From assembly GCF_022812285.1 (NCBI RefSeq), contig NZ_CP093300.1, forward strand, positions 2,418,001-2,482,000: a stretch of DNA of 64,000 nucleotides. The letters run 5' to 3'. This DNA is from Alkalihalobacillus sp. LMS39 (GTDB lineage Bacteria > Bacillota > Bacilli > Bacillales > Bacillaceae_F). A program made the translations under genes and the position numbers. The notes below the pieces were generated by a model, which was not told the origin of the DNA, did not search any database, and saw nothing but the letters and a program-made list of their open reading frames with translations. How positions within the stretch are numbered: position 1 is the first letter of the stretch; every line of letters begins with the position of its first letter. Shown here piece by piece: positions 1 to 64,000 of the stretch.

Positions 1-2
1 TA

Positions 3-854
3 ACTTATGCAGATATGGCAATGTATACAGCAAAATCAAAAGGTGGAAATCGATTTGTTATGTACAGCAAACATATGAAAAATCGTTCGGATGAGCAGCT
101 TCATATTGAATCTCGTTTACGAAAAGCGATTGAACACAATGAAATTGAAGCTGTTTACCAACCAATTTTTGATGTTGAATCTAATCAAGTTGTCGGTGCG
201 GAAGCATTAGTTCGTTGGGACGATGCGACACTAGGACCTGTTTCACCAGGAGATTTTATTCCGTTAGCCGAAGATACAGGTCTTATAACAGATGTATGGG
301 AGCAAGTGATGCGAAAAGCATTACAACAAGTAGCAGAATGGAACAAAAAGGAAGATAAATGTTTAACTGTTGCTGTCAATTTTTCTGCCAAGCAATTTCA
401 TGAACCAAAGTGTATGGTTCACAAGGTAAAACAACTACTTTCAGAATTTAAAGTAAAACCAGAGTGGTTTGAAATTGAAATTACTGAGTCGATTTTAATG
501 TATGATACAGTCAACACCATTAAAGCGTTACAAGAGCTCCAACAATATGGGGTGAAAATTTCAGTTGATGATTTTGGGACAGGGTATTCCTCATTAAGTT
601 ATTTGAATACATTACCGATCGATAAATTAAAGATTGACCAATCTTTTATTCAACATATTGATGAAAATAACAATAATTCCGAAATTGCAGAAGCGATTAT
701 TAAATTAGCTCATACGCTAAAATTAGAAATAATAGCAGAAGGTGTGGAAAAAGTTCATCAAAAACAATTTCTCATTTCACACCATTGTAATCGAATGCAA
801 GGGTATTTATTTGCGAAGCCTTTAAAGGCATTTGATTTCACAGCTATTTTATAA
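3..854 (+). CDS. GGDEF-EAL domain protein, 3' part (c-di-GMP phosphodiesterase type)
   Basis: The reading frame is open from the window edge, so the N-terminus is missing. The first residues (TYADMAMYTAKSKGGNRF) are the typical last helix of a GGDEF domain. A full EAL domain follows: EAL at residues 63-65 counted from the Met at position 15, then VNFSAKQF, the metal-binding DDFGTGYSSL and KLKIDQSFI, and a C-terminal AEGVE. These are the residues expected of an active phosphodiesterase that cleaves cyclic di-GMP. Whether the GGDEF half is active cannot be seen. A strong terminator follows directly. A c-di-GMP riboswitch near 36.3 kb suggests that this messenger matters in this organism. Confidence 0.93.
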   Translation, partial: TYADMAMYTAKSKGGNRFVMYSKHMKNRSDEQLHIESRLRKAIEHNEIEAVYQPIFDVESNQVVGAEALVRWDDATLGPVSPGDFIPLAEDTGLITDVWEQVMRKALQQVAEWNKKEDKCLTVAVNFSAKQFHEPKCMVHKVKQLLSEFKVKPEWFEIEITESILMYDTVNTIKALQELQQYGVKISVDDFGTGYSSLSYLNTLPIDKLKIDQSFIQHIDENNNNSEIAEAIIKLAHTLKLEIIAEGVEKVHQKQFLISHHCNRMQGYLFAKPLKAFDFTAIL

Positions 855-860
855 TGAAGA

Positions 861-897
861 AAACCTCAGTTCTACTTAGAATTGAGGTTTTTCTTTT
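861..897 (+). terminator. Rho-independent terminator of the EAL gene
   Basis: A 13-bp stem (861-873 with 878-890, one G-T pair) with a 4-nt loop and a T-rich tail lies 6 bases after the stop codon. Confidence 0.9.
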
Positions 898-900
898 TGA

Positions 901-1007
901 AAGATGAGAAAAATTTTGGTTAAGCAGTGAAGTTTTAAAAGCTTATTCTAGAAGAGCGAAGGCTCCGCACTTCGCTTGAAACGAAAAGACGCTCTCGCGT
1001 TTTTCTT
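901..1007 (+). repeat. Dispersed ~110-bp repeat, family 1, copy A
   Basis: This copy shares its length and order of motifs with copies at 10781, 15925, 57064 and 62527 and a shortened copy at 38583. Common parts are an AATTTTGGT-like left end, a GAAGCTTTGAAAGC-like hairpin, the pair CGAAGGCTCCGC / CTTCGCTTGAAACG, and a right end ACGCTCCGCGTTTTTCTT, itself a small hairpin with a T-run. This copy ends 2 bases before the stop codon of the minus-strand coat gene. Confidence 0.85.
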
Positions 1008-1009
1008 TG

Positions 1010-1600
1010 TTACATTGTATATCCGCTGTTATGCTGTTGCATTGTAGTATTTCCCATCATCATTGTGTTCATTGGTTGGAACATCGCTGTCATTTGACTT
1101 GTCTGTTGTTGGGTAAAAGTAGGAGGTTGATAATAACCGTTTTGGTTCATCCATGCCCAAATTTCATAAGCCATTTCTTGGCAAAGATTGGCTCCGTTTA
1201 CATGGTACATGCGAATTTGAGCATCTGCACATTCGTTAGCCCATTGCATCCCCATCATTGAACCTGTTTTATGAACATTTAAAGCTAATGTAGCAATCGT
1301 CTGGTCTGATAAAGTCGAAGGATTTGTTGCTGGTGCTGACATTGTCGTTTGGCCTTCTATGCCAATAGAATGTTGCGATTGGAAACTAGGGTGTTGGTGT
1401 GTAACTTGAGCTCCTTTTCCAGTTACCAAGTTAATCCCTTGTTGGTAAGCAGAAATCATTTGTTGTTGATGCTTTTTAAGAATAGATTGTAATGTTTGGT
1501 CATTACATTGAGCTGCAAACACACCATGTTGTTCGATTTCTGCTGCTTTTGTTCTTAGTGCTTCCGATGTTTCTAGTAATTCATGAGCTGCTAAGTTCAT
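1010..1600 (-). CDS. Spore coat protein, CotF/YhcQ-like
   Basis: This 196-aa protein starts at MNLAAHELLETSEALR, chosen because GGAGGG sits 6 bases before that ATG, while an upstream in-frame ATG has no ribosome site. The N-terminal helical part (AAEIEQHGVFAAQCNDQTLQ, then ILKKHQQQMISAYQQGIN) resembles the ferritin-like helical fold of CotF/YhcQ coat proteins. The C-terminal third is rich in Gln, Met and Asn (PPTFTQQQTSQMTAMFQPMN), typical of coat proteins. It is probably made in the mother cell and placed in the spore coat. It is monocistronic and bounded by family 1 repeat DNA and a two-way terminator. The exact coat family is uncertain. Confidence 0.72.
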   Translation of the reverse strand: MNLAAHELLETSEALRTKAAEIEQHGVFAAQCNDQTLQSILKKHQQQMISAYQQGINLVTGKGAQVTHQHPSFQSQHSIGIEGQTTMSAPATNPSTLSDQTIATLALNVHKTGSMMGMQWANECADAQIRMYHVNGANLCQEMAYEIWAWMNQNGYYQPPTFTQQQTSQMTAMFQPMNTMMMGNTTMQQHNSGYTM

Positions 1601-1696
1601 ATTTGTCCCTCCAAAAAGTGTTTTAGGATTGCTCCCATTGCTATTGTTAGTTAGTCTAAAAAAACCATACAATAATTCTTTTTATCATTTATTACC

Positions 1697-1736
1697 AAAA
1701 AAGAAGGTGAGACAAATGTGTCTCACCTTCTTTTTG
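1697..1736. terminator. Bidirectional terminator
   Basis: An 11-bp perfect stem (1703-1713 with 1720-1730) is flanked by an A-run on the left and a T-run on the right, so it can work in both directions. It lies beyond the 3' end of chrA (minus) and just upstream of the coat gene. Confidence 0.85.
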
Positions 1737-1753
1737 TTACGGTCGTTTCTTAG

Positions 1754-2944
1754 TTATAAAGATAGTAAAAATCCACCAATAGCTCCGACAAGTACAATCA
1801 CCCATGGGGGGAGTTTCCAAAACACTAACATGCTAAACAATAGAGCAGCAAAGGCAAAATCAACAGTTGATAGTATAGAACTTGTCCAAATAGGGTCGTA
1901 TAAAGCAGAAATTAAAATACCGACAACAGCTGCATTGACTCCCATAAAAACACCTTTAACTGTAGTATTTTTTCGAAGAACATTCCAAAAAGGTAATGTC
2001 CCTAAAATAAGGAGAAAAGCGGGTAAAAAGATTGCGGCAGTAGCAAGTAAACCACCTTGCCATCCAGAGATAACCGTACCGATGTAGGCGGCAAATGTAA
2101 ATAAAGGACCTGGTACTGCTTGTGTCGCTCCATACCCAGCTAAAAATTGTTCCTCTGTTAACCAACCTGTAGGGACAAATTCACGTTCTACTAATGGTAA
2201 GACAACATGACCTCCGCCAAATACGAGTGATCCTGCACGGTAAAAACTATCAAATAAGGCGATCCACTGAAACGAGGTTACTTCACGCAAAATAGGAAGG
2301 AGAATAAGTAAACCGAAAAATAAAGTAAGACACGCGATGCCAAACTGTTTAGAAAGCGGAAACTCAACTGAAGAAGCATCGTTATCTATCGTTTGCTGTT
2401 TGAATAAAAGAAAGCCTATCACTCCAGCAAGGATAATGACGCCAACTTGTGTATATGCCGTTTGCCATAATAATGTAGCTATAATCGCAAAAAGGGCTAT
2501 CGTTTTCCGTTGGATATCAGGAGTTAAGTTTTTGGCCATCCCTAATATCGCATGGGCCACAACGACAACGGCGACTATCTTTAAACCATGAATCCAACCA
2601 CTTCCATCAAATCCAAAGCTATGTAAGAGTAGAGCAAATACAATTAATGCAATGACAGAAGGTAACGTAAATCCAATAAAGGCAAGGAATCCACCTAATA
2701 ACCCAGCACGCATCACACCAATTCCAATCCCTACTTGACTACTTGCAGGGCCAGGGAGAAATTGACATAGTGCAACGAGGTCTGCATAACTTTTTTCATC
2801 CATCCATTTCTGTCTTCGTATATATTCTTCATGGAAGTAACCTAAATGGGCGACCGGTCCTCCGAATGAAGTGAATCCAAGTCTTGTAGAAACAAGGAGG
2901 ATTTCAAGTAATGATCCGCGTTCATTTTTTTGTTTTGTTGACAC
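1754..2944 (-). CDS. chrA: Chromate transporter, ChrA family (two-domain)
   Basis: An inner-membrane protein of 396 aa with two homologous CHR halves. The N-terminal half has the signature TSFGGPVAHLGYFHEEYIRRQKW and FLPGPASSQVGIGIG; the C-terminal half repeats it as LVFGGGHVVLPLVEREFV and YGATQAVPGPLFTFAAYIG. Long CHR proteins export chromate with proton antiport, but many homologues have no tested substrate. The GTG start at 2944 was chosen because GGAGG precedes it by 10 bases; an ATG at 2998 has no ribosome site. It follows the phosphatase-like gene on the same strand and may be cotranscribed with it. Confidence is high for the family and lower for chromate as substrate. Confidence 0.9.
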   Translation of the reverse strand: MSTKQKNERGSLLEILLVSTRLGFTSFGGPVAHLGYFHEEYIRRQKWMDEKSYADLVALCQFLPGPASSQVGIGIGVMRAGLLGGFLAFIGFTLPSVIALIVFALLLHSFGFDGSGWIHGLKIVAVVVVAHAILGMAKNLTPDIQRKTIALFAIIATLLWQTAYTQVGVIILAGVIGFLLFKQQTIDNDASSVEFPLSKQFGIACLTLFFGLLILLPILREVTSFQWIALFDSFYRAGSLVFGGGHVVLPLVEREFVPTGWLTEEQFLAGYGATQAVPGPLFTFAAYIGTVISGWQGGLLATAAIFLPAFLLILGTLPFWNVLRKNTTVKGVFMGVNAAVVGILISALYDPIWTSSILSTVDFAFAALLFSMLVFWKLPPWVIVLVGAIGGFLLSL

Positions 2945-3051
2945 TATTTTTGTACCTCCATTAAAAAGTCTACCGTTACCATAACAATATTTACTCATAT
3001 GGACAATTGAACGGTCGTAATCTTTACGAACTCTTTACAATCATGTTTTAT

Positions 3052-3477
3052 TTATGAGTCTGGAAAAAGTTCTTTTAAATCTTGTTTAAAAGTTGGGTGG
3101 ATCTCAATTTGGGGGCGTACCGATTTAACAGCTTTTTCTGCCTCTTCAATTGTGTTTGCTTTTTTTAATGAGAGTAATAATCCTATGGCCACACTACCTG
3201 TGCGGCTTTTGCCACCTTGTCAATGCAATACAAAAGGTTCATTTTCTCTTACTTTTGTAGCAACAAAATCAATGGCTTTTTTTAGTTGTTCGGTTTGGTT
3301 TGGTTTTCCATCGATTAATGGAAAGTGAACCCAGTTTGTTTTAGAGTTTTCAAGAGGAACTTCGATTTCCCCTCGTAAATCTACAATCCATTGAATGTGG
3401 TGGTTTTCAGTGATTTCTTTTACTTGTTTTATGCCACACAAAAAGACACCTTGTAATAACGTATGGTAATCACTCAT
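3052..3477 (-). pseudogene. Protein-tyrosine/dual-specificity phosphatase with in-frame TGA at the catalytic Cys
   Basis: The frame starts at MSDYHTLLQGVFLCG (AGGAG 9 bases upstream) and reads 85 codons to TGA at 3220-3222. It then continues open for 55 codons to TAA at 3052. The TGA lies in the phosphatase loop: His, TGA, then QGGKSRTG, so it takes the place of the catalytic cysteine in the HCx5R motif. Both halves look intact: WIVDLRGE before, and GSVAIGLLLSL and SVRPQIEIHPTFKQ after. The simplest reading is a nonsense mutation of a Cys codon, which would make a pseudogene. The alternative is selenocysteine insertion, since a 7-bp hairpin with an AGGTA loop lies 13 bases after the TGA. The sequence cannot decide between these. 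Confidence 0.75.
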
Positions 3478-3645
3478 TTCTATCATCTCCTTTCTTCCTT
3501 ATTATAAATGGAACAAAATAAAAGTAAAAATCATTTGATAGAAATGGATGTAAAGAATTTATAGAAATCATCATTTTACGGTTATGTTTACAGACAACAT
3601 CTGTTACACTTAGCAGGGTAATGATGAAAGAAAGGAAGATGCACA

Positions 3646-4209
3646 ATGTGGCAAGCGCTCATTATTTTTATCGCACAACTGTTACTTGTACCCGTTTTGA
3701 CATTACGAACAGTGCTCATGGTCAAAGGGATGAAGCGACAAGCTTCTGGAATGGGCATGTTAGAAGGGATTATATATGTTGAGGCATTGGGGCTCGTTTT
3801 TAGTGACCTTTCCAATTATTTAAATATGATTGCCTATGCTGTCGGATTTGGTTTAGGTGTTTACATTGGTGGCGTATTAGAAGAAAAGCTAGCGATTGGT
3901 TATGTTACCATTGAAGCAAATATTCCACATAAAAATGAATGTTTAATATATAAATTAAGAGAAGAAGGGTTTAGTGTATCAACTAGCGAAGTAGAAGGAA
4001 TGAACTCAATGCGGTATCGACTTGATTGTACAGCGAGAAGGGACCGTGAGAAAGAATTTTACGCTCTAATAAGTTCTTATGAACCGTCAGCGTTTGTAGC
4101 ATCGTATGAACCTCGTAATTTCAAAGGTGGTTACATTACAAAAGCCATGAAAAAAAGACGGGAATTATTTTTAAAGAAAAAATCGAAAAAACAAAATGAG
4201 ACAGCGTAA
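3646..4209 (+). CDS. UPF0316 membrane protein (DUF5698 plus DUF2179)
   Basis: A 187-aa protein with three N-terminal membrane segments ([49 protein letters not shown]) and a soluble C-terminal DUF2179-type domain ([20 protein letters not shown]). It matches UPF0316, which includes B. subtilis YebE; the function is unknown. The tail is very basic ([14 protein letters not shown]). A weak AGGAAG ribosome site precedes the ATG. It is transcribed away from the phosphatase-like gene. Confidence 0.88.
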
Positions 4210-4260
4210 TTCATAATTAGTGGTTTGAATATGTATAAGTACCCCGCAAAAAAGGGGGGC

Positions 4261-4303
4261 ACACGGACATGTATTCCGCTATTTCTTTCGGACATATGTT
4301 GCA
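4261..4303. repeat. Short palindromic repeat, family 3 (CGGACATATGT units)
   Basis: Two units, ACGGACATGTATTCCG and TCGGACATATGTTG, lie 11 bases apart in the gap between the UPF0316 gene and helD. The same unit recurs in pairs or clusters at 39536-39716, 54653 with 56092-56221, and 63285-63361. Confidence 0.75.
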
Positions 4304-4391
4304 CTAAACGAGTAGAAAGACACAGTTTACAGCGAACTGTTGTGAAATAGGGGAAAATTTGTCGTTAAAGACGATGTTTTCTAGTTTTCCT

Positions 4392-4418
4392 AGAAGCTCA
4401 AAATTGAGCTTCTTTTTT
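4392..4418 (+). terminator. Rho-independent terminator
   Basis: A 10-bp stem (4392-4401 with 4404-4413) with a minimal loop is followed by six T. It probably ends the transcript of the UPF0316 gene. Confidence 0.8.
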
Positions 4419-4514
4419 CCATCTTTATGAATAGGGTTCAAAAAAAAGGGTAATATAGAAGTTATTTATTCTCATGGTAGAATTTTATTGTTGATCGTAA
4501 AAGGGAGTGAGTCA

Positions 4515-6815
4515 ATGAAAGAAGATAAACGGGCTGAGCAAAAAAGAGTTGATTTTGTTATTGAACAAATTAAAGAACGAATTGAGCAATTAGAAGAAAA
4601 GCTAGGATCGATAAATATAGACGTGGTCGATATTCGAAAAAAGTTTTGGGAAGACATAACCGTGAACTTAGACAATGCGGAAGAAGCGGCAGAAACCCAT
4701 GCAAGTATTAAACAGCAAGCGGAATTATTGTCAGAGCGAGAACGGACTCATCGTATTGCCATAAGTGAAGTGAAACATTTATACCGTTTGAAACATTCAC
4801 CTTATTTCGGTCGCATTGATTTTACCGAGGAAGGCGAAGAAACGGAATCAATATATATTGGAACAGCTTCATTTGTTGATAAAAACGGACTAGACTTTTA
4901 TGTATATGACTGGAGAGCGCCTATATCAAGCTTATATTATGATTATGGTCCAGGCCCTGCAAATTATGAAACACCTAGTGGTACGATTGAAGGCGAAGTT
5001 GAATTAAAACGACAGTTTATTATAAAAAATGGTGTTATCGAGCATCTATTTAATACCGGCATTACTATCGGAGATGAAGTGCTTCAACAAGTCCTTGGTG
5101 AGGATGCAAATGCTCAAATGAAAAGTATCGTTGCTACGATACAAAAAGAACAGAATGAGATCATTAGAAATGAAAAGTCAAAACTCGTCTTAGTTCAAGG
5201 AGTTGCTGGAAGCGGGAAAACGTCTGCCGCCTTACAGCGAGTAGCCTATTTACTTTATCGCTATCGGAATACACTTGATGCAAATCAAATTGTGTTATTT
5301 TCACCCAATCCGATGTTTAATAGCTATATTTCTACTGTTTTACCTGAGCTTGGTGAAGATAACATGGAGCAAACGACGTTTCAACAATATTTATACCACC
5401 GATTAGGTGCGCAGTTTACGGTTGAAGATCCTTTTACACAAATGGAGTATATTTTACAGGAACAACAAACAGAAGAATATAAACAACGAATAGACAGTAT
5501 AAAAATCAAGTCATCCCAAACGTTTATGGCGATGATTGATGACTATGTTTACGCATTATCTAAACACGGGTTGCTATTTTTTGATATCTCATTCCGTGGA
5601 GAGGCTCTTTTTACTAAAGAAGAGCTGAGTGAAAAATTTTATTCGCTTGAAAGCAAATTATCCATTCCGAATCGACTCTATCTTTTAACCGAGTGGATAG
5701 AGAAAGCGATTCGGAGACGAGAAATTGAGGAGCGGAAAAAGCAGTGGGTTGATGAAGCGATCGAGTTACTTGATAAAGAAACGTATTTAAAAGCTTATCA
5801 AAAACTACAAAAATCAAAAAACAATGAAAATAACCCAATCGACAATTATGATCGGGAACATGAAATTTTAGCCGCTCTTGTCGTGAAAAAACAATTTAAG
5901 CCACTTCGAAAACTAGTTCATAATTTTGAATTTCTTGATGTCGCGGGAATGTATAAGCAATTATTTAAACAAAACTTGAAACACGCTGAACTGAATACTA
6001 TAGCCGAAACAACACGACAACATCTAAATGATGATTTTTTACCATATGAAGATGCGACACCTTACTTATACTTAAAAGAACAATTAGAAGGGTTCCAAGT
6101 GAATACATCGATTCGCCATGTATTTATTGATGAAGCACAAGATTACACTCCGTTTCAATTTTCATTTATTCGAGGGTTGTTTCCGCGTGCAAAACTGACT
6201 GTATTAGGAGACCGTAGTCAAACAATTTATTCTCATTCGAGTGAAGACGGATTTTCTTTATTACAACAAGCCTATCATACTGATGAAACAAGTGTTTATG
6301 ATTTAAAAAAAAGCTATCGTTCAACAAAGGAAATTGTAGATTTCACGAAACAAATTTTACAAGTCGATGTCGTTCCATTTAACCGTCATGGTGAAAAGCC
6401 GGTTGTCATTCAAGCCAATAATGAACAAGAAAGAAATGAACTCGTATATGAACAATTACAGCATTATAAACGCCTTCATATGGGGACAATCGCTGTGATT
6501 TGCAAAACAGCACAGGAATGTGAAGAAGCTTTTTCGTATTTAAAACAAAAAGAAAAAGCAATTCGCTTGATTACAAAATCATCTAGCGAGTATGATAAAG
6601 GAGTTCTTATTATTCCTTCTTATTTAGCAAAAGGAGTAGAATTCGATGCGGTTATTATCTTTAATGGTTCCAAAGACCGTTATCATGATGAAAGTGTAAG
6701 AAAATTATTTTACACGGCGTGTACACGGGCAATGCATGCGTTAACAATTTGTTATGTAAACGAAATAAGCCCTTTTTTACACGACATCGATAAAGAAACG
6801 TATATTTCTAAGTAG
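4515..6815 (+). CDS. helD: HelD, UvrD-like helicase that recycles RNA polymerase
   Basis: A 766-aa protein with a coiled-coil N-terminus (about residues 1-75), the part known in HelD to enter the RNA polymerase secondary channel. Superfamily 1 motifs follow: Walker A VAGSGKTSAALQR near residue 235, motif II FIDEAQDYTP, motif III GDRSQTIYS, motif IV LKKSYRST, and YTACTRAMHAL near the C-terminus. HelD removes stalled RNA polymerase from DNA using ATP. The start at MKEDKRAEQ was chosen because GGGAGTGAG lies just before it; an upstream in-frame TTG at 4488 is less likely. The next gene starts 8 bases after its stop, so the two are probably cotranscribed. Confidence 0.94.
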   Translation: MKEDKRAEQKRVDFVIEQIKERIEQLEEKLGSINIDVVDIRKKFWEDITVNLDNAEEAAETHASIKQQAELLSERERTHRIAISEVKHLYRLKHSPYFGRIDFTEEGEETESIYIGTASFVDKNGLDFYVYDWRAPISSLYYDYGPGPANYETPSGTIEGEVELKRQFIIKNGVIEHLFNTGITIGDEVLQQVLGEDANAQMKSIVATIQKEQNEIIRNEKSKLVLVQGVAGSGKTSAALQRVAYLLYRYRNTLDANQIVLFSPNPMFNSYISTVLPELGEDNMEQTTFQQYLYHRLGAQFTVEDPFTQMEYILQEQQTEEYKQRIDSIKIKSSQTFMAMIDDYVYALSKHGLLFFDISFRGEALFTKEELSEKFYSLESKLSIPNRLYLLTEWIEKAIRRREIEERKKQWVDEAIELLDKETYLKAYQKLQKSKNNENNPIDNYDREHEILAALVVKKQFKPLRKLVHNFEFLDVAGMYKQLFKQNLKHAELNTIAETTRQHLNDDFLPYEDATPYLYLKEQLEGFQVNTSIRHVFIDEAQDYTPFQFSFIRGLFPRAKLTVLGDRSQTIYSHSSEDGFSLLQQAYHTDETSVYDLKKSYRSTKEIVDFTKQILQVDVVPFNRHGEKPVVIQANNEQERNELVYEQLQHYKRLHMGTIAVICKTAQECEEAFSYLKQKEKAIRLITKSSSEYDKGVLIIPSYLAKGVEFDAVIIFNGSKDRYHDESVRKLFYTACTRAMHALTICYVNEISPFLHDIDKETYISK

Positions 6816-6823
6816 GTGAAAGT

Positions 6824-7786
6824 ATGGAAAAAAAGAAAGTCGGCATTGTGGGGTTAGGTGTAGTAGGGAAACGATTACTTCACAGTTTTACTGCTGAAGA
6901 ACAAACAGACATTCAATGTGTCTGCGATATCCATGAAGAAGTTGCCGAAAGGGCAGCATCAGAATTTGGTGTCCCGCATTATGTTACAGATTATAAAGAA
7001 CTTGTCAGTCGAAGCGATATTGACCTTGTGTATGTTGCTGTACCACCGGCTTATCATTATGATGTTGTTATGAGTGCATTAGACCATAATAAACATGTAT
7101 TATGTGAAAAACCATTAGCGAATTCACTGAATGAAGCAAACGAAATGCTAGAAAAAGCAAAAGAGAAAGGGTTAGTACATGCGATGCATTTCCCACTGCC
7201 GTATAGCCTTCCTTTTGTATTTGTGAAAGAGCAAATAGAAGAAGGGAAACTTGGTGATATTGTAAGAGTAAATTTAGTTATGCACTTTGACCAATGGCCA
7301 AGACCTTGGCAAGTGACGCCTTGGATTGGAACAAGAGAGCAAGGTGGCTTCATTCGGGAAATTATGCCACATTATATCCAAATGATCATGCATATATTTG
7401 GTGACATAACCGAAGTACATGCTGAGATAGACTATCCGACTGACCCCGATTTAAGTGAAGTTGGCCTCATTGCGAAATTTCGATTAGCGAATGGTATAAA
7501 AGTTATCATCGATGGTTTAGTTGGGCAAGCAGCTAAAGAACGAATTGCACTGACGATTCATGGAACAAAACAATCTCTTTCTTTTGAAAATTGGCGAGAA
7601 GTAAAGGTGGCGAACCGTGGAGAGGATTTCTCTTCTATTGAACCAAAACTTCAAACGAAGCAGGTTTTTTCATTAATAGACGAGTTTTGTCGCAAAATGG
7701 ATGGTCATGATGCCTTCCTTGTTGATTTTGAAGAAGGATTACAAGTTCAGTCTGTCTTGGAAAAAATATTATCGACTCAAAAATAA
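6824..7786 (+). CDS. Gfo/Idh/MocA family NAD(P)-dependent oxidoreductase
   Basis: A 320-aa protein with an N-terminal Rossmann fold (VGIVGLGVVGKR, a GxGxxG motif) and the family motif CEKPLANSLNEA near residue 95. The C-terminal part carries the expected alpha/beta substrate domain (PWIGTREQGGFIREIMPHYIQ). Such enzymes oxidise or reduce sugars, inositols or related compounds. No substrate can be inferred. It starts 8 bases after helD, with GTAGGTGAAAG as ribosome site. A second, unrelated-position member of the family lies at 49017. Confidence 0.88.
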   Translation: MEKKKVGIVGLGVVGKRLLHSFTAEEQTDIQCVCDIHEEVAERAASEFGVPHYVTDYKELVSRSDIDLVYVAVPPAYHYDVVMSALDHNKHVLCEKPLANSLNEANEMLEKAKEKGLVHAMHFPLPYSLPFVFVKEQIEEGKLGDIVRVNLVMHFDQWPRPWQVTPWIGTREQGGFIREIMPHYIQMIMHIFGDITEVHAEIDYPTDPDLSEVGLIAKFRLANGIKVIIDGLVGQAAKERIALTIHGTKQSLSFENWREVKVANRGEDFSSIEPKLQTKQVFSLIDEFCRKMDGHDAFLVDFEEGLQVQSVLEKILSTQK

Positions 7787-7802
7787 AGATTAAAAAGGGA
7801 AT

Positions 7803-7836
7803 GGTAGCGGTTCTTTTCGAAGAACCCTACCTATTT
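7803..7836 (+). terminator. Rho-independent terminator
   Basis: The stem GGTTCTT / AAGAACC, extended by GGTA / TACC, has a TTCG tetraloop and is followed by TATTTTT. It ends the helD-oxidoreductase unit. Confidence 0.82.
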
Positions 7837-7867
7837 TTCGTGTGTAAGTTAGGAAGGAGATTCCTTC

Positions 7868-8908
7868 ATGAAATCACTCGTTATAATCATGAAAACGTAT
7901 AGTGTTGCTTTAATCGGTGGGGTTTTGTTTTTTTATTTTCATTTACCAGTACCGTGGCTACTTGGTCCGTTAACAGCCGTGTTAGCTTTTCGAATATTTT
8001 TAAAACAAGAAACAAACTATCCTTTATTTTTAAAAAATCTTTCTTTTATTATATTAGGTACTTATTTTGGGTTGTCATTTACAAGAGAAACCTTTGTTCT
8101 CATTGGTCCTTATCTTCTCCCTTTTTTGTTTTTAACACTAGTCCTGATTTTTGTTTGTATTTGTAATGCATTAATGGTCAGTCGATGGATTGAAATGGAT
8201 AAGAGAACAAGTGTGTTATCAGCTATTCCAGGTGGTCTTTCGGAAATGGCTGCTGTAAGTGAATCAATACGAGCAAATACAAGTATGGTTACTATTTTTC
8301 AAACGATTCGATTACTTGCAGTTGTATTCATTGTTCCCTTTTTTGTTGTTCTATTATTTTCAACTTCCAATCCATTACCGGTTGAACCAATAGAACAGAA
8401 TGTTTATTCTTTTTCCCTTCATTATGTTTGGTTTGTCGTAGCGGGTCTTTTCGCTTGGATATTACGAAAAAAAATTGTCGCAGCTTTTGTGATTGTACCT
8501 TTATTTATAATTGCACTCTTGCAAGTTGGTGGACTCCTTCTCCCAGTTTTACCTGATATCGTCATTTTATTTGCGCAAATGATGATCGGTATTTCCATTG
8601 GTTCGATGATGAAACCAAGTGATTTAAAGCTAGCTGGAAAGTATAGTATCGTCTTTTTTTTAATAGCCTTGATCACGATTCTTTTATCTTTTCTACTAGG
8701 ATTCGTATTTAGTCAAATGACAGACATTTCAATGGCGACTGGACTTTTAAGTGTTGCACCAGGTGGATTAGTTGAGATGGTATTGACAGCCAAAGCGGTT
8801 GGAGCTGATCCTGCCATCGTAAGTTCTCTTCAATTCGTTAGATTGCTCATCATCTTAATTTTTGTGCCCCCTTTGTTAAAGTGGGCCTTTCATAGTGATC
8901 GACAATAG
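7868..8908 (+). CDS. AbrB-family (ammonia monooxygenase-like) membrane protein
   Basis: A 346-aa protein of about ten membrane segments arranged as a duplication. Each half has the family signature: LSAIPGGLSEMAAVSE in the first and LSVAPGGLVEMVLTAKAVGAD in the second. This matches the AbrB duplication family (Pfam AmoA-like 05145), formerly called putative ammonia monooxygenase; the true role, possibly transport or regulation, is not established. AGGAAGGAG precedes the ATG by 8 bases. It stands alone between a terminator and a 190-bp repeat. Confidence 0.85.
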   Translation: MKSLVIIMKTYSVALIGGVLFFYFHLPVPWLLGPLTAVLAFRIFLKQETNYPLFLKNLSFIILGTYFGLSFTRETFVLIGPYLLPFLFLTLVLIFVCICNALMVSRWIEMDKRTSVLSAIPGGLSEMAAVSESIRANTSMVTIFQTIRLLAVVFIVPFFVVLLFSTSNPLPVEPIEQNVYSFSLHYVWFVVAGLFAWILRKKIVAAFVIVPLFIIALLQVGGLLLPVLPDIVILFAQMMIGISIGSMMKPSDLKLAGKYSIVFFLIALITILLSFLLGFVFSQMTDISMATGLLSVAPGGLVEMVLTAKAVGADPAIVSSLQFVRLLIILIFVPPLLKWAFHSDRQ

Positions 8909-8940
8909 GCTCTATGAGCTTATTGTCCAAAGACAAGCGA

Positions 8941-9130
8941 TTAAGCGGCCATGAAAACCGTTATCTTTGAACATTGCTAGCGTTTTGGAACGTTGGCGGA
9001 CACAAGAGCAGTTAATCATAATATATCGCTAGGATTAGCGTTGCTTTTGCGTGAATTAGCGCTCCTGTGGCCGCTAAAAAACGGAAACCCGTATCATGTT
9101 CACAAATAACGGCTACTCTGACCGCAAAAA
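8941..9130. repeat. 190-bp palindromic dispersed repeat, family 2, copy 1
   Basis: This stretch matches 47168-47357 over its whole length with scattered changes. The ends are inverted: AAGCGGCCATGAAAACCG on the left mirrors the right end that reads GCGGTCAGAGTAGCCG on the other strand, and both continue into CGTTAT and GAACAT. An inner inverted pair (GCGGACACA...GAGC and GCTCCTGTGGCCGC) allows a second fold. It has no reading frame and looks like a MITE or large cruciform element. It fills most of the 308-base gap between genes. Confidence 0.85.
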
Positions 9131-9216
9131 TGAGAGATGTGGAATCAATTTGTATGTTTTTCTCTATTTTATGGAAACTTACATATAAGTGTAACGAATA
9201 GAGGGAGGAAAAGAGA

Positions 9217-10734
9217 ATGTCAGGTTTTCATCAATTACCATCTGAACCGGAACCGTATTGGAGAGAGTCGATTACGCTTGAATCGTTTCCGAAGCTGAAT
9301 GATCATATTGAAACGGATGTCGCTATTGTGGGTGGGGGAATTGTTGGGATTACAACCGCCTATTTACTTTCTCAACAAGGACTACGTGTAACGATACTTG
9401 AAGCGGGAAAGCTTGCAAATGGGACGACAGGACATACGACGGCAAAAATTACAGCGCAACATGGCTTAATCTATAACGAGTTCATTGAACATTTTGGAGT
9501 AGAAAAAGCGAAAATGTATTATGAAGCAAACGAACAGGCAAAACATTTTATTGAATCTATAGTCTCTAAACATCATGTTGATTGTCAACTTAAAAAACAA
9601 GATGCGTATGTGTATACGAATGCGGATGATTACATGAACAAGTTAGAAAAAGAATGGGATGCATATCAAAAATTAAGAATTCCTTCTGAGTTTGTTCATG
9701 ATATTCCCGTACCTGTTAAAGTGAAAGCGGCGATTATTATGAAAAATCAAGCTCAGTTTCATCCATTGCAATATTTATCTAAGCTCATTGAAGACGTAAA
9801 ATCAAATGGACATATTTTTGAACAGACCACGGTGATAGACCTCGAAGAAGGGGAACGGCCTATAGTGATAACAGAGGATGGGTATAAAGTATCGTCTAAA
9901 TATGTTATTGCTGCTTCACACTTTCCGTTTAAAGACGGTAGAAACTTATTCTTTTCGCGTTTGTATCCGTATCGCTCGTATATTGTAGGAGTGAAAATTA
10001 AAGATGATTATCCAGGTGGGATGTATATTAATGCGGAGAAACCATCCCGTTCCTTGCGTTCTGCAGGAAAGGATGACCGACTTGTGTTAGTTAGTGGGGA
10101 AGAACATAAAACAGGGCAAGGTATATCAACGTTAAAGCATTATGAAGCGCTAGAAACATATGCGAAAAAAGTGTTTGAGGTGGAAAGTATTCCGTATCGT
10201 TGGTCTGCGCAAGATTATACAACATCTGATAAGATGCCATATGTAGGTCAAATCTCTGAACGGCATGAAAATGTTTTTGTTGCAACAGGCTTTCGTAAAT
10301 GGGGCATGACGAACAGTACAAACGCTGCCTTATTACTAACGGATTTAATTACAAATAAAGCAAATCCATACGTTGACTTATTTAGTCCAAGTCGGTTTGT
10401 TGCAAATCCGAGTGTGAAAAAAATAGTGAAAGAAAATGTAGACGTAGCAGCCCAATTTGTAAAAGGGAAACTTGATAATGTAACACGCACACCGGATGAT
10501 TTAGCATTAGATGAAGGTGCTCCCGTTCATGTTAACGGCAAGCGCTGTGGTGGTTATAAAGATAAAGAAGGAAATGTGACGCTCGTCGATACAACTTGTA
10601 CTCATATGTATTGTGAGGTCGAATGGAATAGTGGAGACAGAACATGGGATTGTCCATGCCACGGTTCAAGGTTTTCGATTGAAGGAGAAGTCATCGAAGG
10701 CCCAGCGAAAAAGCCTTTAGCAAAAATTGAATAA
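9217..10734 (+). CDS. yhfW: FAD-dependent oxidoreductase with C-terminal Rieske domain (YhfW-like)
   Basis: A 505-aa fusion. The N-terminal DAO-type FAD domain has the dinucleotide motif VAIVGGGIVGITTAYLLS near residues 37-54, followed by GTTGHTTAKITAQHG. The C-terminal 80 residues form a Rieske [2Fe-2S] domain with ligands C461, H463 (CTHMYC), C479 and H482 (CPCHGS). This order matches B. subtilis YhfW. The electron donor and substrate are unknown. The ribosome site GGGAGG lies 9 bases before the ATG. A terminator and a family 1 repeat follow. Confidence 0.9.
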   Translation: MSGFHQLPSEPEPYWRESITLESFPKLNDHIETDVAIVGGGIVGITTAYLLSQQGLRVTILEAGKLANGTTGHTTAKITAQHGLIYNEFIEHFGVEKAKMYYEANEQAKHFIESIVSKHHVDCQLKKQDAYVYTNADDYMNKLEKEWDAYQKLRIPSEFVHDIPVPVKVKAAIIMKNQAQFHPLQYLSKLIEDVKSNGHIFEQTTVIDLEEGERPIVITEDGYKVSSKYVIAASHFPFKDGRNLFFSRLYPYRSYIVGVKIKDDYPGGMYINAEKPSRSLRSAGKDDRLVLVSGEEHKTGQGISTLKHYEALETYAKKVFEVESIPYRWSAQDYTTSDKMPYVGQISERHENVFVATGFRKWGMTNSTNAALLLTDLITNKANPYVDLFSPSRFVANPSVKKIVKENVDVAAQFVKGKLDNVTRTPDDLALDEGAPVHVNGKRCGGYKDKEGNVTLVDTTCTHMYCEVEWNSGDRTWDCPCHGSRFSIEGEVIEGPAKKPLAKIE

Positions 10735-10735
10735 T

Positions 10736-10777
10736 AAAAAGGTCTCCTATTAGGTATTGCTAATGGAGACCTTTTTT
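10736..10777. terminator. Rho-independent terminator after yhfW-like gene
   Basis: GGTCTCC / GGAGACC, extended by ATTAG / CTAAT with one bulge, lies between an A-run and TTTTTT. It can act in both directions. Confidence 0.85.
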
Positions 10778-10780
10778 CCA

Positions 10781-10863
10781 AAGATAAGAAGTATAAAAAT
10801 TTTGGTGTAGCAGTGAAGCTTTGAAAGCTATTTCAAGAAGAGCGAAGGCTCCGCGTTTTTCTT
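10781..10863 (+). repeat. Dispersed repeat, family 1, copy B (internal deletion)
   Basis: It matches copy A but lacks the part between the two CTCCGC words (the CACTTCGCTTGAAACGAAAAGACG-type segment of copy A), as expected from recombination between these direct repeats. The right end lies 3 bases before the stop codon of the minus-strand prenyl synthase gene. Confidence 0.85.
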
Positions 10864-10866
10864 AAT

Positions 10867-11703
10867 TTATAAGATTTGTTCTTTTGCCACTCGGCCCACA
10901 ATTTTTACAACTTCTGTTCGGCTAAGTTTTTCTCTTCCTTTTTCAATCGCTTCTAACGTACCTTGTGCAAGGGCGTGGGGGATTTTGCAAAAATTATAAA
11001 TTGGTCCTGGTTTTAAGTTTTCCATATAACGCAAACCTAAAGCGAGGTTTTTGCGTGCATAGTTAAACATTTCTTTTCGGTCCCAACCTTCAGGGAAAAA
11101 GTCAACGCCATCCCGTTCTAAATCCTCGTCACGATTACGTATAATATTGACAGCTTGTAGACCTCGTCCGAATGCCACGGCTAATTCTTGGTCTGTTTCA
11201 ACATTATCATACCAAGCCCATAGTTCGGATAATAATTCTCCAACAAGCCCAGCAACATAATACGTATAGTCGTCCAGGTCTTGTTCGTTTGTCACTTCAA
11301 AGCCTTTTTCTACCCAATCTGCCATCCCTTTGGCCATAACTGCTGTATAATGCAACACATTTGGTTGTACTTCTTGTGGGCAAACAACAATCCAGTCATA
11401 AAGCTGTAACGTGACTGATGGAAGAATGTGAGTATATGGTTCAAACTGATTTGTTAATTGTTGTTCTAACTCTACTGTTGGATTTTCTAACAGTTCACTA
11501 ATGTTCCGTAATAATTTAATCTTTTGTTCAGCAGGAAATTGCGGGTGGTCTTCTATTTCATCAATCGCTCTCATGCAAAGATAAGCGGATGTGACTGCTT
11601 CTTTTAATTCATTAGGTAATGCACTGATGGGAATATAAAACGTCCGACTTGTTGCTTTTAACATCTCTTTTGCTGTTTTTTGTAATTTTACTTTTTCTTT
11701 CAT
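10867..11703 (-). CDS. Phytoene/squalene synthase family protein (YisP-like)
   Basis: A 278-aa enzyme of the trans head-to-head prenyl synthase fold. Both aspartate-rich motifs are present: AYLCMRAIDEIEDH (DEIED) near residue 48 and NIIRNRDEDLERD near residue 185, which bind Mg-diphosphate. SRTFYIPISALP is the usual N-terminal substrate segment. B. subtilis YisP, of similar size, has been reported to be a farnesyl-diphosphate phosphatase involved in biofilm membrane domains, so this may be a phosphatase or a true synthase. No desaturase or cyclase gene lies nearby. The ribosome site AAAGGTGG is 11 bases from the ATG. Confidence 0.87.
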   Translation of the reverse strand: MKEKVKLQKTAKEMLKATSRTFYIPISALPNELKEAVTSAYLCMRAIDEIEDHPQFPAEQKIKLLRNISELLENPTVELEQQLTNQFEPYTHILPSVTLQLYDWIVVCPQEVQPNVLHYTAVMAKGMADWVEKGFEVTNEQDLDDYTYYVAGLVGELLSELWAWYDNVETDQELAVAFGRGLQAVNIIRNRDEDLERDGVDFFPEGWDRKEMFNYARKNLALGLRYMENLKPGPIYNFCKIPHALAQGTLEAIEKGREKLSRTEVVKIVGRVAKEQIL

Positions 11704-11945
11704 TGAAAAAAAACCACCTTTCGCTTATGTAACGAGTATTGAAGTGAGCCAGGCCATGTCCATATTCATAATTATACACATTTATTAGCGATCCTTCATG
11801 CATTTTGCGAAATATCCCATTGTTTTTTCATTTTAGAAAGACTGTTTAATTGTTAATGCATTCGAAAACAGCACTTTTAAAAAAATAGAACATTATATTT
11901 CACTTTAAGGGAAACGTAATAAAAAACAAATAGGGATGAGGAAGA

Positions 11946-12482
11946 ATGCATTTATTTATTACAATCATTGTTATATTAGCTGTCTGGAAAAGTCGTACCT
12001 ATAAAATTTGGGAAAAATACCATGCAACGATGCTTTATTTTGCATGTGGTAATCTTGCTTATAATTTCCTATGTGCGAATTATTTATTATGGAAATTTAA
12101 TCCTGATTTTTTAATAAACCATACGATTACAGAAATGTTTTATACTTTTATTGTTTTTCCGGGAACAATTTTATTATTTTTAGGTCGTTATCCTAACACA
12201 TTAAAAAAACAAGTAATACATAATGGTATATGGATTTTTATTTATATTGGTATTGAATACATTTATCTTGTCACTAACCGTATATATTACCAATATGGGT
12301 GGACATTTTGGTGGTCTTTGATTTTGGTTGCAGTCATGTTCCCTATGTTTCGTTTACATCATACTAGACCACTGTTAACTTATATTTTATCAGTTCCTAT
12401 TACAATCATATTAATATGGATTTTTGATGTGCCTGTAAATATTCCAATGGAATTAAGGCTTGAATATATAGGTTTGAAATGA
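11946..12482 (+). CDS. CBO0543-type integral membrane protein
   Basis: A 178-aa protein with about five membrane helices and a short periplasm-facing start (MHLFITIIVILAVW). Aromatic residues are frequent (NFLCANYLLWKFNPDF; YQYGWTFWWSLI). The pattern fits the CBO0543 family found in many spore formers; its role is unknown. GGGATGAGGAAG precedes the ATG. It is monocistronic with no clear terminator. Confidence 0.72.
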   Translation: MHLFITIIVILAVWKSRTYKIWEKYHATMLYFACGNLAYNFLCANYLLWKFNPDFLINHTITEMFYTFIVFPGTILLFLGRYPNTLKKQVIHNGIWIFIYIGIEYIYLVTNRIYYQYGWTFWWSLILVAVMFPMFRLHHTRPLLTYILSVPITIILIWIFDVPVNIPMELRLEYIGLK

Positions 12483-12599
12483 GCTTCTACAATTATCGTT
12501 TAATTTAGAAGGAAAAAGGTTAATAAAAGAGAGTAGAAGAATAGGTCTTTAATCGATTGCATAAGATGTCAAAAGAAAAAAAGAGGAGGTTCTTTTGTC

Positions 12600-12743
12600 A
12601 TGGGAATAGAAGGAGTACTGATTGTTATTGCTTTCATTCTTTTATTATGGATCGTTATTAAAATGACAAAGGTTGTTTTTCGTTTTATTGCATTCCTTTT
12701 ACTCATCATTGTAGCGTATTATCTCATCACGTATTTCATTTAA
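12600..12743 (+). CDS. Small two-helix membrane protein
   Basis: A 47-aa reading frame, MGIEGVLIVIAFILLLW then KMTKVVFRFIAFLLLIIV. A strong AGGAGG lies 11 bases before the ATG. It predicts two hydrophobic helices joined by a short basic turn. The good ribosome site and the 49-base spacing to the next gene on the same strand support it as a real gene. The function is unknown. Confidence 0.6.
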   Translation: MGIEGVLIVIAFILLLWIVIKMTKVVFRFIAFLLLIIVAYYLITYFI

Positions 12744-12791
12744 CGGTTTGTGCAACTTATGGTATTCTACATAAAAGGAGTTGGCGCAAAC

Positions 12792-13265
12792 ATGGATTGG
12801 AGTATTAAGCCCTTTGATAAATTATCGACTCTAGAACTTTATCATATTGTGACCGAAAGAATAAATATATTTGTTGTTGAACAAAACTGTCCCTATCCTG
12901 AACTAGATGGAAAAGACATGGATGCCTATCATCTAGTGGCTCAAACTAAAGAGGGGACTATTGTAGCCTATGCTCGAATTTTTCAGAGTGATTCTTATTA
13001 TGAACAAGCCTCGATTGGTAGAGTGATTGTCAATGAAAAGTATCGAGGCCAAGGCTTTGGAAAACAATTGATGGGAAAAGCGATCCAGTTTATTTTGGAT
13101 GAGTTAAAAGAAACGGAGATAAAAATTCAAGCACAGCATTATTTAGAACATTTTTACCAATCGTTTGGATTTCAACCGGTTTCAGAAGTATACATTCACG
13201 ATTTAATTCCTCATATTGATATGGTTTATACCTATCATCAGAATAGGGAGGAAAGGTATGAATAG
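12792..13265 (+). CDS. elaA: GNAT N-acetyltransferase, ElaA-like
   Basis: A 157-aa protein beginning MDWSIKPFDKLSTLELYHIV; AAAGGAG lies 10 bases upstream. It has the ElaA hallmarks: RINIFVVEQNCPYPELDGKD near the N-terminus and the acetyl-CoA site IGRVIVNEKYRGQGFGKQLM (the R/QxxGxG/A motif). The acyl acceptor is unknown. Its last 8 bases overlap the start of the next gene, so translation is probably coupled. Confidence 0.88.
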   Translation: MDWSIKPFDKLSTLELYHIVTERINIFVVEQNCPYPELDGKDMDAYHLVAQTKEGTIVAYARIFQSDSYYEQASIGRVIVNEKYRGQGFGKQLMGKAIQFILDELKETEIKIQAQHYLEHFYQSFGFQPVSEVYIHDLIPHIDMVYTYHQNREERYE

Positions 13266-13560
13266 AAAAGTTCAGACTGCACTAGAAAAGGCATTAATAG
13301 ATTGGGACATGATGCAAAAAACAAATGATGAAGACAGTGAAGAAGTAGCTGAAAGATTCGAAAAACATTTTTATGAATTTATTGACGAAGTGAAAGAATG
13401 GTATCAGTCGCTTCAATTGAAACCACAAGACATTATAGAAGCGGAAGAGATGGCTGAAGTGATAATAATCCAAGGGCAATTGCCTGGTCCACTACAATTA
13501 AACTTTTTAACTGAATTAGAGTTTATTATAGAAGGGATTGAAAGAACACGCTTTGATTAA
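13258..13560 (+). CDS. Conserved acidic small protein, unknown function
   Basis: A 100-aa acidic, mostly helical protein (MNRKVQTALEKALIDWDMM; DEDSEEVAERFEKHFYEF). GGGAGGAAAG precedes the ATG, inside the end of the elaA-like gene. No cysteine or membrane segment is present. I do not recognise the family. The overlap with the acetyltransferase gene suggests a shared transcript, not necessarily a shared job. Confidence 0.7.
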   Translation: MNRKVQTALEKALIDWDMMQKTNDEDSEEVAERFEKHFYEFIDEVKEWYQSLQLKPQDIIEAEEMAEVIIIQGQLPGPLQLNFLTELEFIIEGIERTRFD

Positions 13561-13630
13561 GTGAAAGATTGAAAATCGAACGTGTGTTGGCTAAGTTTGT
13601 AAGCTTCTGTGTAAAAGAAGGTGGATTAAC

Positions 13631-13658
13631 GAAAAAGCTGTCGAGACAAACGACAGCT
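13631..13658 (-). terminator. Terminator for the YtzC-like gene
   Basis: An 8-bp stem AGCTGTCG / CGACAGCT with a 7-base loop is followed, on the minus strand, by a short T-run. It sits downstream of the minus-strand gene starting at 13949. Confidence 0.6.
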
Positions 13659-13691
13659 GAGCGGCAAGAGTTGCCCATTTATAAAATGTAT

Positions 13692-13949
13692 TTAAATTCC
13701 ACGGACCATCGTTTCTTGGACTTCGCGAATTTTTTCTTGTGCTTCGATTAATGAGGCGCGTTCTTCGATTGGTGAATCTTCAATTAACGTTTCTAATTCA
13801 ATGGTTAAATCGTCTAACTGTTTTTGAGCAAGGGCATAGTCAGTAGGGTCATTTTCTCTTACGATTTTCACTTCCATTAGCTCATTTAAAGCAAAATCAA
13901 TCGTTTCTTGAACTCGGTTCAATGTGTGAGCTATAGAGTTTGTATTCAT
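13692..13949 (-). CDS. DUF2524 family protein (YtzC-like)
   Basis: An 85-aa helical protein starting MNTNSIAHTLNRVQETIDF, with GGAAGGAG 8 bases upstream; an earlier in-frame ATG at 14009 lacks a site. The body is an amphipathic coiled-coil pattern (DYALAQKQLDDLTIELETL). Length and pattern fit the DUF2524/YtzC family of unknown function. The assignment rests on pattern memory only. Confidence 0.6.
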   Translation of the reverse strand: MNTNSIAHTLNRVQETIDFALNELMEVKIVRENDPTDYALAQKQLDDLTIELETLIEDSPIEERASLIEAQEKIREVQETMVRGI

Positions 13950-14119
13950 GAAAACGCTCCTTCCACTGTTTAAATTAAACTCGTTATTACTATGTGTTGT
14001 TTTATACATTTTATTCTAGTTTTTTGAAATATTTTCTGGGCCTTGTCTTATGTTTTAGACAAGTTTCTTCTCTTTCTCGCATAAGATGAATTAACAATAT
14101 TGAAAGAGGAGGAATTTGA

Positions 14120-14557
14120 ATGAGATTATGGGTGATTAATAAAAACTGGGTATTATTAGGGTTAGTTACGTTAGCCGCTCTCAGCAGTCTCTTTTTTTTA
14201 AAAACAGAGCCTATGCAAACGGTCGCTAACCCAACTAAGGAATATGTCATTAACATGGTAACGGGAGAATTTAAGACGACAACAGAAGATGGAAGAGAAA
14301 TAGAGTCTTATCGCTGGGATCCAGGAACAATTACCATTCCTAAAGATGAAAAGGTAAAGTTAAGTATTTTTGGTGTAAACGGAAAAGAACATCCTTTTAT
14401 TATTGAAGGTACTGACATTCAAGGAACAGTCAAAAAAGGTGAAGAAACTGTCATTGACCTTCACTTTACGGAAGCTGGAGTTTATCGTTTAATCTGTGTT
14501 ACTCATGCCTCAACCGACGACAATGGTCCTATGATCGCATACATTCATGTTAATTAA
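14120..14557 (+). CDS. Membrane-anchored cupredoxin-domain protein
   Basis: A 145-aa protein with an N-terminal membrane anchor or uncleaved signal (WVLLGLVTLAALSSLFFL, residues 11-28) and a cupredoxin fold. The copper ligands of a type 1 or CuA-like site are visible as KEHPF, then CVTHAS, then PMIAY (His, Cys, His, Met). It lacks the LPxTG or lipobox motifs. It may carry electrons or store copper outside the membrane. AGAGGAGG precedes the ATG by 8 bases and a terminator follows. Confidence 0.82.
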   Translation: MRLWVINKNWVLLGLVTLAALSSLFFLKTEPMQTVANPTKEYVINMVTGEFKTTTEDGREIESYRWDPGTITIPKDEKVKLSIFGVNGKEHPFIIEGTDIQGTVKKGEETVIDLHFTEAGVYRLICVTHASTDDNGPMIAYIHVN

Positions 14558-14571
14558 AATTTAAATTTACT

Positions 14572-14609
14572 AAGAAGAACACTTAACAATGTAAGTGCTC
14601 TTCTTTTTA
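14572..14609. terminator. Bidirectional terminator
   Basis: The stem AAGAAGA-CACTTA / TAAGTG-TCTTCTT with a short loop ends in TTTTTAT. It lies between the convergent cupredoxin and coat-like genes. Confidence 0.82.
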
Positions 14610-14613
14610 TATA

Positions 14614-15204
14614 TTAGAAATTTGGGCCAAAGTAGCCTTGCCCAGTCCCGAATTGCTCTTCCGGAAAAGAAAATCCTGTGTCAACACCGTGTGACATCGT
14701 ATGTGGTGTTGGAGTTCCTGAATGAGATTTAGGTAATTGGTTTCCCATCATTTGAGACTGGTGCATTGGAGCATGATGACCAGCTAACTGTTGATGCATA
14801 TTTCCAGCAACATGTTGTTGGGGCATTTGGTGTGCCATTTGTGACTGTGGTGCAAAAGGAGTCATTGGTTGTTGTGCTGGCCCCATCTGTTGGTGCATGG
14901 GCATCTGCATTTGTTGCTGAGCAAATGGCGCTTGTTGAGGCATCATGGCTCCCATGTGACCGTATGGAATTTGTTGGTGTCCCATGAAAGGGTGCATTGG
15001 TTGGGCCATAGGATATCCCATCTGATGCATTTCCATTCCAAGCATATCATGATGATCCATCATTTGTTGGTGACCAAAGTGTTGAGGGGAATTAGTTGAA
15101 TATGGTTGCTTCATCGGCTGTTTGCCAAGAGGGCCTTGCTTCGTACCAGCCATTCCAACTGGCGCTTGTGTTTGATTTCCACATTTACATTTATTGTTAT
15201 ACAT
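14614..15204 (-). CDS. Low-complexity Met/Gln/His/Pro-rich protein, probable spore coat
   Basis: A 196-aa protein starting MYNNKCKCGNQTQ, with AAGAG 8 bases upstream. After a short N-terminal CKCG, the sequence is dominated by Met, Gln, His and Pro (MHQQMGPAQQPM; MAQPMHPFMGHQQ), with no membrane segment. The C-terminus turns to Gly and Phe (FGTGQGYFGPNF). Such composition is common in Bacillus coat and crust proteins, and the His/Met content could bind metals. Family not identified; the coat role is inferred from composition and the spore-rich neighbourhood. Confidence 0.68.
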   Translation of the reverse strand: MYNNKCKCGNQTQAPVGMAGTKQGPLGKQPMKQPYSTNSPQHFGHQQMMDHHDMLGMEMHQMGYPMAQPMHPFMGHQQIPYGHMGAMMPQQAPFAQQQMQMPMHQQMGPAQQPMTPFAPQSQMAHQMPQQHVAGNMHQQLAGHHAPMHQSQMMGNQLPKSHSGTPTPHTMSHGVDTGFSFPEEQFGTGQGYFGPNF

Positions 15205-15229
15205 AGCAATCACTCTTTTCTGTTAAGAT

Positions 15230-15243
15230 ATACGATATCGTAT
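15230..15243. promoter_or_regulatory. 14-bp perfect palindrome upstream of the Met-rich coat-like gene
   Basis: ATACGATATCGTAT lies about 26 bases before the start codon of the minus-strand gene. Its half ATACGATA is one base from the CATAnnnTA -10 box of sigma-K/E promoters. It could be a promoter core or an operator. Confidence 0.4.
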
Positions 15244-15336
15244 TATTAGCCTAGCTTTGTGGAGCCTATCCCAATTGGAAATAGGCAAGTATCTATGAGA
15301 GTGAAAGCTATGATAATGTCCCAGAGTTAGGAGAAA

Positions 15337-15366
15337 ATAAAAAGGAACGAAATGATGCTTCGTTCC
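15337..15366 (-). terminator. Rho-independent terminator
   Basis: On the minus strand GGAACGAA / TTCGTTCC with a 7-base loop is followed by TTTTTATTTT. It ends the 75-aa gene that starts at 15614. Confidence 0.82.
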
Positions 15367-15386
15367 CGTATGATGAGGTATGAAGT

Positions 15387-15614
15387 TTATTTAGAAAGTT
15401 GGTAATTTCCAGAACGAGTTTTGTTCATTTTCCCTAACTCAACGAATTTTTCAAGAATATTTTTAATACTCGTTGTATTTTTAGCGGACTTTTCTAAGAG
15501 AGGATTAGACGCCATTAATTGACTTGTAGCATCCTCATAAGAAATTCCTTTCTTTTTTGCCTGTTTCACAATAATAAACAACTGACCTGCGTAACCTTTT
15601 GATTTTTTCTCCAT
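15387..15614 (-). CDS. Small basic protein, unknown function
   Basis: A 75-aa Lys-rich protein starting MEKKSKGYAGQLFIIVKQAKK. AAAGG lies 9 bases upstream of this ATG; a longer upstream extension has no ribosome site. The pattern (SYEDATSQLMASNPLLEKS, then a helix, then GKMNKTRSGNYQLSK) could be a small winged-helix-like fold, but I do not recognise the family. Confidence 0.6.
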   Translation of the reverse strand: MEKKSKGYAGQLFIIVKQAKKKGISYEDATSQLMASNPLLEKSAKNTTSIKNILEKFVELGKMNKTRSGNYQLSK

Positions 15615-15872
15615 ACATCTCATCCTTTGTAACTGAATTTGATTCTTACTATTTATAGTATGACAGATTAGGCAGAATATACAAGTGAAGTTATTTACCA
15701 TGTGAGATTACTTTTTGATACAGGTCTAATTTACCGGTATAAATGATAGGCTGAAAGGGAAACTTTTGGGAGTGTATTTGGTTAATAGGAATGATATTTC
15801 AACAAGTTAGAAGTTGTTTTTATGGAATGTTCTCTATTGATTAGCTTATAGATCAAACCGTAAAAAAGAAAA

Positions 15873-15919
15873 TAAACTTGGACGACTACGTGATACTCTC
15901 TAGTCGTCCAAGTTTTTTA
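15873..15919 (+). terminator. Orphan strong hairpin-terminator
   Basis: A 14-bp perfect stem (15875-15888 with 15901-15914) with a 12-base loop is followed by six T on the plus strand. No plus-strand gene precedes it: the gap from 15615 to 16034 has no convincing reading frame. It could end a small RNA or be left from a lost gene. The rest of the gap up to 15872 shows nothing I can name. Confidence 0.7.
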
Positions 15920-15924
15920 TAAAC

Positions 15925-16034
15925 ATATAAGAGAACATGAGATTTTTGGTATAGTAGGGAAGCTTTGAAAGCTTGTTCTAGAAGATCGAAGGCTGCGCAC
16001 TTCGTTTGAAACGAAAAAACGCTCCGCGTTTTTC

Positions 16035-16036
<2 letters not shown>
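15925..16036 (+). repeat. Dispersed repeat, family 1, copy C
   Basis: It is a full-length copy with GAAGCTTTGAAAGCTTG, GAAGGCTGCGCACTTCG and an uninterrupted AAAAAACGCTCCGCGTTTTTC hairpin. The last two bases overlap the stop codon of the minus-strand beta-glucosidase gene. Confidence 0.85.
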
Positions 16037-18843
<2,807 letters not shown>

Positions 18844-18863
18844 CTATAGCCCCCACTTTTACT

Positions 18864-18873
18864 AAACCGGTTT
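18864..18873. promoter_or_regulatory. LacI-family operator candidate for gntK-bglB
   Basis: AAACCGGTTT is a perfect 10-bp palindrome with the central CG typical of LacI-family operators, located 20 bases upstream of the gntK start. No LacI-type regulator gene is in the window. A match to the CcpA cre site is poor. Confidence 0.55.
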
Positions 18874-18986
18874 CGTACTTTTTATTTTATCCTAAAACTG
18901 ACGTAAATTAAAAGGGCTTAATGTCATTACATAGAAAAATACTTACGTGAAAGGAGAAGTGGTGGTGGGGAGGATAAGTCATTTCA

Positions 18987-19037
18987 TATAAAAAAACATG
19001 AGGTCATCTGCTAATACAAAACAAAAGACCTCAAAGT
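18987..19037 (-). terminator. Terminator of the HAD phosphatase gene
   Basis: On the minus strand GAGGTC / GACCTC with a long loop is followed by ATG and six T. Confidence 0.6.
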
Positions 19038-19052
19038 TTAAATGTTATTCGT

Positions 19053-19859
19053 TTAGACGTTAAAAAATTTTTCGATTACTTTGGCGACGCCATCATTCAT
19101 ATTTGAATCCGTAATGTAATTGGCTTTTTCTTTCACTTCAGCTGTTGCATTTCCCATAGCAACGCCTAAGCCGGCGAATTCTATCATCGTTAAATCATTA
19201 TAGCTATCGCCGAACGACATGACTTCTTCTTGCTCAATGCCTAAAGATTCAATTAACTGTTTGAGGCTAGCCCCTTTTGTTACACCAGATTCAGTAAACT
19301 CTAAGAAATAGGGCTTTGAACGGAGAACTGTTAATTCGCCTGCTAATTCTTTTTTTAATGTTGCTTCCACATTAATTAGTTTCTCTGGATTTTCAATCAT
19401 TAACACTTTAACAACTGGTTGTTGCACTGCATTAATAAAGCTTGGTACTTCAAGTAATGGTAGTCCTGTTAGTTTGCTTTCAATTTCACTATAAGGATTG
19501 AGTTGTTCAGTAACAATCGTATCTTCAATATAAGTGTGGATCCAAACATCTTCGCGCTTACTTAATTTATATAAAGAATGTACAGTTTCTGGAGGAAGTG
19601 AACTGCTATACAGTTCTTTTTTCGTATTCCAATCAATTATTTTTGCTCCATTAAATGATAAAATATAGCTGTTATAGTCCGCTAATTTTAACTCTTCGGC
19701 CATTTCTTTCATCCCATATGTCGGGCGTCCTGAAGCCAAAACGACTTTTACTCCGGCATCTTGCACTTTCATTAAAGCCTTTTTTGTACGTTCTGAAATC
19801 GTATGGTCATCTTGTAATAAAGTATCATCCATATCGAGTACTATCATTTTATATTTCAT
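19053..19859 (-). CDS. HAD-superfamily Cof-type phosphatase
   Basis: A 268-aa protein with HAD motif I LDMDDTLLQDD (nucleophile Asp), motif II VLASGRPTYG and motif IV GDSYNDLTMIEFAGLGVAMGNA. The cap domain of type C2B lies between. Cof-type enzymes such as YwpJ and YwtE dephosphorylate sugar phosphates and flavin precursors. The substrate is not predictable. It is transcribed toward gntK but separated from it by a terminator. Confidence 0.9.
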   Translation of the reverse strand: MKYKMIVLDMDDTLLQDDHTISERTKKALMKVQDAGVKVVLASGRPTYGMKEMAEELKLADYNSYILSFNGAKIIDWNTKKELYSSSLPPETVHSLYKLSKREDVWIHTYIEDTIVTEQLNPYSEIESKLTGLPLLEVPSFINAVQQPVVKVLMIENPEKLINVEATLKKELAGELTVLRSKPYFLEFTESGVTKGASLKQLIESLGIEQEEVMSFGDSYNDLTMIEFAGLGVAMGNATAEVKEKANYITDSNMNDGVAKVIEKFFNV

Positions 19860-19957
19860 TTGGTTGTTTCGTCCTTCCGTTATAATCTTTCCTTATTTTA
19901 CTCTAAATCGTTTATAATGAATATAATTTTATGACATTCGAAATGAGGGATATTATT

Positions 19958-20464
19958 ATGCTCAGTATTGGTGTTGGCTCTACAAACCCTACTAAATGTA
20001 ATGCTGTTGAACAAGCTTTTACTCATTTTCAGCTATCTTGCACCGTAAAAGGGATGGATGTTTCTTCAGGTGTTTCCCCGCAACCATTATCAGATGAAGA
20101 GACAATTGCAGGGGCATTAAACCGTGCGAAAAGTGTGATGGAAATGGGTATATTCGACTATGCCATTGGGTTAGAAGGTGGAGTGCAAGAAACAACGTAT
20201 GGGATGTTTCTTTGTAATTGGGGGGCCGTCGTAAATAAAGCTGGAGAAGAAAGTATTGGAGGCGGCGTTCGAATTTTATTGCCTGAACAAATCGCTATAT
20301 CGATTAAAGAAGGTTATGAGTTAGGAATAATTATGGATAAATGGACGGGTGGAACAGAAATTTCAAAAAAACAAGGAGCAATTGGAGTATTAACAAAGGG
20401 AACGATAAGTCGCACGATAATGTTTCGAGATGTCGTTACTTGTGCTTTTAGCAAGTTCCTATAA
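19958..20464 (+). CDS. DUF84 family non-canonical NTP phosphatase (YjjX-like)
   Basis: A 168-aa protein. IGVGSTNPTKCNAVEQAF and YAIGLEGGVQE match the inosine/xanthosine triphosphatase family (DUF84, YjjX), which hydrolyses ITP and XTP to keep damaged bases out of nucleic acids. The start MLSIGVGS was chosen because GAGGGATATTATT lies before it; an in-frame ATG at 19931 has no site. No terminator was seen before the YciI gene. Confidence 0.86.
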   Translation: MLSIGVGSTNPTKCNAVEQAFTHFQLSCTVKGMDVSSGVSPQPLSDEETIAGALNRAKSVMEMGIFDYAIGLEGGVQETTYGMFLCNWGAVVNKAGEESIGGGVRILLPEQIAISIKEGYELGIIMDKWTGGTEISKKQGAIGVLTKGTISRTIMFRDVVTCAFSKFL

Positions 20465-20558
20465 TTATATTATGTTAACTAATTGAAATAGTAGTTTGAA
20501 TGACATTCTCTATGATAAAATATAAAGAGAAACTAGAGATAGGAAAAGGAGAAATGAT

Positions 20559-20816
20559 ATGGCTTATTTTGCTGCTATTTTAGAAATGAAACAAAAAGAA
20601 TTAAATGATTTGTATCGACCGCAACACTTAGAATTTTTAAAACAGCTAGAAGAAGAAGGGAAAGTCTATAAAAAGGGACCATTCTTAGATGGTTCAGGCG
20701 GTTTAGTTATTTACATAGCTGATAATTTTGATGAAGCAAAGCAAATAGCAGAACAAGACCCGTATATTATTTATGGAGTTCGAACCCTTGATTTGCGCCA
20801 ATGGGGTATCGGCTAA
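20559..20816 (+). CDS. YciI-like protein
   Basis: An 85-aa ferredoxin-like protein of the YCII family (MAYFAAILEMKQKELNDLYRPQHLEFLKQ; PFLDGSGGLVIYIADN). The conserved His and Asp of the putative active site (QHLEF, PFLD) are present. YciI homologues are thought to be small enzymes; one acts as a dehydrochlorinase. AAAGGAGAAATGATATG provides the ribosome site. It lies 31 bases before the polymerase gene. Confidence 0.85.
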   Translation: MAYFAAILEMKQKELNDLYRPQHLEFLKQLEEEGKVYKKGPFLDGSGGLVIYIADNFDEAKQIAEQDPYIIYGVRTLDLRQWGIG

Positions 20817-20847
20817 ATCATTGTGAGAGGAGAGGAGAAGGGAGTAA

Positions 20848-21918
20848 GTGAACGAGAGAACGATTCTTTTAGCAGATATGAACTCTTTTTTTGCTAGCTG
20901 TCACCAAAGCAAAGACCCTTCTCTTCTTAATAAACCTGTTATTGTCGGGGGTTCGCCAACGAACAAAAGAAAAGGAATGGTGATTGCTGCTAGTTATGAA
21001 GCAAAAAATAAAGGTGTTTATACAACAATGACCGTTTTTGAAGCTGTAAAAAAATGCCCTGACGCCATTATTGTTCAACGTAACCATCCACTATACCACG
21101 AATATTCGCAAAAAATAATGGATTTTTTGCGTCTTATTGGCGATACCGAAGTGGCATCCATTGATGAAGCTTATGTTGACATTACACATCATATCCAACA
21201 AGGGAAAAGTGCGTTACAAATCGCGATGTATATCCAACAAACGTTATGGAAAAAGTTAAAAATACCGTCCTCTATTGGAGTTGGTGAAAATCGTATTATT
21301 GCAAAAATGGCAGCTGATGTGAGAAAACCATTTGGCATTACTATGATGGAACCGTTACAGTTTTGTAGCTATTTTCATCCACAGCCGATTCATGTTTTAC
21401 ATGGGTGTGGTAAAAAAACAGAGGAAAAATTAAAGAAGCACGGCATACAAACTATCGGTGAACTCGCTTTTGGTGACCCGATGCATTTAAAAATGCTTTT
21501 AGGTCGTCGGGGTGAACTTATTCAGCGTGCCGCAAATGGAGTTTCGTCGAACAAAGTGAATTCGAAAAGAGAAAAAGGAGAAAAAACGATCGGGAAAGAA
21601 AAAACTTTCAGTGAACCAACAGCAGATTATGAGCAAATTATCGGTCTTGCTCAAGCGATGGTTACATCTTTAGTCTCCCGGTTAGAGCAAAAAAAACTCC
21701 GTGCTAAAACGATTTCTATTGTTTATAAATTGCACCGAACTGATCGAAGTCATACAAAAAATATTACAATTAGTGAATCTTCTTGCGACCAAGGTACGAT
21801 TATAAAAATTGTGGAGCAGCTTTACGAACAATTTCTTCTTGAAATTCCTGTCACATTGTTTGGAGTAAGACTAAGTAATTTTGAGGAAAGTAAATACGAA
21901 CAATTAAAATTATTTTAA
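20848..21918 (+). CDS. dinB: Y-family DNA polymerase IV (DinB-like)
   Basis: A 356-aa Y-family polymerase. The metal-binding motifs LLADMNSFFASC at the N-terminus and VASIDEAYVDI near residue 107 are intact, with a helix-hairpin-helix segment (HVLHGCGKKTEEKLKKHG) and a little-finger domain after it. The last residues EQLKLF end in a Leu-Phe pair that could serve as a beta-clamp motif. It would copy damaged DNA. It is shorter than B. subtilis PolY1 and PolY2 (about 410 aa). The GTG start follows AGGAGAAGGGAG. Confidence 0.9.
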   Translation: MNERTILLADMNSFFASCHQSKDPSLLNKPVIVGGSPTNKRKGMVIAASYEAKNKGVYTTMTVFEAVKKCPDAIIVQRNHPLYHEYSQKIMDFLRLIGDTEVASIDEAYVDITHHIQQGKSALQIAMYIQQTLWKKLKIPSSIGVGENRIIAKMAADVRKPFGITMMEPLQFCSYFHPQPIHVLHGCGKKTEEKLKKHGIQTIGELAFGDPMHLKMLLGRRGELIQRAANGVSSNKVNSKREKGEKTIGKEKTFSEPTADYEQIIGLAQAMVTSLVSRLEQKKLRAKTISIVYKLHRTDRSHTKNITISESSCDQGTIIKIVEQLYEQFLLEIPVTLFGVRLSNFEESKYEQLKLF

Positions 21919-22022
21919 CAAACGATTTGTCTAGTTTTTGCCATTGTACATTTCACATTATGACATTTCTTATAGGGCATTATAACCTTGTAGGAATATT
22001 GTACAAAAGGAGTGAAAGTAAA

Positions 22023-22154
22023 ATGGCGAAAGAAAAGCAATATCAACCAAAGGATATGGGCAAACTAACGAATATGGATTATGGAACAAAAGAAGACAAA
22101 CGTAAACAAGAAGTTGTAACACCTGAAGGTACTAAAGAAATGAAGCGGCCGTAA
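22023..22154 (+). CDS. Small hydrophilic protein, unknown function
   Basis: A 43-aa charged protein, MAKEKQYQPKDMGKLTNM then DKRKQEVVTPEGTKEMKRP, with AAAGGAGTG 8 bases upstream. It has no membrane segment. It lies 18 bases before the YkvS-like gene on the same strand. Family not recognised. Confidence 0.55.
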   Translation: MAKEKQYQPKDMGKLTNMDYGTKEDKRKQEVVTPEGTKEMKRP

Positions 22155-22172
22155 AATATGAAGGGGGAGCTT

Positions 22173-22373
22173 ATGTCAGAAGAACAACCAATAATGTCCG
22201 AGGTCCAAATTGGGGATATCGTCTCGATTATTAAGGGGACTGAAAAAGGAAAAGATGGAAAAGTAATTGCGGTGTATACGAATTCAGTTGTCGTTGAATT
22301 AGAACGAAGAGAAAAAAACGGACTACCAGCGAGAACAGTCATAAATCATAGTAAATACTCTGTTAAATCGTAA
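22173..22373 (+). CDS. ykvS: DUF2187 family protein (YkvS-like)
   Basis: A 66-aa protein with a KOW/SH3-like core, IGDIVSIIKGTEKGKDGKVIAVYTNSVVVE. This matches DUF2187, including B. subtilis YkvS; function unknown. The start MSEEQPIMSE follows GGGGGAG by 6 bases. Confidence 0.82.
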   Translation: MSEEQPIMSEVQIGDIVSIIKGTEKGKDGKVIAVYTNSVVVELERREKNGLPARTVINHSKYSVKS

Positions 22374-22376
22374 AAG

Positions 22377-22410
22377 AAATAGCGCTGTATGAAAACAGCG
22401 CTATTTTTCA
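22377..22410. terminator. Bidirectional terminator
   Basis: AATAGCGCTGT / ACAGCGCTATT with a 6-base loop lies between A and T runs. Its right part overlaps the end of the histidine kinase gene on the other strand. Confidence 0.85.
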
Positions 22411-24212
22411 TGGAGTGGTAATGTTAACCGAAATGTTGTCCCATTTTTTGTCGATTCGATAAGCTCGATTTTTCCATAGTGATTTAGGATAATTCGCTGA
22501 ATAATCGTTAGTCCTAGCCCTGTCCCATCTTCTTTTGAGCTTATAAATGGTTCAAAGATTTGATCTTGCATATCGGGAGGGATACCAGGACCTGTATCTT
22601 TAATATAAATATAAATTTGCTTATGAGGAGCTCTTTCACTATAAATAGAAATATGACCTTGTAAACCTATAGCTTGAATGCTGTTTCGAACTAAATTATA
22701 AAATACTTGTTTTAATTGGTCATAATCGATAAAAATTTTATGTGAGTCAATTTTTAAATCGATCGTAATGCCACTAGGACAAGTTCCCTCAATGATAGGG
22801 AGAATGTCATCTAAAACCTCTTTAAGTTCAAACGGTCTGAAATTCGGCTTACCTGGCTTAACTAATAATAATAAATTTCCAACGATTTGATTAATCCGTT
22901 CTAATTCTTTTAAAAGTAAGGGAAGATGAAATTTGGATCGCTTTTCAACAGAAACACTGTCATTCATCATATTTATAAATCCATGAATAACGGCCAATGG
23001 ATTCCGTATTTCATGTGCGGCACCGGCGGCAACTTCTCCAAGCAAAGCTAACTTCTCAGAACGGTGAATTCGCTCTTCCAGTTTATCGATTTCTGATATA
23101 TCAATAAAATAAAATATCCTCCCAATGACATCATCGGTTTCGTTAAGTAGGGCGGTCTGAGAAACGAGGAGCTTTTTTTTCACATGTTGTGTATGAAAAG
23201 TTGTTTTTCTCGTTTGGAAATATTCTTTTGAAAAAAACCATTTCCAAAACTCGTGATGGTCAGATTGTTGCTTAGATTTAATTAAACGTTTTATGTCTTC
23301 TTTTCGCTTTCCTATCACCGTTGCTGCCATATCATTGATTTGAATATCTTCTTCATTGCCTTCAATTGAAATGATTCCAATAGGTAAGGAAGATAAAATT
23401 TGTTCCCGAACGAGCTTCTCTTTAATCAAAGTATTAAAGGATTCTTCGAGGCTCATTGACATTTTATTTATCGAAGTTGTTAACTTATGAAAATCATATT
23501 GCTCGACTATATCAACTTCTAAACCGTATTTCCCTTTTGAAATCGCTTCTACTTGGTCTATAAGTTTTTCCATTGGTTTCGTCAAGTCTTGACTAATCCG
23601 GCACGCAAGGATAATCGATAAAATGATACCTACACAAGTTGAAACTAATAAGATAATAAGAGAGTCCTTAATCATCATCGAAATATTATTTGAGTTTGTT
23701 GTGATAGAGTAAATGGTGTCATTCTCCAATGCACTCAACTCTTTTTCGATAACAAGCAAACGAGGGTGAATCTCTTCTTCAATTACTTGTTTAGCACCAG
23801 GTATATTATTATACTTTAGGAGCCCATCTACTTTGTTTAAATATATAAAATTTAACTCTGAAAATTCTGACTCGATAGCTGCTAATGAGGATGGAAGTGC
23901 AGTTTCCTCGAGAGCATTGGTTGTTTCATTATGAAAGTAAAACTGTAATAATTCAGTTTCTTCATATAGAAGAAATTGCTCTAGAGCATAACGACGGGTA
24001 AATGTCTCTTCTTGCATTTCTTTAATCCAAACAAATTCTGGTATAGCTTCTTGTTCAATTCCATCACTAAGTCCACCAACATTATCAATCGTATGAACGA
24101 ACAGCAAAGAAACACCACTTAGGAGGCACACTAAAAGCAAAAAGCTGAACAATATTTTGTTTCGAAAAGATAGTGTGAAAAATGGTTGGAACATTGCTTT
24201 TACAGCCTCCAT
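22401..24212 (-). CDS. Membrane sensor histidine kinase (HAMP-PAS-HisKA-HATPase)
   Basis: A 603-aa kinase. It has a membrane segment near residues 17-40, an outside sensor part to about residue 175, a second membrane segment (DSLIILLVSTCVGIILSII), a HAMP linker and a PAS-like region with a glycine-rich QINDMAATVIG. The phosphoacceptor is in AAHEIRNPLAVIHGF, and the ATP-binding motifs are YNLVRNSIQAI and DTGPGIPPDMQDQIFEPFISS. The cytoplasmic half resembles the KinB/NtrB kind. It starts 5 bases after the BMP-like gene. An alternative start at 24194 has GGAGG 11 bases before it. No response regulator is adjacent. Confidence 0.92.
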   Translation of the reverse strand: MEAVKAMFQPFFTLSFRNKILFSFLLLVCLLSGVSLLFVHTIDNVGGLSDGIEQEAIPEFVWIKEMQEETFTRRYALEQFLLYEETELLQFYFHNETTNALEETALPSSLAAIESEFSELNFIYLNKVDGLLKYNNIPGAKQVIEEEIHPRLLVIEKELSALENDTIYSITTNSNNISMMIKDSLIILLVSTCVGIILSIILACRISQDLTKPMEKLIDQVEAISKGKYGLEVDIVEQYDFHKLTTSINKMSMSLEESFNTLIKEKLVREQILSSLPIGIISIEGNEEDIQINDMAATVIGKRKEDIKRLIKSKQQSDHHEFWKWFFSKEYFQTRKTTFHTQHVKKKLLVSQTALLNETDDVIGRIFYFIDISEIDKLEERIHRSEKLALLGEVAAGAAHEIRNPLAVIHGFINMMNDSVSVEKRSKFHLPLLLKELERINQIVGNLLLLVKPGKPNFRPFELKEVLDDILPIIEGTCPSGITIDLKIDSHKIFIDYDQLKQVFYNLVRNSIQAIGLQGHISIYSERAPHKQIYIYIKDTGPGIPPDMQDQIFEPFISSKEDGTGLGLTIIQRIILNHYGKIELIESTKNGTTFRLTLPLHEK

Positions 24213-24217
24213 ATTTC

Positions 24218-25231
24218 TTACTCTTCAGGAAATTCGATTTTGTAATCTCCTTGATTGTATCGGGTGATTTTGTCATTCACTTGATTTTTTACATCGTCAG
24301 GAACCATTTGTCCAAACGGAGCTAAACGATAGATTTCATCTTTAAAATCATAAACAATATTGCCAGAGGGAATTCCGTCTTTTGATAAGAATTGGTTTAC
24401 GATATTTTCGTATTTTTTTGGTATATCGATAATTATACTTGTAACGACATGGTCTTTTGCCATATACGATTGGTCGTCAATATATCCAATTACATACACA
24501 TCAGCAGATTTTGCTTCATTGATAACAGCTCGGTTATACGCATTTCCGCTCGTGAAAATAACATCCACTCCAGCTTCAATCACTTCTTTAGCTAGTTTAG
24601 CAGCTTCTTTTTCATCATCTCGACTCCCGACAATCTGATTATAAATGATAGCCTTTGGATTATGTTCAGCGACTGACATCTCGAAGCCAACTCCACCTGT
24701 CGTTTCGTTAGGTTGAATTATGGCAATTTTATTTGACTTCGTCATATAGGAAGAAACCATTCCAGCCATGTACCCATGAGAAAGAAGATGGGAAGAAACA
24801 ACTGATTGGTTTGGATAAGTAGACTCACCGTTTAACGTAACAAAGTGAATTTCCGGATGTTTTGATGCAAAATCCGTAAATACATCAGAAAACTCACGCC
24901 CATGCCCAATAATTAATGATTTGCCTTCCTCAATAAACTGTTGAATGGACTCTTGCATTTCTTGTTCTGTTTCTCTTTCACTAATTAAGTCAACACTTAC
25001 TGGAAACTTGTCTTCAATTAGTAATTTTCCTTCATATGCTAGACTGCCCCAGCTTTGGTCATGAATAACATCAGAAGTAATAATTCCAATAGAATGATAG
25101 TCGTGTGCAAACACATCATCTTCCGAGATTGTAACAACTGAATAAATGCGAAAACCTAGAAAAGCCATGACAAAGGATGTGATTACAATGCTAATGTAAA
25201 TTAGCCTCTTAGATAAATTCGCTTGTGACAT
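24218..25231 (-). CDS. Membrane-anchored BMP/Med-like ligand-binding protein
   Basis: A 337-aa protein with an N-terminal membrane segment (LIYISIVITSFVMAFLGFR) and a PnrA/BMP-type periplasmic binding fold (IGIITSDVIHDQSWGSLAYEG; AEHNPKAIIYNQIVGSRDD; GVDVIFTSGNAYNRAVI). It has no lipobox, so it stays anchored by the helix. B. subtilis Med, a positive regulator of competence, has the same layout. Gene order suggests it senses a nucleoside-like ligand and passes it to the kinase that follows 5 bases later. The ligand is inferred from the fold only. Confidence 0.85.
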   Translation of the reverse strand: MSQANLSKRLIYISIVITSFVMAFLGFRIYSVVTISEDDVFAHDYHSIGIITSDVIHDQSWGSLAYEGKLLIEDKFPVSVDLISERETEQEMQESIQQFIEEGKSLIIGHGREFSDVFTDFASKHPEIHFVTLNGESTYPNQSVVSSHLLSHGYMAGMVSSYMTKSNKIAIIQPNETTGGVGFEMSVAEHNPKAIIYNQIVGSRDDEKEAAKLAKEVIEAGVDVIFTSGNAYNRAVINEAKSADVYVIGYIDDQSYMAKDHVVTSIIIDIPKKYENIVNQFLSKDGIPSGNIVYDFKDEIYRLAPFGQMVPDDVKNQVNDKITRYNQGDYKIEFPEE

Positions 25232-25341
25232 TGTTTCCCCTTCTTTACGTTAAATTTATAATTTAATTATAGTTTACTATAAAAAAGAAGAAAATTGTCG
25301 AAAAATGTGTTGGGTAAAATTGTATTATTCATAAAAAGTTA

Positions 25342-25413
25342 AAAAATAGTGTGTATTGATGGGAAAATATCGAGTTGTGAACTTTGTAAAATCCATCTAA
25401 AAATAGTGTGTAT
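25342..25413. repeat. Pair of 15-bp direct repeats upstream of the PIN-Lon operon
   Basis: AAAAATAGTGTGTAT occurs at 25342-25356 and again at 25399-25413, 57 bases apart, in the AT-rich gap between the Med-like gene and the operon starting at 25506. It could be a binding site for a regulator of either side. The rest of the 274-base gap shows no gene. Confidence 0.55.
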
Positions 25414-25505
25414 TTTTCAATTAAAATATTTTTATCATAATGACAAAATAGGATAATAAGGCTATAATATTTTTATTTACGAAATAAAAAGGAGGGACTA
25501 AAGAA

Positions 25506-25880
25506 GTGGTGTATTTACCTTTTATATTGATTGGTGGATTAGTTGGTGCATTCATCGGGACTTTTATTGCAGGGAAAAGAAAAAGTGCAATTAAAACAGA
25601 TGTGAAAAGTATTTTTCCAGAAAAAAATGATTATTGGACTGAAACGATATACCAAGCAGACGACCGAATGGGTGACTTTTATGCGGTTATGCTAAAAGAC
25701 TTACATAAAGTTGAAAAGCATAGAAGCACATCAACGGATTTTGATGAAGTCGATTATTTTGACCCTTATACAAATCCGGGTACAGATGTTGTCATCGATG
25801 AAAGCTACCATGGAATGGACCGGGGCCTTGGAATCAACCAAGAACACGATAACCAAAGTCAAAATAATCAAAATTTTTAA
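25506..25880 (+). CDS. Small membrane protein with acidic tail, first gene of PIN-Lon operon
   Basis: A 124-aa protein starting with GTG after GGAGGG. One membrane segment (FILIGGLVGAFIGTFIAG) is followed by KRKSAIK, then a hydrophilic, acidic tail with many Asp and Asn (DFDEVDYFDPYTNPG; QEHDNQSQNNQNF). I do not recognise a family. It is 18 bases from the next gene, so it is probably cotranscribed with the two PIN genes and the Lon-like gene. Confidence 0.68.
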   Translation: MVYLPFILIGGLVGAFIGTFIAGKRKSAIKTDVKSIFPEKNDYWTETIYQADDRMGDFYAVMLKDLHKVEKHRSTSTDFDEVDYFDPYTNPGTDVVIDESYHGMDRGLGINQEHDNQSQNNQNF

Positions 25881-25898
25881 TAGGAAGGAGAAAGAACA

Positions 25899-26732
25899 TT
25901 GGTTTTAATGATATTTTTACATTTTTTACTAGATAAGCTTGGTGTTGGTGCAAATAGCGTTGCTATTATCTATGTTCTATCAGCATTGTTAGTAAGTTAT
26001 TATTACTATGTCAATAAACCATATACAGTTAATAAATCGACAGCAGTTTGGTTGAATATTCTTGTCGTTGGGACAGGTCAATTTTACCTTCGTCAATATA
26101 TTATTGGACTTATATTTCTTATTTTCCATTTAGGCTTCTACTTATCTTTAATGATTTTCGGTACGAATTTAGAAGATGGTGTCGTTATGATGCTCTTTGT
26201 AGTTCCTACAGTTATTTCTGCCGTGTATTCGAATATAACAAGTAATCGAGTCCGTGAACGCCTTCACCGAAACTCCATGCAAGAAGTAGCTGTTAGAAAG
26301 TATAAATTACTTGTGCCTTATATTGAAAGAGGAATAGGTTTTGCCCCAGATACGAATATATTGATGCACCAAGCGTTAACATTAATTGCTGCTTTTTACG
26401 ACAGTAATGTCCATTTATTTATTAGTAAACAAGTCTTTAAAGAGTTGGAAGGACTTAAGAAAAATAAATTACCATCTGTACGAAACCATGCTCAGATCGC
26501 CTTTGATATTATCGAATTATATCAACAAGAAAATAGGTTAGATTTATTAGATATCCCATCTTCCACTTACCTAATGAAAAACAACTTAACGAATTCTAAT
26601 TCAGATGATAGAATCATTGGTTCATATTTGTATGCACTAAAAGAACAACGAATTCCGATGTTGTTTTTATCAAATGATAAAGGTGCTAGAATTATAGCTC
26701 GTAATATTGGGATTCCACTCCAATCTGTATAG
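25899..26732 (+). CDS. Membrane protein with C-terminal PIN-domain ribonuclease
   Basis: A 277-aa protein starting with TTG; AGGAAGGAG lies 8 bases upstream. The N-terminal 115 residues form about four membrane segments with a TM2-like core (VVGTGQFYLRQYIIGLIFLI). The C-terminal 130 residues form a PIN domain whose acidic residues are D151 (PDTNILMH), E182 (FKELEGLK), D236/D237 (SNSDDRII) and D260 (LSNDKGARI). These match the set needed for Mg-dependent RNA cleavage. The PIN sequence is most like that of PhoH2-type proteins, but no PhoH ATPase is present. It is likely a membrane-tethered RNase facing the cytoplasm. Confidence 0.84.
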   Translation: MVLMIFLHFLLDKLGVGANSVAIIYVLSALLVSYYYYVNKPYTVNKSTAVWLNILVVGTGQFYLRQYIIGLIFLIFHLGFYLSLMIFGTNLEDGVVMMLFVVPTVISAVYSNITSNRVRERLHRNSMQEVAVRKYKLLVPYIERGIGFAPDTNILMHQALTLIAAFYDSNVHLFISKQVFKELEGLKKNKLPSVRNHAQIAFDIIELYQQENRLDLLDIPSSTYLMKNNLTNSNSDDRIIGSYLYALKEQRIPMLFLSNDKGARIIARNIGIPLQSV

Positions 26733-26746
26733 AAAGAGGCCTGAAA

Positions 26747-27961
26747 ATGGAAAACAACAAGGACCTTCAACTTGATGAAGTACAACAACAGAAATTGAAA
26801 GTCATACCTGATACGAATTTTTTTATTGATGGTCTAGAATATCTACAAACATTACAGCCTAAAGATATCATCGTTAGTAGTATTGTTGTAAAAGAACTAG
26901 ATGGATTAAAATCATCAAACGAAAATTCAACTCAAGAAGTTAAAGACAGGGCTTATAAAGTAAGGAAAGCAATACACTTCATTACTGATTCAAATTTACA
27001 AGTAGAAAATCCACCACTAAAATCTCGGTTAGAGGAATTACAATTGCAAGATAGCAATGATGATAAAATCATAGCAACAGGATTACATGTACAACAAAAA
27101 ACAAATGAATTAGTCGTTTTTTTAACGTTTGATCGTGCTGCAAGTTTAATTGCTAGAGCGGTTAATATGACTTGCCCTAAATTATCTTACGATGATATAA
27201 AGCCAAAGGTAACTTATAGAAATTCAAACAAAGAACGACCGTCCTATCAGTCAAGTTATTTCCGAAATAAGGAAGAGGAAACAAAATCAACCCCAAGTTA
27301 TCCAAAACATTATACAAAAGAAAGCACTGGGAAAACAGGTGTTGGCTCTAAAGACAGGCCGAAATTAAAAATGAATGGTAAAACAGGATTAGCGTCTCAT
27401 GATAAAACAAGACGTTCACCGAAGCTTACAAAACGGAAAAAGAAAAATTTTACACTTTTAATCTCAAGACTCATTGTGCTATTTGTTATCGTTTTTTTTG
27501 TTATATCTGCTATCCAACGTTCTGATGAAAGAAGTGTAAAAATAGATGAGCAACAGCAAATCTTTGAAAATCTTCCTATTCCATTTGACAATGTAGAAAT
27601 AACCCTTACGGAGTTAAAATCTGGCGATAATGGCTTTCAATTATTTTATGACGTAATCAATCGAAATGAGTTTGAGATTGAATTTGGTCATCCTTTAGAA
27701 AAGCTTAGCGAGGAAGAACCTTCTGGTGCTCTTGCTCAATATAAAAAACAATTATCTTTACATTCGGAAGTCATTACACTTAGATATGACAATGATACTG
27801 TTGAATATACTTCTGGAAGGGCGCTCTTAAAGCCAAATCAAGTTGAGAGGATGTATATTGGAGGAAGACAACCTATAGAGACGTTAACCTCTATTCATGC
27901 TTGGGTTCAAGATATAGAATCTGGAGAAGTGCGAGAAATGATTTTTAATGTAAGTGAATAA
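26747..27961 (+). CDS. PIN-domain protein with transmembrane anchor and extracytoplasmic domain
   Basis: A 404-aa protein in reverse order to its upstream neighbour: PIN domain first, with D22 (PDTNFFID), E50 (VVKELDGLK), D105/D106 (SNDDKII) and D129 (TFDRAASLI). A basic, Ser/Thr/Lys-rich linker (about residues 150-232) leads to one membrane segment (FTLLISRLIVLFVIVFFVIS, about 235-254). A C-terminal domain of 150 residues would lie outside (VEITLTELKSGDNGFQLFYD; HAWVQDIESGEV), with beta-rich character. The acidic set is complete, so RNase activity is likely. It starts 14 bases after the previous gene and ends 8 bases before the Lon-like gene. Confidence 0.82.
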   Translation: MENNKDLQLDEVQQQKLKVIPDTNFFIDGLEYLQTLQPKDIIVSSIVVKELDGLKSSNENSTQEVKDRAYKVRKAIHFITDSNLQVENPPLKSRLEELQLQDSNDDKIIATGLHVQQKTNELVVFLTFDRAASLIARAVNMTCPKLSYDDIKPKVTYRNSNKERPSYQSSYFRNKEEETKSTPSYPKHYTKESTGKTGVGSKDRPKLKMNGKTGLASHDKTRRSPKLTKRKKKNFTLLISRLIVLFVIVFFVISAIQRSDERSVKIDEQQQIFENLPIPFDNVEITLTELKSGDNGFQLFYDVINRNEFEIEFGHPLEKLSEEEPSGALAQYKKQLSLHSEVITLRYDNDTVEYTSGRALLKPNQVERMYIGGRQPIETLTSIHAWVQDIESGEVREMIFNVSE

Positions 27962-27969
27962 TAGTCCTC

Positions 27970-28911
27970 ATGTTGAAGTTGGTGAATATTCTCTTGATTA
28001 TTTTTCTAGCTATTTTATTTATTGTTTTCGAGATTTTATTGATTATAAGTGGATCATTTTTGTTTTTTTTGACGACTGGGTATGTAAACTACTTTATCGT
28101 TTTTATTGCTATCATCTTATTAAGCTACCCGTTATATGTACACTATTTACCAAGAAGATTACAAATAGGTTTTTTGGAATACTTAGTGTTTTTCCCTGTA
28201 CTAATTGTTATGTTATGGGCTGGTTCTGAAGAGCAAATGTACAAGAATAATCATGCAAAACTTTCTTTTTTTGATGATGAAATGGCAAAGTATGTTGATG
28301 AAGATAAACGATTATTATCTGTAAGTACGTTAAGTACGTTTGGAAAAATAGATGATTTGTATGAGCTAGCAAGTGATTTAGAAGTTATCGAAAACGATGG
28401 AACACAATTAACTCTTGTGAGCAAACGTTCTTATCTTTATGCGAAAATCGATTATAGTTATCAAGATATTGTAGCAAGCTTTAAACTCGACCCATTTTCA
28501 AAATCAGGTGAAAATCTCATAATGTACTTTGGTGAAGACATTAAAGAGTACCCGTTTTATCAAGACTTTATGGAAAGAGATGCGTATGGTGATAGTGGTG
28601 GATTAGCTTTAGCGACAGCGATCATGCAAGAAAGAAATATGATACATGTTTCAAGGGAAATTGCCATTACTGGAGCAGTTGATGAACATGGGTATGTTCA
28701 TCCTGTCGGTGGTCTAGTACAAAAAATTCCTCAAGCAGCATTTTACGAGGCAGAGATATTTTTATGCCCAGCTGAGAATCTTGAGTTTGCGTTATTTCTA
28801 AAAAAACATTTTGATTTATCAATAGAGATTGTTGGAATTTCCCATATCGATGAGTTGTTAGAATTGGATTTTAACAAACTTCATAATGAACAACCTAAAT
28901 TCATGAAATGA
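27970..28911 (+). CDS. Membrane-anchored Lon-type (S16) serine protease
   Basis: A 313-aa protein. About three membrane segments fill residues 4-84. The C-terminal 110 residues are a Lon proteolytic domain: YGDSGGLALATAIMQERN with S209, REIAITGAVDEHGYVHPVGG, and K252 in LVQKIPQAAFYEAEIF. The spacing S209 to K252 is 43 residues, the same as in E. coli Lon (S679-K722). There is no AAA ATPase and no PDZ domain, unlike Lon and YlbL. Residues 90-200 form an unrecognised domain. The start follows the previous stop by 8 bases and has only a weak ribosome site, suggesting coupled translation. Confidence 0.86.
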   Translation: MLKLVNILLIIFLAILFIVFEILLIISGSFLFFLTTGYVNYFIVFIAIILLSYPLYVHYLPRRLQIGFLEYLVFFPVLIVMLWAGSEEQMYKNNHAKLSFFDDEMAKYVDEDKRLLSVSTLSTFGKIDDLYELASDLEVIENDGTQLTLVSKRSYLYAKIDYSYQDIVASFKLDPFSKSGENLIMYFGEDIKEYPFYQDFMERDAYGDSGGLALATAIMQERNMIHVSREIAITGAVDEHGYVHPVGGLVQKIPQAAFYEAEIFLCPAENLEFALFLKKHFDLSIEIVGISHIDELLELDFNKLHNEQPKFMK

Positions 28912-28926
28912 AGGATAGGAAACTAT

Positions 28927-28954
28927 ACTAGGTTGTCCTCTGTCCCATACTATA
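28927..28954 (+). promoter_or_regulatory. Possible sigma-K type promoter for the gerPA-like gene
   Basis: CATACTATA at 28946-28954 fits the sigma-K/E -10 box CATAnnnTA. An AC dinucleotide about 17 bases upstream is compatible with a sigma-K -35. It lies 30 bases before the start codon. Confidence 0.45.
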
Positions 28955-28983
28955 GTAGTAACTTATGTTTAGGAGGGATCAGA

Positions 28984-29193
28984 TTGAAGAAAAGAGGATA
29001 TTCGACAATGATTCGTAATCTCATAATCACTAATATCTCCCATGGTGCTTCGATTAATTATGGCCCAACCATTCATAAGGGACACCAAGCCAATCAAAAA
29101 ATTGAGACAGGAGAAATTGTTATTGGGGATGAATTTACTTTTGGATGTCCAAATGAAGAAGATAATGAAGAAAACGACGAAAAAAAAGAATAA
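28984..29193 (+). CDS. GerPA/GerPF-family spore germination-type protein
   Basis: A 69-aa protein. The core MIRNLIITNISHGASINYG then HKGHQANQKIETGE and GDEFTFG matches the gerPA/gerPF family and two paralogues at 33300 and 33667. A TTG start at 28984 has AGGAGGG 6 bases upstream; an ATG at 29008 with AAGAGGA is the alternative and gives a length closer to the family's. The tail is very acidic (EEDNEENDEKKE). GerP proteins help germinants cross the coat. It is single and in the opposite orientation to the gerP-like operon 4 kb away. Confidence 0.75.
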   Translation: MKKRGYSTMIRNLIITNISHGASINYGPTIHKGHQANQKIETGEIVIGDEFTFGCPNEEDNEENDEKKE

Positions 29194-29203
29194 ACCTTTT
29201 ATG

Positions 29204-29240
29204 AAAAGCCAGTCGAAGATCTGCTCGATTGGCTTTTTTT
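29204..29240 (+). terminator. Rho-independent terminator
   Basis: AAAAGCCAGTCGA / TCGATTGGCTTTT with one G-T pair and an 8-base loop, followed by TTTT. Confidence 0.85.
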
Positions 29241-29269
29241 GTATAATCTATCATAGTATTCAAACATCA

Positions 29270-29698
29270 TTAATTGAAAATATCGTTTATTGCATTCCAC
29301 ATCGGTTTCACTTGATGATATATACCGAATGCCCGTTCCATTCCAGGTCCCATTTTAGTAACATCGAATGATCCATTTGTCATCCATGATTGAGGTTTTC
29401 TTTGGGTTGAGGTCGGTTTTTGTAGTGGGTTAGCTTGTGTTGGTTGAAAAAAAGATGAAACAAATGGATTCTTTAATTGCATTGTACTTTCATTCATGAA
29501 ATTTTCTGCAAATGGATTATTCATCTGAAACGAATGATGGGGATGGTGCTTTACAAGCTGTTGTTGTGTTGGGTGTGTTTTAAAAAAGTTAGAAAAGAAT
29601 GGACTGTGCAGAGGTAGTTGTTGTAAGCCATATTCAAAAGGGTTGTATCCCATCATTTGCGTTGGATTAACGTGTGTTTGGTTTGTGCGGGAAAACAT
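29270..29698 (-). CDS. YppG-family spore-related protein
   Basis: A 142-aa protein with a Phe/Pro/Gln/His-rich N-terminal half (LPLHSPFFSNFFKTHPTQQQ) and a C-terminal segment SWMTNGSFDVTKM followed by MERAFGIYHQVKPMWN. The C-terminal pattern resembles the YppG family found in Bacillus spores. The ATG follows TTGGAGGAG. A box fitting CATAnnnTA (minus strand, 29726-29734) lies upstream, but a matching -35 is lacking. The role is unknown, probably coat-linked. Confidence 0.62.
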   Translation of the reverse strand: MFSRTNQTHVNPTQMMGYNPFEYGLQQLPLHSPFFSNFFKTHPTQQQLVKHHPHHSFQMNNPFAENFMNESTMQLKNPFVSSFFQPTQANPLQKPTSTQRKPQSWMTNGSFDVTKMGPGMERAFGIYHQVKPMWNAINDIFN

Positions 29699-29791
29699 AA
29701 AATCTCCTCCAATATAATTCTACCTTACTGTATGTAAATCGTTATGCGTTTGACAGGGTCGATACCTATTAATGGGAATTGGGTTTTTATA

Positions 29792-29821
29792 TCACCGGTC
29801 GCAAGGAATGGTCATAAAATA
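29792..29821 (+). promoter_or_regulatory. Predicted sigma-K promoter of the Hsp20-like gene
   Basis: CACC, then 16 bases, then CATAAAATA (29813-29821) fits the sigma-K pattern mACm-N16-CATAnnnTA. It lies 30 bases before the ATG. Confidence 0.6.
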
Positions 29822-29851
29822 CGGTAGATACTATACGATGGAGGGACATAA

Positions 29852-30304
29852 ATGAATAAATATTGGCCAAATAATTGGAAAAAATCGTTGCCTCATTTCT
29901 TAGGAGAAGATTTCTTTTCAAGCTTTGAAAATATGGATATTGAAAGCAGTACAAACACAAATGTGAATATGGATATGTATGAATCAGGTCATGAGCTATT
30001 ATGTATATTTACTTTACCAGGATTAAAATTAGAAGATGTTGATATTTATGTATACGAAAGAACATTGGAAATTAGAGGTACAATGCACATTGATTACAAT
30101 GGATTTCGATTACTACACCAAGAAATTTACCAAGGGCCTGTGAAAAGAACTGTTGAACTCCCATATCCTGTCCGAGACGATAAGGTAGAAGCATTCTTTA
30201 AGCGGGGACAATTGTTTATCCATTTGCATCGACTAATACGACCGGAGCAAATAAAAAATAAAATAAAAGTGAGAGACCTTGATAAGACCAACTCTGATTC
30301 TTAA
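29852..30304 (+). CDS. Hsp20/alpha-crystallin domain protein, coat type (CotM/CotP-like)
   Basis: A 150-aa protein with an alpha-crystallin domain from about residue 35: VNMDMYESGHELLCIFTLPG, LKLEDVDIYVYERTLEIRG, and the C-terminal strand RRTVELPYPVRDDKVEAFF-like segment (here KRTVELPYPVRDD). It lacks the IxI tail of heat-shock Hsp20 proteins. The sigma-K-like promoter supports a coat role similar to CotM or CotP. GATGGAGGG precedes the ATG. Its stop codon lies inside the terminator hairpin. Confidence 0.8.
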   Translation: MNKYWPNNWKKSLPHFLGEDFFSSFENMDIESSTNTNVNMDMYESGHELLCIFTLPGLKLEDVDIYVYERTLEIRGTMHIDYNGFRLLHQEIYQGPVKRTVELPYPVRDDKVEAFFKRGQLFIHLHRLIRPEQIKNKIKVRDLDKTNSDS

Positions 30305-30317
30305 GTTGGTCTTTTTG
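30283..30317 (+). terminator. Rho-independent terminator overlapping the end of the Hsp20-like gene
   Basis: AAGACCAACT / AGTTGGTCTT with a 10-base loop and TTTTT. The 5' arm is coding. Confidence 0.85.
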
Positions 30318-30406
30318 TGGCAGGATAAAGTCCAATAAAAAAAGGACTAGTCTACATTAAATATGGCTGTAATATGAGTGAAATGTTGGAATATAGATAA
30401 GGTGGG

Positions 30407-30442
30407 ATGGTGTGCAAACGAACGAGAATGCGCACCATTTTT
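30407..30442 (+). terminator. Terminator hairpin inside the leader of the ureohydrolase gene
   Basis: ATGGTGTGC (30407-30415) pairs with GCGCACCAT (30430-30438, one G-T pair) around a 14-base loop and is followed by TTTTT. It lies between the preceding terminator and the TTG start at 30471, so RNA for the gene must read through it. This suggests transcription attenuation. AGGTGGGAT occurs at 30400 and again at the ribosome site (30459). No known guanidine riboswitch consensus was recognised. Confidence 0.7.
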
Positions 30443-30470
30443 ACACTATGTTGAAATGAGGTGGGATAGA

Positions 30471-31625
30471 TTGGGTTTTTTCGATGACCACGGGTTAAGC
30501 TTCAGAAAAAAGCAAGCTCTGGAAAGTGACAGAGAATACGATTTGTTAGGGCTTGAGCAAGCAAAAAAAGAAGCTAAAATCCCCGAGGTTGAAAACCAAA
30601 AGATATTGGAGAGGTCTTTAAAGTATGGACTAGAGGCAGCTCCATCGATTGGTGACAGAACAATTTCAACGTTTACGAGAGAACCACGTCCAGCATATGC
30701 TGGAATCCCGACATTTTTACGGACTCCTTTTTTAGAAGATGTTCGTAAAGTGGGGGAGTATGATGTCGCATTCATGGGTGTTCCGTTTGATATTGGAACA
30801 ACATACCGAGCTGGTGCGAGATTTGGACCAGAAGCGATTCGGAGGATATCGAAGCTCTACACGAGTTACAGTTATGAAAAAGGGGTGGATCTTGTTGAAT
30901 CATTAAACATGTGTGATGTAGGTGATGTTTTTACGATCGCCAACATTGAAAAAAGCTTTGATCAAATTTTCAAAGCGGTATCTCATGTTTTTTCACAAGG
31001 AACATTACCAGTGATGTTAGGCGGTGACCATGCAATTGGCTACCCTTGCCTCCGCGCCATTGCAGAAAATGTTGAAGGTAAAGTAGGTATTATTCATATG
31101 GACCGTCATTTAGATTTACAAGAAAAAGATATGGACGAACGAATGCATACGACTCCATGGTTTCACGCAACAAATATTCCGAATGCTCCACCAGAAAATT
31201 TAGTGCAAGTCGGTATTGGAGGATGGCAAGTTCCAAGAGAAGCAGTTAAAAATGTGAGAAAATTTAATACAACTGCGATTTCTATAATGGATATTGAAAG
31301 ATTAGGAATTGAAAAAGTTGCTGAAATAGCATTAGAAAAAGCATGGAAAGGAGCAAGCGCTGTATACTTAAGTGTCGATATCGATAGTTTTGATGCTGGA
31401 TTTGTTCCTGGTACGGGATGGCCAGAGCCAGGTGGCTTTACACCACGAGAGGGATTAAAGTTTTTAGACTTAGTCGCTCGAGAAGGCATTTGTGGATTAG
31501 AGGTTGTTGAAGTTTCGCCGCCATATGACATAAGTGATAAAACCGCTTTATTAGCAACAAGAATTATTGCTGATGTTTTAGCAACAATGGTTGATGCAGG
31601 GAAAATAGGCAAAAAGTTCGCATAA
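30471..31625 (+). CDS. Ureohydrolase, probable Ni-dependent guanidine hydrolase (GdmH-like)
   Basis: A 384-aa member of the arginase/agmatinase fold. Binuclear metal ligands are H187 (GGDHAIG), D211, H213 and D215 (MDRHLDLQ), and D303 and D305 (VDIDSFD). The long N-terminal extension (about 95 residues), HTTPWFHATN at 226-235 and TGWPEPGGF are features I associate with the guanidine hydrolase GdmH (Synechocystis Sll1077) and not with agmatinase SpeB (about 290 aa). It would convert guanidine to urea and ammonia. The TTG start was chosen because GAGGTGGG precedes it by 5 bases; upstream in-frame codons overlap the leader terminator. A CbiO-type ATPase gene follows 52 bases later. Confidence 0.8.
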   Translation: MGFFDDHGLSFRKKQALESDREYDLLGLEQAKKEAKIPEVENQKILERSLKYGLEAAPSIGDRTISTFTREPRPAYAGIPTFLRTPFLEDVRKVGEYDVAFMGVPFDIGTTYRAGARFGPEAIRRISKLYTSYSYEKGVDLVESLNMCDVGDVFTIANIEKSFDQIFKAVSHVFSQGTLPVMLGGDHAIGYPCLRAIAENVEGKVGIIHMDRHLDLQEKDMDERMHTTPWFHATNIPNAPPENLVQVGIGGWQVPREAVKNVRKFNTTAISIMDIERLGIEKVAEIALEKAWKGASAVYLSVDIDSFDAGFVPGTGWPEPGGFTPREGLKFLDLVAREGICGLEVVEVSPPYDISDKTALLATRIIADVLATMVDAGKIGKKFA

Positions 31626-31677
31626 TCAGTTCAGAATGGTCGGGGTTGTCCGACCATTCTTTCTCAGGGAGGCTGGA

Positions 31678-32508
31678 ATGAAAGCAATTGAGATTGAAAA
31701 CGTGACGTATAAATACCAAGATGGAACAACTGCACTTAATGAACTATGTTTAATCATACCGATGGGTGCTAAAGTAGCCTTACTTGGTCCAAACGGGGCA
31801 GGGAAATCAACATTGTTACATCATTTAAATGGTTTGAAACTACCTCAATCTGGTGATGTGAAGATTATGGACTTACCATTAACGAAAAGAAACCTAAAGG
31901 AAATTCGAAAAAAAGTAGGACTAGTATTTCAAGATCCAGACGATCAAGTTTTTTCAAGTACTGTAATTGAGGATGTCCAGTTTGGACCTAGAAATTTAGG
32001 GATGACGGAAGAGGAAATAGAAGATGTTAGTCGTGCATCACTCGGGTCAGTTGGGATGTTGGAATTTAAGGAAAAGCCACCATTTCATTTAAGTTATGGG
32101 CAAAAAAAGAGAGTTGCTATAGCTGGTATTCTCGCTATGAAACCTGATATTGTTGTATTAGATGAACCTATGTCTTATTTAGATCCTCAAGGAAAAGATG
32201 AAATAGCCGCCTTGTTACAAGGATTAAATATCATGGGAAAGACAATTTTATTATCGACTCATGACGTTGATTTTGCTGCTTCTTGGGCAGATATGATTAT
32301 TTTGATGAAAGATGGAAAGATTTTGGCTACAGGAGGTCCAGAATTATTAGTTAAGGAAGAATGTATTAGAGAAGCAAAATTACACTTACCAACGATTGCA
32401 AGACTGTTTCGGATGTTAAATGTCGATCCACTCCCATTAAATGAACAAGAGGCGATACGTGTTCTATATCGAATGATGGAAGACAAAGAAGGAGTTTCGG
32501 AATTATGA
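31678..32508 (+). CDS. cbiO: ECF-type cobalt/nickel transporter ATPase (CbiO-like)
   Basis: A 276-aa ABC ATPase: Walker A GPNGAGKSTLL, Q-loop VFQDPDDQVF (the ECF/CbiO type), signature LSYGQKKRVAIAGIL, Walker B VVLDEPMSYLDP and switch His STHDVDF. The start MKAIEIENV follows GGGAGG by 7 bases. It lies just downstream of the guanidine hydrolase-like gene in the same direction. The T and S components CbiQ and CbiM are encoded at 34472-35851 on the other strand. Together they would import Ni or Co. Its last 6 bases overlap the end of the convergent gerPC-like gene. Confidence 0.9.
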   Translation: MKAIEIENVTYKYQDGTTALNELCLIIPMGAKVALLGPNGAGKSTLLHHLNGLKLPQSGDVKIMDLPLTKRNLKEIRKKVGLVFQDPDDQVFSSTVIEDVQFGPRNLGMTEEEIEDVSRASLGSVGMLEFKEKPPFHLSYGQKKRVAIAGILAMKPDIVVLDEPMSYLDPQGKDEIAALLQGLNIMGKTILLSTHDVDFAASWADMIILMKDGKILATGGPELLVKEECIREAKLHLPTIARLFRMLNVDPLPLNEQEAIRVLYRMMEDKEGVSEL

Positions 32509-33039
32509 TTCATCCCCAAACTCCATGTTTTCCATCTCTTGGTTAGCATCTTCGGTATCAATATCGTTAAATTTAATATTTTCCTTTTCATGGATTAATT
32601 TTTTTAAATCTTCCACTTCTCCTAAAGCTGTCATACCGATCATAAGGTTTCCTGATAGTTCTTCGACAGTGAGCTCTTGAATTTTATAATTTATATTTTC
32701 GATTGCAATTGGCTTTATATTTTCAACCTTTTCTTTAAGTTGTTCATTTTCTTTTTCAATTTTTTCAATTTTTTCGTTTAAAGCAACAATTTGTTTTGTT
32801 AGTTGTTCTAATAATTCGAGTTCAGCTGGCTTTTTCAAGGGTGCATGAACGGATTCAGTAGTGAGATTCATGTTTCCTTCTTCTTCCCCATATATATGTT
32901 GTTTTTTTTCGATCTCATGTTGATTCGAAGGCTGAAAGAATTGGTATTCATTTTGGTAATATTGGTTTGGGTTCTTGGTTGAATTGTAACTAGGATCAGT
33001 CGGATAAGAAGATTGGTAATAGGGGTGATTGTAATACAT
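32503..33039 (-). CDS. gerPC: Spore germination protein GerPC-like
   Basis: A 178-aa protein: a Tyr/Asn/Gln-rich N-terminal part (MYYNHPYYQSSYPTDPSYN), a central coiled coil (LLEQLTKQIVALNEKIEKI) and the conserved C-terminal segment INYKIQELTVEELSGNLMIG. This order fits GerPC, which in B. subtilis is part of the gerPABCDEF operon affecting coat permeability to germinants. The ATG follows AAGGAG by 8 bases. It is the last gene of a minus-strand group with a GerPB-like and two GerPA/PF-like genes. Confidence 0.82.
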   Translation of the reverse strand: MYYNHPYYQSSYPTDPSYNSTKNPNQYYQNEYQFFQPSNQHEIEKKQHIYGEEEGNMNLTTESVHAPLKKPAELELLEQLTKQIVALNEKIEKIEKENEQLKEKVENIKPIAIENINYKIQELTVEELSGNLMIGMTALGEVEDLKKLIHEKENIKFNDIDTEDANQEMENMEFGDES

Positions 33040-33071
33040 TATTTCCACTCCTTACGTTTTATTATCCGTAG

Positions 33072-33275
33072 TTACTCAGACGGCAATTCAACCAATGGTG
33101 GTTCAAAAGGAAAGACCATATCATTTTCATTTTCTTCTGGCTCATTTTCCTCATAATAAGGTTTAGGGAATTGTGCGGTTGTGGCATGGTTATCAACAAA
33201 TACGGTTTTTCCTATATTAAGAGATCCTATTGTACTAATTGAGTTGATGCGTATATTTTTAATATTTATTTGCAT
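33072..33275 (-). CDS. GerPB-like protein
   Basis: A 67-aa protein, MQINIKNIRINSISTIGSLN, with IGKTVFVDNH then an acidic Pro-rich tail (YYEENEPEENENDMVFPFEP). The opening resembles GerPB (INYIRLESISNSSILQIG-type). GerPB assignment is by position and pattern. GAGGTGGG lies 8 bases before the ATG. The gene is 24 bases after the paralogue at 33300. Confidence 0.62.
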   Translation of the reverse strand: MQINIKNIRINSISTIGSLNIGKTVFVDNHATTAQFPKPYYEENEPEENENDMVFPFEPPLVELPSE

Positions 33276-33299
33276 CCGACATTCCCACCTCTCGTTTAT

Positions 33300-33521
33300 C
33301 TATACTTGAGCTTGTGTTTGGTCTTTTACATCTGGATCATTTGTTAAATTCGCATTATTGAATTGCAAAGGTGAGAAATTGGCATCCCCAGCTTGCGCAT
33401 AACCAACATTCATTTTTACATTGGCTTGATGGCCTTTATGCAACACATTCCCGAAGTTTAACGAGGCATTGTTAGAAGCGTTATTGATGCGTATTCCAAA
33501 TATATTGTTAACGTGTGTCAC
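33300..33521 (-). CDS. GerPA/GerPF-family spore protein
   Basis: A 73-aa protein with NNIFGIRINNASNNASLNFG, LHKGHQANVKMN and GDANFSPLQFNNANLTNDPD. It starts with GTG after GGAGG (7 bases). The family includes GerPA and GerPF. It is almost the same as the gene at 33667, which points to a tandem duplication. Confidence 0.8.
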   Translation of the reverse strand: MTHVNNIFGIRINNASNNASLNFGNVLHKGHQANVKMNVGYAQAGDANFSPLQFNNANLTNDPDVKDQTQAQV

Positions 33522-33666
33522 GAAAATACCTCCTACTCATTCTACCCTTTACTTTACCCTATGCGATTTAGAATGAGATGACACTCATATAGGACTTATG
33601 TATAAAAATAAAGAAACAGGAGTGTGTACATTAAACAGTCCTGCTCCAATATAACGTTCTGCCATT

Positions 33667-33891
33667 TTATACTTGTGCTTGAGCTTGATCTGCTACATCT
33701 GGATCATTTGTTAAATTGGCGTTATTAAACTGTAATGGAGAAAAGTTTGCATCCCCAGCTTGATTATAGCCCCCATTTGATTTTGTATTGGCTTGATGAC
33801 CTTTATGAAGGGCATTTCCCATATTCATCGACGTATTATTTGATGCTTGATTCACTCTAATTCCAAAAATATTGTTCATATGTGTAAACAT
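33667..33891 (-). CDS. GerPA/GerPF-family spore protein, tandem paralogue
   Basis: A 74-aa protein (MFTHMNNIFGIRVNQ; ALHKGHQANTKSNGG; ANFSPLQFNNANLTNDPDVA). The C-terminal 30 residues are nearly the same as in the 33300 gene, while the middle differs. The ATG at 33891 has TTGGAGG 11 bases upstream. The 145-base gap to the next gene contains only a weak hairpin. Confidence 0.8.
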   Translation of the reverse strand: MFTHMNNIFGIRVNQASNNTSMNMGNALHKGHQANTKSNGGYNQAGDANFSPLQFNNANLTNDPDVADQAQAQV

Positions 33892-33941
33892 GATTTTGCA
33901 AGCCTCCAATATCATTACTGTGACCATTCTGAACATATGAG

Positions 33942-33971
33942 TATCGTATGTCTAAAAAGTAAATAGGTGAC
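33942..33971 (-). promoter_or_regulatory. Predicted sigma-K promoter of the gerP-like operon
   Basis: On the minus strand CATACGATA (33942-33950) fits CATAnnnTA. CACC lies 15 bases upstream as the -35. The box is 50 bases before the first ATG, matching the sigma-K control known for gerP in B. subtilis. Confidence 0.6.
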
Positions 33972-34069
33972 TGTTCAATGAAAGAAAGTAAAATTATAAT
34001 TTTAATGGCAAGAATCCCTTTTCTGAATAGAATTATAGTGAATAACTGACTGTATTAGGAGGAATAAAT

Positions 34070-34429
34070 ATGAGACTTTATGTTACGAAAGAGGGCGAAT
34101 CACTACTTGCCATAGCCAAAAAATATAGTGTACAGGTGGAGGTATTAAAAAAAGTAAATAAACACGTCCACAATGTTTCACACTTACCTGCAGATACACA
34201 CATCACCATTCCTGCCATTATTGGTCTAGATGATAAGCTAACAGTAGGGGGAATAAAGGAATCGAATACAAAAGGAAATGTTTGTGCTTATGTGGACGAC
34301 GAAATTGTTTATTATAAGCAACCGAATATTACACACTGGCCTTCTCAAGATTACACACATCCACACCCTAAAATTGGCACACATGCAGCGGAAAAGTTTG
34401 GTAGTCATTTTGGAAAAACAGTTCAATAG
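34070..34429 (+). CDS. LysM-domain protein, possible spore-associated protein
   Basis: A 119-aa protein beginning directly with a LysM domain (MRLYVTKEGESLLAIAKKYSV, then VLKKVNKHVHNVSHLPADTH and ITIPAI), no signal peptide. The C-terminal half has several His (THPHPKIGTHAAEKFGSHFG). LysM proteins without a signal, such as SafA, bind spore cortex or coat layers. GGAGGAATAAAT precedes the ATG. It is flanked by the gerP-like operon and a terminator. Confidence 0.8.
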   Translation: MRLYVTKEGESLLAIAKKYSVQVEVLKKVNKHVHNVSHLPADTHITIPAIIGLDDKLTVGGIKESNTKGNVCAYVDDEIVYYKQPNITHWPSQDYTHPHPKIGTHAAEKFGSHFGKTVQ

Positions 34430-34436
34430 AGTGAAA

Positions 34437-34467
34437 GAAAGCTGCATTTTCAAACGCAGCTTTCTTT
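34437..34467. terminator. Bidirectional terminator between the LysM and cbiQ genes
   Basis: AAAGCTGC / GCAGCTTT with a 10-base loop, flanked by A-rich and T-rich sides. Confidence 0.8.
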
Positions 34468-34471
34468 ATTT

Positions 34472-35215
34472 TTATAATGGTAATACAAAGAATAATGAAT
34501 TTCTTTCTAATCCAAATAAAACAATAAGAAACAAAATCAAAACCGCTCCTTTTAGGATATCGGTCTTTTTAAGGGTTGCACACGTTCTGACATGTAATTT
34601 TCCATTAAAGCTTCGAGAAGCCATCGCCTCGTAAACATGGTCAGACCGGTCTATTGACTTTGTCAGTAAGCTACCTGTAAGCTGCCCATAAGTTTTTAAG
34701 CTCTTTAACCGAATCCCTCCAGAGAAAAAGCGAGACCTGGCTGCTAATTGCATTTTTTGAATATCATCGAGAAACAAGAATACGTAACGATAGGAAAGAA
34801 TGAGTACTGTAATTAATACGGATGGTATTTTTAAGTGAGCGAGACTATTCATAAATTGTTCTAATGTTTGAGTTTCTAAAATCAAAGTAATCATTGTCAT
34901 GGAAGTAAAAGCCTTCACAATAATAGTGAAAGCAAAAATGATATTATCGTGAGGAGTAATATTTCCAGTAGTAAAAAATAGTGGCACCGTCATTAACAGT
35001 AAAAATGGAGTTATAATTAAGTAACGTTTACATAAGGTGACGAAAGGGATTCTTAAAAACAGGGCTAGGAAAAACGAAAATAAGAAGGAGAGGCCTACAA
35101 TAAATAGTTGTTGTAAGCTTATAACCCCAAAGATAAAAATAAGGCCTGTCACAAGCTTTGTTCTTCCTTCCCAATTCAGGACCCACGGATGGATGTTTTC
35201 TAAACTATTTGTCAT
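34472..35215 (-). CDS. cbiQ: ECF transporter transmembrane component (CbiQ-like)
   Basis: A 247-aa protein with about five membrane segments and the ECF-T coupling helices: AARSRFFSGG (the Ala-Arg-Ser motif) and YEAMASRSFNG. It links the substrate-binding CbiM to CbiO ATPases. It lies 27 bases after cbiM. Together with the CbiO encoded at 31678 a Ni/Co importer is complete except for a CbiN or NikN-like small subunit, which I did not find. Confidence 0.87.
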   Translation of the reverse strand: MTNSLENIHPWVLNWEGRTKLVTGLIFIFGVISLQQLFIVGLSFLFSFFLALFLRIPFVTLCKRYLIITPFLLLMTVPLFFTTGNITPHDNIIFAFTIIVKAFTSMTMITLILETQTLEQFMNSLAHLKIPSVLITVLILSYRYVFLFLDDIQKMQLAARSRFFSGGIRLKSLKTYGQLTGSLLTKSIDRSDHVYEAMASRSFNGKLHVRTCATLKKTDILKGAVLILFLIVLFGLERNSLFFVLPL

Positions 35216-35242
35216 TACAGATGTCTCCTTTTATCTAACCTT

Positions 35243-35851
35243 TTACGATTTCCTTGATTCAAACAAAGTGGGCCTCATCGCATGTAAATGTTTCACGGCA
35301 AACCCTGTTAATACTCCTTCAAGTAAGGCCAACGGGAAATATGCGATAAAAACAAAGTGTATTACAGAAAACGAACCCGTGCTATATCGCTCGTCAGAAA
35401 GTAATAATAACATGATTAATAAAAGCATACCGCTACAAATGGCGAAAAAACCAGCTGTAAATCCTTTAACAAAATAAGGCCATCTTTTTGTCCACGACGT
35501 TGTCCAGTAAATTAGTAACGCTGGAATGGACATTAGTAGCATATTTGCTCCTAATGTTGTTACCCCACCATGTTGGAATAAGACAGCTTGTAAGATGAGC
35601 CCAATAAAAATACCAATCGGTGCTCGTCTTCCTAAAACTAAACCTAAAAAACCACCTAAAACCGGATGAATGGATGTTGGTCCGATTGGGATATTGATAA
35701 GGGACGAGACAAAAAAAGCTCCCGTTAACAAACTAATTTTAGGAATTTCCTCTTCTTTTGTACCTTTTAACGAATAAGCTAATAAACCAATTGCTCCAAT
35801 TGTTGATGGAATAACAACAAAAATATCTAATACCCCATCGGCGATATGCAC
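35243..35851 (-). CDS. cbiM: ECF transporter substrate-binding component (CbiM/NikM-like)
   Basis: A 202-aa membrane protein with the N-terminal metal-binding start MHIADGVLD, where the N-terminal amine, Met and His2 bind Ni or Co. Further marks are GPTSIHPVLGGFLGLVLGRR with a second conserved His, and QHGGVTTLGANMLLM. The GTG start has AGGAGTG 9 bases upstream. Whether it transports Co or Ni cannot be told from sequence alone; the nearby Ni-dependent ureohydrolase favours Ni. No cobalamin riboswitch was seen upstream. Confidence 0.9.
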   Translation of the reverse strand: MHIADGVLDIFVVIPSTIGAIGLLAYSLKGTKEEEIPKISLLTGAFFVSSLINIPIGPTSIHPVLGGFLGLVLGRRAPIGIFIGLILQAVLFQHGGVTTLGANMLLMSIPALLIYWTTSWTKRWPYFVKGFTAGFFAICSGMLLLIMLLLLSDERYSTGSFSVIHFVFIAYFPLALLEGVLTGFAVKHLHAMRPTLFESRKS

Positions 35852-36002
35852 TATGTCGTTACACTCCTTTTAACCATTATCAAAAGATTTATATTTATAT
35901 AACTTTTAAAATATGTCCACTTTCGCTATTAAATTGTTGGGACATAAAAACATTACCAATCAAATTTATGGAGAAAAGGTGGTATAATAAAAGTAATTCA
36001 TA

Positions 36003-36038
36003 AAAAAAAGACTATAACACGATGGGTGATATAGTCTT
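36003..36038 (-). terminator. Terminator of the SinI-like gene
   Basis: On the minus strand AAGACTATA / TATAGTCTT with a 13-base loop is followed by eight T. It lies 90 bases after the stop codon of the SinI-like gene and 150 before cbiM. The rest of the 275-base gap shows nothing. Confidence 0.82.
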
Positions 36039-36126
36039 ACGGGATATTTTTATGATTCTAAAAGCATGTTTTATTTCTACTTATAGAACACAGTGAGTTT
36101 GCAAGGGCAAAGGAACTAGATTTGAA

Positions 36127-36279
36127 TCATTGATATTGTGTTTCTCGCTCTTGTTTAGAAAGGAAATTTCGAATTTCCTGAATGGATAGTCCTAATTCTT
36201 TTGCTTGTTTAATAAGCGTAATCCATTCTTTATCCAATGGGATTTCCATTCCATTTCCAAACTTTTTTTCCAGTTTCAT
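36127..36279 (-). CDS. SinI-type antirepressor domain protein
   Basis: A 50-aa protein whose core PLDKEWITLIKQAKELG then LSIQEIRNFL matches the SinI/SinR dimerisation helices. In B. subtilis SinI binds SinR and frees biofilm genes. The start MKLEKKFGNG was chosen since TGGAGGA lies 5 bases upstream. An earlier in-frame ATG at 36315 is part of the riboswitch (conserved AUG-x-x-x-GCC segment), so it is not the start. The gene is monocistronic, downstream of a c-di-GMP riboswitch. No SinR gene is in the window. Confidence 0.86.
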   Translation of the reverse strand: MKLEKKFGNGMEIPLDKEWITLIKQAKELGLSIQEIRNFLSKQERETQYQ

Positions 36280-36289
36280 ATAATCCTCC

Positions 36290-36375
36290 AATAATTTCGG
36301 GAGCTCGGCCGTCATGGTTTCCTGTAGACCCGGAGCTTTGCGTCACTACCTTTCGGATAGCTTTGCCCTTTCTTA
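36290..36375 (-). promoter_or_regulatory. Cyclic di-GMP-I (GEMM-I) riboswitch
   Basis: On the minus strand the RNA has the GEMM-I landmarks in order: AAGGGCAAAGC, a short hairpin closed by a GAAA tetraloop (CTATCCGAAAGGTAG), GACGCAAAGC, the GGGTCTA strand, and CCATGACGGCCGAGC at the 3' side. The second stem GCTC / GAGC is present. The 3' end is 5 bases from the TGGAGGA ribosome site of the SinI-like gene, and CTCC in the 3' end could pair with it, suggesting translational control. Direction of the switch cannot be read from sequence. A promoter-like TAAAAT lies about 20 bases upstream. Confidence 0.93.
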
Positions 36376-36704
36376 GTTATATGTTTAGTCTTATTTTACC
36401 ATATATTCAAAACGATGCTATCGGAACAATACCAAAAAAACCAACAAATTTCTACATCCATTTACAGGGAAAGATGTCGAATTTCTTAGTTTCATATCTT
36501 ATTAAAAGATGAGCTTATAAGTAATGGACTAGATCATAATAACTATCTATTAACACTTAAAGTAAGATAAATCTTAAAATTTTGTCGAATGTTCTTGCTA
36601 AAAATGAAGTTTTCGTTAAAATAAAGTAAAACACTTTATACGTTTAGAATAAACTAGTAGTAAATGAAAATAGCACTTCGTAGATAAAGGGGAAGGCGAA
36701 AATA

Positions 36705-37835
36705 ATGGACGTTCAGTCTAAAGAAAAGCAGATGTTATTACTTCTAAAATCATTAGTAAATATCGATAGTGGCTCTTATGATAAAAACGGAGTCGATAAA
36801 GTTGGAAATGTTTTAAAAACAAAGTATGAAGAACTCGGATACAATGTTCAAATTGTCCAACAAACGGAAGTTGGAAATCATTTGATTATTTCTCACCCCG
36901 AAGTCGAAAAACCATCTATTTTTATTGCAGGTCATATGGACACTGTATTTGAAAAAGGTACTGTTGCTAAAAGGCCGTTTTCGATAATAGGGGATCGGGC
37001 TCATGGTCCGGGTGTAATCGATATGAAAGCAAGTTTAGTTTCTCTTTTGTTTGCACTTGAAGCATTAAAGAAAGCAGGCAGTGATGCTTACAAACATGTA
37101 AAAATTATTTTGAACAGTGATGAAGAAATCGGGTCTGGCACTTCAAGGAAATTGATTGAAAAAGAAGCTCAAAATACTTCTTATGCATTAATTATGGAAC
37201 CTGCCAGAAAAGATGGCTCCCTTGTAACAGCACGACGCGGAAACGGTCGTTATACTATTCAAGTTTTTGGCAAAGCAGCTCATTCAGGAATAGAACCTGA
37301 AAAAGGGCGGAGTGCGATTGAAGAGCTTGCCTATAAAATTGTGAAATTACACGAACTCAACGACTATGAACATGGGATTTCAGTAAATGTAGGAATCATT
37401 GAAGGTGGCAATGCGGTCAATACGGTTTCCTCCCGTGCTGTCGGTCATATTGATGTTCGAGTATCAACGCCAGAACAAGTTCAAGAGATGGAGCATAAAA
37501 TTGAAGCTGTTTGTGCATCAACGGACGTAAAAGGAACAAAAATAACGTTGTCAGGTGATATTAGTCGCCCACCAATGTTGAAAACGAAGCAAATTGAAAA
37601 ATTACTTTCTATTGTGAAAGATGTTGGAAAAGAACTTGGCATTAAAATTAAAGATACAAATACGGGTGGAGGTTCTGATGCTGCTTTTACAGCTGCTCTT
37701 GGGATTCCAACGATTGATGGTTTAGGTCCTATTGGTGGGAATACTCATAGCGAAAAAGAATATTTAGAAATCCCATCATTAACAGAAAGAACGTTATTGT
37801 TAGCAAAATTAATTGAACGTTTAGCCAAACTTTAA
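36705..37835 (+). CDS. M20-family metallopeptidase (glutamate carboxypeptidase-like)
   Basis: A 376-aa zinc peptidase. Metal ligands H77 and D79 (GHMDTV), D106 (VIDMKAS), the catalytic Glu pair at 140-141 (NSDEEIGS), E165 region (IMEPAR) and the C-terminal His (GGNTHSEKEYLE) are all seen. The middle dimerisation domain carries GKAAHSGIEPEKGRS. It has no signal peptide. GGGGAAGG precedes the ATG. It likely cleaves C-terminal glutamate or acylated amino acids; the substrate is not known. The 389-base gap before it holds the riboswitch; the rest has no gene. Confidence 0.9.
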   Translation: MDVQSKEKQMLLLLKSLVNIDSGSYDKNGVDKVGNVLKTKYEELGYNVQIVQQTEVGNHLIISHPEVEKPSIFIAGHMDTVFEKGTVAKRPFSIIGDRAHGPGVIDMKASLVSLLFALEALKKAGSDAYKHVKIILNSDEEIGSGTSRKLIEKEAQNTSYALIMEPARKDGSLVTARRGNGRYTIQVFGKAAHSGIEPEKGRSAIEELAYKIVKLHELNDYEHGISVNVGIIEGGNAVNTVSSRAVGHIDVRVSTPEQVQEMEHKIEAVCASTDVKGTKITLSGDISRPPMLKTKQIEKLLSIVKDVGKELGIKIKDTNTGGGSDAAFTAALGIPTIDGLGPIGGNTHSEKEYLEIPSLTERTLLLAKLIERLAKL

Positions 37836-37857
37836 ACCCTTTAAGGGTTTTTTTGTT
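37833..37857 (+). terminator. Rho-independent terminator
   Basis: AAACCCTT / AAGGGTTT with almost no loop, followed by TTTTTG, overlaps the stop codon of the M20 gene. Confidence 0.75.
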
Positions 37858-37918
37858 TTATCGCGTATAAAGAAGCGAATATTAATGCTAACTAAAGAAA
37901 GGAAAGGGGCTGGTTAAC

Positions 37919-38161
37919 ATGAGAAGAGAGGAATTGTTTGAAAAAATTAAATGCGTCCAGACGGGACAAAGTGACATGGAGTCCTTTGTCAAACCTAGAC
38001 CACCAGAGGAATTTGGAGACGGTGTAAAGTTAACATATGATAAGGAAAGTCAAAGGTTCCAAGCGACAGTTTTTGATCCCGATACTGATACTGTTTTTAG
38101 TAAAGAAACGTTCACAAACGAAAATGAAGTCGGAAATTTTATTATGAAAACGATTGACTAA
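37919..38161 (+). CDS. Conserved small protein, unknown function
   Basis: An 80-aa hydrophilic protein, MRREELFEKIKCVQTGQSDM then VKLTYDKESQRFQATVFDPDTDTVF. No family recognised. The ATG follows GAAAGGGGCTGGTTAAC. It is the first of two small genes on this strand. Confidence 0.65.
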   Translation: MRREELFEKIKCVQTGQSDMESFVKPRPPEEFGDGVKLTYDKESQRFQATVFDPDTDTVFSKETFTNENEVGNFIMKTID

Positions 38162-38231
38162 AACGATCAGGTTATCAAATAAAATGAAGCAAATGACACA
38201 TAATAACAGGAAAAGAATTGGAGGGTTTGAA

Positions 38232-38543
38232 ATGAATACGACAGACAATTTTAATGGAAATATTTTTCTTCCGCTTTTTGGTGTGTTACGAACAGAAGGA
38301 ACAGATATCGTTAAAGAAGCACATGAAGCATATGATATTTATGTCAATGGGGATTTTGTTGGAAAGAAAGTTTTATTAACCCAAACGGAAAACATCGATG
38401 ATACACTTGATTTTCTTAAAAAACAAGGAATTTCAGATGTTACTGCTCATTTAAAAGGGGACCATTACATTATTGAAACGAAAGATGAGAATGAGCTAAA
38501 TCATTTAAAAGATGCTCTAAGTACGTATTTGCATAATCGGTAG
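38232..38543 (+). CDS. Conserved small protein, unknown function
   Basis: A 103-aa protein, MNTTDNFNGNIFLPLFGVLR then EAHEAYDIYVNGDFVGKKVLL, with a mixed alpha/beta pattern and no membrane segment. GGAGGG lies 6 bases before the ATG. It is 70 bases after the 80-aa gene. The family is not recognised; the sequence looks evolved and conserved, not random. Confidence 0.68.
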   Translation: MNTTDNFNGNIFLPLFGVLRTEGTDIVKEAHEAYDIYVNGDFVGKKVLLTQTENIDDTLDFLKKQGISDVTAHLKGDHYIIETKDENELNHLKDALSTYLHNR

Positions 38544-38547
38544 TTTG

Positions 38548-38580
38548 ACTCTCTCTTACATTATTGTAAGAGAGAGTTTT
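38548..38580. terminator. Rho-independent terminator
   Basis: A perfect 13-bp stem ACTCTCTCTTACA / TGTAAGAGAGAGT with a TTAT loop and TTTTG. Confidence 0.88.
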
Positions 38581-38582
38581 GT

Positions 38583-38622
38583 TAAAAGCTTGAAACGAAA
38601 AGACGCTCCGCGTTTTTCTTTT
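38583..38622 (+). repeat. Dispersed repeat, family 1, copy D (right part only)
   Basis: Only AAAAGCTTGAAACGAAAAG and the right hairpin ACGCTCCGCGTTTTTCTT remain. The junction at GCTT suggests a deletion between two GCTT words present in full copies. Confidence 0.8.
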
Positions 38623-38687
38623 CATAAGCAAATTAATTTTATTTTTACACATTTTCTTGCACAATAGAGGTGAAGGAGGGGATTGAA

Positions 38688-39518
38688 GTGAATTTACATT
38701 TGCAATCAACGACAACATTACATAATGGGGTAAAAATGCCGTGGTTTGGATTAGGTGTGTACAAAGTTAGCAATGGAGATGAAGCTGTATTATCAGTTAA
38801 AGAAGCGATTTCTTATGGCTACCGTAGTATCGATACTGCAGCAGTTTATCGGAATGAAGAAGGTGTTGGCGAAGGAATTAAACAATCTGGCATCGAACGC
38901 GATCAACTGTTTATTACATCAAAAGTATGGAACGCAGATCAAGGATTTGATACAACATTAGATGCGTTTGACACTTCGTTACAAAAGCTAGGGCTCGAAT
39001 ACTTAGACCTTTATTTAATTCATTGGCCAGTTCCAGGAAAATATAAAGAAACGTGGAAAGCACTTGAAAAATTATATAAGGACGGAAGAGTAAGGGCGAT
39101 TGGCGTTAGTAATTTTCATGTCCATCATTTACAAGATTTAATACGTGATGCAGAGATTAAACCAATGGTCAATCAAATTGAATATCATCCACATCTAACT
39201 CAAAATGAAATTCATCAATTTTGTAAACAGGAACAGATTCAAGTAGAAGCATGGTCACCATTGAAACAAGGAGAGTTACTTAATAATGAGACAATTACAA
39301 CCATCGGAAACCGATATGGAAAGTCTCCTGCTCAAGTTATTCTCCGATGGGATTTACAAAATGAGGTCGTGACGATCCCGAAATCAGTTAACTTTACTCG
39401 TATTCGTGAAAACGCCTCTATTTTTGACTTTACGTTAACAGACGAGGAAATGGAACAGATTTCATCATTAAATAAAAACGAACGAATTGGCCCAGACCCT
39501 GAAAATTTTAATTTCTAG
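38688..39518 (+). CDS. Aldo/keto reductase (YvgN/YtbE-like)
   Basis: A 276-aa AKR with the catalytic tetrad D49, Y54, K79 and H112 (SIDTAAVYRNEEGVG; ITSKVW; LIHWP) and the NADPH-binding tail IPKSVNFTRIRENASIFDF. It would reduce aldehydes such as methylglyoxal with NADPH. The GTG start has GGAGGGG 6 bases upstream, which is better than the GTG at 38670. It is monocistronic after a repeat and before a cluster of family 3 repeats. Confidence 0.91.
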   Translation: MNLHLQSTTTLHNGVKMPWFGLGVYKVSNGDEAVLSVKEAISYGYRSIDTAAVYRNEEGVGEGIKQSGIERDQLFITSKVWNADQGFDTTLDAFDTSLQKLGLEYLDLYLIHWPVPGKYKETWKALEKLYKDGRVRAIGVSNFHVHHLQDLIRDAEIKPMVNQIEYHPHLTQNEIHQFCKQEQIQVEAWSPLKQGELLNNETITTIGNRYGKSPAQVILRWDLQNEVVTIPKSVNFTRIRENASIFDFTLTDEEMEQISSLNKNERIGPDPENFNF

Positions 39519-39535
39519 TGAAATGAATAGACGGC

Positions 39536-39716
39536 TTCGGACATAGGATCCGTTATTTTAGCGAAAAGACCTCATTTATGAATATAAACGGACATCCATT
39601 CCGTTATTTGCAGAAAAAAAGCGTAAAATGATCTGAAATTCTCTATATTAGCGGAACGAATGTCCGGTAGCACCGAAGAAAAGTCCCTTTTTTTGAAATT
39701 AGCGGAACAGCTGTCC
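39536..39716. repeat. Cluster of family 3 palindromic repeats
   Basis: Four units occur in the gap: TTCGGACATAGGATCCG, ACGGACATCCATTCCG, GCGGAACGAATGTCCGG and GCGGAACAGCTGTCCG. The first two and last two are in opposite orientation, about 30-80 bases apart, so the region can fold on itself. TTAGCG / CCGTTATTT words sit near each unit. Confidence 0.8.
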
Positions 39717-39734
39717 GATAACATCATCAGAACA

Positions 39735-39768
39735 AAAAGAAGCTTCCTCAGACAAGGAAGCTTCTTTT
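39735..39768. terminator. Bidirectional terminator
   Basis: AAAAGAAGCTTCC / GGAAGCTTCTTTT with an 8-base loop. Confidence 0.88.
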
Positions 39769-39772
39769 AAAT

Positions 39773-40438
39773 TTAACTATGAATGTTTGATTCTAATGAT
39801 AAAAGAGCGTCTTTAATTTCCGTTGTTCCTTCTACAAGGTCAAAGGATTGATTGTAAGTTGCTTTTTCTTTAAGTGAAGCGACTACGGTTTTTGCAACAT
39901 CTTCCCTCGAGATGTCTGCTCGGGTTAAATTACCGCCAACGGATATAAGTCCTGTTCCCGCCTCATTTGTTAAGCGTCCTGGTCGGATAATTGTATATTG
40001 TAACGTGCTTTCCATCAGGTGTTTATCTGCATAATGTTTTGCAGCATGATAATGTTTGATAGGATCTAACCATTTTGTTCGGTCATTTGCATGAATAGCA
40101 CTTATCATAATATAACGAGAAACATTCGCTTGTTCAGCTGCTTCAATCGATTTCACGGCACCGTCTAAATCAATTAAAATTGTTTTGTCTGCTCCTGTTT
40201 TTCCACCTGACCCTGCAGTGAAAATGACAATATCGGTGTTTTTCATAATCGCCGAGAGTTCTTCTACCGTTCCTTCTAAGTCACCAATTACGTAATTTAC
40301 ATTTAGGTTAGTAAAAAACGTTGCTTGTTCAGGTTCACGAATCATAGCTGAAACCTTGTACTCATTCATTTGACTTAATTGACGAACAATATGTTTTCCA
40401 ATTTGTCCGTTTGCCCCAATAACGAGAATGTTCATCAT
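39773..40438 (-). CDS. Atypical short-chain dehydrogenase (YhfK-like NAD(P)-binding protein)
   Basis: A 221-aa Rossmann protein with ILVIGANGQIGKHIVRQLS at the start (GxxGxxG) and the Tyr-less SDR pattern (YIMISAIHAND, HYHAAKHYADKHL, TIIRPGRLTNE). It is similar to B. subtilis YhfK. It may act as an NAD(P)-binding oxidoreductase or epimerase-like protein. The start at 40438 has AAAGGGG 5 bases upstream; the ATG at 40435 is possible. Confidence 0.85.
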   Translation of the reverse strand: MMNILVIGANGQIGKHIVRQLSQMNEYKVSAMIREPEQATFFTNLNVNYVIGDLEGTVEELSAIMKNTDIVIFTAGSGGKTGADKTILIDLDGAVKSIEAAEQANVSRYIMISAIHANDRTKWLDPIKHYHAAKHYADKHLMESTLQYTIIRPGRLTNEAGTGLISVGGNLTRADISREDVAKTVVASLKEKATYNQSFDLVEGTTEIKDALLSLESNIHS

Positions 40439-40710
40439 AAAAACCCCTTTCATTTTTCTGCTTCTTTTTTCTATGTAAAGTGTACGATTAGATTAAAATA
40501 GGATCAATGAAAGAGTCTTTACATCGTGAAATATGGAAAGGATTCCCTATAATTAGAGGGGAATCGATATTTTAATCAAACGTTTAAATAATTTGACGAA
40601 ACGAATAGAAAAAGTAAAGTTAAAATTTCAAAAAATTACATTTCCAATGTATGGTTTTAAGAAACAAAGACAAAATAAAGGCGAAATCAATTATAGTTGG
40701 AGGGAAACAC

Positions 40711-41373
40711 ATGAAAAGAATTCCACTTTTTGCTGTTGTTATCGTCTTTATGATAGCCGTTCTTTCAATACAAACACCAGCAAATGCAGAAGAAATGCAA
40801 ACGGATCCAGAACAACAAGTTCGCATGTTTAAGGAACCGCCATTTTCACATTACAAAGTTTCACCTGGTGATTCATTTTGGTTTATCGCACAACGCTATG
40901 GTTTAGATTACCGAGAACTAATGCGATTAAACCCTGATGTTGTTCCGACAAATATGCATGTAGGTGAAGTAATTCGCTTAAAGCCAGATGCTGCTCATCA
41001 TAGTGCATTTGAAGACCAAGTTGTTGCTCTTGTAAACCAAGAACGAGCGAAACAAGGATTACGTCCATTAACTCATCGAGCAGATGTTAAAAATGTTGCT
41101 CATAAAAAAGCAGAAGATTTAATTAATGCAAACTATTTTGCTCATAACAGTCCAAACTACGGTTCTCCTTTTGATATGTTACGTACTTTTGGTATTAGCT
41201 ACCGATCAGCAGGGGAAAACATTGCAAAAGGTCAAAAAACTCCGCAAGAAGTTATGAACGCATGGATGAACTCACCAGGTCACCGTCAAAATATTTTAAG
41301 TCCTAATTTCGATACGATCGGTGTTGGGTTTTACCATGGTGCATGGGTTCAAATGTTTATTCAAGCTAGATAA
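40711..41373 (+). CDS. Secreted LysM plus CAP (SCP/YkwD-like) protein
   Basis: A 220-aa secreted protein. The signal peptide MKRIPLFAVVIVFMIAVLS ends near NANA-like PANA|EE (residue 26). A LysM domain follows (YKVSPGDSFWFIAQRYGLDY; LNPDVVPTNMHVGEVIRL) and then a CAP domain with its conserved VALVNQERAKQGL, NYFAHNSP and AGENIAKG, HRQNIL. This domain order matches YkwD/SafA-like spore and wall proteins. TTGGAGGG precedes the ATG. A strong terminator follows. Confidence 0.9.
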   Translation: MKRIPLFAVVIVFMIAVLSIQTPANAEEMQTDPEQQVRMFKEPPFSHYKVSPGDSFWFIAQRYGLDYRELMRLNPDVVPTNMHVGEVIRLKPDAAHHSAFEDQVVALVNQERAKQGLRPLTHRADVKNVAHKKAEDLINANYFAHNSPNYGSPFDMLRTFGISYRSAGENIAKGQKTPQEVMNAWMNSPGHRQNILSPNFDTIGVGFYHGAWVQMFIQAR

Positions 41374-41379
41374 ACTAAA

Positions 41380-41419
41380 AAACACTTCTCTTCAGTTAGC
41401 TTGAAGAGAAGTGTTTTTG
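41380..41419. terminator. Bidirectional terminator
   Basis: A 15-bp stem AAACACTTCTCTTCA / TGAAGAGAAGTGTTT with a 7-base loop, ending in TTTTT. Confidence 0.9.
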
Positions 41420-41422
41420 TTG

Positions 41423-41899
41423 TTATAACCAAACATCGAATAAAAAAATGATAATCATAATAAGCTGGATAAAAGCTTTCGATAAAGTACTACTCAAAAA
41501 GGCAAAAACTGTGCCGAGAGCAATTTTAAATGACACTTTGGCTAATTGTCCTTGAATAAGCTCTGCGACTAATACAAACAAAAAGGGTACAAGGATAATG
41601 CCAAATGGCGGTAAGACGAAACAACCGACAATTAATCCAATCCATGCGGCACGCAATCCCCATGGAGACCCTCCATATCGTTTTACGAAATACATATTTG
41701 CTATATAATCAGCTATAAATAAAATGATCGTTAAAAAAAGTAAGCTTCCCCATGTCCACCAAGACAAACCTGAGATGAAAAAATAGTAAAGGCAAACCCC
41801 AATCCATATCATGACAACAGAAGGGACTATCGGGTAAACAAGACCTATAAAACTAACGATGAAACAAGCAATAATAAGAATCCACCAAACAATATCCAA
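41423..41899 (-). CDS. DUF456 family membrane protein (YqgC-like)
   Basis: A 158-aa protein of about five membrane helices. The conserved DUF456 segments YPIVPSVVMIWIGV and DYIANMYFVKRYGGSPWGLR, then GLIVGCFVLPPFGIILVPF, are present. Function unknown. It begins 23 bases after the DsbA-like gene on the same strand. Confidence 0.87.
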   Translation of the reverse strand: MDIVWWILIIACFIVSFIGLVYPIVPSVVMIWIGVCLYYFFISGLSWWTWGSLLFLTIILFIADYIANMYFVKRYGGSPWGLRAAWIGLIVGCFVLPPFGIILVPFLFVLVAELIQGQLAKVSFKIALGTVFAFLSSTLSKAFIQLIMIIIFLFDVWL

Positions 41900-41922
41900 T
41901 ATATCACCTCATATGAATAGCC

Positions 41923-42555
41923 TTATTCAGCTACTGCCTTTTTTAAAGCATTTAAAAAGACTTCGACACTTTGCGCTCCAGATACAGCATATTTACGATT
42001 AATTACAAAATAAGGAACACCTCGAATCCCAAATTGACCCGCTTCTTGTTCATCACCACGAACTATATTTTCGAATTGATCACTCTTGATCATCGATTCT
42101 ACATCTTGTCGGTTTACTCCAACCTCGGTTGCTAAGGCGAGTAATGTTTCTTGTTTCCCGATATGTAAGGATTCGGTGAAATAAGCTTTGAAGAGACGTT
42201 CCACCATTTCATTCATTTTATTTTGTTGTTTAGCTAGTTGGACAAGACGATGAGCATTAAATGTATTCGTTAGTTTCATTGTATCAAAATGAAAGTCTAA
42301 TCCTTCTGCTTTTGCTTGTTGTGCAAGTGAATCGTTGGTTTTCTTTGCTTCTTCACGGCTCATCCCATATTTATTAGATAACATGTCATAAACATCAAGG
42401 TCAATATCAATCGGAGCGTTTGGGTCAAGCTCAAAACTACGGTGTATGACTTCAACCGCGTCTGTATCTTCTAGGAGAGCAACAGCTTGTTCAAACCTTC
42501 TTTTACCAATATAACAAAAAGGACATGCAAAATCAGACCAAATTTCAACAATCAT
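41923..42555 (-). CDS. DsbA-family oxidoreductase (FrnE/YwbO-like)
   Basis: A 210-aa thioredoxin-fold protein with the redox motif C11-P-F-C14 (SDFACPFCYIGK) and the cis-Pro loop GVPYFVINRKYAVSGAQ. It has no signal peptide and so works in the cytoplasm. FrnE-type proteins are disulfide isomerase-like. The start MIVEIWSDF has GGAGG 8 bases before it; longer upstream extensions look artificial. It overlaps no gene and leads a two-gene unit with the DUF456 gene. Confidence 0.87.
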   Translation of the reverse strand: MIVEIWSDFACPFCYIGKRRFEQAVALLEDTDAVEVIHRSFELDPNAPIDIDLDVYDMLSNKYGMSREEAKKTNDSLAQQAKAEGLDFHFDTMKLTNTFNAHRLVQLAKQQNKMNEMVERLFKAYFTESLHIGKQETLLALATEVGVNRQDVESMIKSDQFENIVRGDEQEAGQFGIRGVPYFVINRKYAVSGAQSVEVFLNALKKAVAE

Positions 42556-42750
42556 ATTTTTTTCCTCCATACTTTTCTTTTGTCTATCGTACTTAACAAT
42601 GTACCGGATCACAAGTCGAATGACTTCGTTACTAAAAAAATCACGAATCTACAACTAAAGTATGAGAAGAGTTCAAACAAAAGGCCATTATGTCTTTCCC
42701 TTTAAATTGGTTAAATAAGGGTAACAAAGGAAAAAGAGGAGATGGATAAA

Positions 42751-44502
42751 ATGAATCATCTAGTTTTAGTAGGAACTGTTGAAGAAATAAAAACACAAAA
42801 AGCGAAAATTGTAAAAGGAGGCAAACATGGAATTGCTGTTTTGTTTCATGATGACCAGTTTTATGCTGTCGATAATCGGTGTCCGCATCTAGGTTTTCCT
42901 CTTCATGTAGGGAGTATGTGTGATGGAATTCTTACGTGTCACTGGCACCATGCTCGATTTGATTTAAAAAGCGGGGGTACACTCGATCCATGGGCAGACG
43001 ATGCGACGACTTATCCGGTTGAAGTCAAAGAAAATAATGTTTTTATTAGCTTGATACCAAAGCAAAAACAAACATTAGCAACACTCCACGAGCGTCTTCG
43101 GGCCGGATTAGAACAAAATTTAAGTCTTGTCATTGCCAAAGCCGTTGTTGGTTTAGTGGAAGCAGGTGCTTCACTTACATCGATAGCCCAAATTGGGGTC
43201 GAATTCGGTACGACGCATCGAAAGGCTGGCTGGCGCAGTGGATTAACCATTTTGACAGCGATGACAAATGTATTGCCATTTTTAGATAAAAACGGGAAAA
43301 TCCTTGCTTTATACCAAGGTCTTGTTCATGTTGCAAGAGAGTGTTCTGGAGCGGGGACAAAGTTTCTATTAAAGGAATTACCTGTCCAAGCAAATGAACA
43401 ACTAGATATAAAACAACTAGCAAAGTGGTATCGCGAAAGTGTAGAAGTACGTGATCCAGATGGTGCTGAACGTGTGTTATTAACAGCGATAAATGGAAAT
43501 GCTTCAACCGAACAATTATCAGATATGATGATGACAGCGATTACTGACCATTATTATATGAATGTTGGCCACACACTTGATTTTCACAACAAAGCATTTG
43601 AAATTCTACACCAAATTGATCATTCGTTACAACCACAGGTGTTAGCTTCATTATTACCTGAGTTACGACAAGCGACAAGAAGTGAAGAATTACAAAGTTG
43701 GAAATCACCAATCAATTTAGTGACTCCTTTAGAGAAAGCATTTGAAAAATTACCTGATATTCTTTCAAAGAAGGTAAAAAAAGAGGGGACAAGAGATGAA
43801 AATGAATTGGTCGATATTTTGCTTGGTGATGATCCGATTGAAACAATACACGTCATGGTTGAATGTTTACAAGGCGGTCTTTCTCCAACGCGTTTAGCAA
43901 AATTAGTGACAGTAGCAGCATCGGAAAGAATTGCCCGTTTTCATGTGCAAAACGAATTTCCCGATTGGATTACCGTTCTTCATACGTTCACACATGCTCA
44001 TGCTGTCCATGAATCCCTACAACGTTCAGAAACACCTGAACTTACACGTGCTGTCTTTCATAGTGCGATGAGCATTTATTTAGATCGATTTTTAAATGTA
44101 CCTACTGCGAAAAAACCAAAACCTGTATCAAATCCTAAACCGGAAAAAGTGGAGGCATTACTTCAACTGCTTGACAAACATCAACAAACAGATGCAGCAG
44201 GTAAATGGGTGGTGCAATATTTACAAAATGGCGGAGATAAAAAAGTATTGTTTGAAACATTAGGGCATGCACTATTACGTGAAGACGCTGAATTTCATTC
44301 ATTTCAAATGTTTGAAGCTGCATTGCGAGAACATGAAAATTGGAACGGCGAAAACAGCAGCATAGCGACGAGAGCGCAAGAAACGATGATTTTAGCTATG
44401 ACAAGATATATTGCAGCACATGCCCCAACAGCAAGAGAGCTCCCTCACACAGCTTCGATTGCTATGCGTCTGCACCGAGGGGAAAAATTGTTTGAAGAGT
44501 AA
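42751..44502 (+). CDS. Large protein with N-terminal Rieske [2Fe-2S] domain
   Basis: A 583-aa protein. The first 110 residues form a Rieske domain with ligands C44 and H46 (NRCPHLGFP) and C63 and H66 (TCHWHHARF). The next 470 residues are mostly helical and match no family I recognise; they contain repeated histidines (TDHYYMNVGHTLDFH; HTFTHAHAVHESL; EDAEFHSFQMF) that could bind a metal. It may be a Rieske oxygenase-like or questin oxidase-like enzyme, but this is a guess. The ATG at 42751 has GAGGAG 9 bases upstream. Confidence 0.78.
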   Translation: MNHLVLVGTVEEIKTQKAKIVKGGKHGIAVLFHDDQFYAVDNRCPHLGFPLHVGSMCDGILTCHWHHARFDLKSGGTLDPWADDATTYPVEVKENNVFISLIPKQKQTLATLHERLRAGLEQNLSLVIAKAVVGLVEAGASLTSIAQIGVEFGTTHRKAGWRSGLTILTAMTNVLPFLDKNGKILALYQGLVHVARECSGAGTKFLLKELPVQANEQLDIKQLAKWYRESVEVRDPDGAERVLLTAINGNASTEQLSDMMMTAITDHYYMNVGHTLDFHNKAFEILHQIDHSLQPQVLASLLPELRQATRSEELQSWKSPINLVTPLEKAFEKLPDILSKKVKKEGTRDENELVDILLGDDPIETIHVMVECLQGGLSPTRLAKLVTVAASERIARFHVQNEFPDWITVLHTFTHAHAVHESLQRSETPELTRAVFHSAMSIYLDRFLNVPTAKKPKPVSNPKPEKVEALLQLLDKHQQTDAAGKWVVQYLQNGGDKKVLFETLGHALLREDAEFHSFQMFEAALREHENWNGENSSIATRAQETMILAMTRYIAAHAPTARELPHTASIAMRLHRGEKLFEE

Positions 44503-44610
44503 AGCAATAACGCACTCTATCACATAAGAATCGGCACTTACTTAGGGGAAGGAAAGAACAAGCATATTCTTCCTAAAAATAAAAAAACAAAAAGTCGAAA
44601 TTAAAATAGA

Positions 44611-44649
44611 GGTAGGATTCTTTCGGATCTCACCTTTATTTTTTTATCC
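44611..44649 (+). terminator. Probable terminator of the Rieske protein gene
   Basis: AGGTAGGAT / GATCTCACCT-type stem with one mismatch is followed by TTATTTTTTT. It lies about 110 bases after the stop codon. Confidence 0.6.
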
Positions 44650-44673
44650 AAAAATGAGTCCCGTATACTCAAA

Positions 44674-44731
44674 AACAACGTTTTTTTTCTGGAAACTATG
44701 ATTTTTATTGGCAATTTCCTAAAACGTTGTT
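44674..44731. promoter_or_regulatory. Inverted repeat upstream of zwf
   Basis: AACAACGTTTT at 44674-44684 and AAAACGTTGTT at 44721-44731 are exact reverse complements 36 bases apart, in the 396-base gap before zwf. It may be an operator pair. The rest of the gap shows a GCAGAGC-type hairpin near 44747 and no gene. Confidence 0.45.
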
Positions 44732-44898
44732 AAGATAAGAAAGGCAGAGCAAATGTTGTCGTTTTTTGTTCTGCTTCACTATTGCATGTCCAATGATACA
44801 CAAACAGAGTAAATAAGGTGTTGAAAGGGAACAATGAATGTATAGTTTAGTGACATTTCAGCCTTTAAGTTCATAGTAAAGAGAGGTTATATAATAAA

Positions 44899-46425
44899 AT
44901 GAATACCAAAATTCAACCTAAAACATCGATCGTTATTTTCGGTGCTACTGGAGACCTCGCAAAGCGTAAGCTATACCCGTCTATTTTTAATTTATATAAA
45001 AAAGGACAATTAGCGGAAAATTTTGCAGTAGTTGGTGTGGCGAGAAGACCATGGTCAAATGAAACATTACGAGACACAGTAAAAGCGTCACTTGAACATG
45101 AGCCAAACCGTGATGTAGTGGAGCAGTTTTGCCAACACTTTTATTATTTATCTTTTGAAGTAACAAATAAAAGTACATATCATGAGTTAAAAACTTTACT
45201 TGATGAAGTCGAAACCATTCACAAAATACCAGGCAATCGTATTTTTTATATGTCGATGGCACCTGAGTTTTTTGGTACTATTGCCAAGAACTTAAAAGCG
45301 GAAGGTGTAACGGACTCAGGCGGATGGACAAGACTAGTCATTGAAAAACCTTTTGGTCATGACTTAGAATCGGCTCGTGCACTAAACGAAGAAATTAGAG
45401 AAGCTTTTTCAGAAGAGGAAATTTATCGTATTGACCATTATTTAGGAAAAGAAATGGTGCAAAATATTGAAGTAATCCGGTTTGCAAATGCGATATTTGA
45501 GCCGTTATGGAATAATAAATACATATCCAATATTCAAATCACTTCGAGTGAAACATTAGGTGTAGAGGAACGTGGCGGCTATTATGACACGTCTGGTGCA
45601 TTACGAGATATGGTGCAAAATCATATGTTACAAATGGTTTCATTATTAGCAATGGATCCACCTATTCGACTTACTCCTGATGAAATTCGGAGTGAAAAGA
45701 TTAAAGTATTACGAGCCATACGGCCAATTACAGAACAAGATACTAGTCGTTATTTTGTAAGAGGACAATATGGGCCAGGAGTTCTAAATGAAAATGAGGT
45801 TCCTGGGTATCGCAGTGAAAACAATGTTGATCCTCATTCAAAAACAGAGACGTTTGTTGCAGGGAAGATATTGATTGATAGTCACCGTTGGGCAGGTGTT
45901 CCTTTTTATATTCGAACAGGGAAAAGAATGCTACTAAAATCAACAGAAATCGTCATTGAATTTAAAGGCATGCCTATGAATTTGTATTATAGTGAAAATC
46001 AAACGCAATCAAATTTATTAATTATACACGTTCAACCAGATGAAGGGTTAACATTATTCCTTAATGGAAAAAAAGTTGGACCTGTTGGTGGAACAACACC
46101 AGTTCAATTAGACTATTGCAATAACTGCATCGATACAACAAATACACCTGAGGCATATGAAAGGCTCATTTATGATTGTATGTTAGGGGATGCGACAAAC
46201 TTTACTCATTGGGATGAAGTTGAATTATCATGGGGGTTTATTGACTCGATTTCAAAAGCATGGGAGAAAAATGATAAAGACTTACATTTTTATGAGTCTG
46301 GTTCAATGGGTCCGGAAGCATCGATGGAATTGTTAGAAAAAGACGGTCATCATTGGTGGCCAATCACAAGTGAAAGTAAAGAAGAAGAGAAAAGGAGTCG
46401 AAGTAATGAAAGTTTTCGATATTAG
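44899..46425 (+). CDS. zwf: Glucose-6-phosphate 1-dehydrogenase
   Basis: A 508-aa enzyme, the first step of the oxidative pentose phosphate pathway: glucose-6-phosphate plus NADP gives 6-phosphogluconolactone. The cofactor motif IVIFGATGDLAKRKL is at residues 11-25, and the active-site segment RIDHYLGKEMVQN with the catalytic His is near residue 178. LFLNGKKVGPVGGTTPVQLDY lies in the C-terminal domain. Its last 20 bases overlap the next gene. Its partner Gnd is encoded convergently from 48777. Confidence 0.96.
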   Translation: MNTKIQPKTSIVIFGATGDLAKRKLYPSIFNLYKKGQLAENFAVVGVARRPWSNETLRDTVKASLEHEPNRDVVEQFCQHFYYLSFEVTNKSTYHELKTLLDEVETIHKIPGNRIFYMSMAPEFFGTIAKNLKAEGVTDSGGWTRLVIEKPFGHDLESARALNEEIREAFSEEEIYRIDHYLGKEMVQNIEVIRFANAIFEPLWNNKYISNIQITSSETLGVEERGGYYDTSGALRDMVQNHMLQMVSLLAMDPPIRLTPDEIRSEKIKVLRAIRPITEQDTSRYFVRGQYGPGVLNENEVPGYRSENNVDPHSKTETFVAGKILIDSHRWAGVPFYIRTGKRMLLKSTEIVIEFKGMPMNLYYSENQTQSNLLIIHVQPDEGLTLFLNGKKVGPVGGTTPVQLDYCNNCIDTTNTPEAYERLIYDCMLGDATNFTHWDEVELSWGFIDSISKAWEKNDKDLHFYESGSMGPEASMELLEKDGHHWWPITSESKEEEKRSRSNESFRY

Positions 46426-47026
46426 TTCACCGATTTATGAAGGCATGCCTGTTTATAAAAACAAACCTGAAAAACAACCAAAGCTACAAACAGCTACAAA
46501 TGGATATGTTACGGAGTCTCGTTTAGATTTGGATGTTCATACTGGTACGCATATTGATTCACCGTTACATATGGTAACAGACGGAGATACATTTGAATCC
46601 ATTGAAATAGAAAAGCTCGTTTGTCCTTGCAAAGTTTTTGATCTAACACATGTTGATGAAAAAATTACTGCTGAAGACTTAAAGCAGTTTGAAATTTCTA
46701 AAGACGATTTTGTATTATTTAAAACGAAAAATTCATTTGATGAAGAATTTAATTTTGATTTTATCTTTTTAGCTGAATGTGGGGCTTCATATTTAGCTGA
46801 AAAACAAATTAGGGGAGTTGGCATTGATGCTCTAGGAGTCGAAAGAGCGCAAGAAGGTCATCCAACACATAAAACATTATTTGGTCATGACATTATTGTA
46901 ATCGAAGGGCTACAATTGAAAGAGATTGAAAGTGGAGAATACCTTATGGTTGCCGCACCATTAAAGCTTATCGGAACGGATGCTTCACCTGCACGTGTCC
47001 TTTTATTAGACGGTGTAACATTATAA
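46406..47026 (+). CDS. Cyclase-family metal hydrolase (kynurenine formamidase-like)
   Basis: A 206-aa protein with the cyclase signature HTGTHIDSPLH: H45, H49, D51 and H55 bind zinc or manganese. VGIDALGVERAQEGHPTHKTL supplies the C-terminal His pair. The family includes KynB, but here no other tryptophan-degradation genes lie nearby, so the substrate is open. It starts inside the end of zwf (20-base overlap) after AAAAGGAGTCGAAGTA, so its translation is coupled to zwf. Confidence 0.87.
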   Translation: MKVFDISSPIYEGMPVYKNKPEKQPKLQTATNGYVTESRLDLDVHTGTHIDSPLHMVTDGDTFESIEIEKLVCPCKVFDLTHVDEKITAEDLKQFEISKDDFVLFKTKNSFDEEFNFDFIFLAECGASYLAEKQIRGVGIDALGVERAQEGHPTHKTLFGHDIIVIEGLQLKEIESGEYLMVAAPLKLIGTDASPARVLLLDGVTL

Positions 47027-47080
47027 AAAAAGAGGGGATAAACACACGGTATAATGACCGTTGTTTATTCCCTCTTTTAA
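47027..47080 (+). terminator. Rho-independent terminator of zwf-cyclase unit
   Basis: A long hairpin, AAAGAGGGGATAAACA with TGTTTATTCCCTCTTT, extended by ACGG / CCGT, ending in TTT. Confidence 0.85.
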
Positions 47081-47167
47081 TTGTTTAGAAACTAAAAATA
47101 GTCGACCTGTGAGTAGATTAGGGGGTTCTTGGTGCTATGAGACAAACGATTTTGTTGTTTATAGTAA

Positions 47168-47357
47168 TTAAGCGGCCATGAAAATCGTTATCTGTGAACA
47201 TGGCTAGCGTTTTGGAACGTTGGTGGACACAGGAGCACTTAATCATAATATATAGCTAGGAATAGAGATGTTTTTGCTTTAATAAGTGCTTCTGTGACCG
47301 CAAAAAAACGGAAACCCGTATAATGTTCACAAATAACGGCTGCTCTGACCGCAAAAA
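47168..47357. repeat. 190-bp palindromic dispersed repeat, family 2, copy 2
   Basis: It matches 8941-9130 along its full length in the same orientation, from AAGCGGCCATGAAAATCG to GCTCTGACCGCAAAAAT. Both inverted end arms are kept, while the middle (47255-47290) has changed most. The right end lies 10 bases from the gnd stop codon. Confidence 0.85.
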
Positions 47358-47367
47358 TAATTTGGTT

Positions 47368-48777
47368 TTATGATAACCAATCTGTATGAAATGTTCCTTC
47401 TTTGTCGACACGCTTATACGTGTGTGCTCCAAAATAGTCTCGTTGCGCTTGAAGAAGATTAGCAGGAAGACGATCGGAACGGTAGCTATCATAATAAGAT
47501 AACGCACTTGAGAAGCATGGCACTGGAATACCAGCTTGAACAGATAATTGAATAACATCTCGAAGTGACTGTTGATATTCGTCTGCAATGTTTTTAAAAT
47601 AAGGATCAAGTAGTAAATTATCCAATTGTGGATTTTTATCATATGCTTCTTTTATATTTTGCAGGAACCCTGCTCGAATAATGCAACCGCCTCTAAAAAT
47701 CATCGCAATTTCACCGTATTGTAAATCCCAATTAAAATCATTTGAAGCCGCTCGAAGCTGAGCAAACCCTTGGGCATAAGAAACAATTTTACTAAAATAT
47801 AATGCTTTACGAATCGTTTCGATTAATTGTGATTTGTCGCCCACAAATGTTGTGTTCGTCGGTCCTGATAAAATCGAACTTGCTTTAACACGCTCATCTT
47901 TCATTGCAGATAAAAACCTAGCAAACACAGACTCGGTAATAATGGAAAGAGGAACCCCTAAATCTAGTGAGCTTTGGCTTGTCCATTTCCCAGTACCTTT
48001 TTGTCCTGCAGTATCTAATATCACATCGACTAAAGCTTCTCCAGTTTCACTGTCGGTTTTTGTGAAAATATCCGCAGTAATTTCAATTAAATAGCTATCT
48101 AACTCACCATTGTTCCAATCGGCAAATATCTTATGAAGCTCTTCATTACTTATGTTTAAGCCATGCTTTAACATTGAATAGGCCTCACAAATAAGTTGCA
48201 TATCCCCATACTCAATCCCGTTATGGACCATTTTTACATAGTGACCGGCACCATTTGGTCCAATATATGTACAACATGGGTCACCGTTTACTTTAGCTGA
48301 GATGTCTTTTAACATAGGCTCTACTAGAGTATATGCTTCTTTTTGCCCGCCTGGCATAATGGAAGGGCCTTTTAATGCACCTTCTTCACCACCAGAAACA
48401 CCTGCACCAATAAAGTGGATTCCTTTTTCCTCTAAATAGTGGTTTCGACGAATGGTATCTTCAAAATATGTATTTCCACCATCAATTAAAATATCTTTTT
48501 CAGATAGATAAGGAAGAAGAGACTCAATAGCAGCATCCGTCACATTTCCTGCTTGTACCATCAACAAAATCTTACGTGGAGTTTCCAATGATTCAACAAA
48601 CTCTTCAATGCTATATGTACCTGTTAATTTCTTTGTTCGGTTTTGTTCGATTATCGTATCAACGGTTTCTTTTGAGATATCATATATGGAAACTGAATAT
48701 CCTTTGCTTTCAAAATTTAAAGCTAAGCTTTTCCCCATGACTCCAACACCTAAAACACCAATTTGCTGTTTACCCAT
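47368..48777 (-). CDS. gnd: 6-phosphogluconate dehydrogenase (decarboxylating)
   Basis: A 469-aa enzyme with N-terminal [16 protein letters not shown] (GxGxxG). The family marks [19 protein letters not shown] and the catalytic segment [23 protein letters not shown] with Lys and His, then the C-terminal all-helix domain, are intact. It converts 6-phosphogluconate to ribulose 5-phosphate and CO2. AAGGAG precedes the ATG by 11 bases. Here it is convergent with zwf, and not in the same transcript. Of the two types, length suggests the GndA (NADP) kind. Confidence 0.96.
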
Positions 48778-49016
48778 GTGTTGCTACACTCCTTCATATG
48801 TAAAAATACTTTTTTTTGTCCATGTAATAGTATACTTTATTCTCTTAAAAAAATCTTCAAAATAAAATGCTGTTTTCATAAGTTTGTTATAGGTTTTGTT
48901 TAATGTAAAAGCCAAACCTGTTAATTTCCTGTCGCTAAAAACAAGAAAAGCTTTGTGTCGTTTCATACGCGATCAGATTGCCCTTATATGAATATTCTCA
49001 TTCAATAGGTGAGTGG

Positions 49017-50057
49017 CTAAAATAAAACCGGTTTATTGTTTTGGGCAGATTGATAAAGACCATGAATGATTTGTTGTAAGATGACTCCTTGTTTAGCAGT
49101 GCTTGATGGTTTTTTTCCTGTTTGACAAGCTTGAACAAAGTCAAAAATTAGTTTTTCATGAGCAGAATGATCAGGAAGGAAACGAGGGGTAACATCTAAC
49201 AACGTATCATATTTTTCTTGATACATTTTTAATGGAAATAAATCTGCTCCACCTTTATTCCCATAGAATGAAACGTTCATTTCTTCTTGTTTTTCTACAT
49301 TAGCTGCAAAGGCAGATTCAATAATTAAAGAAGCACCATTATTAAACGTAATCATACCACGGGCCATGTCTTCTACAGAAAAGCCTTTCCAATCCCAATC
49401 ACCAAGTAATCCAACCCCTTGTCGGTTTCCGATTTCTTGATATGTCGAGCCCAAAACAGTTGTTGGTTCTGGGTAACCCATTAAATGAAGGGCCGTATCT
49501 AACATATGGACACCGATATCAATAAGAGGGCCGCCGCCTTGCAGTTCTTTATTTGTAAATACACCCCAGCCTGGAATACCTCTTCGTCTCACTGCTGTTG
49601 CTTTTGCCGCATATATGTGGCCAAGCTCATCTTTCTCTATAAATCGTTTTAGAGTTTCTACTTCAGAAGTATGTCGATAATGGAAGCCGTACGATAATAT
49701 TTTTCCTGCTTTTTCAGCTGCTTCCTCCATTGCTTTTGCTTCTTGAATGCTCATGGCAGGGGGCTTTTCACACAACACATGGCAATTTGCTTGTAAGGCA
49801 GCTATCGTTTGATCGGCATGGAACTTATTCGGTGTGCAGATACTGATGGCATCTAGCTCTACTTTTTCCAACATTTCTTGAACTTCGCTAAACGTATAAC
49901 GGATATTAAATTGCTCTGCGCATTGTTTTGCTTTTTCAATATGATGATTAACGACAGCAACAACTTCGACGTTTTCACATTTTTGATAATTAGGAATATG
50001 AGCTTCCTTTGCAATAAGTCCTGCACCGATAATTCCGACTTTTAATGGGTTCTTCAT
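49017..50057 (-). CDS. Gfo/Idh/MocA family oxidoreductase
   Basis: A 346-aa NAD(P) enzyme with KVGIIGAGLIAKEAHIPNY at the start, CEKPPAMSIQEAKAMEE near residue 95 and the C-terminal GGGPLIDIGVHMLDTALHLMG (conserved DxxxH). The fold suits sugars or inositol-like substrates. The start MKNPLKVGI was chosen because AAGGAGAG precedes it by 9 bases. It stands alone upstream of gnd, with a 239-base gap that shows no gene. A related enzyme is at 6824. Confidence 0.88.
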   Translation of the reverse strand: MKNPLKVGIIGAGLIAKEAHIPNYQKCENVEVVAVVNHHIEKAKQCAEQFNIRYTFSEVQEMLEKVELDAISICTPNKFHADQTIAALQANCHVLCEKPPAMSIQEAKAMEEAAEKAGKILSYGFHYRHTSEVETLKRFIEKDELGHIYAAKATAVRRRGIPGWGVFTNKELQGGGPLIDIGVHMLDTALHLMGYPEPTTVLGSTYQEIGNRQGVGLLGDWDWKGFSVEDMARGMITFNNGASLIIESAFAANVEKQEEMNVSFYGNKGGADLFPLKMYQEKYDTLLDVTPRFLPDHSAHEKLIFDFVQACQTGKKPSSTAKQGVILQQIIHGLYQSAQNNKPVLF

Positions 50058-50181
50058 CAAAGCACTCTCCTTTTTTATTTTTTCTTTTAAGTTTATCACG
50101 ATTCTCTAAAAAAAGAAGGAAGAGAAGAAGCGGATCAAGAACTTGTATTGATATATTGTAAGGAGAAAGGAAGAGATAAAA

Positions 50182-50682
50182 ATGGATAAACGGTACCCCA
50201 TTGGCATGTTTGAGTATGAAGGAGAAATTAGTAAAAAGGATAGGGAACAATGGATTGAAGAGATTGCACAATTACCGGGAAAATTAAGAAATGCGGTCGA
50301 ACACTTAAGTGATGATGAATTAAATCAGCCTTATCGGGAAGGAGGCTGGACAATTCGGCAAGTCGTTCATCATATTGCTGATAGCCACATGAATGCTTAC
50401 ATTCGCTTTAAACTAGCTCTTACGGAGACAAATCCAACGATTAAACCGTATAAGGAAGCAGAGTGGGCGAACCTACCAGATGTAACAACGACACCGATTG
50501 AAGTTTCGTTATCCCTCATCGAAGCCCTCCATACTCGTTGGGTGTTTCTATTACGATCGGATCTTGATTTTTCACGAACGTTTATTCATCCCGAATCAGG
50601 AAGTGTGAATCGTTTAGACTATACAATTGGAATGTATGCATGGCACGGAAATCATCATTTGGCCCATATTTTACATCGATAA
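50182..50682 (+). CDS. DinB/YfiT-like metal-dependent protein (bacillithiol transferase family)
   Basis: A 166-aa four-helix protein. DinB-like metal ligands are seen: H64 (VVHHIADSH) and H158, H162 near the end (WHGNHHLAHI), the 3-His site of YfiT. GGWTIRQVVHHIADSHMNAY is the YfiT signature. Members of the family move bacillithiol to substrates or act as hydrolases. AGGAGAAAGGAAGAG precedes the ATG. Confidence 0.87.
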   Translation: MDKRYPIGMFEYEGEISKKDREQWIEEIAQLPGKLRNAVEHLSDDELNQPYREGGWTIRQVVHHIADSHMNAYIRFKLALTETNPTIKPYKEAEWANLPDVTTTPIEVSLSLIEALHTRWVFLLRSDLDFSRTFIHPESGSVNRLDYTIGMYAWHGNHHLAHILHR

Positions 50683-50700
50683 ATATAAAACAAAGTAAAG

Positions 50701-50735
50701 AATGGTGTCCTAGAAAAAAGGACACCATTTGTTTA
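50701..50735. terminator. Bidirectional terminator
   Basis: AATGGTGTCC / GGACACCATT with a 9-base loop lies between convergent genes. Confidence 0.85.
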
Positions 50736-50738
50736 TTA

Positions 50739-51611
50739 TTATTGAGTAACTTCTTCATTTTCTCTGACTGTTGGCAATGTACAACAACGGAAAGACCCAC
50801 CGGATTTAATGATTTCCGTTATATCTACTTCAATTACTTCAAATCCTCTTTTTCGTAACTGTTCATTTACATTTTTATTTACAGGAAGACTAATAATTTT
50901 TTTATTACCAATGGATAATATGTTTGTACCTAGCGTGAATTGTTCTTCCTTTGATACTTCAATTAAATCATATCGTTTTTCTAATATTTGATATTCCTTT
51001 TTCGTAAGAGCCTCTGGGTAAACTAATGCTTCTTTTCGAGAAATAATATTAAAAACACAGTCCAAGTGCAAATATTTCTCTGTAAATGGAACAGTTATGA
51101 CTTCAAAGTCTTCAAGTAGGTTTTGAATATGATCAATTGCTTTCTGATTTGTACGATTACTTAAACCGATAAAGATAGTACGATGATCGATCATGACGTC
51201 GCCACCTTCGATCATATCTCCAACTAAGTTGTAATAAGATATATCAGAATTTTTTAACCATGTTTTCAAAAATTCTTCTTCACCTTGTCTAATTTTATGG
51301 GCCATTTCAGCAACAAATATCGTATGTCCTAATGTAAATCCGATATCTCTTGTAAATACTTGTTCAGGAAATTTTTCATTTGGTGGCAATAAAACGACGT
51401 CAATCTTTTCTTTTTTTAATGCCTTTACAAAGTCCTTATGTTGTTTGGCAGCTAATTCTAAATCGATACCTTCCTTAAAAAAATGTTTTTGTGTATCATT
51501 AATTTGCTCGCGGATCGTCATGTATTTAGGCTCACATAAAATTACTTGCTTTAAAACGTCGTATTCGCTATGACAATAAGTTTTTGGTTTAATTTTAGTT
51601 AATATCGACAT
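50739..51611 (-). CDS. Amidinotransferase-fold hydrolase (DDAH/arginine deiminase family, YkgA-like)
   Basis: A 290-aa enzyme of the guanidino-group modifying superfamily. The residues D89 (FTRDIGF), E135 (MIEGGDVM), H182 (YLHLDCVF) and C276 or C277 (FRCCTLP) form the catalytic set. The single-domain size fits dimethylarginine dimethylaminohydrolase and B. subtilis YkgA, not arginine deiminase (about 410 aa). The start MSILTKIKPK follows GAGGAGG by 8 bases; a longer upstream hydrophobic stretch is not supported. Which guanidino compound it cleaves is not known. Confidence 0.86.
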   Translation of the reverse strand: MSILTKIKPKTYCHSEYDVLKQVILCEPKYMTIREQINDTQKHFFKEGIDLELAAKQHKDFVKALKKEKIDVVLLPPNEKFPEQVFTRDIGFTLGHTIFVAEMAHKIRQGEEEFLKTWLKNSDISYYNLVGDMIEGGDVMIDHRTIFIGLSNRTNQKAIDHIQNLLEDFEVITVPFTEKYLHLDCVFNIISRKEALVYPEALTKKEYQILEKRYDLIEVSKEEQFTLGTNILSIGNKKIISLPVNKNVNEQLRKRGFEVIEVDITEIIKSGGSFRCCTLPTVRENEEVTQ

Positions 51612-51797
51612 TAAAAATCCTCCTCTTGCAGATTTATTTATAGTGTGTCCATCCAGTAATATCACTATGAAGTGAAAAGGATGTAATATATCCCACAAAC
51701 AAATGACAACATGTATAAGAAAAACGGAAAGAAGGGAAAATAAGAGCATAAATAAAGAGCATGAAGATAGAAATTTCTTTCACGCTCTGTTGGTGAG

Positions 51798-52742
51798 TTA
51801 TTCTATATATAACGATAAAAATTCACTTACTTTTTGCTCGTATTGGTCCATATCTACAATATAAGCTTCGCCGTGAGTAGCATAAGGGACAAGGAGAATG
51901 TCTTTTTCTGAATTAGTTTGTTCATAAAGCTCATAAACCATATCTGTTGGGACAAATGTATCTTCTTCTCCATGAATAAATAAAATAGGAACAGATGTTT
52001 TCTTTACTTGTTCAAGGGCAGAAGCTTCTGAAAAACTATACCCAGCCCTTATTTTAGTAAGAAGGCTCGTAGCGGGTACAATTGGAAAACTCGGTAAATT
52101 ATACATTCTTTCTAGTTGATACGTTAAGACATCTTCTGCTGAAGTATAGCCACAGTCAGCAATAATTGCTTTTACTTGTGGTGGCAAGGTCTCACCACTT
52201 GTCATCATCACTGTAGATGCTCCCATGGATACCCCATGTAAAGAAATGACTGAAGTTTCACCATTTGTCTCAAGAATATGGTCAATCCACATCAAGTAAT
52301 CTTTTCTTTCATGCCATCCAAACCCAATATAATGTCCTTCACTTTCACCATGGCCTCTAGCATCAGGCATTAACACATTGTAACTAAGCGTTTCGTGATA
52401 AAACCGAGCATATCGGCCCATATCTTTTGCTTTACCGGAATAACCGTGTGCTATGATGACTGTTTGATCTGTAGGTGTTGGTGCTTCTAGGTAATACGCT
52501 TTTAAGGTCAATCCGTCTTCTGAAACTTTTTCAATCTCTTTAAATGGTTGTTCTTTTACCCATTCTGCGGGATCATCAACAACGGTGATGACTTCAGAAG
52601 ACTGGAGGTCAGGATTATCTGCTAAATAATCTTTTGAAGTTCTTGCAACAGCCATATCATAAAAGTAAAAACTAGCGATAATTATAACAAGGAAGGCTGC
52701 GGCTAGTAATCCTATGAAAACTAGAACGATTCGTTTCTTCAT
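51798..52742 (-). CDS. Alpha/beta hydrolase with N-terminal membrane anchor (YqkD-like)
   Basis: A 314-aa protein with an N-terminal membrane segment (IVLVFIGLLAAAFLVIIIASF) and an alpha/beta hydrolase domain outside the membrane. The nucleophile elbow is LHGVSMGASTVMM, the acid follows in LFIHGEEDTFVP and the His in VPYATHGEAYIVD. VIIAHGYSGKAKDM carries the oxyanion site. It resembles B. subtilis YqkD. Substrate unknown. Confidence 0.86.
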   Translation of the reverse strand: MKKRIVLVFIGLLAAAFLVIIIASFYFYDMAVARTSKDYLADNPDLQSSEVITVVDDPAEWVKEQPFKEIEKVSEDGLTLKAYYLEAPTPTDQTVIIAHGYSGKAKDMGRYARFYHETLSYNVLMPDARGHGESEGHYIGFGWHERKDYLMWIDHILETNGETSVISLHGVSMGASTVMMTSGETLPPQVKAIIADCGYTSAEDVLTYQLERMYNLPSFPIVPATSLLTKIRAGYSFSEASALEQVKKTSVPILFIHGEEDTFVPTDMVYELYEQTNSEKDILLVPYATHGEAYIVDMDQYEQKVSEFLSLYIE

Positions 52743-52804
52743 ATATAATCCCCTTTTTAACTTCTATTTTATCATTTATCTCTATTTATGTACTGAAGCA
52801 AGTA

Positions 52805-53734
52805 TTACCCTTGCTTCAATGTCAGTTCACGAATCGGTTGAAACGTATACTCATCCACAATCATTGTTTTAGCAGAATATTGAACATGTTCTAGAAAAGT
52901 ATGTTGCAACTCATTAGAAAAATCCATAAGCATAGCTACCTTACTACGATTGTCTTTTGAAAATAACCCTGAACGATTCACTACAATATTGCGATATTTT
53001 TTTACGAGATGGTTTGTTTGTTTTACGATTTTACTTGCTTCTTTCATTTGATAGATGGTCGTACATTGTCCGAACGTTTTGACCACATCATGTTGAAAGG
53101 AGTTTTTAATTTTTTCGTTTAGTTCTTTGCTGTCGGTTGGTACTTCATCAAATAAATAATGCTGTAACATAATAACGTCTGATTTTTTTGGTTCGTTTAA
53201 AAAGCGCAAATAAACTCTTAACGTATTATAAGCATCAAACATTGGATGATGGGGCGTACCGATGAACCTCATGTTATATAAGTTTAATGCTCCTTCGACA
53301 GACGGGGTTTGTCGTGAAACTCGTTGCGCAAAAATGGCTTGAAAATCGACATAACGTTTTTCAATTTTTTTCATCATTTTTGGTGAAAGAAGGTGGCGCT
53401 CACTATCTAATACTAACCGTGTCGCATCACTTTTCGACCAAGAAAAAAATCTAGATTTTTTTATGCCGCCAACCCAAGTTAAAAATTCAGCGAGTACTTC
53501 TGGAAAACGATTGGCCTCTTGCAAATGACAATCGTCAATTCCTGTTAACTTTTTACAAAAAGAAGAGAGGGGCGCTTTATTTTCAGGTTGAATGTACCGA
53601 TCAAAAAAATAAATATTTTCTGTTTCAATATCATATTTTACAGCACCTAATCGAATCGCTTCCATATCTTCAAACGACATTCCTCGATTAGAACAAAGCA
53701 TTTCAAAATCAAAAAAGACATATTGTTTGACCAA
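52805..53734 (-). CDS. DEDD-family 3'-5' exonuclease (KapD/RNase T-like)
   Basis: A 309-aa protein with exonuclease residues in FFDFEML (D, E), GIDDCHLQEANRFPEVL, WSKSDATRLVLDSE and HHPMFDAYNTLRVY (H, D), the DEDDh type. The C-terminal 110 residues are an added helical domain. KapD and related proteins use the same layout. It would degrade RNA or DNA from the 3' end. The TTG start has GGAGG 7 bases upstream. Confidence 0.84.
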   Translation of the reverse strand: MVKQYVFFDFEMLCSNRGMSFEDMEAIRLGAVKYDIETENIYFFDRYIQPENKAPLSSFCKKLTGIDDCHLQEANRFPEVLAEFLTWVGGIKKSRFFSWSKSDATRLVLDSERHLLSPKMMKKIEKRYVDFQAIFAQRVSRQTPSVEGALNLYNMRFIGTPHHPMFDAYNTLRVYLRFLNEPKKSDVIMLQHYLFDEVPTDSKELNEKIKNSFQHDVVKTFGQCTTIYQMKEASKIVKQTNHLVKKYRNIVVNRSGLFSKDNRSKVAMLMDFSNELQHTFLEHVQYSAKTMIVDEYTFQPIRELTLKQG

Positions 53735-53887
53735 TGGTTTTCCTCCTTTCCTAACAGTTTATTATAATTTGATTTTCAAAAAAGAGAAAGGCCCAATGAC
53801 TTCCACTTTTAAAAAAGAATTTGTGTTAGGGATTCTATATTGTCATAATAGAATAAGAGATAAATTGTAAGACAAGGGGATAACAAC

Positions 53888-54643
53888 ATGAAATTAATTT
53901 CTTGGAATGTAAATGGGATTCGAGCTTGTGTAAAAAAAGGCTTTCTTGACTATTTTCATGAAATGGATGCAGACATTTTTTGTTTGCAAGAAACAAAACT
54001 GCAAGAAGGGCAAATTCAATTAGACCTACCAGGCTATTATCAATATTGGAATTATGCTGAGAAAAAAGGGTATTCAGGAACCGCGATTTTCACAAAACAA
54101 AAACCACTGTCTGTTTCATATGGGGTTGGTGACAATGATACCCAAGATGAAGGGAGAATTATCACACTAGAGTATAATGAATTTTATATTGTCAATGTAT
54201 ACACTCCTAACTCTCAGCGAGATTTAGCTAGGCTAGGTTTTCGATTGGAATGGGAAAAAGAACTTTTCCTATATTTAAAAGAATTAGATTTAAAAAAACC
54301 TGTCGTTTATTGTGGGGATTTAAATGTGGCCCATCAGGAAGTTGACTTGAAAAATCCAAAGTCAAATGAAGGAAATTCAGGATTCACAGAACAGGAAAGA
54401 GCGAAAATGTCTGAGCTGCTGCAAGCAGGGTTTATCGATACGTTTCGCTATTTACATCCTAATAAAACAGATGTGTATTCGTGGTGGAGCTATATGCGAA
54501 ATGTAAGAGAAAGAAATATTGGCTGGAGAATTGATTACTTTATCATTTCTAATCGAATAAAGGACAAGCTATTACACTCGGATATCCATTGTCATGTATT
54601 AGGGAGCGATCATTGTCCGATTGTTCTAGAGTTAGACTTCTAA
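53888..54643 (+). CDS. exoA: Exodeoxyribonuclease III / AP endonuclease
   Basis: A 251-aa protein. ISWNVNGIRACVKKGF, LQETKLQEGQ, GDLNVAHQEVDL, DTFRYLHPN and GSDHCPIVLEL match ExoA/Xth with all catalytic acids and His. It cleaves DNA at abasic sites and removes 3' blocks. AAGGGGATAACAAC precedes the ATG. No terminator was seen before the IS element. Confidence 0.93.
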   Translation: MKLISWNVNGIRACVKKGFLDYFHEMDADIFCLQETKLQEGQIQLDLPGYYQYWNYAEKKGYSGTAIFTKQKPLSVSYGVGDNDTQDEGRIITLEYNEFYIVNVYTPNSQRDLARLGFRLEWEKELFLYLKELDLKKPVVYCGDLNVAHQEVDLKNPKSNEGNSGFTEQERAKMSELLQAGFIDTFRYLHPNKTDVYSWWSYMRNVRERNIGWRIDYFIISNRIKDKLLHSDIHCHVLGSDHCPIVLELDF

Positions 54644-54652
54644 AATATCATT

Positions 54653-54670
54653 CGGACATTTATTCAGTTA
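54653..54670. repeat. Family 3 repeat unit left of the IS insertion
   Basis: TCGGACATTTATTCAGTTAT lies 25 bases left of the IS and is a degraded unit of the CGGACATAtattccgTTATTT type. The same word (CATCGGACATATAATCCG) lies just right of the element, so the IS entered a family 3 cluster. Confidence 0.55.
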
Positions 54671-54751
54671 TTTCATGAAAACTTACGATTTTTAGGTTAT
54701 GTCAATAATTTTGTGTAAACCGAAGGTTACTCCGTAGTGAACTATATTTTA

Positions 54752-54792
54752 TTTTTTACTACCCCTCCCCCGGGGGAGGGGTAGTAAAAAAA
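54752..54792. terminator. Perfect 40-bp palindrome, two-way terminator inside the IS
   Basis: A 20-base arm (54752-54771) and its exact complement (54772-54791) meet with no spacer: six T, ACTACCCCTCCCCC then its mirror ending in AAAAAA. It lies after the transposase stop and can block transcription in both directions. Confidence 0.85.
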
Positions 54793-54804
54793 TTCCAGTT
54801 ATTA

Positions 54805-55980
54805 TTAATTTTCAGCTGTACCATATCGTTCTTCGAACATTTTTTGAAGAACTTCTCTTTGTTGCCCAAAACCATGAGCGACTTTTTGTTTGTTTTCGTT
54901 AAAACTGATACATCTTAAGTAGATTACTTTCTCTACTGCACGCTCATTTGGGAACGTTACTATTTTTCTAGTACGGCGCTTTATTTCTCCCATAAAACGT
55001 TCAATCATATTTGTACAGTATATCTTTCGATGGAGGATAGTAGGATATTTATAAAAGGTTAATAGAACAGGGAGATCTTCCTTCCATGACTTAATCACTT
55101 TCGGGTACCGTTTTGACCACTTCGTGCTAAAATTTTTAAACTCCTCATGCGCCATTTCTTTATTTTTAGAGTTGTAAATTGCTTTTAAATCTTCGGCAAT
55201 TTCCTCTCTATCTTTCTTTCGTACTGCTGATAATGAGTTTCTTACTTTATGAACAATACATCGCTGTACATCTGCCTTAGGAAATACGCGTTTAAATGCT
55301 GCTTCAAGTCCACTAAGGCCATCAAACACCCCTAGTAAGACTTCCTCTACGCCACGTTCTCTAAGTTTTTGTAATTGTTGTTCCCACCCAGTGGAACTTT
55401 CTTGCCCACCGACATGAAACCCAAGAATTTCTCTAACTCCATTTTCGTTAATTCCCAAGATAATATAAACTACTTCATTTTCGACGTCATCTCTGCGTAA
55501 GTTAATATAAGTACCATCTAGAAATAATACAGAGTAACGTTTTTCAAGTTGACGGGATTGCCAAGCTTCTACGTCTTCAATCAAAACATCAGTGATATTG
55601 CTGATTGTTGTTGGAGAATAGGTATCACCAAGAACATTCTCTACAAATTTACCAATCTCTCTTGTACTCATTCCATCTTGATACATCTGTATAATAGATT
55701 CTCCAAGCCATTGTTCATACCGCTGGTATGGCTTAAATACTTTAGTTTGAAAGTGGTTTTCACGGTCTCTTGGAACCTTAAGGCTGGTAATATGTCCATA
55801 TTTCGTGTCTAACGATCGCTCGTAATGTCCATTCTTTTGATTTTTAAGTTCTGGATGCTCTACTTCAAAATACTGTTGCATTTCTTCTTTCATAATTAAT
55901 TCAAGCTTCTGTTTTACAAATTCACGAACCATGTTATCTAGTTGATCTGCAAATGGGTTTTCATTTATACTTTGTACCAT
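54805..55980 (-). CDS. IS256-family transposase (mutator type)
   Basis: A 391-aa DDE transposase. The catalytic acids lie in LFLDGTYINLRRDDV (first D), GVFDGLSGLEAAF (second D) and the C-terminal NMIERFMGEIKRRTRK (E). CIVHKVRNSLSAVRKKDRE is the family's CxxH region. No frameshift is seen, so it is probably active. GGAGATACCTACCT precedes the ATG. Codon use is similar to the surrounding genes. Confidence 0.95.
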   Translation of the reverse strand: MVQSINENPFADQLDNMVREFVKQKLELIMKEEMQQYFEVEHPELKNQKNGHYERSLDTKYGHITSLKVPRDRENHFQTKVFKPYQRYEQWLGESIIQMYQDGMSTREIGKFVENVLGDTYSPTTISNITDVLIEDVEAWQSRQLEKRYSVLFLDGTYINLRRDDVENEVVYIILGINENGVREILGFHVGGQESSTGWEQQLQKLRERGVEEVLLGVFDGLSGLEAAFKRVFPKADVQRCIVHKVRNSLSAVRKKDREEIAEDLKAIYNSKNKEMAHEEFKNFSTKWSKRYPKVIKSWKEDLPVLLTFYKYPTILHRKIYCTNMIERFMGEIKRRTRKIVTFPNERAVEKVIYLRCISFNENKQKVAHGFGQQREVLQKMFEERYGTAEN

Positions 55981-56091
55981 AGGTAGGTATCTCCTTTCAT
56001 GTATTTTCGCTCAATACGGAGATTACCCTACCTTTTTTTGTTTTTCAAGTCTTACACAAAATATTGTACAACACCGATTTTTATTTAGGCA

Positions 56092-56221
56092 TCGGACATA
56101 TAATCCGTTATTTGCTGACTAAATGGTTTATAACATACTGTTTTTAATAGCTACGGAACATATGTCCGATATCCTTTTAAAAACGTAACTTATATTAAAT
56201 ACAGCGGAACATATGTCCGTA
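56092..56221. repeat. Family 3 repeat cluster right of the IS
   Basis: Three units are seen: CATCGGACATATAATCCG, TACGGAACATATGTCCG and AGCGGAACATATGTCCG. The last two are direct repeats with the same 16-base core, 50 bases apart; the first is inverted. They fill the gap before the HPr-like gene. Confidence 0.8.
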
Positions 56222-56422
56222 AGAAATGTAATTATCAAAGCGAATGATGTATTCATAAAATCATTCGCTTTATTTTTCGCTTCGTATTAAAAATCTTACA
56301 TCGATCGGACGTTCAAATAGAAATGTTTGTGAGATTATTTCCTAAAACAATAGAAACCGGGTTTGACTCTTTAGTATGATAAGTCCATCAAAAGCTTATC
56401 AATCATAAGGAGGTATGAAGCG

Positions 56423-56671
56423 ATGAACTTAACAGTCGACGGACATTTGCGGAGTAAATTAAATCATCAACGTATCCTTCAATTAGTAACTAAAGCCAAC
56501 CAATTTAATAGTTATATATTAATTCAATTTGATACAAAAACATTAAACGCCAAAAGTTTATTAAGTGCATGTGCTTTACATGGGGTGTCTGGACCCATTC
56601 GATTGCATGTTCATGGGGATGACAGTAATCAAGCTTTACATGTATTAACATCCACTTTATTTGAACAATAA
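56423..56671 (+). CDS. HPr-fold protein lacking the phosphorylatable His
   Basis: An 82-aa protein aligned with HPr/Crh by length and secondary pattern: YILIQFDTKTLNAKSLLSACA matches the HPr strand and NLKSIMGV helix, including the Ser46 position (S45). The active-site His15 of HPr falls on Asn14, with His at 15, and the ARPA motif is replaced by NHQRI. The tail DDSNQALHVLTSTL matches the C-terminal helix. It may be a regulator like Crh or an unrelated protein that kept the fold. AAGGAGGTATGAAGCG precedes the ATG. Confidence 0.7.
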   Translation: MNLTVDGHLRSKLNHQRILQLVTKANQFNSYILIQFDTKTLNAKSLLSACALHGVSGPIRLHVHGDDSNQALHVLTSTLFEQ

Positions 56672-56727
56672 TAGCCGAAAGCGCATACAGTATAAGTGAA
56701 GGATGTCATACAAGGGAGGGCATGGAC

Positions 56728-57024
56728 ATGGATTGGAGTAATGTATCGATAGGACAATGGGTTAAATTTTACTGCAAAGAGATGAATGCTTTTAAAAAAG
56801 GATTTGTTCTTTCGTTACAGGAAGCCAATGGAATGGTCAACATCATAATACCAGAAAACGGAAAATGTTATTCCAAACCACCTTCATCCATTCATGACTG
56901 CAATTCTATTTCTCTTGAACAAGAAGATCTTGATGCGATGGTCGATATCGCACTTGATGTAAGAGATTTCCACTGGCTTCAACAACTGCAATTAATGAAA
57001 AAAGAATATGAGACGTTTAAATGA
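56728..57024 (+). CDS. Small IDEAL-domain-like protein
   Basis: A 98-aa protein with a beta-rich start (MDWSNVSIGQWVKFYCKEM; GFVLSLQEANGMVNIIIPENG) and a C-terminal helical segment DAMVDIALDVRDFHWLQQL that fits the IDEAL motif seen in several Bacillus proteins. Its role is unknown. The ATG at 56728 has GGGAGGG 7 bases upstream; a Met two codons earlier is too close to that site. It is 57 bases after the HPr-like gene. Confidence 0.65.
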   Translation: MDWSNVSIGQWVKFYCKEMNAFKKGFVLSLQEANGMVNIIIPENGKCYSKPPSSIHDCNSISLEQEDLDAMVDIALDVRDFHWLQQLQLMKKEYETFK

Positions 57025-57058
57025 TAAAAGCCAGCGGTTACTATTACGCTGGTTTTTT
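57025..57058 (+). terminator. Rho-independent terminator
   Basis: AAAAGCCAGCG / CGCTGGTTTT with a 10-base loop, ending in TTTTTTC. Confidence 0.85.
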
Positions 57059-57063
57059 CTTGG

Positions 57064-57171
57064 ATGATAAGAAAAATTTTGGTGTAGCAGTGAAGCTTCG
57101 AAAGCTATTTCAAGAAAAGCGAAGGCTGCGCACCTGCGCTTGAAACGAAAAGACGCTCCGCGTTTTTCTTA
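57064..57171 (+). repeat. Dispersed repeat, family 1, copy E
   Basis: A full-length copy (GAAAAATTTTGGTGTAGC, GAAGCTTCGAAAGC, GCGAAGGCTGCGCAC, ACGCTCCGCGTTTTTCTT), directly after a terminator and 52 bases before the molybdopterin enzyme gene. Confidence 0.85.
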
Positions 57172-57223
57172 CAAAATAGTTGACTAGCAAAACACAACAA
57201 TTGATAATGAAAGAACAAACAAT

Positions 57224-59278
57224 ATGGATGTGATTGTAATGGTTGACGTTATAAAGGAAAAAGAAGGAATATTTAAGTCAGTATGTTCGTTAGACTGTCC
57301 TGACCAATGTGGTCTTCTTGTTCATAAAAAAGATGGAAAAATTATTAAAGTTGAAGGGGATCCTGAACATCCTGTTACACAAGGAAATATTTGTAACAAA
57401 GTCCGTCATATGACAGAACGACTTTATGACAAAAATCGGTTACAGTACCCTATGAAACGAACAGGAAAAAAAGGATCAGGGGAATTCACAAAAATTACTT
57501 GGGATGAAGCAATTGAAATCATTCATGAGAAATGGTCAAAATTAATGGATGAAGACGGGCCAGAAAGTATATTGCCTTATAGTTTTTACGGTAATATGGG
57601 CAATCTTACAGCTGAAGGCATGGACCGTCGCTTTTTTCATCGATTAGGGGCTAGTCAGCTAGAACGTACCATTTGTCAGTCTGCTGGTACCGTCGGATAT
57701 GGATATACGATGGGAGGCAGTCTCGGAACAGACCCCGAAGAGACCGTTCATAGTAAACTGATTATTCTTTGGGGGATTAATGCAGTAAGTACAAACATGC
57801 ATCAAATTACGTTAGCCCAAAAAGCAAGGAAGAACGGTGCAAAAATTGTTGTCATTGATGTTCATAAAAACCAAACGGGCCGCTTAGCAGATTGGTTTAT
57901 TCCTATCCGTCCAGGCACAGATGGAGCTCTTGCCTTAGCTTTAATGCACCTTTTGTTTAACAAAAACTACGTTGATAAAGCATTTTTAAACGATTATACA
58001 GTCGGCCATGAGGAACTAAGGCAACATGTTCAACAATACACACCAGAATGGGCTGCTAAAGTTACCGGTATACCGGTCGAAGATATATTAGAATTAGCCA
58101 AGCTATACGGTGAAACGACACCTTCATGTATTCGAATTGGAAATGGTCTACAACACCATGATAATGGTGGGATGAGCATACGGACCATTGCTTGTTTACC
58201 TGCTTTAACAGGACAATGGCAGTATCAAGGTGGGGGGGCGATAAAAGGAAACTCCCATTTTCTCCGATTTAATGCAAAAGCGCTACAACGACCAGATTTA
58301 CTAGAAAATAAACAAACGAGAACGATTAATATGAATCAATTAGGTTCTGCTTTGCTACAACAAGAAAAGCCCGTTCGTTCCTTGTTTGTTTATAGTAGTA
58401 ATCCCGCCATTGTCGCTCCAGAAGGGAATAAAGTTCGGACTGGATTAGAACGTGAAGATTTATTTACGGTTGTACATGATTTATTTTTAACTGAAACGGC
58501 CAAATATGCAGACATTGTATTACCAGCGACATCTGCATTTGAAAACTTAGACTTTTATACTTCATATTGGCATCATTATATTCAATTACAACAGCCTGTC
58601 ATTGAACCGTTTGGTGAAAGTAAGTCAAACACAGACGTATTCAGATTGTTAGCCAAAGCATTTCAATTTGAAGAGCCTTGTTTTCAAGATAGTGACAAAG
58701 ACATGATCGAACAAGCAATAGAAAATGTCGATAATCCGTCTATGGAAGAGATTTCATTCGACCAATTAGAAAAACAGCATTTTATGAAGGCGAAACGTAA
58801 GATTGTAACGAATGAGATTCTTCCTACTCCTAGTGGAAAAATTGAATTATTTTCTAGAAAGATGGAGGAGGACGGTTTTGAACCTTTGCCAAGCTTTACA
58901 CCTATATATGAAGAACATCATTTCCCTTACTTATTCGTTCCTGCACCAAATCATAATTTTTTAAATTCGACGTTTTCTAATAATGAAAAGCATGTCTCAC
59001 TTGAAAAAACACCAAAAGTTATTATTCATCGTGATGATGCTTTGAAACATGAAATTGCCGATGGAGACTTTGTACGAATATGGAATAATCGTGGTGAAGT
59101 TGTTCTACAAGCCGTTGTTGGAGAAAATGTATTACCAGGTGTTGTTGTAACACAAGGGTTGTGGGCGGACAAAGAGGGGGAAAACCGTTTTGTAAATGCA
59201 CTCACCCCAGACCGATTATCTGATATGGGTAAAGGAGCAACTTTTTTCTCAGGGCGTGTTTTGATTGAAAAAAAGTGA
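57224..59278 (+). CDS. Molybdopterin-dependent oxidoreductase (YoaE/YyaE-like)
   Basis: A 684-aa enzyme of the DMSO reductase class. A [4Fe-4S] cluster site C-x3-C-x3-C is near the start (CSLDCPDQCGLL), with the fourth Cys in GNICNKVRHM. Mo-bis-MGD marks include YGNMGNLTAEGMDRRFFHRLG, ILWGINAVSTNMHQI, PDIR-like segments and the C-terminal dinucleotide domain (VPAPNHNFLNSTF; RIWNNRGEVVLQAVV). It has no Tat signal, so it is cytoplasmic, as YoaE and YyaE of B. subtilis. The protein ligand of Mo falls in RTICQSAGTVGYG as Cys. The electron partner and substrate are unknown. The ribosome site is weak; a second start at 57239 is possible. Confidence 0.92.
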   Translation: MDVIVMVDVIKEKEGIFKSVCSLDCPDQCGLLVHKKDGKIIKVEGDPEHPVTQGNICNKVRHMTERLYDKNRLQYPMKRTGKKGSGEFTKITWDEAIEIIHEKWSKLMDEDGPESILPYSFYGNMGNLTAEGMDRRFFHRLGASQLERTICQSAGTVGYGYTMGGSLGTDPEETVHSKLIILWGINAVSTNMHQITLAQKARKNGAKIVVIDVHKNQTGRLADWFIPIRPGTDGALALALMHLLFNKNYVDKAFLNDYTVGHEELRQHVQQYTPEWAAKVTGIPVEDILELAKLYGETTPSCIRIGNGLQHHDNGGMSIRTIACLPALTGQWQYQGGGAIKGNSHFLRFNAKALQRPDLLENKQTRTINMNQLGSALLQQEKPVRSLFVYSSNPAIVAPEGNKVRTGLEREDLFTVVHDLFLTETAKYADIVLPATSAFENLDFYTSYWHHYIQLQQPVIEPFGESKSNTDVFRLLAKAFQFEEPCFQDSDKDMIEQAIENVDNPSMEEISFDQLEKQHFMKAKRKIVTNEILPTPSGKIELFSRKMEEDGFEPLPSFTPIYEEHHFPYLFVPAPNHNFLNSTFSNNEKHVSLEKTPKVIIHRDDALKHEIADGDFVRIWNNRGEVVLQAVVGENVLPGVVVTQGLWADKEGENRFVNALTPDRLSDMGKGATFFSGRVLIEKK

Positions 59279-59296
59279 GGACTTTCCTCACTTTTT
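59273..59296. terminator. Rho-independent terminator
   Basis: GTGAGGA / TCCTCAC with a 3-base loop between A and T runs; it overlaps the stop codon of the molybdopterin enzyme gene and can serve both sides. Confidence 0.82.
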
Positions 59297-59301
59297 TATT
59301 T

Positions 59302-59805
59302 TTAACGTTCAAGTGAGTGGACAGTAAAAGATATGATTCCGTTTAAATCTTTAATGTTTTCTTCATTAATTTTGCGATTAAATGATAATGTTGTTTGACA
59401 AAGCTGATTTTTCTCTTTTGCCCCAATGTCATAATAGACTTTTTGCGTAATCAATGGGCGATTGTTCCAAATGGTGTTTATCTTTTGTTTAATGGTATAA
59501 CATTGTTCTTCATTGGCGATGTAATGGATTAAATGTACTCTAATGTCACACCCTGATCGATGAACATCGTGATCGATTTTTTCTAATGCAAAATCTTCGA
59601 GATTCGCTGTCATCACTAATTCTGCGGTTGGATAAAGAGTTTGTTGATCAGTACGCTTCCACTCAATTGAGAATATCCTGGACATAGTAGCCATATCAAT
59701 TAGGTCTTTTCGATTTACAATTTCAATTGTCCCTTGTAAGTCTAGGTCGTAAAGCTCGCCTTCTAACACAACTTTTAGATTTTCATAAATCGTTGGATCG
59801 AACAT
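59302..59805 (-). CDS. Conserved hypothetical protein
   Basis: A 167-aa soluble alpha/beta protein (MFDPTIYENLKVVLEGELYD; IVNRKDLIDMATMSRIF; HLIHYIANEEQCYTIKQKI). No membrane segment or known motif. The sequence looks well ordered and is likely a real gene; AAAAAGGAGTCACT precedes the ATG. The family is not recognised. Confidence 0.72.
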   Translation of the reverse strand: MFDPTIYENLKVVLEGELYDLDLQGTIEIVNRKDLIDMATMSRIFSIEWKRTDQQTLYPTAELVMTANLEDFALEKIDHDVHRSGCDIRVHLIHYIANEEQCYTIKQKINTIWNNRPLITQKVYYDIGAKEKNQLCQTTLSFNRKINEENIKDLNGIISFTVHSLER

Positions 59806-59918
59806 AGTGACTCCTTTTTGAGTGAAACTGTATTATATTTTTATACAAATAGTCATTAGTAGTATAGCGTAATTTCTTTTTGTATAATAGGAGAAATTAA
59901 ACAAAAAGGAATGATAAA

Positions 59919-60305
59919 ATGTCCATTCAAAAAATTGAGCACGTTGGAATTATGGTATCCAATTATGATAAATCGGTTCGGTTTTACAACGAAACGGTAG
60001 GGTTAGATGTCCTTAATGAACTAAAAATAGAAGGGGGACCACAACTCGCCTTTTTAGGTTCAAAACAAAGCGGACATATTTATCTTGAATTAGTCGAAAC
60101 TCATGACCAACCTTTTCCTACGGAAGGACGTATACACCATGTAGCGTTTACAGTGTCGGACCTTACTAGTGAGATTCAAATACTAAAAGAAAAAGGAGTT
60201 TCTTTTCTAACGGAAACACCTCAAACCTTACCAAATGGAGCACAATATATTTTTTTTGTTGGCCCAGACGAAGAAAGAATTGAACTATTTCAACCGAAAA
60301 AATAA
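59919..60305 (+). CDS. VOC superfamily protein (glyoxalase-like)
   Basis: A 128-aa protein with two beta-alpha-beta-beta-beta units: IEHVGIMVSNYDKSVRFYNE and GRIHHVAFTVSDLTSEIQIL. Metal ligands of the fold are H8 (EHVG), E59 region (LELVE), H76 (IHHVAF) and E122 (RIELF), as in methylmalonyl-CoA epimerase and glyoxalase I. The substrate cannot be told. AAAAAGGAATGATAAA precedes the ATG. Confidence 0.86.
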   Translation: MSIQKIEHVGIMVSNYDKSVRFYNETVGLDVLNELKIEGGPQLAFLGSKQSGHIYLELVETHDQPFPTEGRIHHVAFTVSDLTSEIQILKEKGVSFLTETPQTLPNGAQYIFFVGPDEERIELFQPKK

Positions 60306-60482
60306 AAAATACTGTGAAAGAAGGAGTTGCTTTGTCACTGCATGAAACTCCTTTTAGTTTTGTTCAAAACGCACTAAAAACACTTGTTTTCATAAATCTT
60401 TAGTCGTAAAACTGAACATTCGTGAATAGAATGGTACAAGTTCTACGGGTTGTCCGTAAATTATCGGTCTGGAGGAAAGCGG

Positions 60483-61112
60483 ATGAGTGTTTTTTTAGGG
60501 TATATTCTTTTAGGGTTATCATTAGCTGCTCCAATTGGCCCTGTTAATGCAGCGCAATTGGACAGGGGAATAAAGAATGGTTTTTTTCATGCTTGGCTCG
60601 TTGGGCTAGGCGCAACAGTAGCGGATGGTATTTATATGTTACTTGTTTTTTTAGGGTTAGTTCATTTTATTGAAATACCGTTTATGCAAACTTTTTTATG
60701 GCTATTTGGATTTTTTGTTCTTGTGTACACAGGTTATGAAAGTTTATTAGGGGCAAATAAAATCAATCTTTCCGAAATGAGAAGCCAAAAAGAATCACAC
60801 ATAAAGTCATTTATGTCAGGATTTTTCATGTCACTATTTAATCCTTTAACGATTCTGTTTTGGCTCGGTATTTTCGGTTCCATTTTAGCAAAAACTGTCA
60901 CATCTTACGGTACAGGTCAAGTTATTTTATATGTTGGTGCTATTTTTATAGGTATAACCGTTTGGGATATTACAATGGCCACACTTGCGAGTACGTTGCG
61001 GAAGTACTTATCGACTCGATTATTACGCACGATTTCAATTTTATCTGGGATATCGTTAATCGGCTTTGGTGTTTATTTTGGAATTGAAGCAGCTAGCGTT
61101 TTATTTTCGTAA
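60483..61112 (+). CDS. LysE-family amino acid exporter
   Basis: A 209-aa protein with six membrane helices. LSLAAPIGPVNAAQLDRGIKNGF and the FNPLTILFWLGIFGS segment are LysE signatures. It would export basic or neutral amino acids. The start MSVFLGYILLG has GGAGG 8 bases upstream. Its end overlaps the end of the convergent amino acid permease gene by 20 bases. Confidence 0.87.
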   Translation: MSVFLGYILLGLSLAAPIGPVNAAQLDRGIKNGFFHAWLVGLGATVADGIYMLLVFLGLVHFIEIPFMQTFLWLFGFFVLVYTGYESLLGANKINLSEMRSQKESHIKSFMSGFFMSLFNPLTILFWLGIFGSILAKTVTSYGTGQVILYVGAIFIGITVWDITMATLASTLRKYLSTRLLRTISILSGISLIGFGVYFGIEAASVLFS

Positions 61113-62463
61113 AAACGGAAGGGGTTTTGGCCTCTTCCTTTTTTGCTTTTTTCCAAAAGTGGCGCATGATTAACGTAATTACCGCAATAACGATAACAAA
61201 AAGCAAACTTACATAGAACCCCGGACGACTTGTCTGGTGAAATACTGTACCGCCAACACCAAGAAAGACGAGCAAAAATCCAAACCAGCGCTTTACATTA
61301 TCAAATCCTGTTACATCCAATAACCGACCGTATGACCCTAGAATAAAAAACCAATTATATAATAGCATAAGCCCTGCAGCTGTTGTAATATACTCATAAA
61401 TTCGGTCAGGCATCACGACAGATAATACAATAGAAACAATAATACCACCCATTGTTAACAAAATAGCAGGTACTGCAAATTTATTAGCTACACGCTTTGA
61501 AAATACACGGGGAGCATCTTGGTCTTCTGCTAAGGTAACTAATATACGAATGACCGCAAAAAATGAAGCAACCATTGTAGAAAATCCCGCAATGATAAAA
61601 ACACCATTAAAGATATGTGGGATAAAGTCAATATTATAATTTTCAAGAGCTGTTACAAACGGGCTATTTTCTGTATTAAATGTATTCCATGACACCATAA
61701 TTAACGCTAACCCAACAGAAGCAACATAAATTAACGTTAAGACAGATAACATGACTTTACCTGACTTATGGACTTCCTCCATTTTATTTAAACGGACGGC
61801 AAGGAGGCCCATGATCTCAATTCCAGCATAACCATAAAACCCATAAATAAGGGAAGGAAAAAAACCAGTTATCCCTTGAGGGAAAAGTTGAGAATAGGTT
61901 GTCGGAACCGAAACTTGGTCGTTCCCACCACCAAAAACACCAATCAGTGCTAAAATTGCTAAGAGGATAAACATTAAAATAGCTGCAATTTTCAATACAG
62001 CCAATAAGTTTTCAACACGGTCAAACCCTTTTGGTCCCATTAAAATGACAATAACAGCAAGGACAGAATAGATACTTGCTAACACCCACAACGGAACATT
62101 GGGAAACCAAAATTGAGTGAAAATAGAGAGGGCTGTCATTTGGCTTCCGATAATTAACATTTCAGACAGCCAATATACCCAACCACTACTAAAACCAGCC
62201 CAACGACCGTACGCTTTTTTCGCATAAGAACGAAATGAGCCTTTTTGTGGATCAGCCACTGTTAATTTTGCGAGAGCTTCAAAAACAAAATAAGTTCCTA
62301 AACCAGCGATGATAAATGCAAAAATAACAGATGGTCCAGCAATACTAATCGCGATACTTGACCCTAGAAAAAACCCTGTACCAATTGTACAGGCTACACC
62401 AAGTAATGATAGTTGCCACCACTTTAGCGGCTTTTCTTTTTGTTCACCTGAATTGGTTTTCAT
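61093..62463 (-). CDS. APC-family amino acid permease
   Basis: A 456-aa protein with about 12 membrane helices. The APC start LLGVACTIGTGFFLGSSIAI (G-T-G in helix 1) and YGFYGYAGIEIMGLLAVRLN fit the amino acid permease family (AAT/GABA permease type). The C-terminal tail is basic (FWKKAKKEEAKTPSVFTKI). The start MKTNSGEQKEK follows TAGGAGGG by 5 bases. Substrate not predictable. Confidence 0.9.
   Translation of the reverse strand: MKTNSGEQKEKPLKWWQLSLLGVACTIGTGFFLGSSIAISIAGPSVIFAFIIAGLGTYFVFEALAKLTVADPQKGSFRSYAKKAYGRWAGFSSGWVYWLSEMLIIGSQMTALSIFTQFWFPNVPLWVLASIYSVLAVIVILMGPKGFDRVENLLAVLKIAAILMFILLAILALIGVFGGGNDQVSVPTTYSQLFPQGITGFFPSLIYGFYGYAGIEIMGLLAVRLNKMEEVHKSGKVMLSVLTLIYVASVGLALIMVSWNTFNTENSPFVTALENYNIDFIPHIFNGVFIIAGFSTMVASFFAVIRILVTLAEDQDAPRVFSKRVANKFAVPAILLTMGGIIVSIVLSVVMPDRIYEYITTAAGLMLLYNWFFILGSYGRLLDVTGFDNVKRWFGFLLVFLGVGGTVFHQTSRPGFYVSLLFVIVIAVITLIMRHFWKKAKKEEAKTPSVFTKIKR
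61117..61146 (+). terminator. Terminator inside the 3' coding end of the convergent permease gene
   Basis: GGAAGGGG / CCTCTTCC (one G-T pair) with a 6-base loop and TTTTTT lies directly after the LysE stop codon, within codons of the permease gene. Confidence 0.7.
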
Positions 62464-62526
62464 AAGCACCCTCCTACGGTGGATATTGTTTGAATTTCAG
62501 GAGCTGATTATGTATCACATTTTTTA

Positions 62527-62641
62527 AAAGATAAGAAAGCATAAAAGTTTTGATCTAACAGTTAAGTTTTGAAAGCTTATTCTAGAAGTGCGAAGGGTCC
62601 GCACTTCGCTTGAAACGAAGAGACACTCTCGCCTTAATCTT
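62527..62641 (+). repeat. Dispersed repeat, family 1, copy F (most diverged)
   Basis: It has the full order of blocks, with changes such as GAAGGGTCCGCACTTCGCTTG and GACACTCTCGCC, so the last hairpin is damaged. Unlike the other copies it lies between divergent genes (permease and thioesterase). Confidence 0.8.
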
Positions 62642-62740
62642 CACAAAAAAATGTTCGATTTCCTATCATGATATTTTATAAAAAGACGGTTTTTGCTTAT
62701 AATGGTAGTATCAATATGAAGATAAGGGAGTACGAGATCT

Positions 62741-63253
62741 GTGAATGGAAAACGAACAAAACAATCACGAGTCGTAAAGACTCATTTAGTGTTACCAAAT
62801 GACACAAACAATCATGCAAGTTTATTTGGTGGAATATTAATGCGAAATATGGATGAAGTGGCATCCATTTCGGCTAGACGACATTGTCGAACAGAAGTGG
62901 TCACAGCCTCAACCGATTCGGTTGATTTCTTACATCCGATTTTGCAAACCGATTCTGTCTGCTTAGAAGCTTTTGTGTCATGGACTGGCAATACATCAAT
63001 GGAAGTGTTCGTGAAAGTGATAGCGGAAGATTTAAATACAGAAGAAAGAAAAATAGCAGCAACAGCGTTTTTAACTTTTGTTGCGATGGACAAGGACGGA
63101 AAACCAGTTCAAGTGCCGGGTATTATTCCTGAAACAGAAGAAGAGAAAAAATTATTTGAAACTGGAGCAGATAGAGCTACAGTAAGAAAAGACAGAAGAA
63201 AAAAAAGTCGGGAATTAGCGGAGTTTATGACGACAAAGAAGCCGTGGGAATAA
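62741..63253 (+). CDS. ykhA: Acyl-CoA thioesterase, hotdog fold (YkhA-like)
   Basis: A 170-aa protein with the BACH-type signature NDTNNHASLFGGILMRNMDE and DSVDFLHPILQTDSV, with the catalytic Asp and Asn of the hotdog helix (ISARRHCRTEVVTAS). It hydrolyses acyl-CoA. GTG start; GGGAGTACGAGATCT precedes. Length matches YkhA. Confidence 0.9.
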   Translation: MNGKRTKQSRVVKTHLVLPNDTNNHASLFGGILMRNMDEVASISARRHCRTEVVTASTDSVDFLHPILQTDSVCLEAFVSWTGNTSMEVFVKVIAEDLNTEERKIAATAFLTFVAMDKDGKPVQVPGIIPETEEEKKLFETGADRATVRKDRRKKSRELAEFMTTKKPWE

Positions 63254-63284
63254 CCATTAGTTAAGGTGGAGCAAGCCCTTTTAT

Positions 63285-63361
63285 GTAACGGAACATATGT
63301 CCGATAGGATTTGAAAAACTGTGTCTTTTTTACAAAATACCGGAAAATAAACGTCCGCTAA
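63285..63361. repeat. Family 3 repeat pair
   Basis: ACGGAACATATGTCCG at about 63287 and a diverged ACCGGAAAATAAACGTCCG at about 63337, in the gap between ykhA and the NarK-like gene. Confidence 0.7.
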
Positions 63362-63385
63362 ATCTTCATGCAAACTATAATAGCC

Positions 63386-63415
63386 TAAAAACGACCGGAT
63401 ATTGTATCCGGTCGT
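63386..63415 (-). terminator. Terminator of the NarK-like gene
   Basis: ACGACCGGATA / TATCCGGTCGT with a 3-base loop; on the minus strand followed by TTTTTAGG. Confidence 0.85.
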
Positions 63416-63426
63416 CGGTGTTTCTA

Positions 63427-64000
63427 TTAACATTTAACTTCAGCATTTTTTCGTTGATAATAATACCAGTTTAATACGATTGAAATAACATAAAATCCAA
63501 TAAAGTAGTAAAGGGCTGTAATTGGCGTTCCTGTTGTAGAAACAGACCAACCAAAAAGTTTTGGAATAAAGAATGAACCGTAAGCTGCAAAAGCTGCTGT
63601 AAACCCTAAAACAGGAGCGGCTTCTTTAACAGGGAATATAATTGGTATCATTTGGAATGTGGAACCAGAACCCATTCCTGCAGCAATAAATAAAATTAAA
63701 AATGAAATTAGGAAGCCTAAGAATGCTTGTTGTCCAATAAAGAAAATAACAGAGAAGGCGCCTAAGCCCATAACGATAAGAACAACGGTCGTTACTAAAG
63801 CTCCGCCAAATTTATCTGATAGCCAACCTCCAGCAGGGCGGAAAGCAGCAGCTAGAAAAGCTCCTAAAAATGCGAGAGAAACATACTCAGGAAACTGAGA
63901 TTTTAGTAATAGTGGAAATGCGGCTGCATACCCAATAAATGAACCGAAAGTTGCTACATATAAAATAGTCATAATCCATGTATGTTTTCTTTTCACAATA
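63427..64000 (-). CDS. Nitrate/nitrite transporter, NarK-like, C-terminal half
   Basis: An MFS protein running off the right edge; the frame stays open at 64000, so the N-terminal half is missing. The visible part begins with the middle loop KRKHTWIMTILYVATFGSFIGYAAAFPLL and holds six helices with GAFLAAAFRPAGGWLSDKFGG (MFS motif) and GMGSGSTFQMIPIIFP (the NarK nitrate signature). It imports nitrate or exports nitrite. No other nitrate genes are in the window. Confidence 0.87.
   Translation of the reverse strand, partial: IVKRKHTWIMTILYVATFGSFIGYAAAFPLLLKSQFPEYVSLAFLGAFLAAAFRPAGGWLSDKFGGALVTTVVLIVMGLGAFSVIFFIGQQAFLGFLISFLILFIAAGMGSGSTFQMIPIIFPVKEAAPVLGFTAAFAAYGSFFIPKLFGWSVSTTGTPITALYYFIGFYVISIVLNWYYYQRKNAEVKC

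Follow-up and report, generated by a model that had tools for sequence, protein, structure and literature searches.

A four-gene operon of Alkalihalobacillus sp. LMS39 is tentatively proposed to encode a PIN endoribonuclease complex that is tethered to the membrane, includes a small membrane protein and carries a sensing domain on the outside; a Lon-like protease, also on the outside, possibly cuts it. We give this reading a probability of about 0.42. The operon lies in the window, the 64,000-nucleotide stretch of DNA that was analysed, and comprises the following features:

25440..25468, + strand: sigma-A-type promoter-like site (ATGACA-N17-TATAAT) ahead of gene 1
25506-25880, + strand: gene 1, start GTG, 124 aa (ORF list)
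25899-26732, + strand: gene 2, start TTG, 277 aa (ORF list, Pfam)
26747-27961, + strand: gene 3, start ATG, 404 aa (ORF list, Pfam)
27970-28911, + strand: gene 4, start ATG, 313 aa (ORF list, Pfam)

The four reading frames follow one another on the same strand with intergenic gaps of 18, 14 and 8 bases, as the first-pass annotation had described; no obvious Shine-Dalgarno sequence was seen by eye before the start of gene 4. All four genes are syntenic in Alkalihalobacillus bogoriensis, with identities of 97, 92, 79 and 86% for genes 1 to 4, and the stretch from the promoter-like site to the gene 1 start codon does not differ between the two. The corresponding dN/dS values (0.06, 0.11, 0.18 and 0.21) indicate purifying selection on all four genes, strongest on gene 1, the PIN domain of gene 3 (0.10) and gene 2, and weaker on the transmembrane (TM) and outer part of gene 3 (0.31). 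Because the whole set is kept in A. bogoriensis with low dN/dS, it represents more than a chance arrangement. Spore-coat- and germination-like genes were noticed by eye downstream of the operon.

Gene 1 encodes a protein with a single N-terminal TM helix (residues 4-22) and a tail predicted from hydropathy and charge to be cytosolic. Residues 86-111, encoded at about 25761-25838, make up a conserved C-terminal motif. Nine genomes were found to hold a full-length gene-2 type protein, that is, an N-terminal TM region followed by PIN, and in six of them (the window, A. bogoriensis, G296, G161, G211 and G935) a clear gene-1 protein with a DESYHGIDHG-like motif adjoins it. G610 provides a seventh pair by position; its small protein is weakly similar to gene 1, lacks the C-terminal motif and is missed by the gene 1 search at E 0.01. 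When 397 genomes of the order were searched with a gene-1 profile, matches with E<1e-30 came only from the five genomes with the pair, the profile having been built including the sequences of those same five. No small gene adjoins the gene-2 type proteins of G012, where the catalytic residues are degenerate, and G116, where all acids are present; an unrecognised partner may be encoded elsewhere in these genomes. G116 is not among the profile matches, assuming the same 397 genomes as in the earlier survey. Genes 1 and 2 form a sporadic recurring pair, supported by independent genomes.

Both genes 2 and 3 match PIN_4 (PF13638) in Pfam, with 51.2 and 65.4 bits against a gathering cut-off of 21.9. 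In gene 2 the match covers residues 150-276 (E 2e-13) and the protein ends one residue later, with no TRAM domain matched after PIN by Pfam. Hydropathy gives three TM helices in this protein (14-32, 68-86 and 95-113) in place of the four originally assigned, and places the PIN domain in the cytosol; a GxGxxY stretch at residues 58-63 may belong to a further segment, and this region is weakly DUF5683-like in two relatives. Gene 3 begins with a PIN_4 domain (residues 20-143, E 8.1e-18), predicted to be cytosolic, and continues with a positively charged linker, a TM helix at 235-253 and a beta-sandwich at about 280-404. Hydropathy and charge predict the beta-sandwich to be extracytoplasmic, in agreement with the single anchor and outside domain proposed before. 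Residue by residue, both acid sets were found complete, as D151/E182/D236-237/D260 in gene 2 and D22/E50/D105-106/D129 in gene 3.

Genes 2 and 3 are linked to each other by a fusion in G610, where the protein P0005 carries a gene-2 type portion (46% identity over 232 aa) and the gene-3 TM helix and ectodomain in one chain. The ectodomain similarity scores 43.9 bits, which none of 1000 shuffles reached (best shuffle 25.4). The gene-3 type protein of G094 lacks an adjoining small partner. The PIN domain of gene 3 clusters with its G094 counterpart (96/95) rather than with the gene 2 PIN.

Small membrane partners recur beyond these relatives. A small single-TM neighbour on the same strand is present at 9 of 18 PIN_4 loci and absent from the other nine, compared with 11 of 195 background ORFs of at least 200 aa; when the two copies of the genus are merged to one, the count is 8 of 17 (Fisher p 1.3e-5). 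The partners are of two types or more, the gene-1 type and the G052/G972 type among them. Variants of the membrane PIN proteins carrying outer or PDZ-like domains also occur.

The first-pass annotation knew of no described system with this set of genes, and the literature searched yielded no description of the operon or of a class of membrane PIN proteins with small partners. The YacL-type membrane PIN-TRAM proteins, with a solved Thermus domain in 3ix7, differ from genes 2 and 3, which lack a TRAM match, are sporadic and occur with a small partner gene; gene 3 differs further in its order, with PIN first, followed by the TM helix and the outer domain. The only solved structures matched by the gene 3 sequence are two SMG6/EST1A PIN entries (best E 0.0019). 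As described in PMC12923823, the SMG6/EST1A PIN domain functions in a heterodimer whose other half is its paralogue, the SMG5 PIN. The operon would resemble this composite in that a single endonuclease would contain a pair of paralogous PIN domains, a pairing that we infer here, although SMG5-SMG6 is eukaryotic.

Gene 4 has three TM helices (7-25, 33-51 and 66-84) and a Lon S16-like domain predicted from hydropathy and charge to lie outside. The Lon_C match covers residues 207-299 (profile 109-201 of 205, E 1.8e-8, 34.6 bits against a cut-off of 21.1) and contains the Ser209-Lys252 dyad with the spacing of 43 noted earlier. The Lon S16 domain had been called complete; the C-terminal half with the dyad bears this out, and the putative N-terminal half is too diverged for Pfam and was modelled with low confidence. 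About 120 residues separate the last TM helix from the Lon_C match, no AAA+ module of the kind found in ATP-dependent Lon (LonA/LonB) was matched, and residues 83-209 are mostly under pLDDT 50 in the predicted model. Lon proteases make up all 50 fold matches listed, with a best E of 5.7e-6. Like the extracytoplasmic Lon-type proteases YlbL of Bacillus subtilis and SepM, gene 4 combines a membrane anchor with a Lon domain; unlike them, it has three TM helices, no PDZ match in Pfam and a dyad spacing of 43 instead of 45. Its score against the NCBIfam SepM profile is 25.9, compared with a cut-off of 200 (E 4.4e-6). In the YlbL study (PMC6051672), the dyad S234/K279 was required for function, and no activity was seen for the protein purified without its TM helix.

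Gene 4 may be a passenger. It would then encode a Lon-like protease that acts outside the cytoplasm, functionally akin to YlbL, and that shares the transcript and has another substrate. This reading, which falls somewhat short of even odds, is compatible with a complex of the products of genes 1 to 3. It is favoured by the absence of gene 4 beside the module at all 18 other loci, five of them with the gene 1-2 pair, and by a weaker constraint than on the other genes. Stand-alone Lon-like relatives point the same way: none of six fetched loci holds a relative of genes 1 to 3, and the three of the six that were inspected are TM plus Lon proteins. On the other side stand the 8-base gap with full synteny in both species and the predicted location of the Lon-like domain and the gene-3 outer domain in one compartment. 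Since gene 4 was seen beside the module in no more than the two species of this genus, and relatives of genes 1 to 3 are missing from all six Lon-like loci, there is no support for counting the protease among the core components; it seems to have joined the operon locally. The idea first put forward, of one system in which RNA cleavage at the membrane is coupled to proteolysis, is partly supported, with linkage of genes 1, 2 and 3 by the pairs in six of nine genomes and by the fusion.

Genes 1 and 2 could also constitute a membrane toxin-antitoxin pair, in which the gene 1 tail would block the active site of a PIN toxin encoded by gene 2, in the manner of VapB, whose tail blocks the VapC active site. 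As in VapBC, a small gene is paired with a PIN gene and the distribution is very sporadic, with the genes missing in close kin. The small gene precedes the nuclease in five of the seven pairs, G610 included, and the conserved tail is acidic and His-bearing. However, the nuclease gene comes first in G161 and G211, the apparently intact G116 nuclease has no adjoining partner, and no DNA-binding domain was matched in gene 1 with Pfam and NCBIfam profiles. VapC toxins are moreover soluble, and the proteins here carry membrane anchors. We regard this pair as an unlikely explanation.

A general function in membrane RNA decay or sporulation, comparable to that of RNase Y or of spore regulators, would fit the predicted membrane location, the PIN domains, the purifying selection and the downstream spore-coat- and germination-like genes. 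It is nevertheless improbable, as genes 2 and 3 are missing in G002-G006, the nearest kin after G001, G002 and G003 have a related neighbourhood without the operon, and the operon has a sigma-A-type promoter-like site. Least probable is an antiphage or CRISPR accessory set like CARF-PIN and CARF-Lon: besides the sporadic distribution, it has weak PADLOC matches (gene 3 to CARF_PIN, E 3.2e-5; gene 4 to CARF_LON, E 2.8e-6, among six window proteins scanned), but these are limited to the PIN and Lon segments with no CARF or SAVED domain matched, no defence gene was recognised by eye among the window ORFs inspected, and no relative of gene 1 or of gene 2 was found in viral contigs, while a search of phage records gave none for gene 2. 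The association with sporulation or defence that had been suggested is thus weak.

In the preferred complex, gene 2, with its TM bundle and PIN domain, and gene 3 would each hold a PIN domain at the inner side of the cytoplasmic membrane; there the two related domains may dimerise and cut RNA. The conserved tail of gene 1 may dock on the gene-2 nuclease or regulate it. The gene-3 outer domain would sense or bind something outside, and an external signal could therefore set nuclease activity. The Lon-like protease, whose active site is predicted to face outwards, would be a genus-level addition, and its probable role is to trim the outer domain of gene 3 or some other partner in the membrane. 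The CRISPR-associated type III Lon protease CalpL cuts CalpT and frees an effector, as described in PMC11417357; gene 4 is proposed to act likewise by cutting a partner, although the operon lacks a SAVED or CARF match and no cas genes were recognised. Against the complex count the unlinked state of gene 4 elsewhere, the missing small partners in G094 and G116, the degenerate G012 protein, the grouping of the gene-3 PIN, the weak G610 partner, the PIN_4 loci without a single-TM neighbour and the low overall quality of the AlphaFold models, predicted as single chains (mean pLDDT 49 and 54). A stronger version, a transmembrane signalling ribonuclease in which the ectodomain reads an outside event, the protease commits, the composite PIN is switched and gene 1 serves as brake or docking factor, is quite doubtful.

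Membrane-tied bacterial RNases are few, with RNase Y as the chief representative in this phylum. If the stronger version holds, a single operon would let an external signal bring about RNA cleavage with no transcription factor, and it would be one of several pairs of a membrane PIN protein and a small membrane protein in Bacilli. The recurrence of such pairs suggests a class of proteins that may link RNA cleavage to the cell envelope.

The operon of Alkalihalobacillus sp. LMS39 (genome of 4.85 Mb) consists of four forward-strand ORFs separated by 18, 14 and 8 bases:

25506-25880 (+), gene 1, small membrane protein
25899-26732 (+), gene 2, transmembrane (TM) helices and PIN domain
26747-27961 (+), gene 3, PIN domain, TM helix and outer domain
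27970-28911 (+), gene 4, TM helices and Lon-like domain

Pfam assigned PIN_4 to genes 2 and 3 and Lon_C to gene 4, gene 1 giving no match above the cut-off. The catalytic residues of genes 2, 3 and 4 were verified individually, and the first-pass description of a four-gene operon with PIN and Lon domains is right. In Alkalihalobacillus bogoriensis (G001), the nearest kin, the four genes occur in identical order between identical neighbours. The dN/dS values against this species are 0.06, 0.11, 0.18 and 0.21 for genes 1 to 4; within gene 3, they are 0.10 for the PIN domain and 0.31 for the TM and outer part. Genes 1, 2 and 4 have dS values of 0.32-0.36, roughly half of the 0.60-0.84 seen in gene 3 and the flanks, and identity in 200-base steps is 86-96% at 25400-27000, 76-82% at 27000-27800 and 90-97% at 27800-28600. 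This mosaic divergence over 25400-28600 looks like patchy recombination.

Two features precede the operon:

upstream of gene 1, promoter-like site ATGACA-17-TATAAT, from scan and conservation
22401-25231 (-), two genes with a 5-base gap, encoding a BMP-family-like substrate-binding protein and a histidine kinase

The scan found fewer promoter-like sites overall than shuffled sequence (13 versus 20.1), so the weight of this site rests on conservation: from the site to the start codon the two species are identical, and the DNA immediately upstream has diverged. The start codon itself is GTG in LMS39 and ATG in A. bogoriensis. An exact 16-base direct repeat (25342-25357 and 25399-25414) lies upstream of the site and is not kept in A. 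bogoriensis. The BMP-like and histidine kinase genes, divergent from the operon, are co-inherited with it in that species; the BMP-like protein has a hydrophobic N-terminal segment, and no transporter gene was seen adjoining the two. A related neighbourhood with Hsp20, agmatinase-like and cobalt-transport genes is retained in the close kin G002 and G003, and in the 17 kb examined from each the operon and the histidine kinase and BMP-like genes are all absent. Farther away, 54805-55980 (-) holds an ORF that we take to resemble an IS256-type transposase.

The linkage of genes 1 and 2 recurs in other genomes. Gene 2 was searched in 150 relatives, 397 genomes of the order and 398 of the class, and further in 250 genomes from the order to which G610 belongs and, at family level, in 29 genomes for G211 and 35 for G296, these sets overlapping. 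Full-length relatives, with an N-terminal TM region and PIN, were found in nine genomes (LMS39, A. bogoriensis, G116, G012, G296, G161, G211, G610 and G935). The distribution is patchy, since such proteins are absent from the close kin G002-G006 and from further species congeneric with G161, G211 and G296. Seven of the nine have a small same-strand gene at a distance of 18-36 bases from gene 2, upstream in five and downstream in G161 and G211. Six of these seven neighbours are gene-1 proteins carrying the C-terminal DESYHGIDHG-like motif, and tblastn with gene 1 recovers all five outside the window. A gene-1 profile run over 397 genomes of the order gave five strong matches (E<1e-30), all at pair loci, those other than the window kin coming from other families. 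The informative part is that no strong matches occur elsewhere, because the profile by construction contains the window protein and four of the five; the motif is missing at all 15 weak profile loci.

The seventh neighbour, in G610, lacks the motif and was not found with gene 1 by tblastn at E 0.01. It shares an N-terminal stretch with gene 1 (28.5 bits, against 22.7 for the best of 1000 shuffles) and is tentatively considered a gene-1 relative. The adjoining gene encodes a 483-residue chain that aligns with gene 2 (46% across 232 residues) and, past the PIN domain, with the gene-3 outer domain (23% across 128 residues, 43.9 bits). The soluble part alone scores 44.7 bits with that domain, compared with at most 26.6 in 1000 shuffles, and a TM helix separates PIN and outer domain as in gene 3. 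Judged from these alignments, the fusion in this distant genome connects the gene-3 outer domain with a nuclease of gene-2 type. The architecture of gene 3 is also present in a stand-alone protein of G094 (PIN, TM and about 170 outer residues); blastp at E 0.1 did not match its outer part with that of gene 3. Since the PIN domains of G094 and gene 3 group together (support 96/95), genes 2 and 3 appear to be two old lineages that were joined, not a recent tandem copy; the long branches urge caution.

Gene 4 behaves differently. No relatives were found by tblastn (E 0.01) at 18 other loci, namely 16 with PIN genes, five of them holding the pair, and the neighbourhoods of G002 and G003; two of the 18 span only some 3.4 kb. 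Six loci carry stand-alone Lon-like relatives, and none of the six has relatives of genes 1-3; the three inspected (one in G024, two in G015) encode proteins that combine a Lon domain with two or three TM helices. For these reasons, the protease is best seen as a genus-level addition. Of the single four-gene system first proposed, joining RNA cleavage at the membrane to proteolysis of a membrane partner, the part comprising genes 1-3 is supported by independent linkage, and gene 4 may or may not belong to it.

Small membrane proteins also accompany other PIN genes. In a second pair type, a small single-TM protein comes after a TM-PIN-TM-outer protein:

L055 6529-8079
L119 443-2121

Proteins of this type in G052 and G972 are 34% identical across 427 residues, and the small proteins encoded directly downstream are mutually related (pairwise E 6e-11) and not recovered by gene 1 at E 0.01. 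In G125, a membrane PIN gene is overlapped by a gene for a small single-TM protein. Among 18 PIN_4 loci, including G219, which has no TM helix, nine are adjoined on the same strand by an ORF of 60-180 aa that has a single N-terminal TM helix, compared with 11 among 195 other ORFs of at least 200 aa; the remaining nine loci lack such a neighbour. The ORFs were called mechanically and the background was drawn from the same loci. Counting the two copies from this genus as one gives a proportion of 8/17 (Fisher p 1.3e-5), and at the 12 loci that were not part of the set in which the pattern was first noticed it is 3/12 (p 0.04). According to weak Pfam matches, two membrane PIN_4 proteins (L084 5873-7507 and L086 3053-4411) carry a PDZ-like domain that separates the TM helices from PIN. 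A common small membrane protein family (KVWYxPNxPK ... KVxGL) was noted by eye at L071 4547-4870 and L055 5133-5480, near PIN genes of two distant genomes; this likeness may be fortuitous.

Topology was predicted from hydropathy and flanking charges with a simple script rather than a trained predictor. Gene 1 has one predicted helix and gene 2 has three; positive charges follow in both cases, which places the gene-1 tail and the gene-2 PIN inside. Two or three helices were found in gene-2 relatives. The gene-1 helix was detected in three of six proteins at this threshold and in five at a laxer one, G935 being the exception. In gene 3, nine net positive charges precede the single helix, so PIN is predicted inside and the outer domain outside. 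Gene 4 has three helices with a charged loop joining helices 2 and 3, and its Lon-like domain is therefore predicted outside. The AlphaFold models, whose alignments were very shallow at 3 and 5 rows, were poor overall. Blocks 281-310 and 341-400 of gene 3 form a beta-sandwich (pLDDT 74-85), weaker at 311-340 and in the final residues, with generic Ig-like or Fn-like structural matches; for gene 4, all 50 matches listed were Lon proteases, the best being 1z0e.

A parallel for gene 4 is YlbL of B. subtilis, likewise a membrane Lon-type protease. According to passages of one report, its Ser-Lys dyad is required for function, it interacts with YneA, a division inhibitor anchored in the membrane, and its purified soluble part is inactive (PMC6051672). 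A natural guess is that gene 4 would cut the gene-3 outer domain, both being predicted in the same compartment. Literature searches found no prior description of such a system. Functionally, genes 1-3 would supply a PIN endoribonuclease held at the membrane, together with its small membrane partner and an outer domain.
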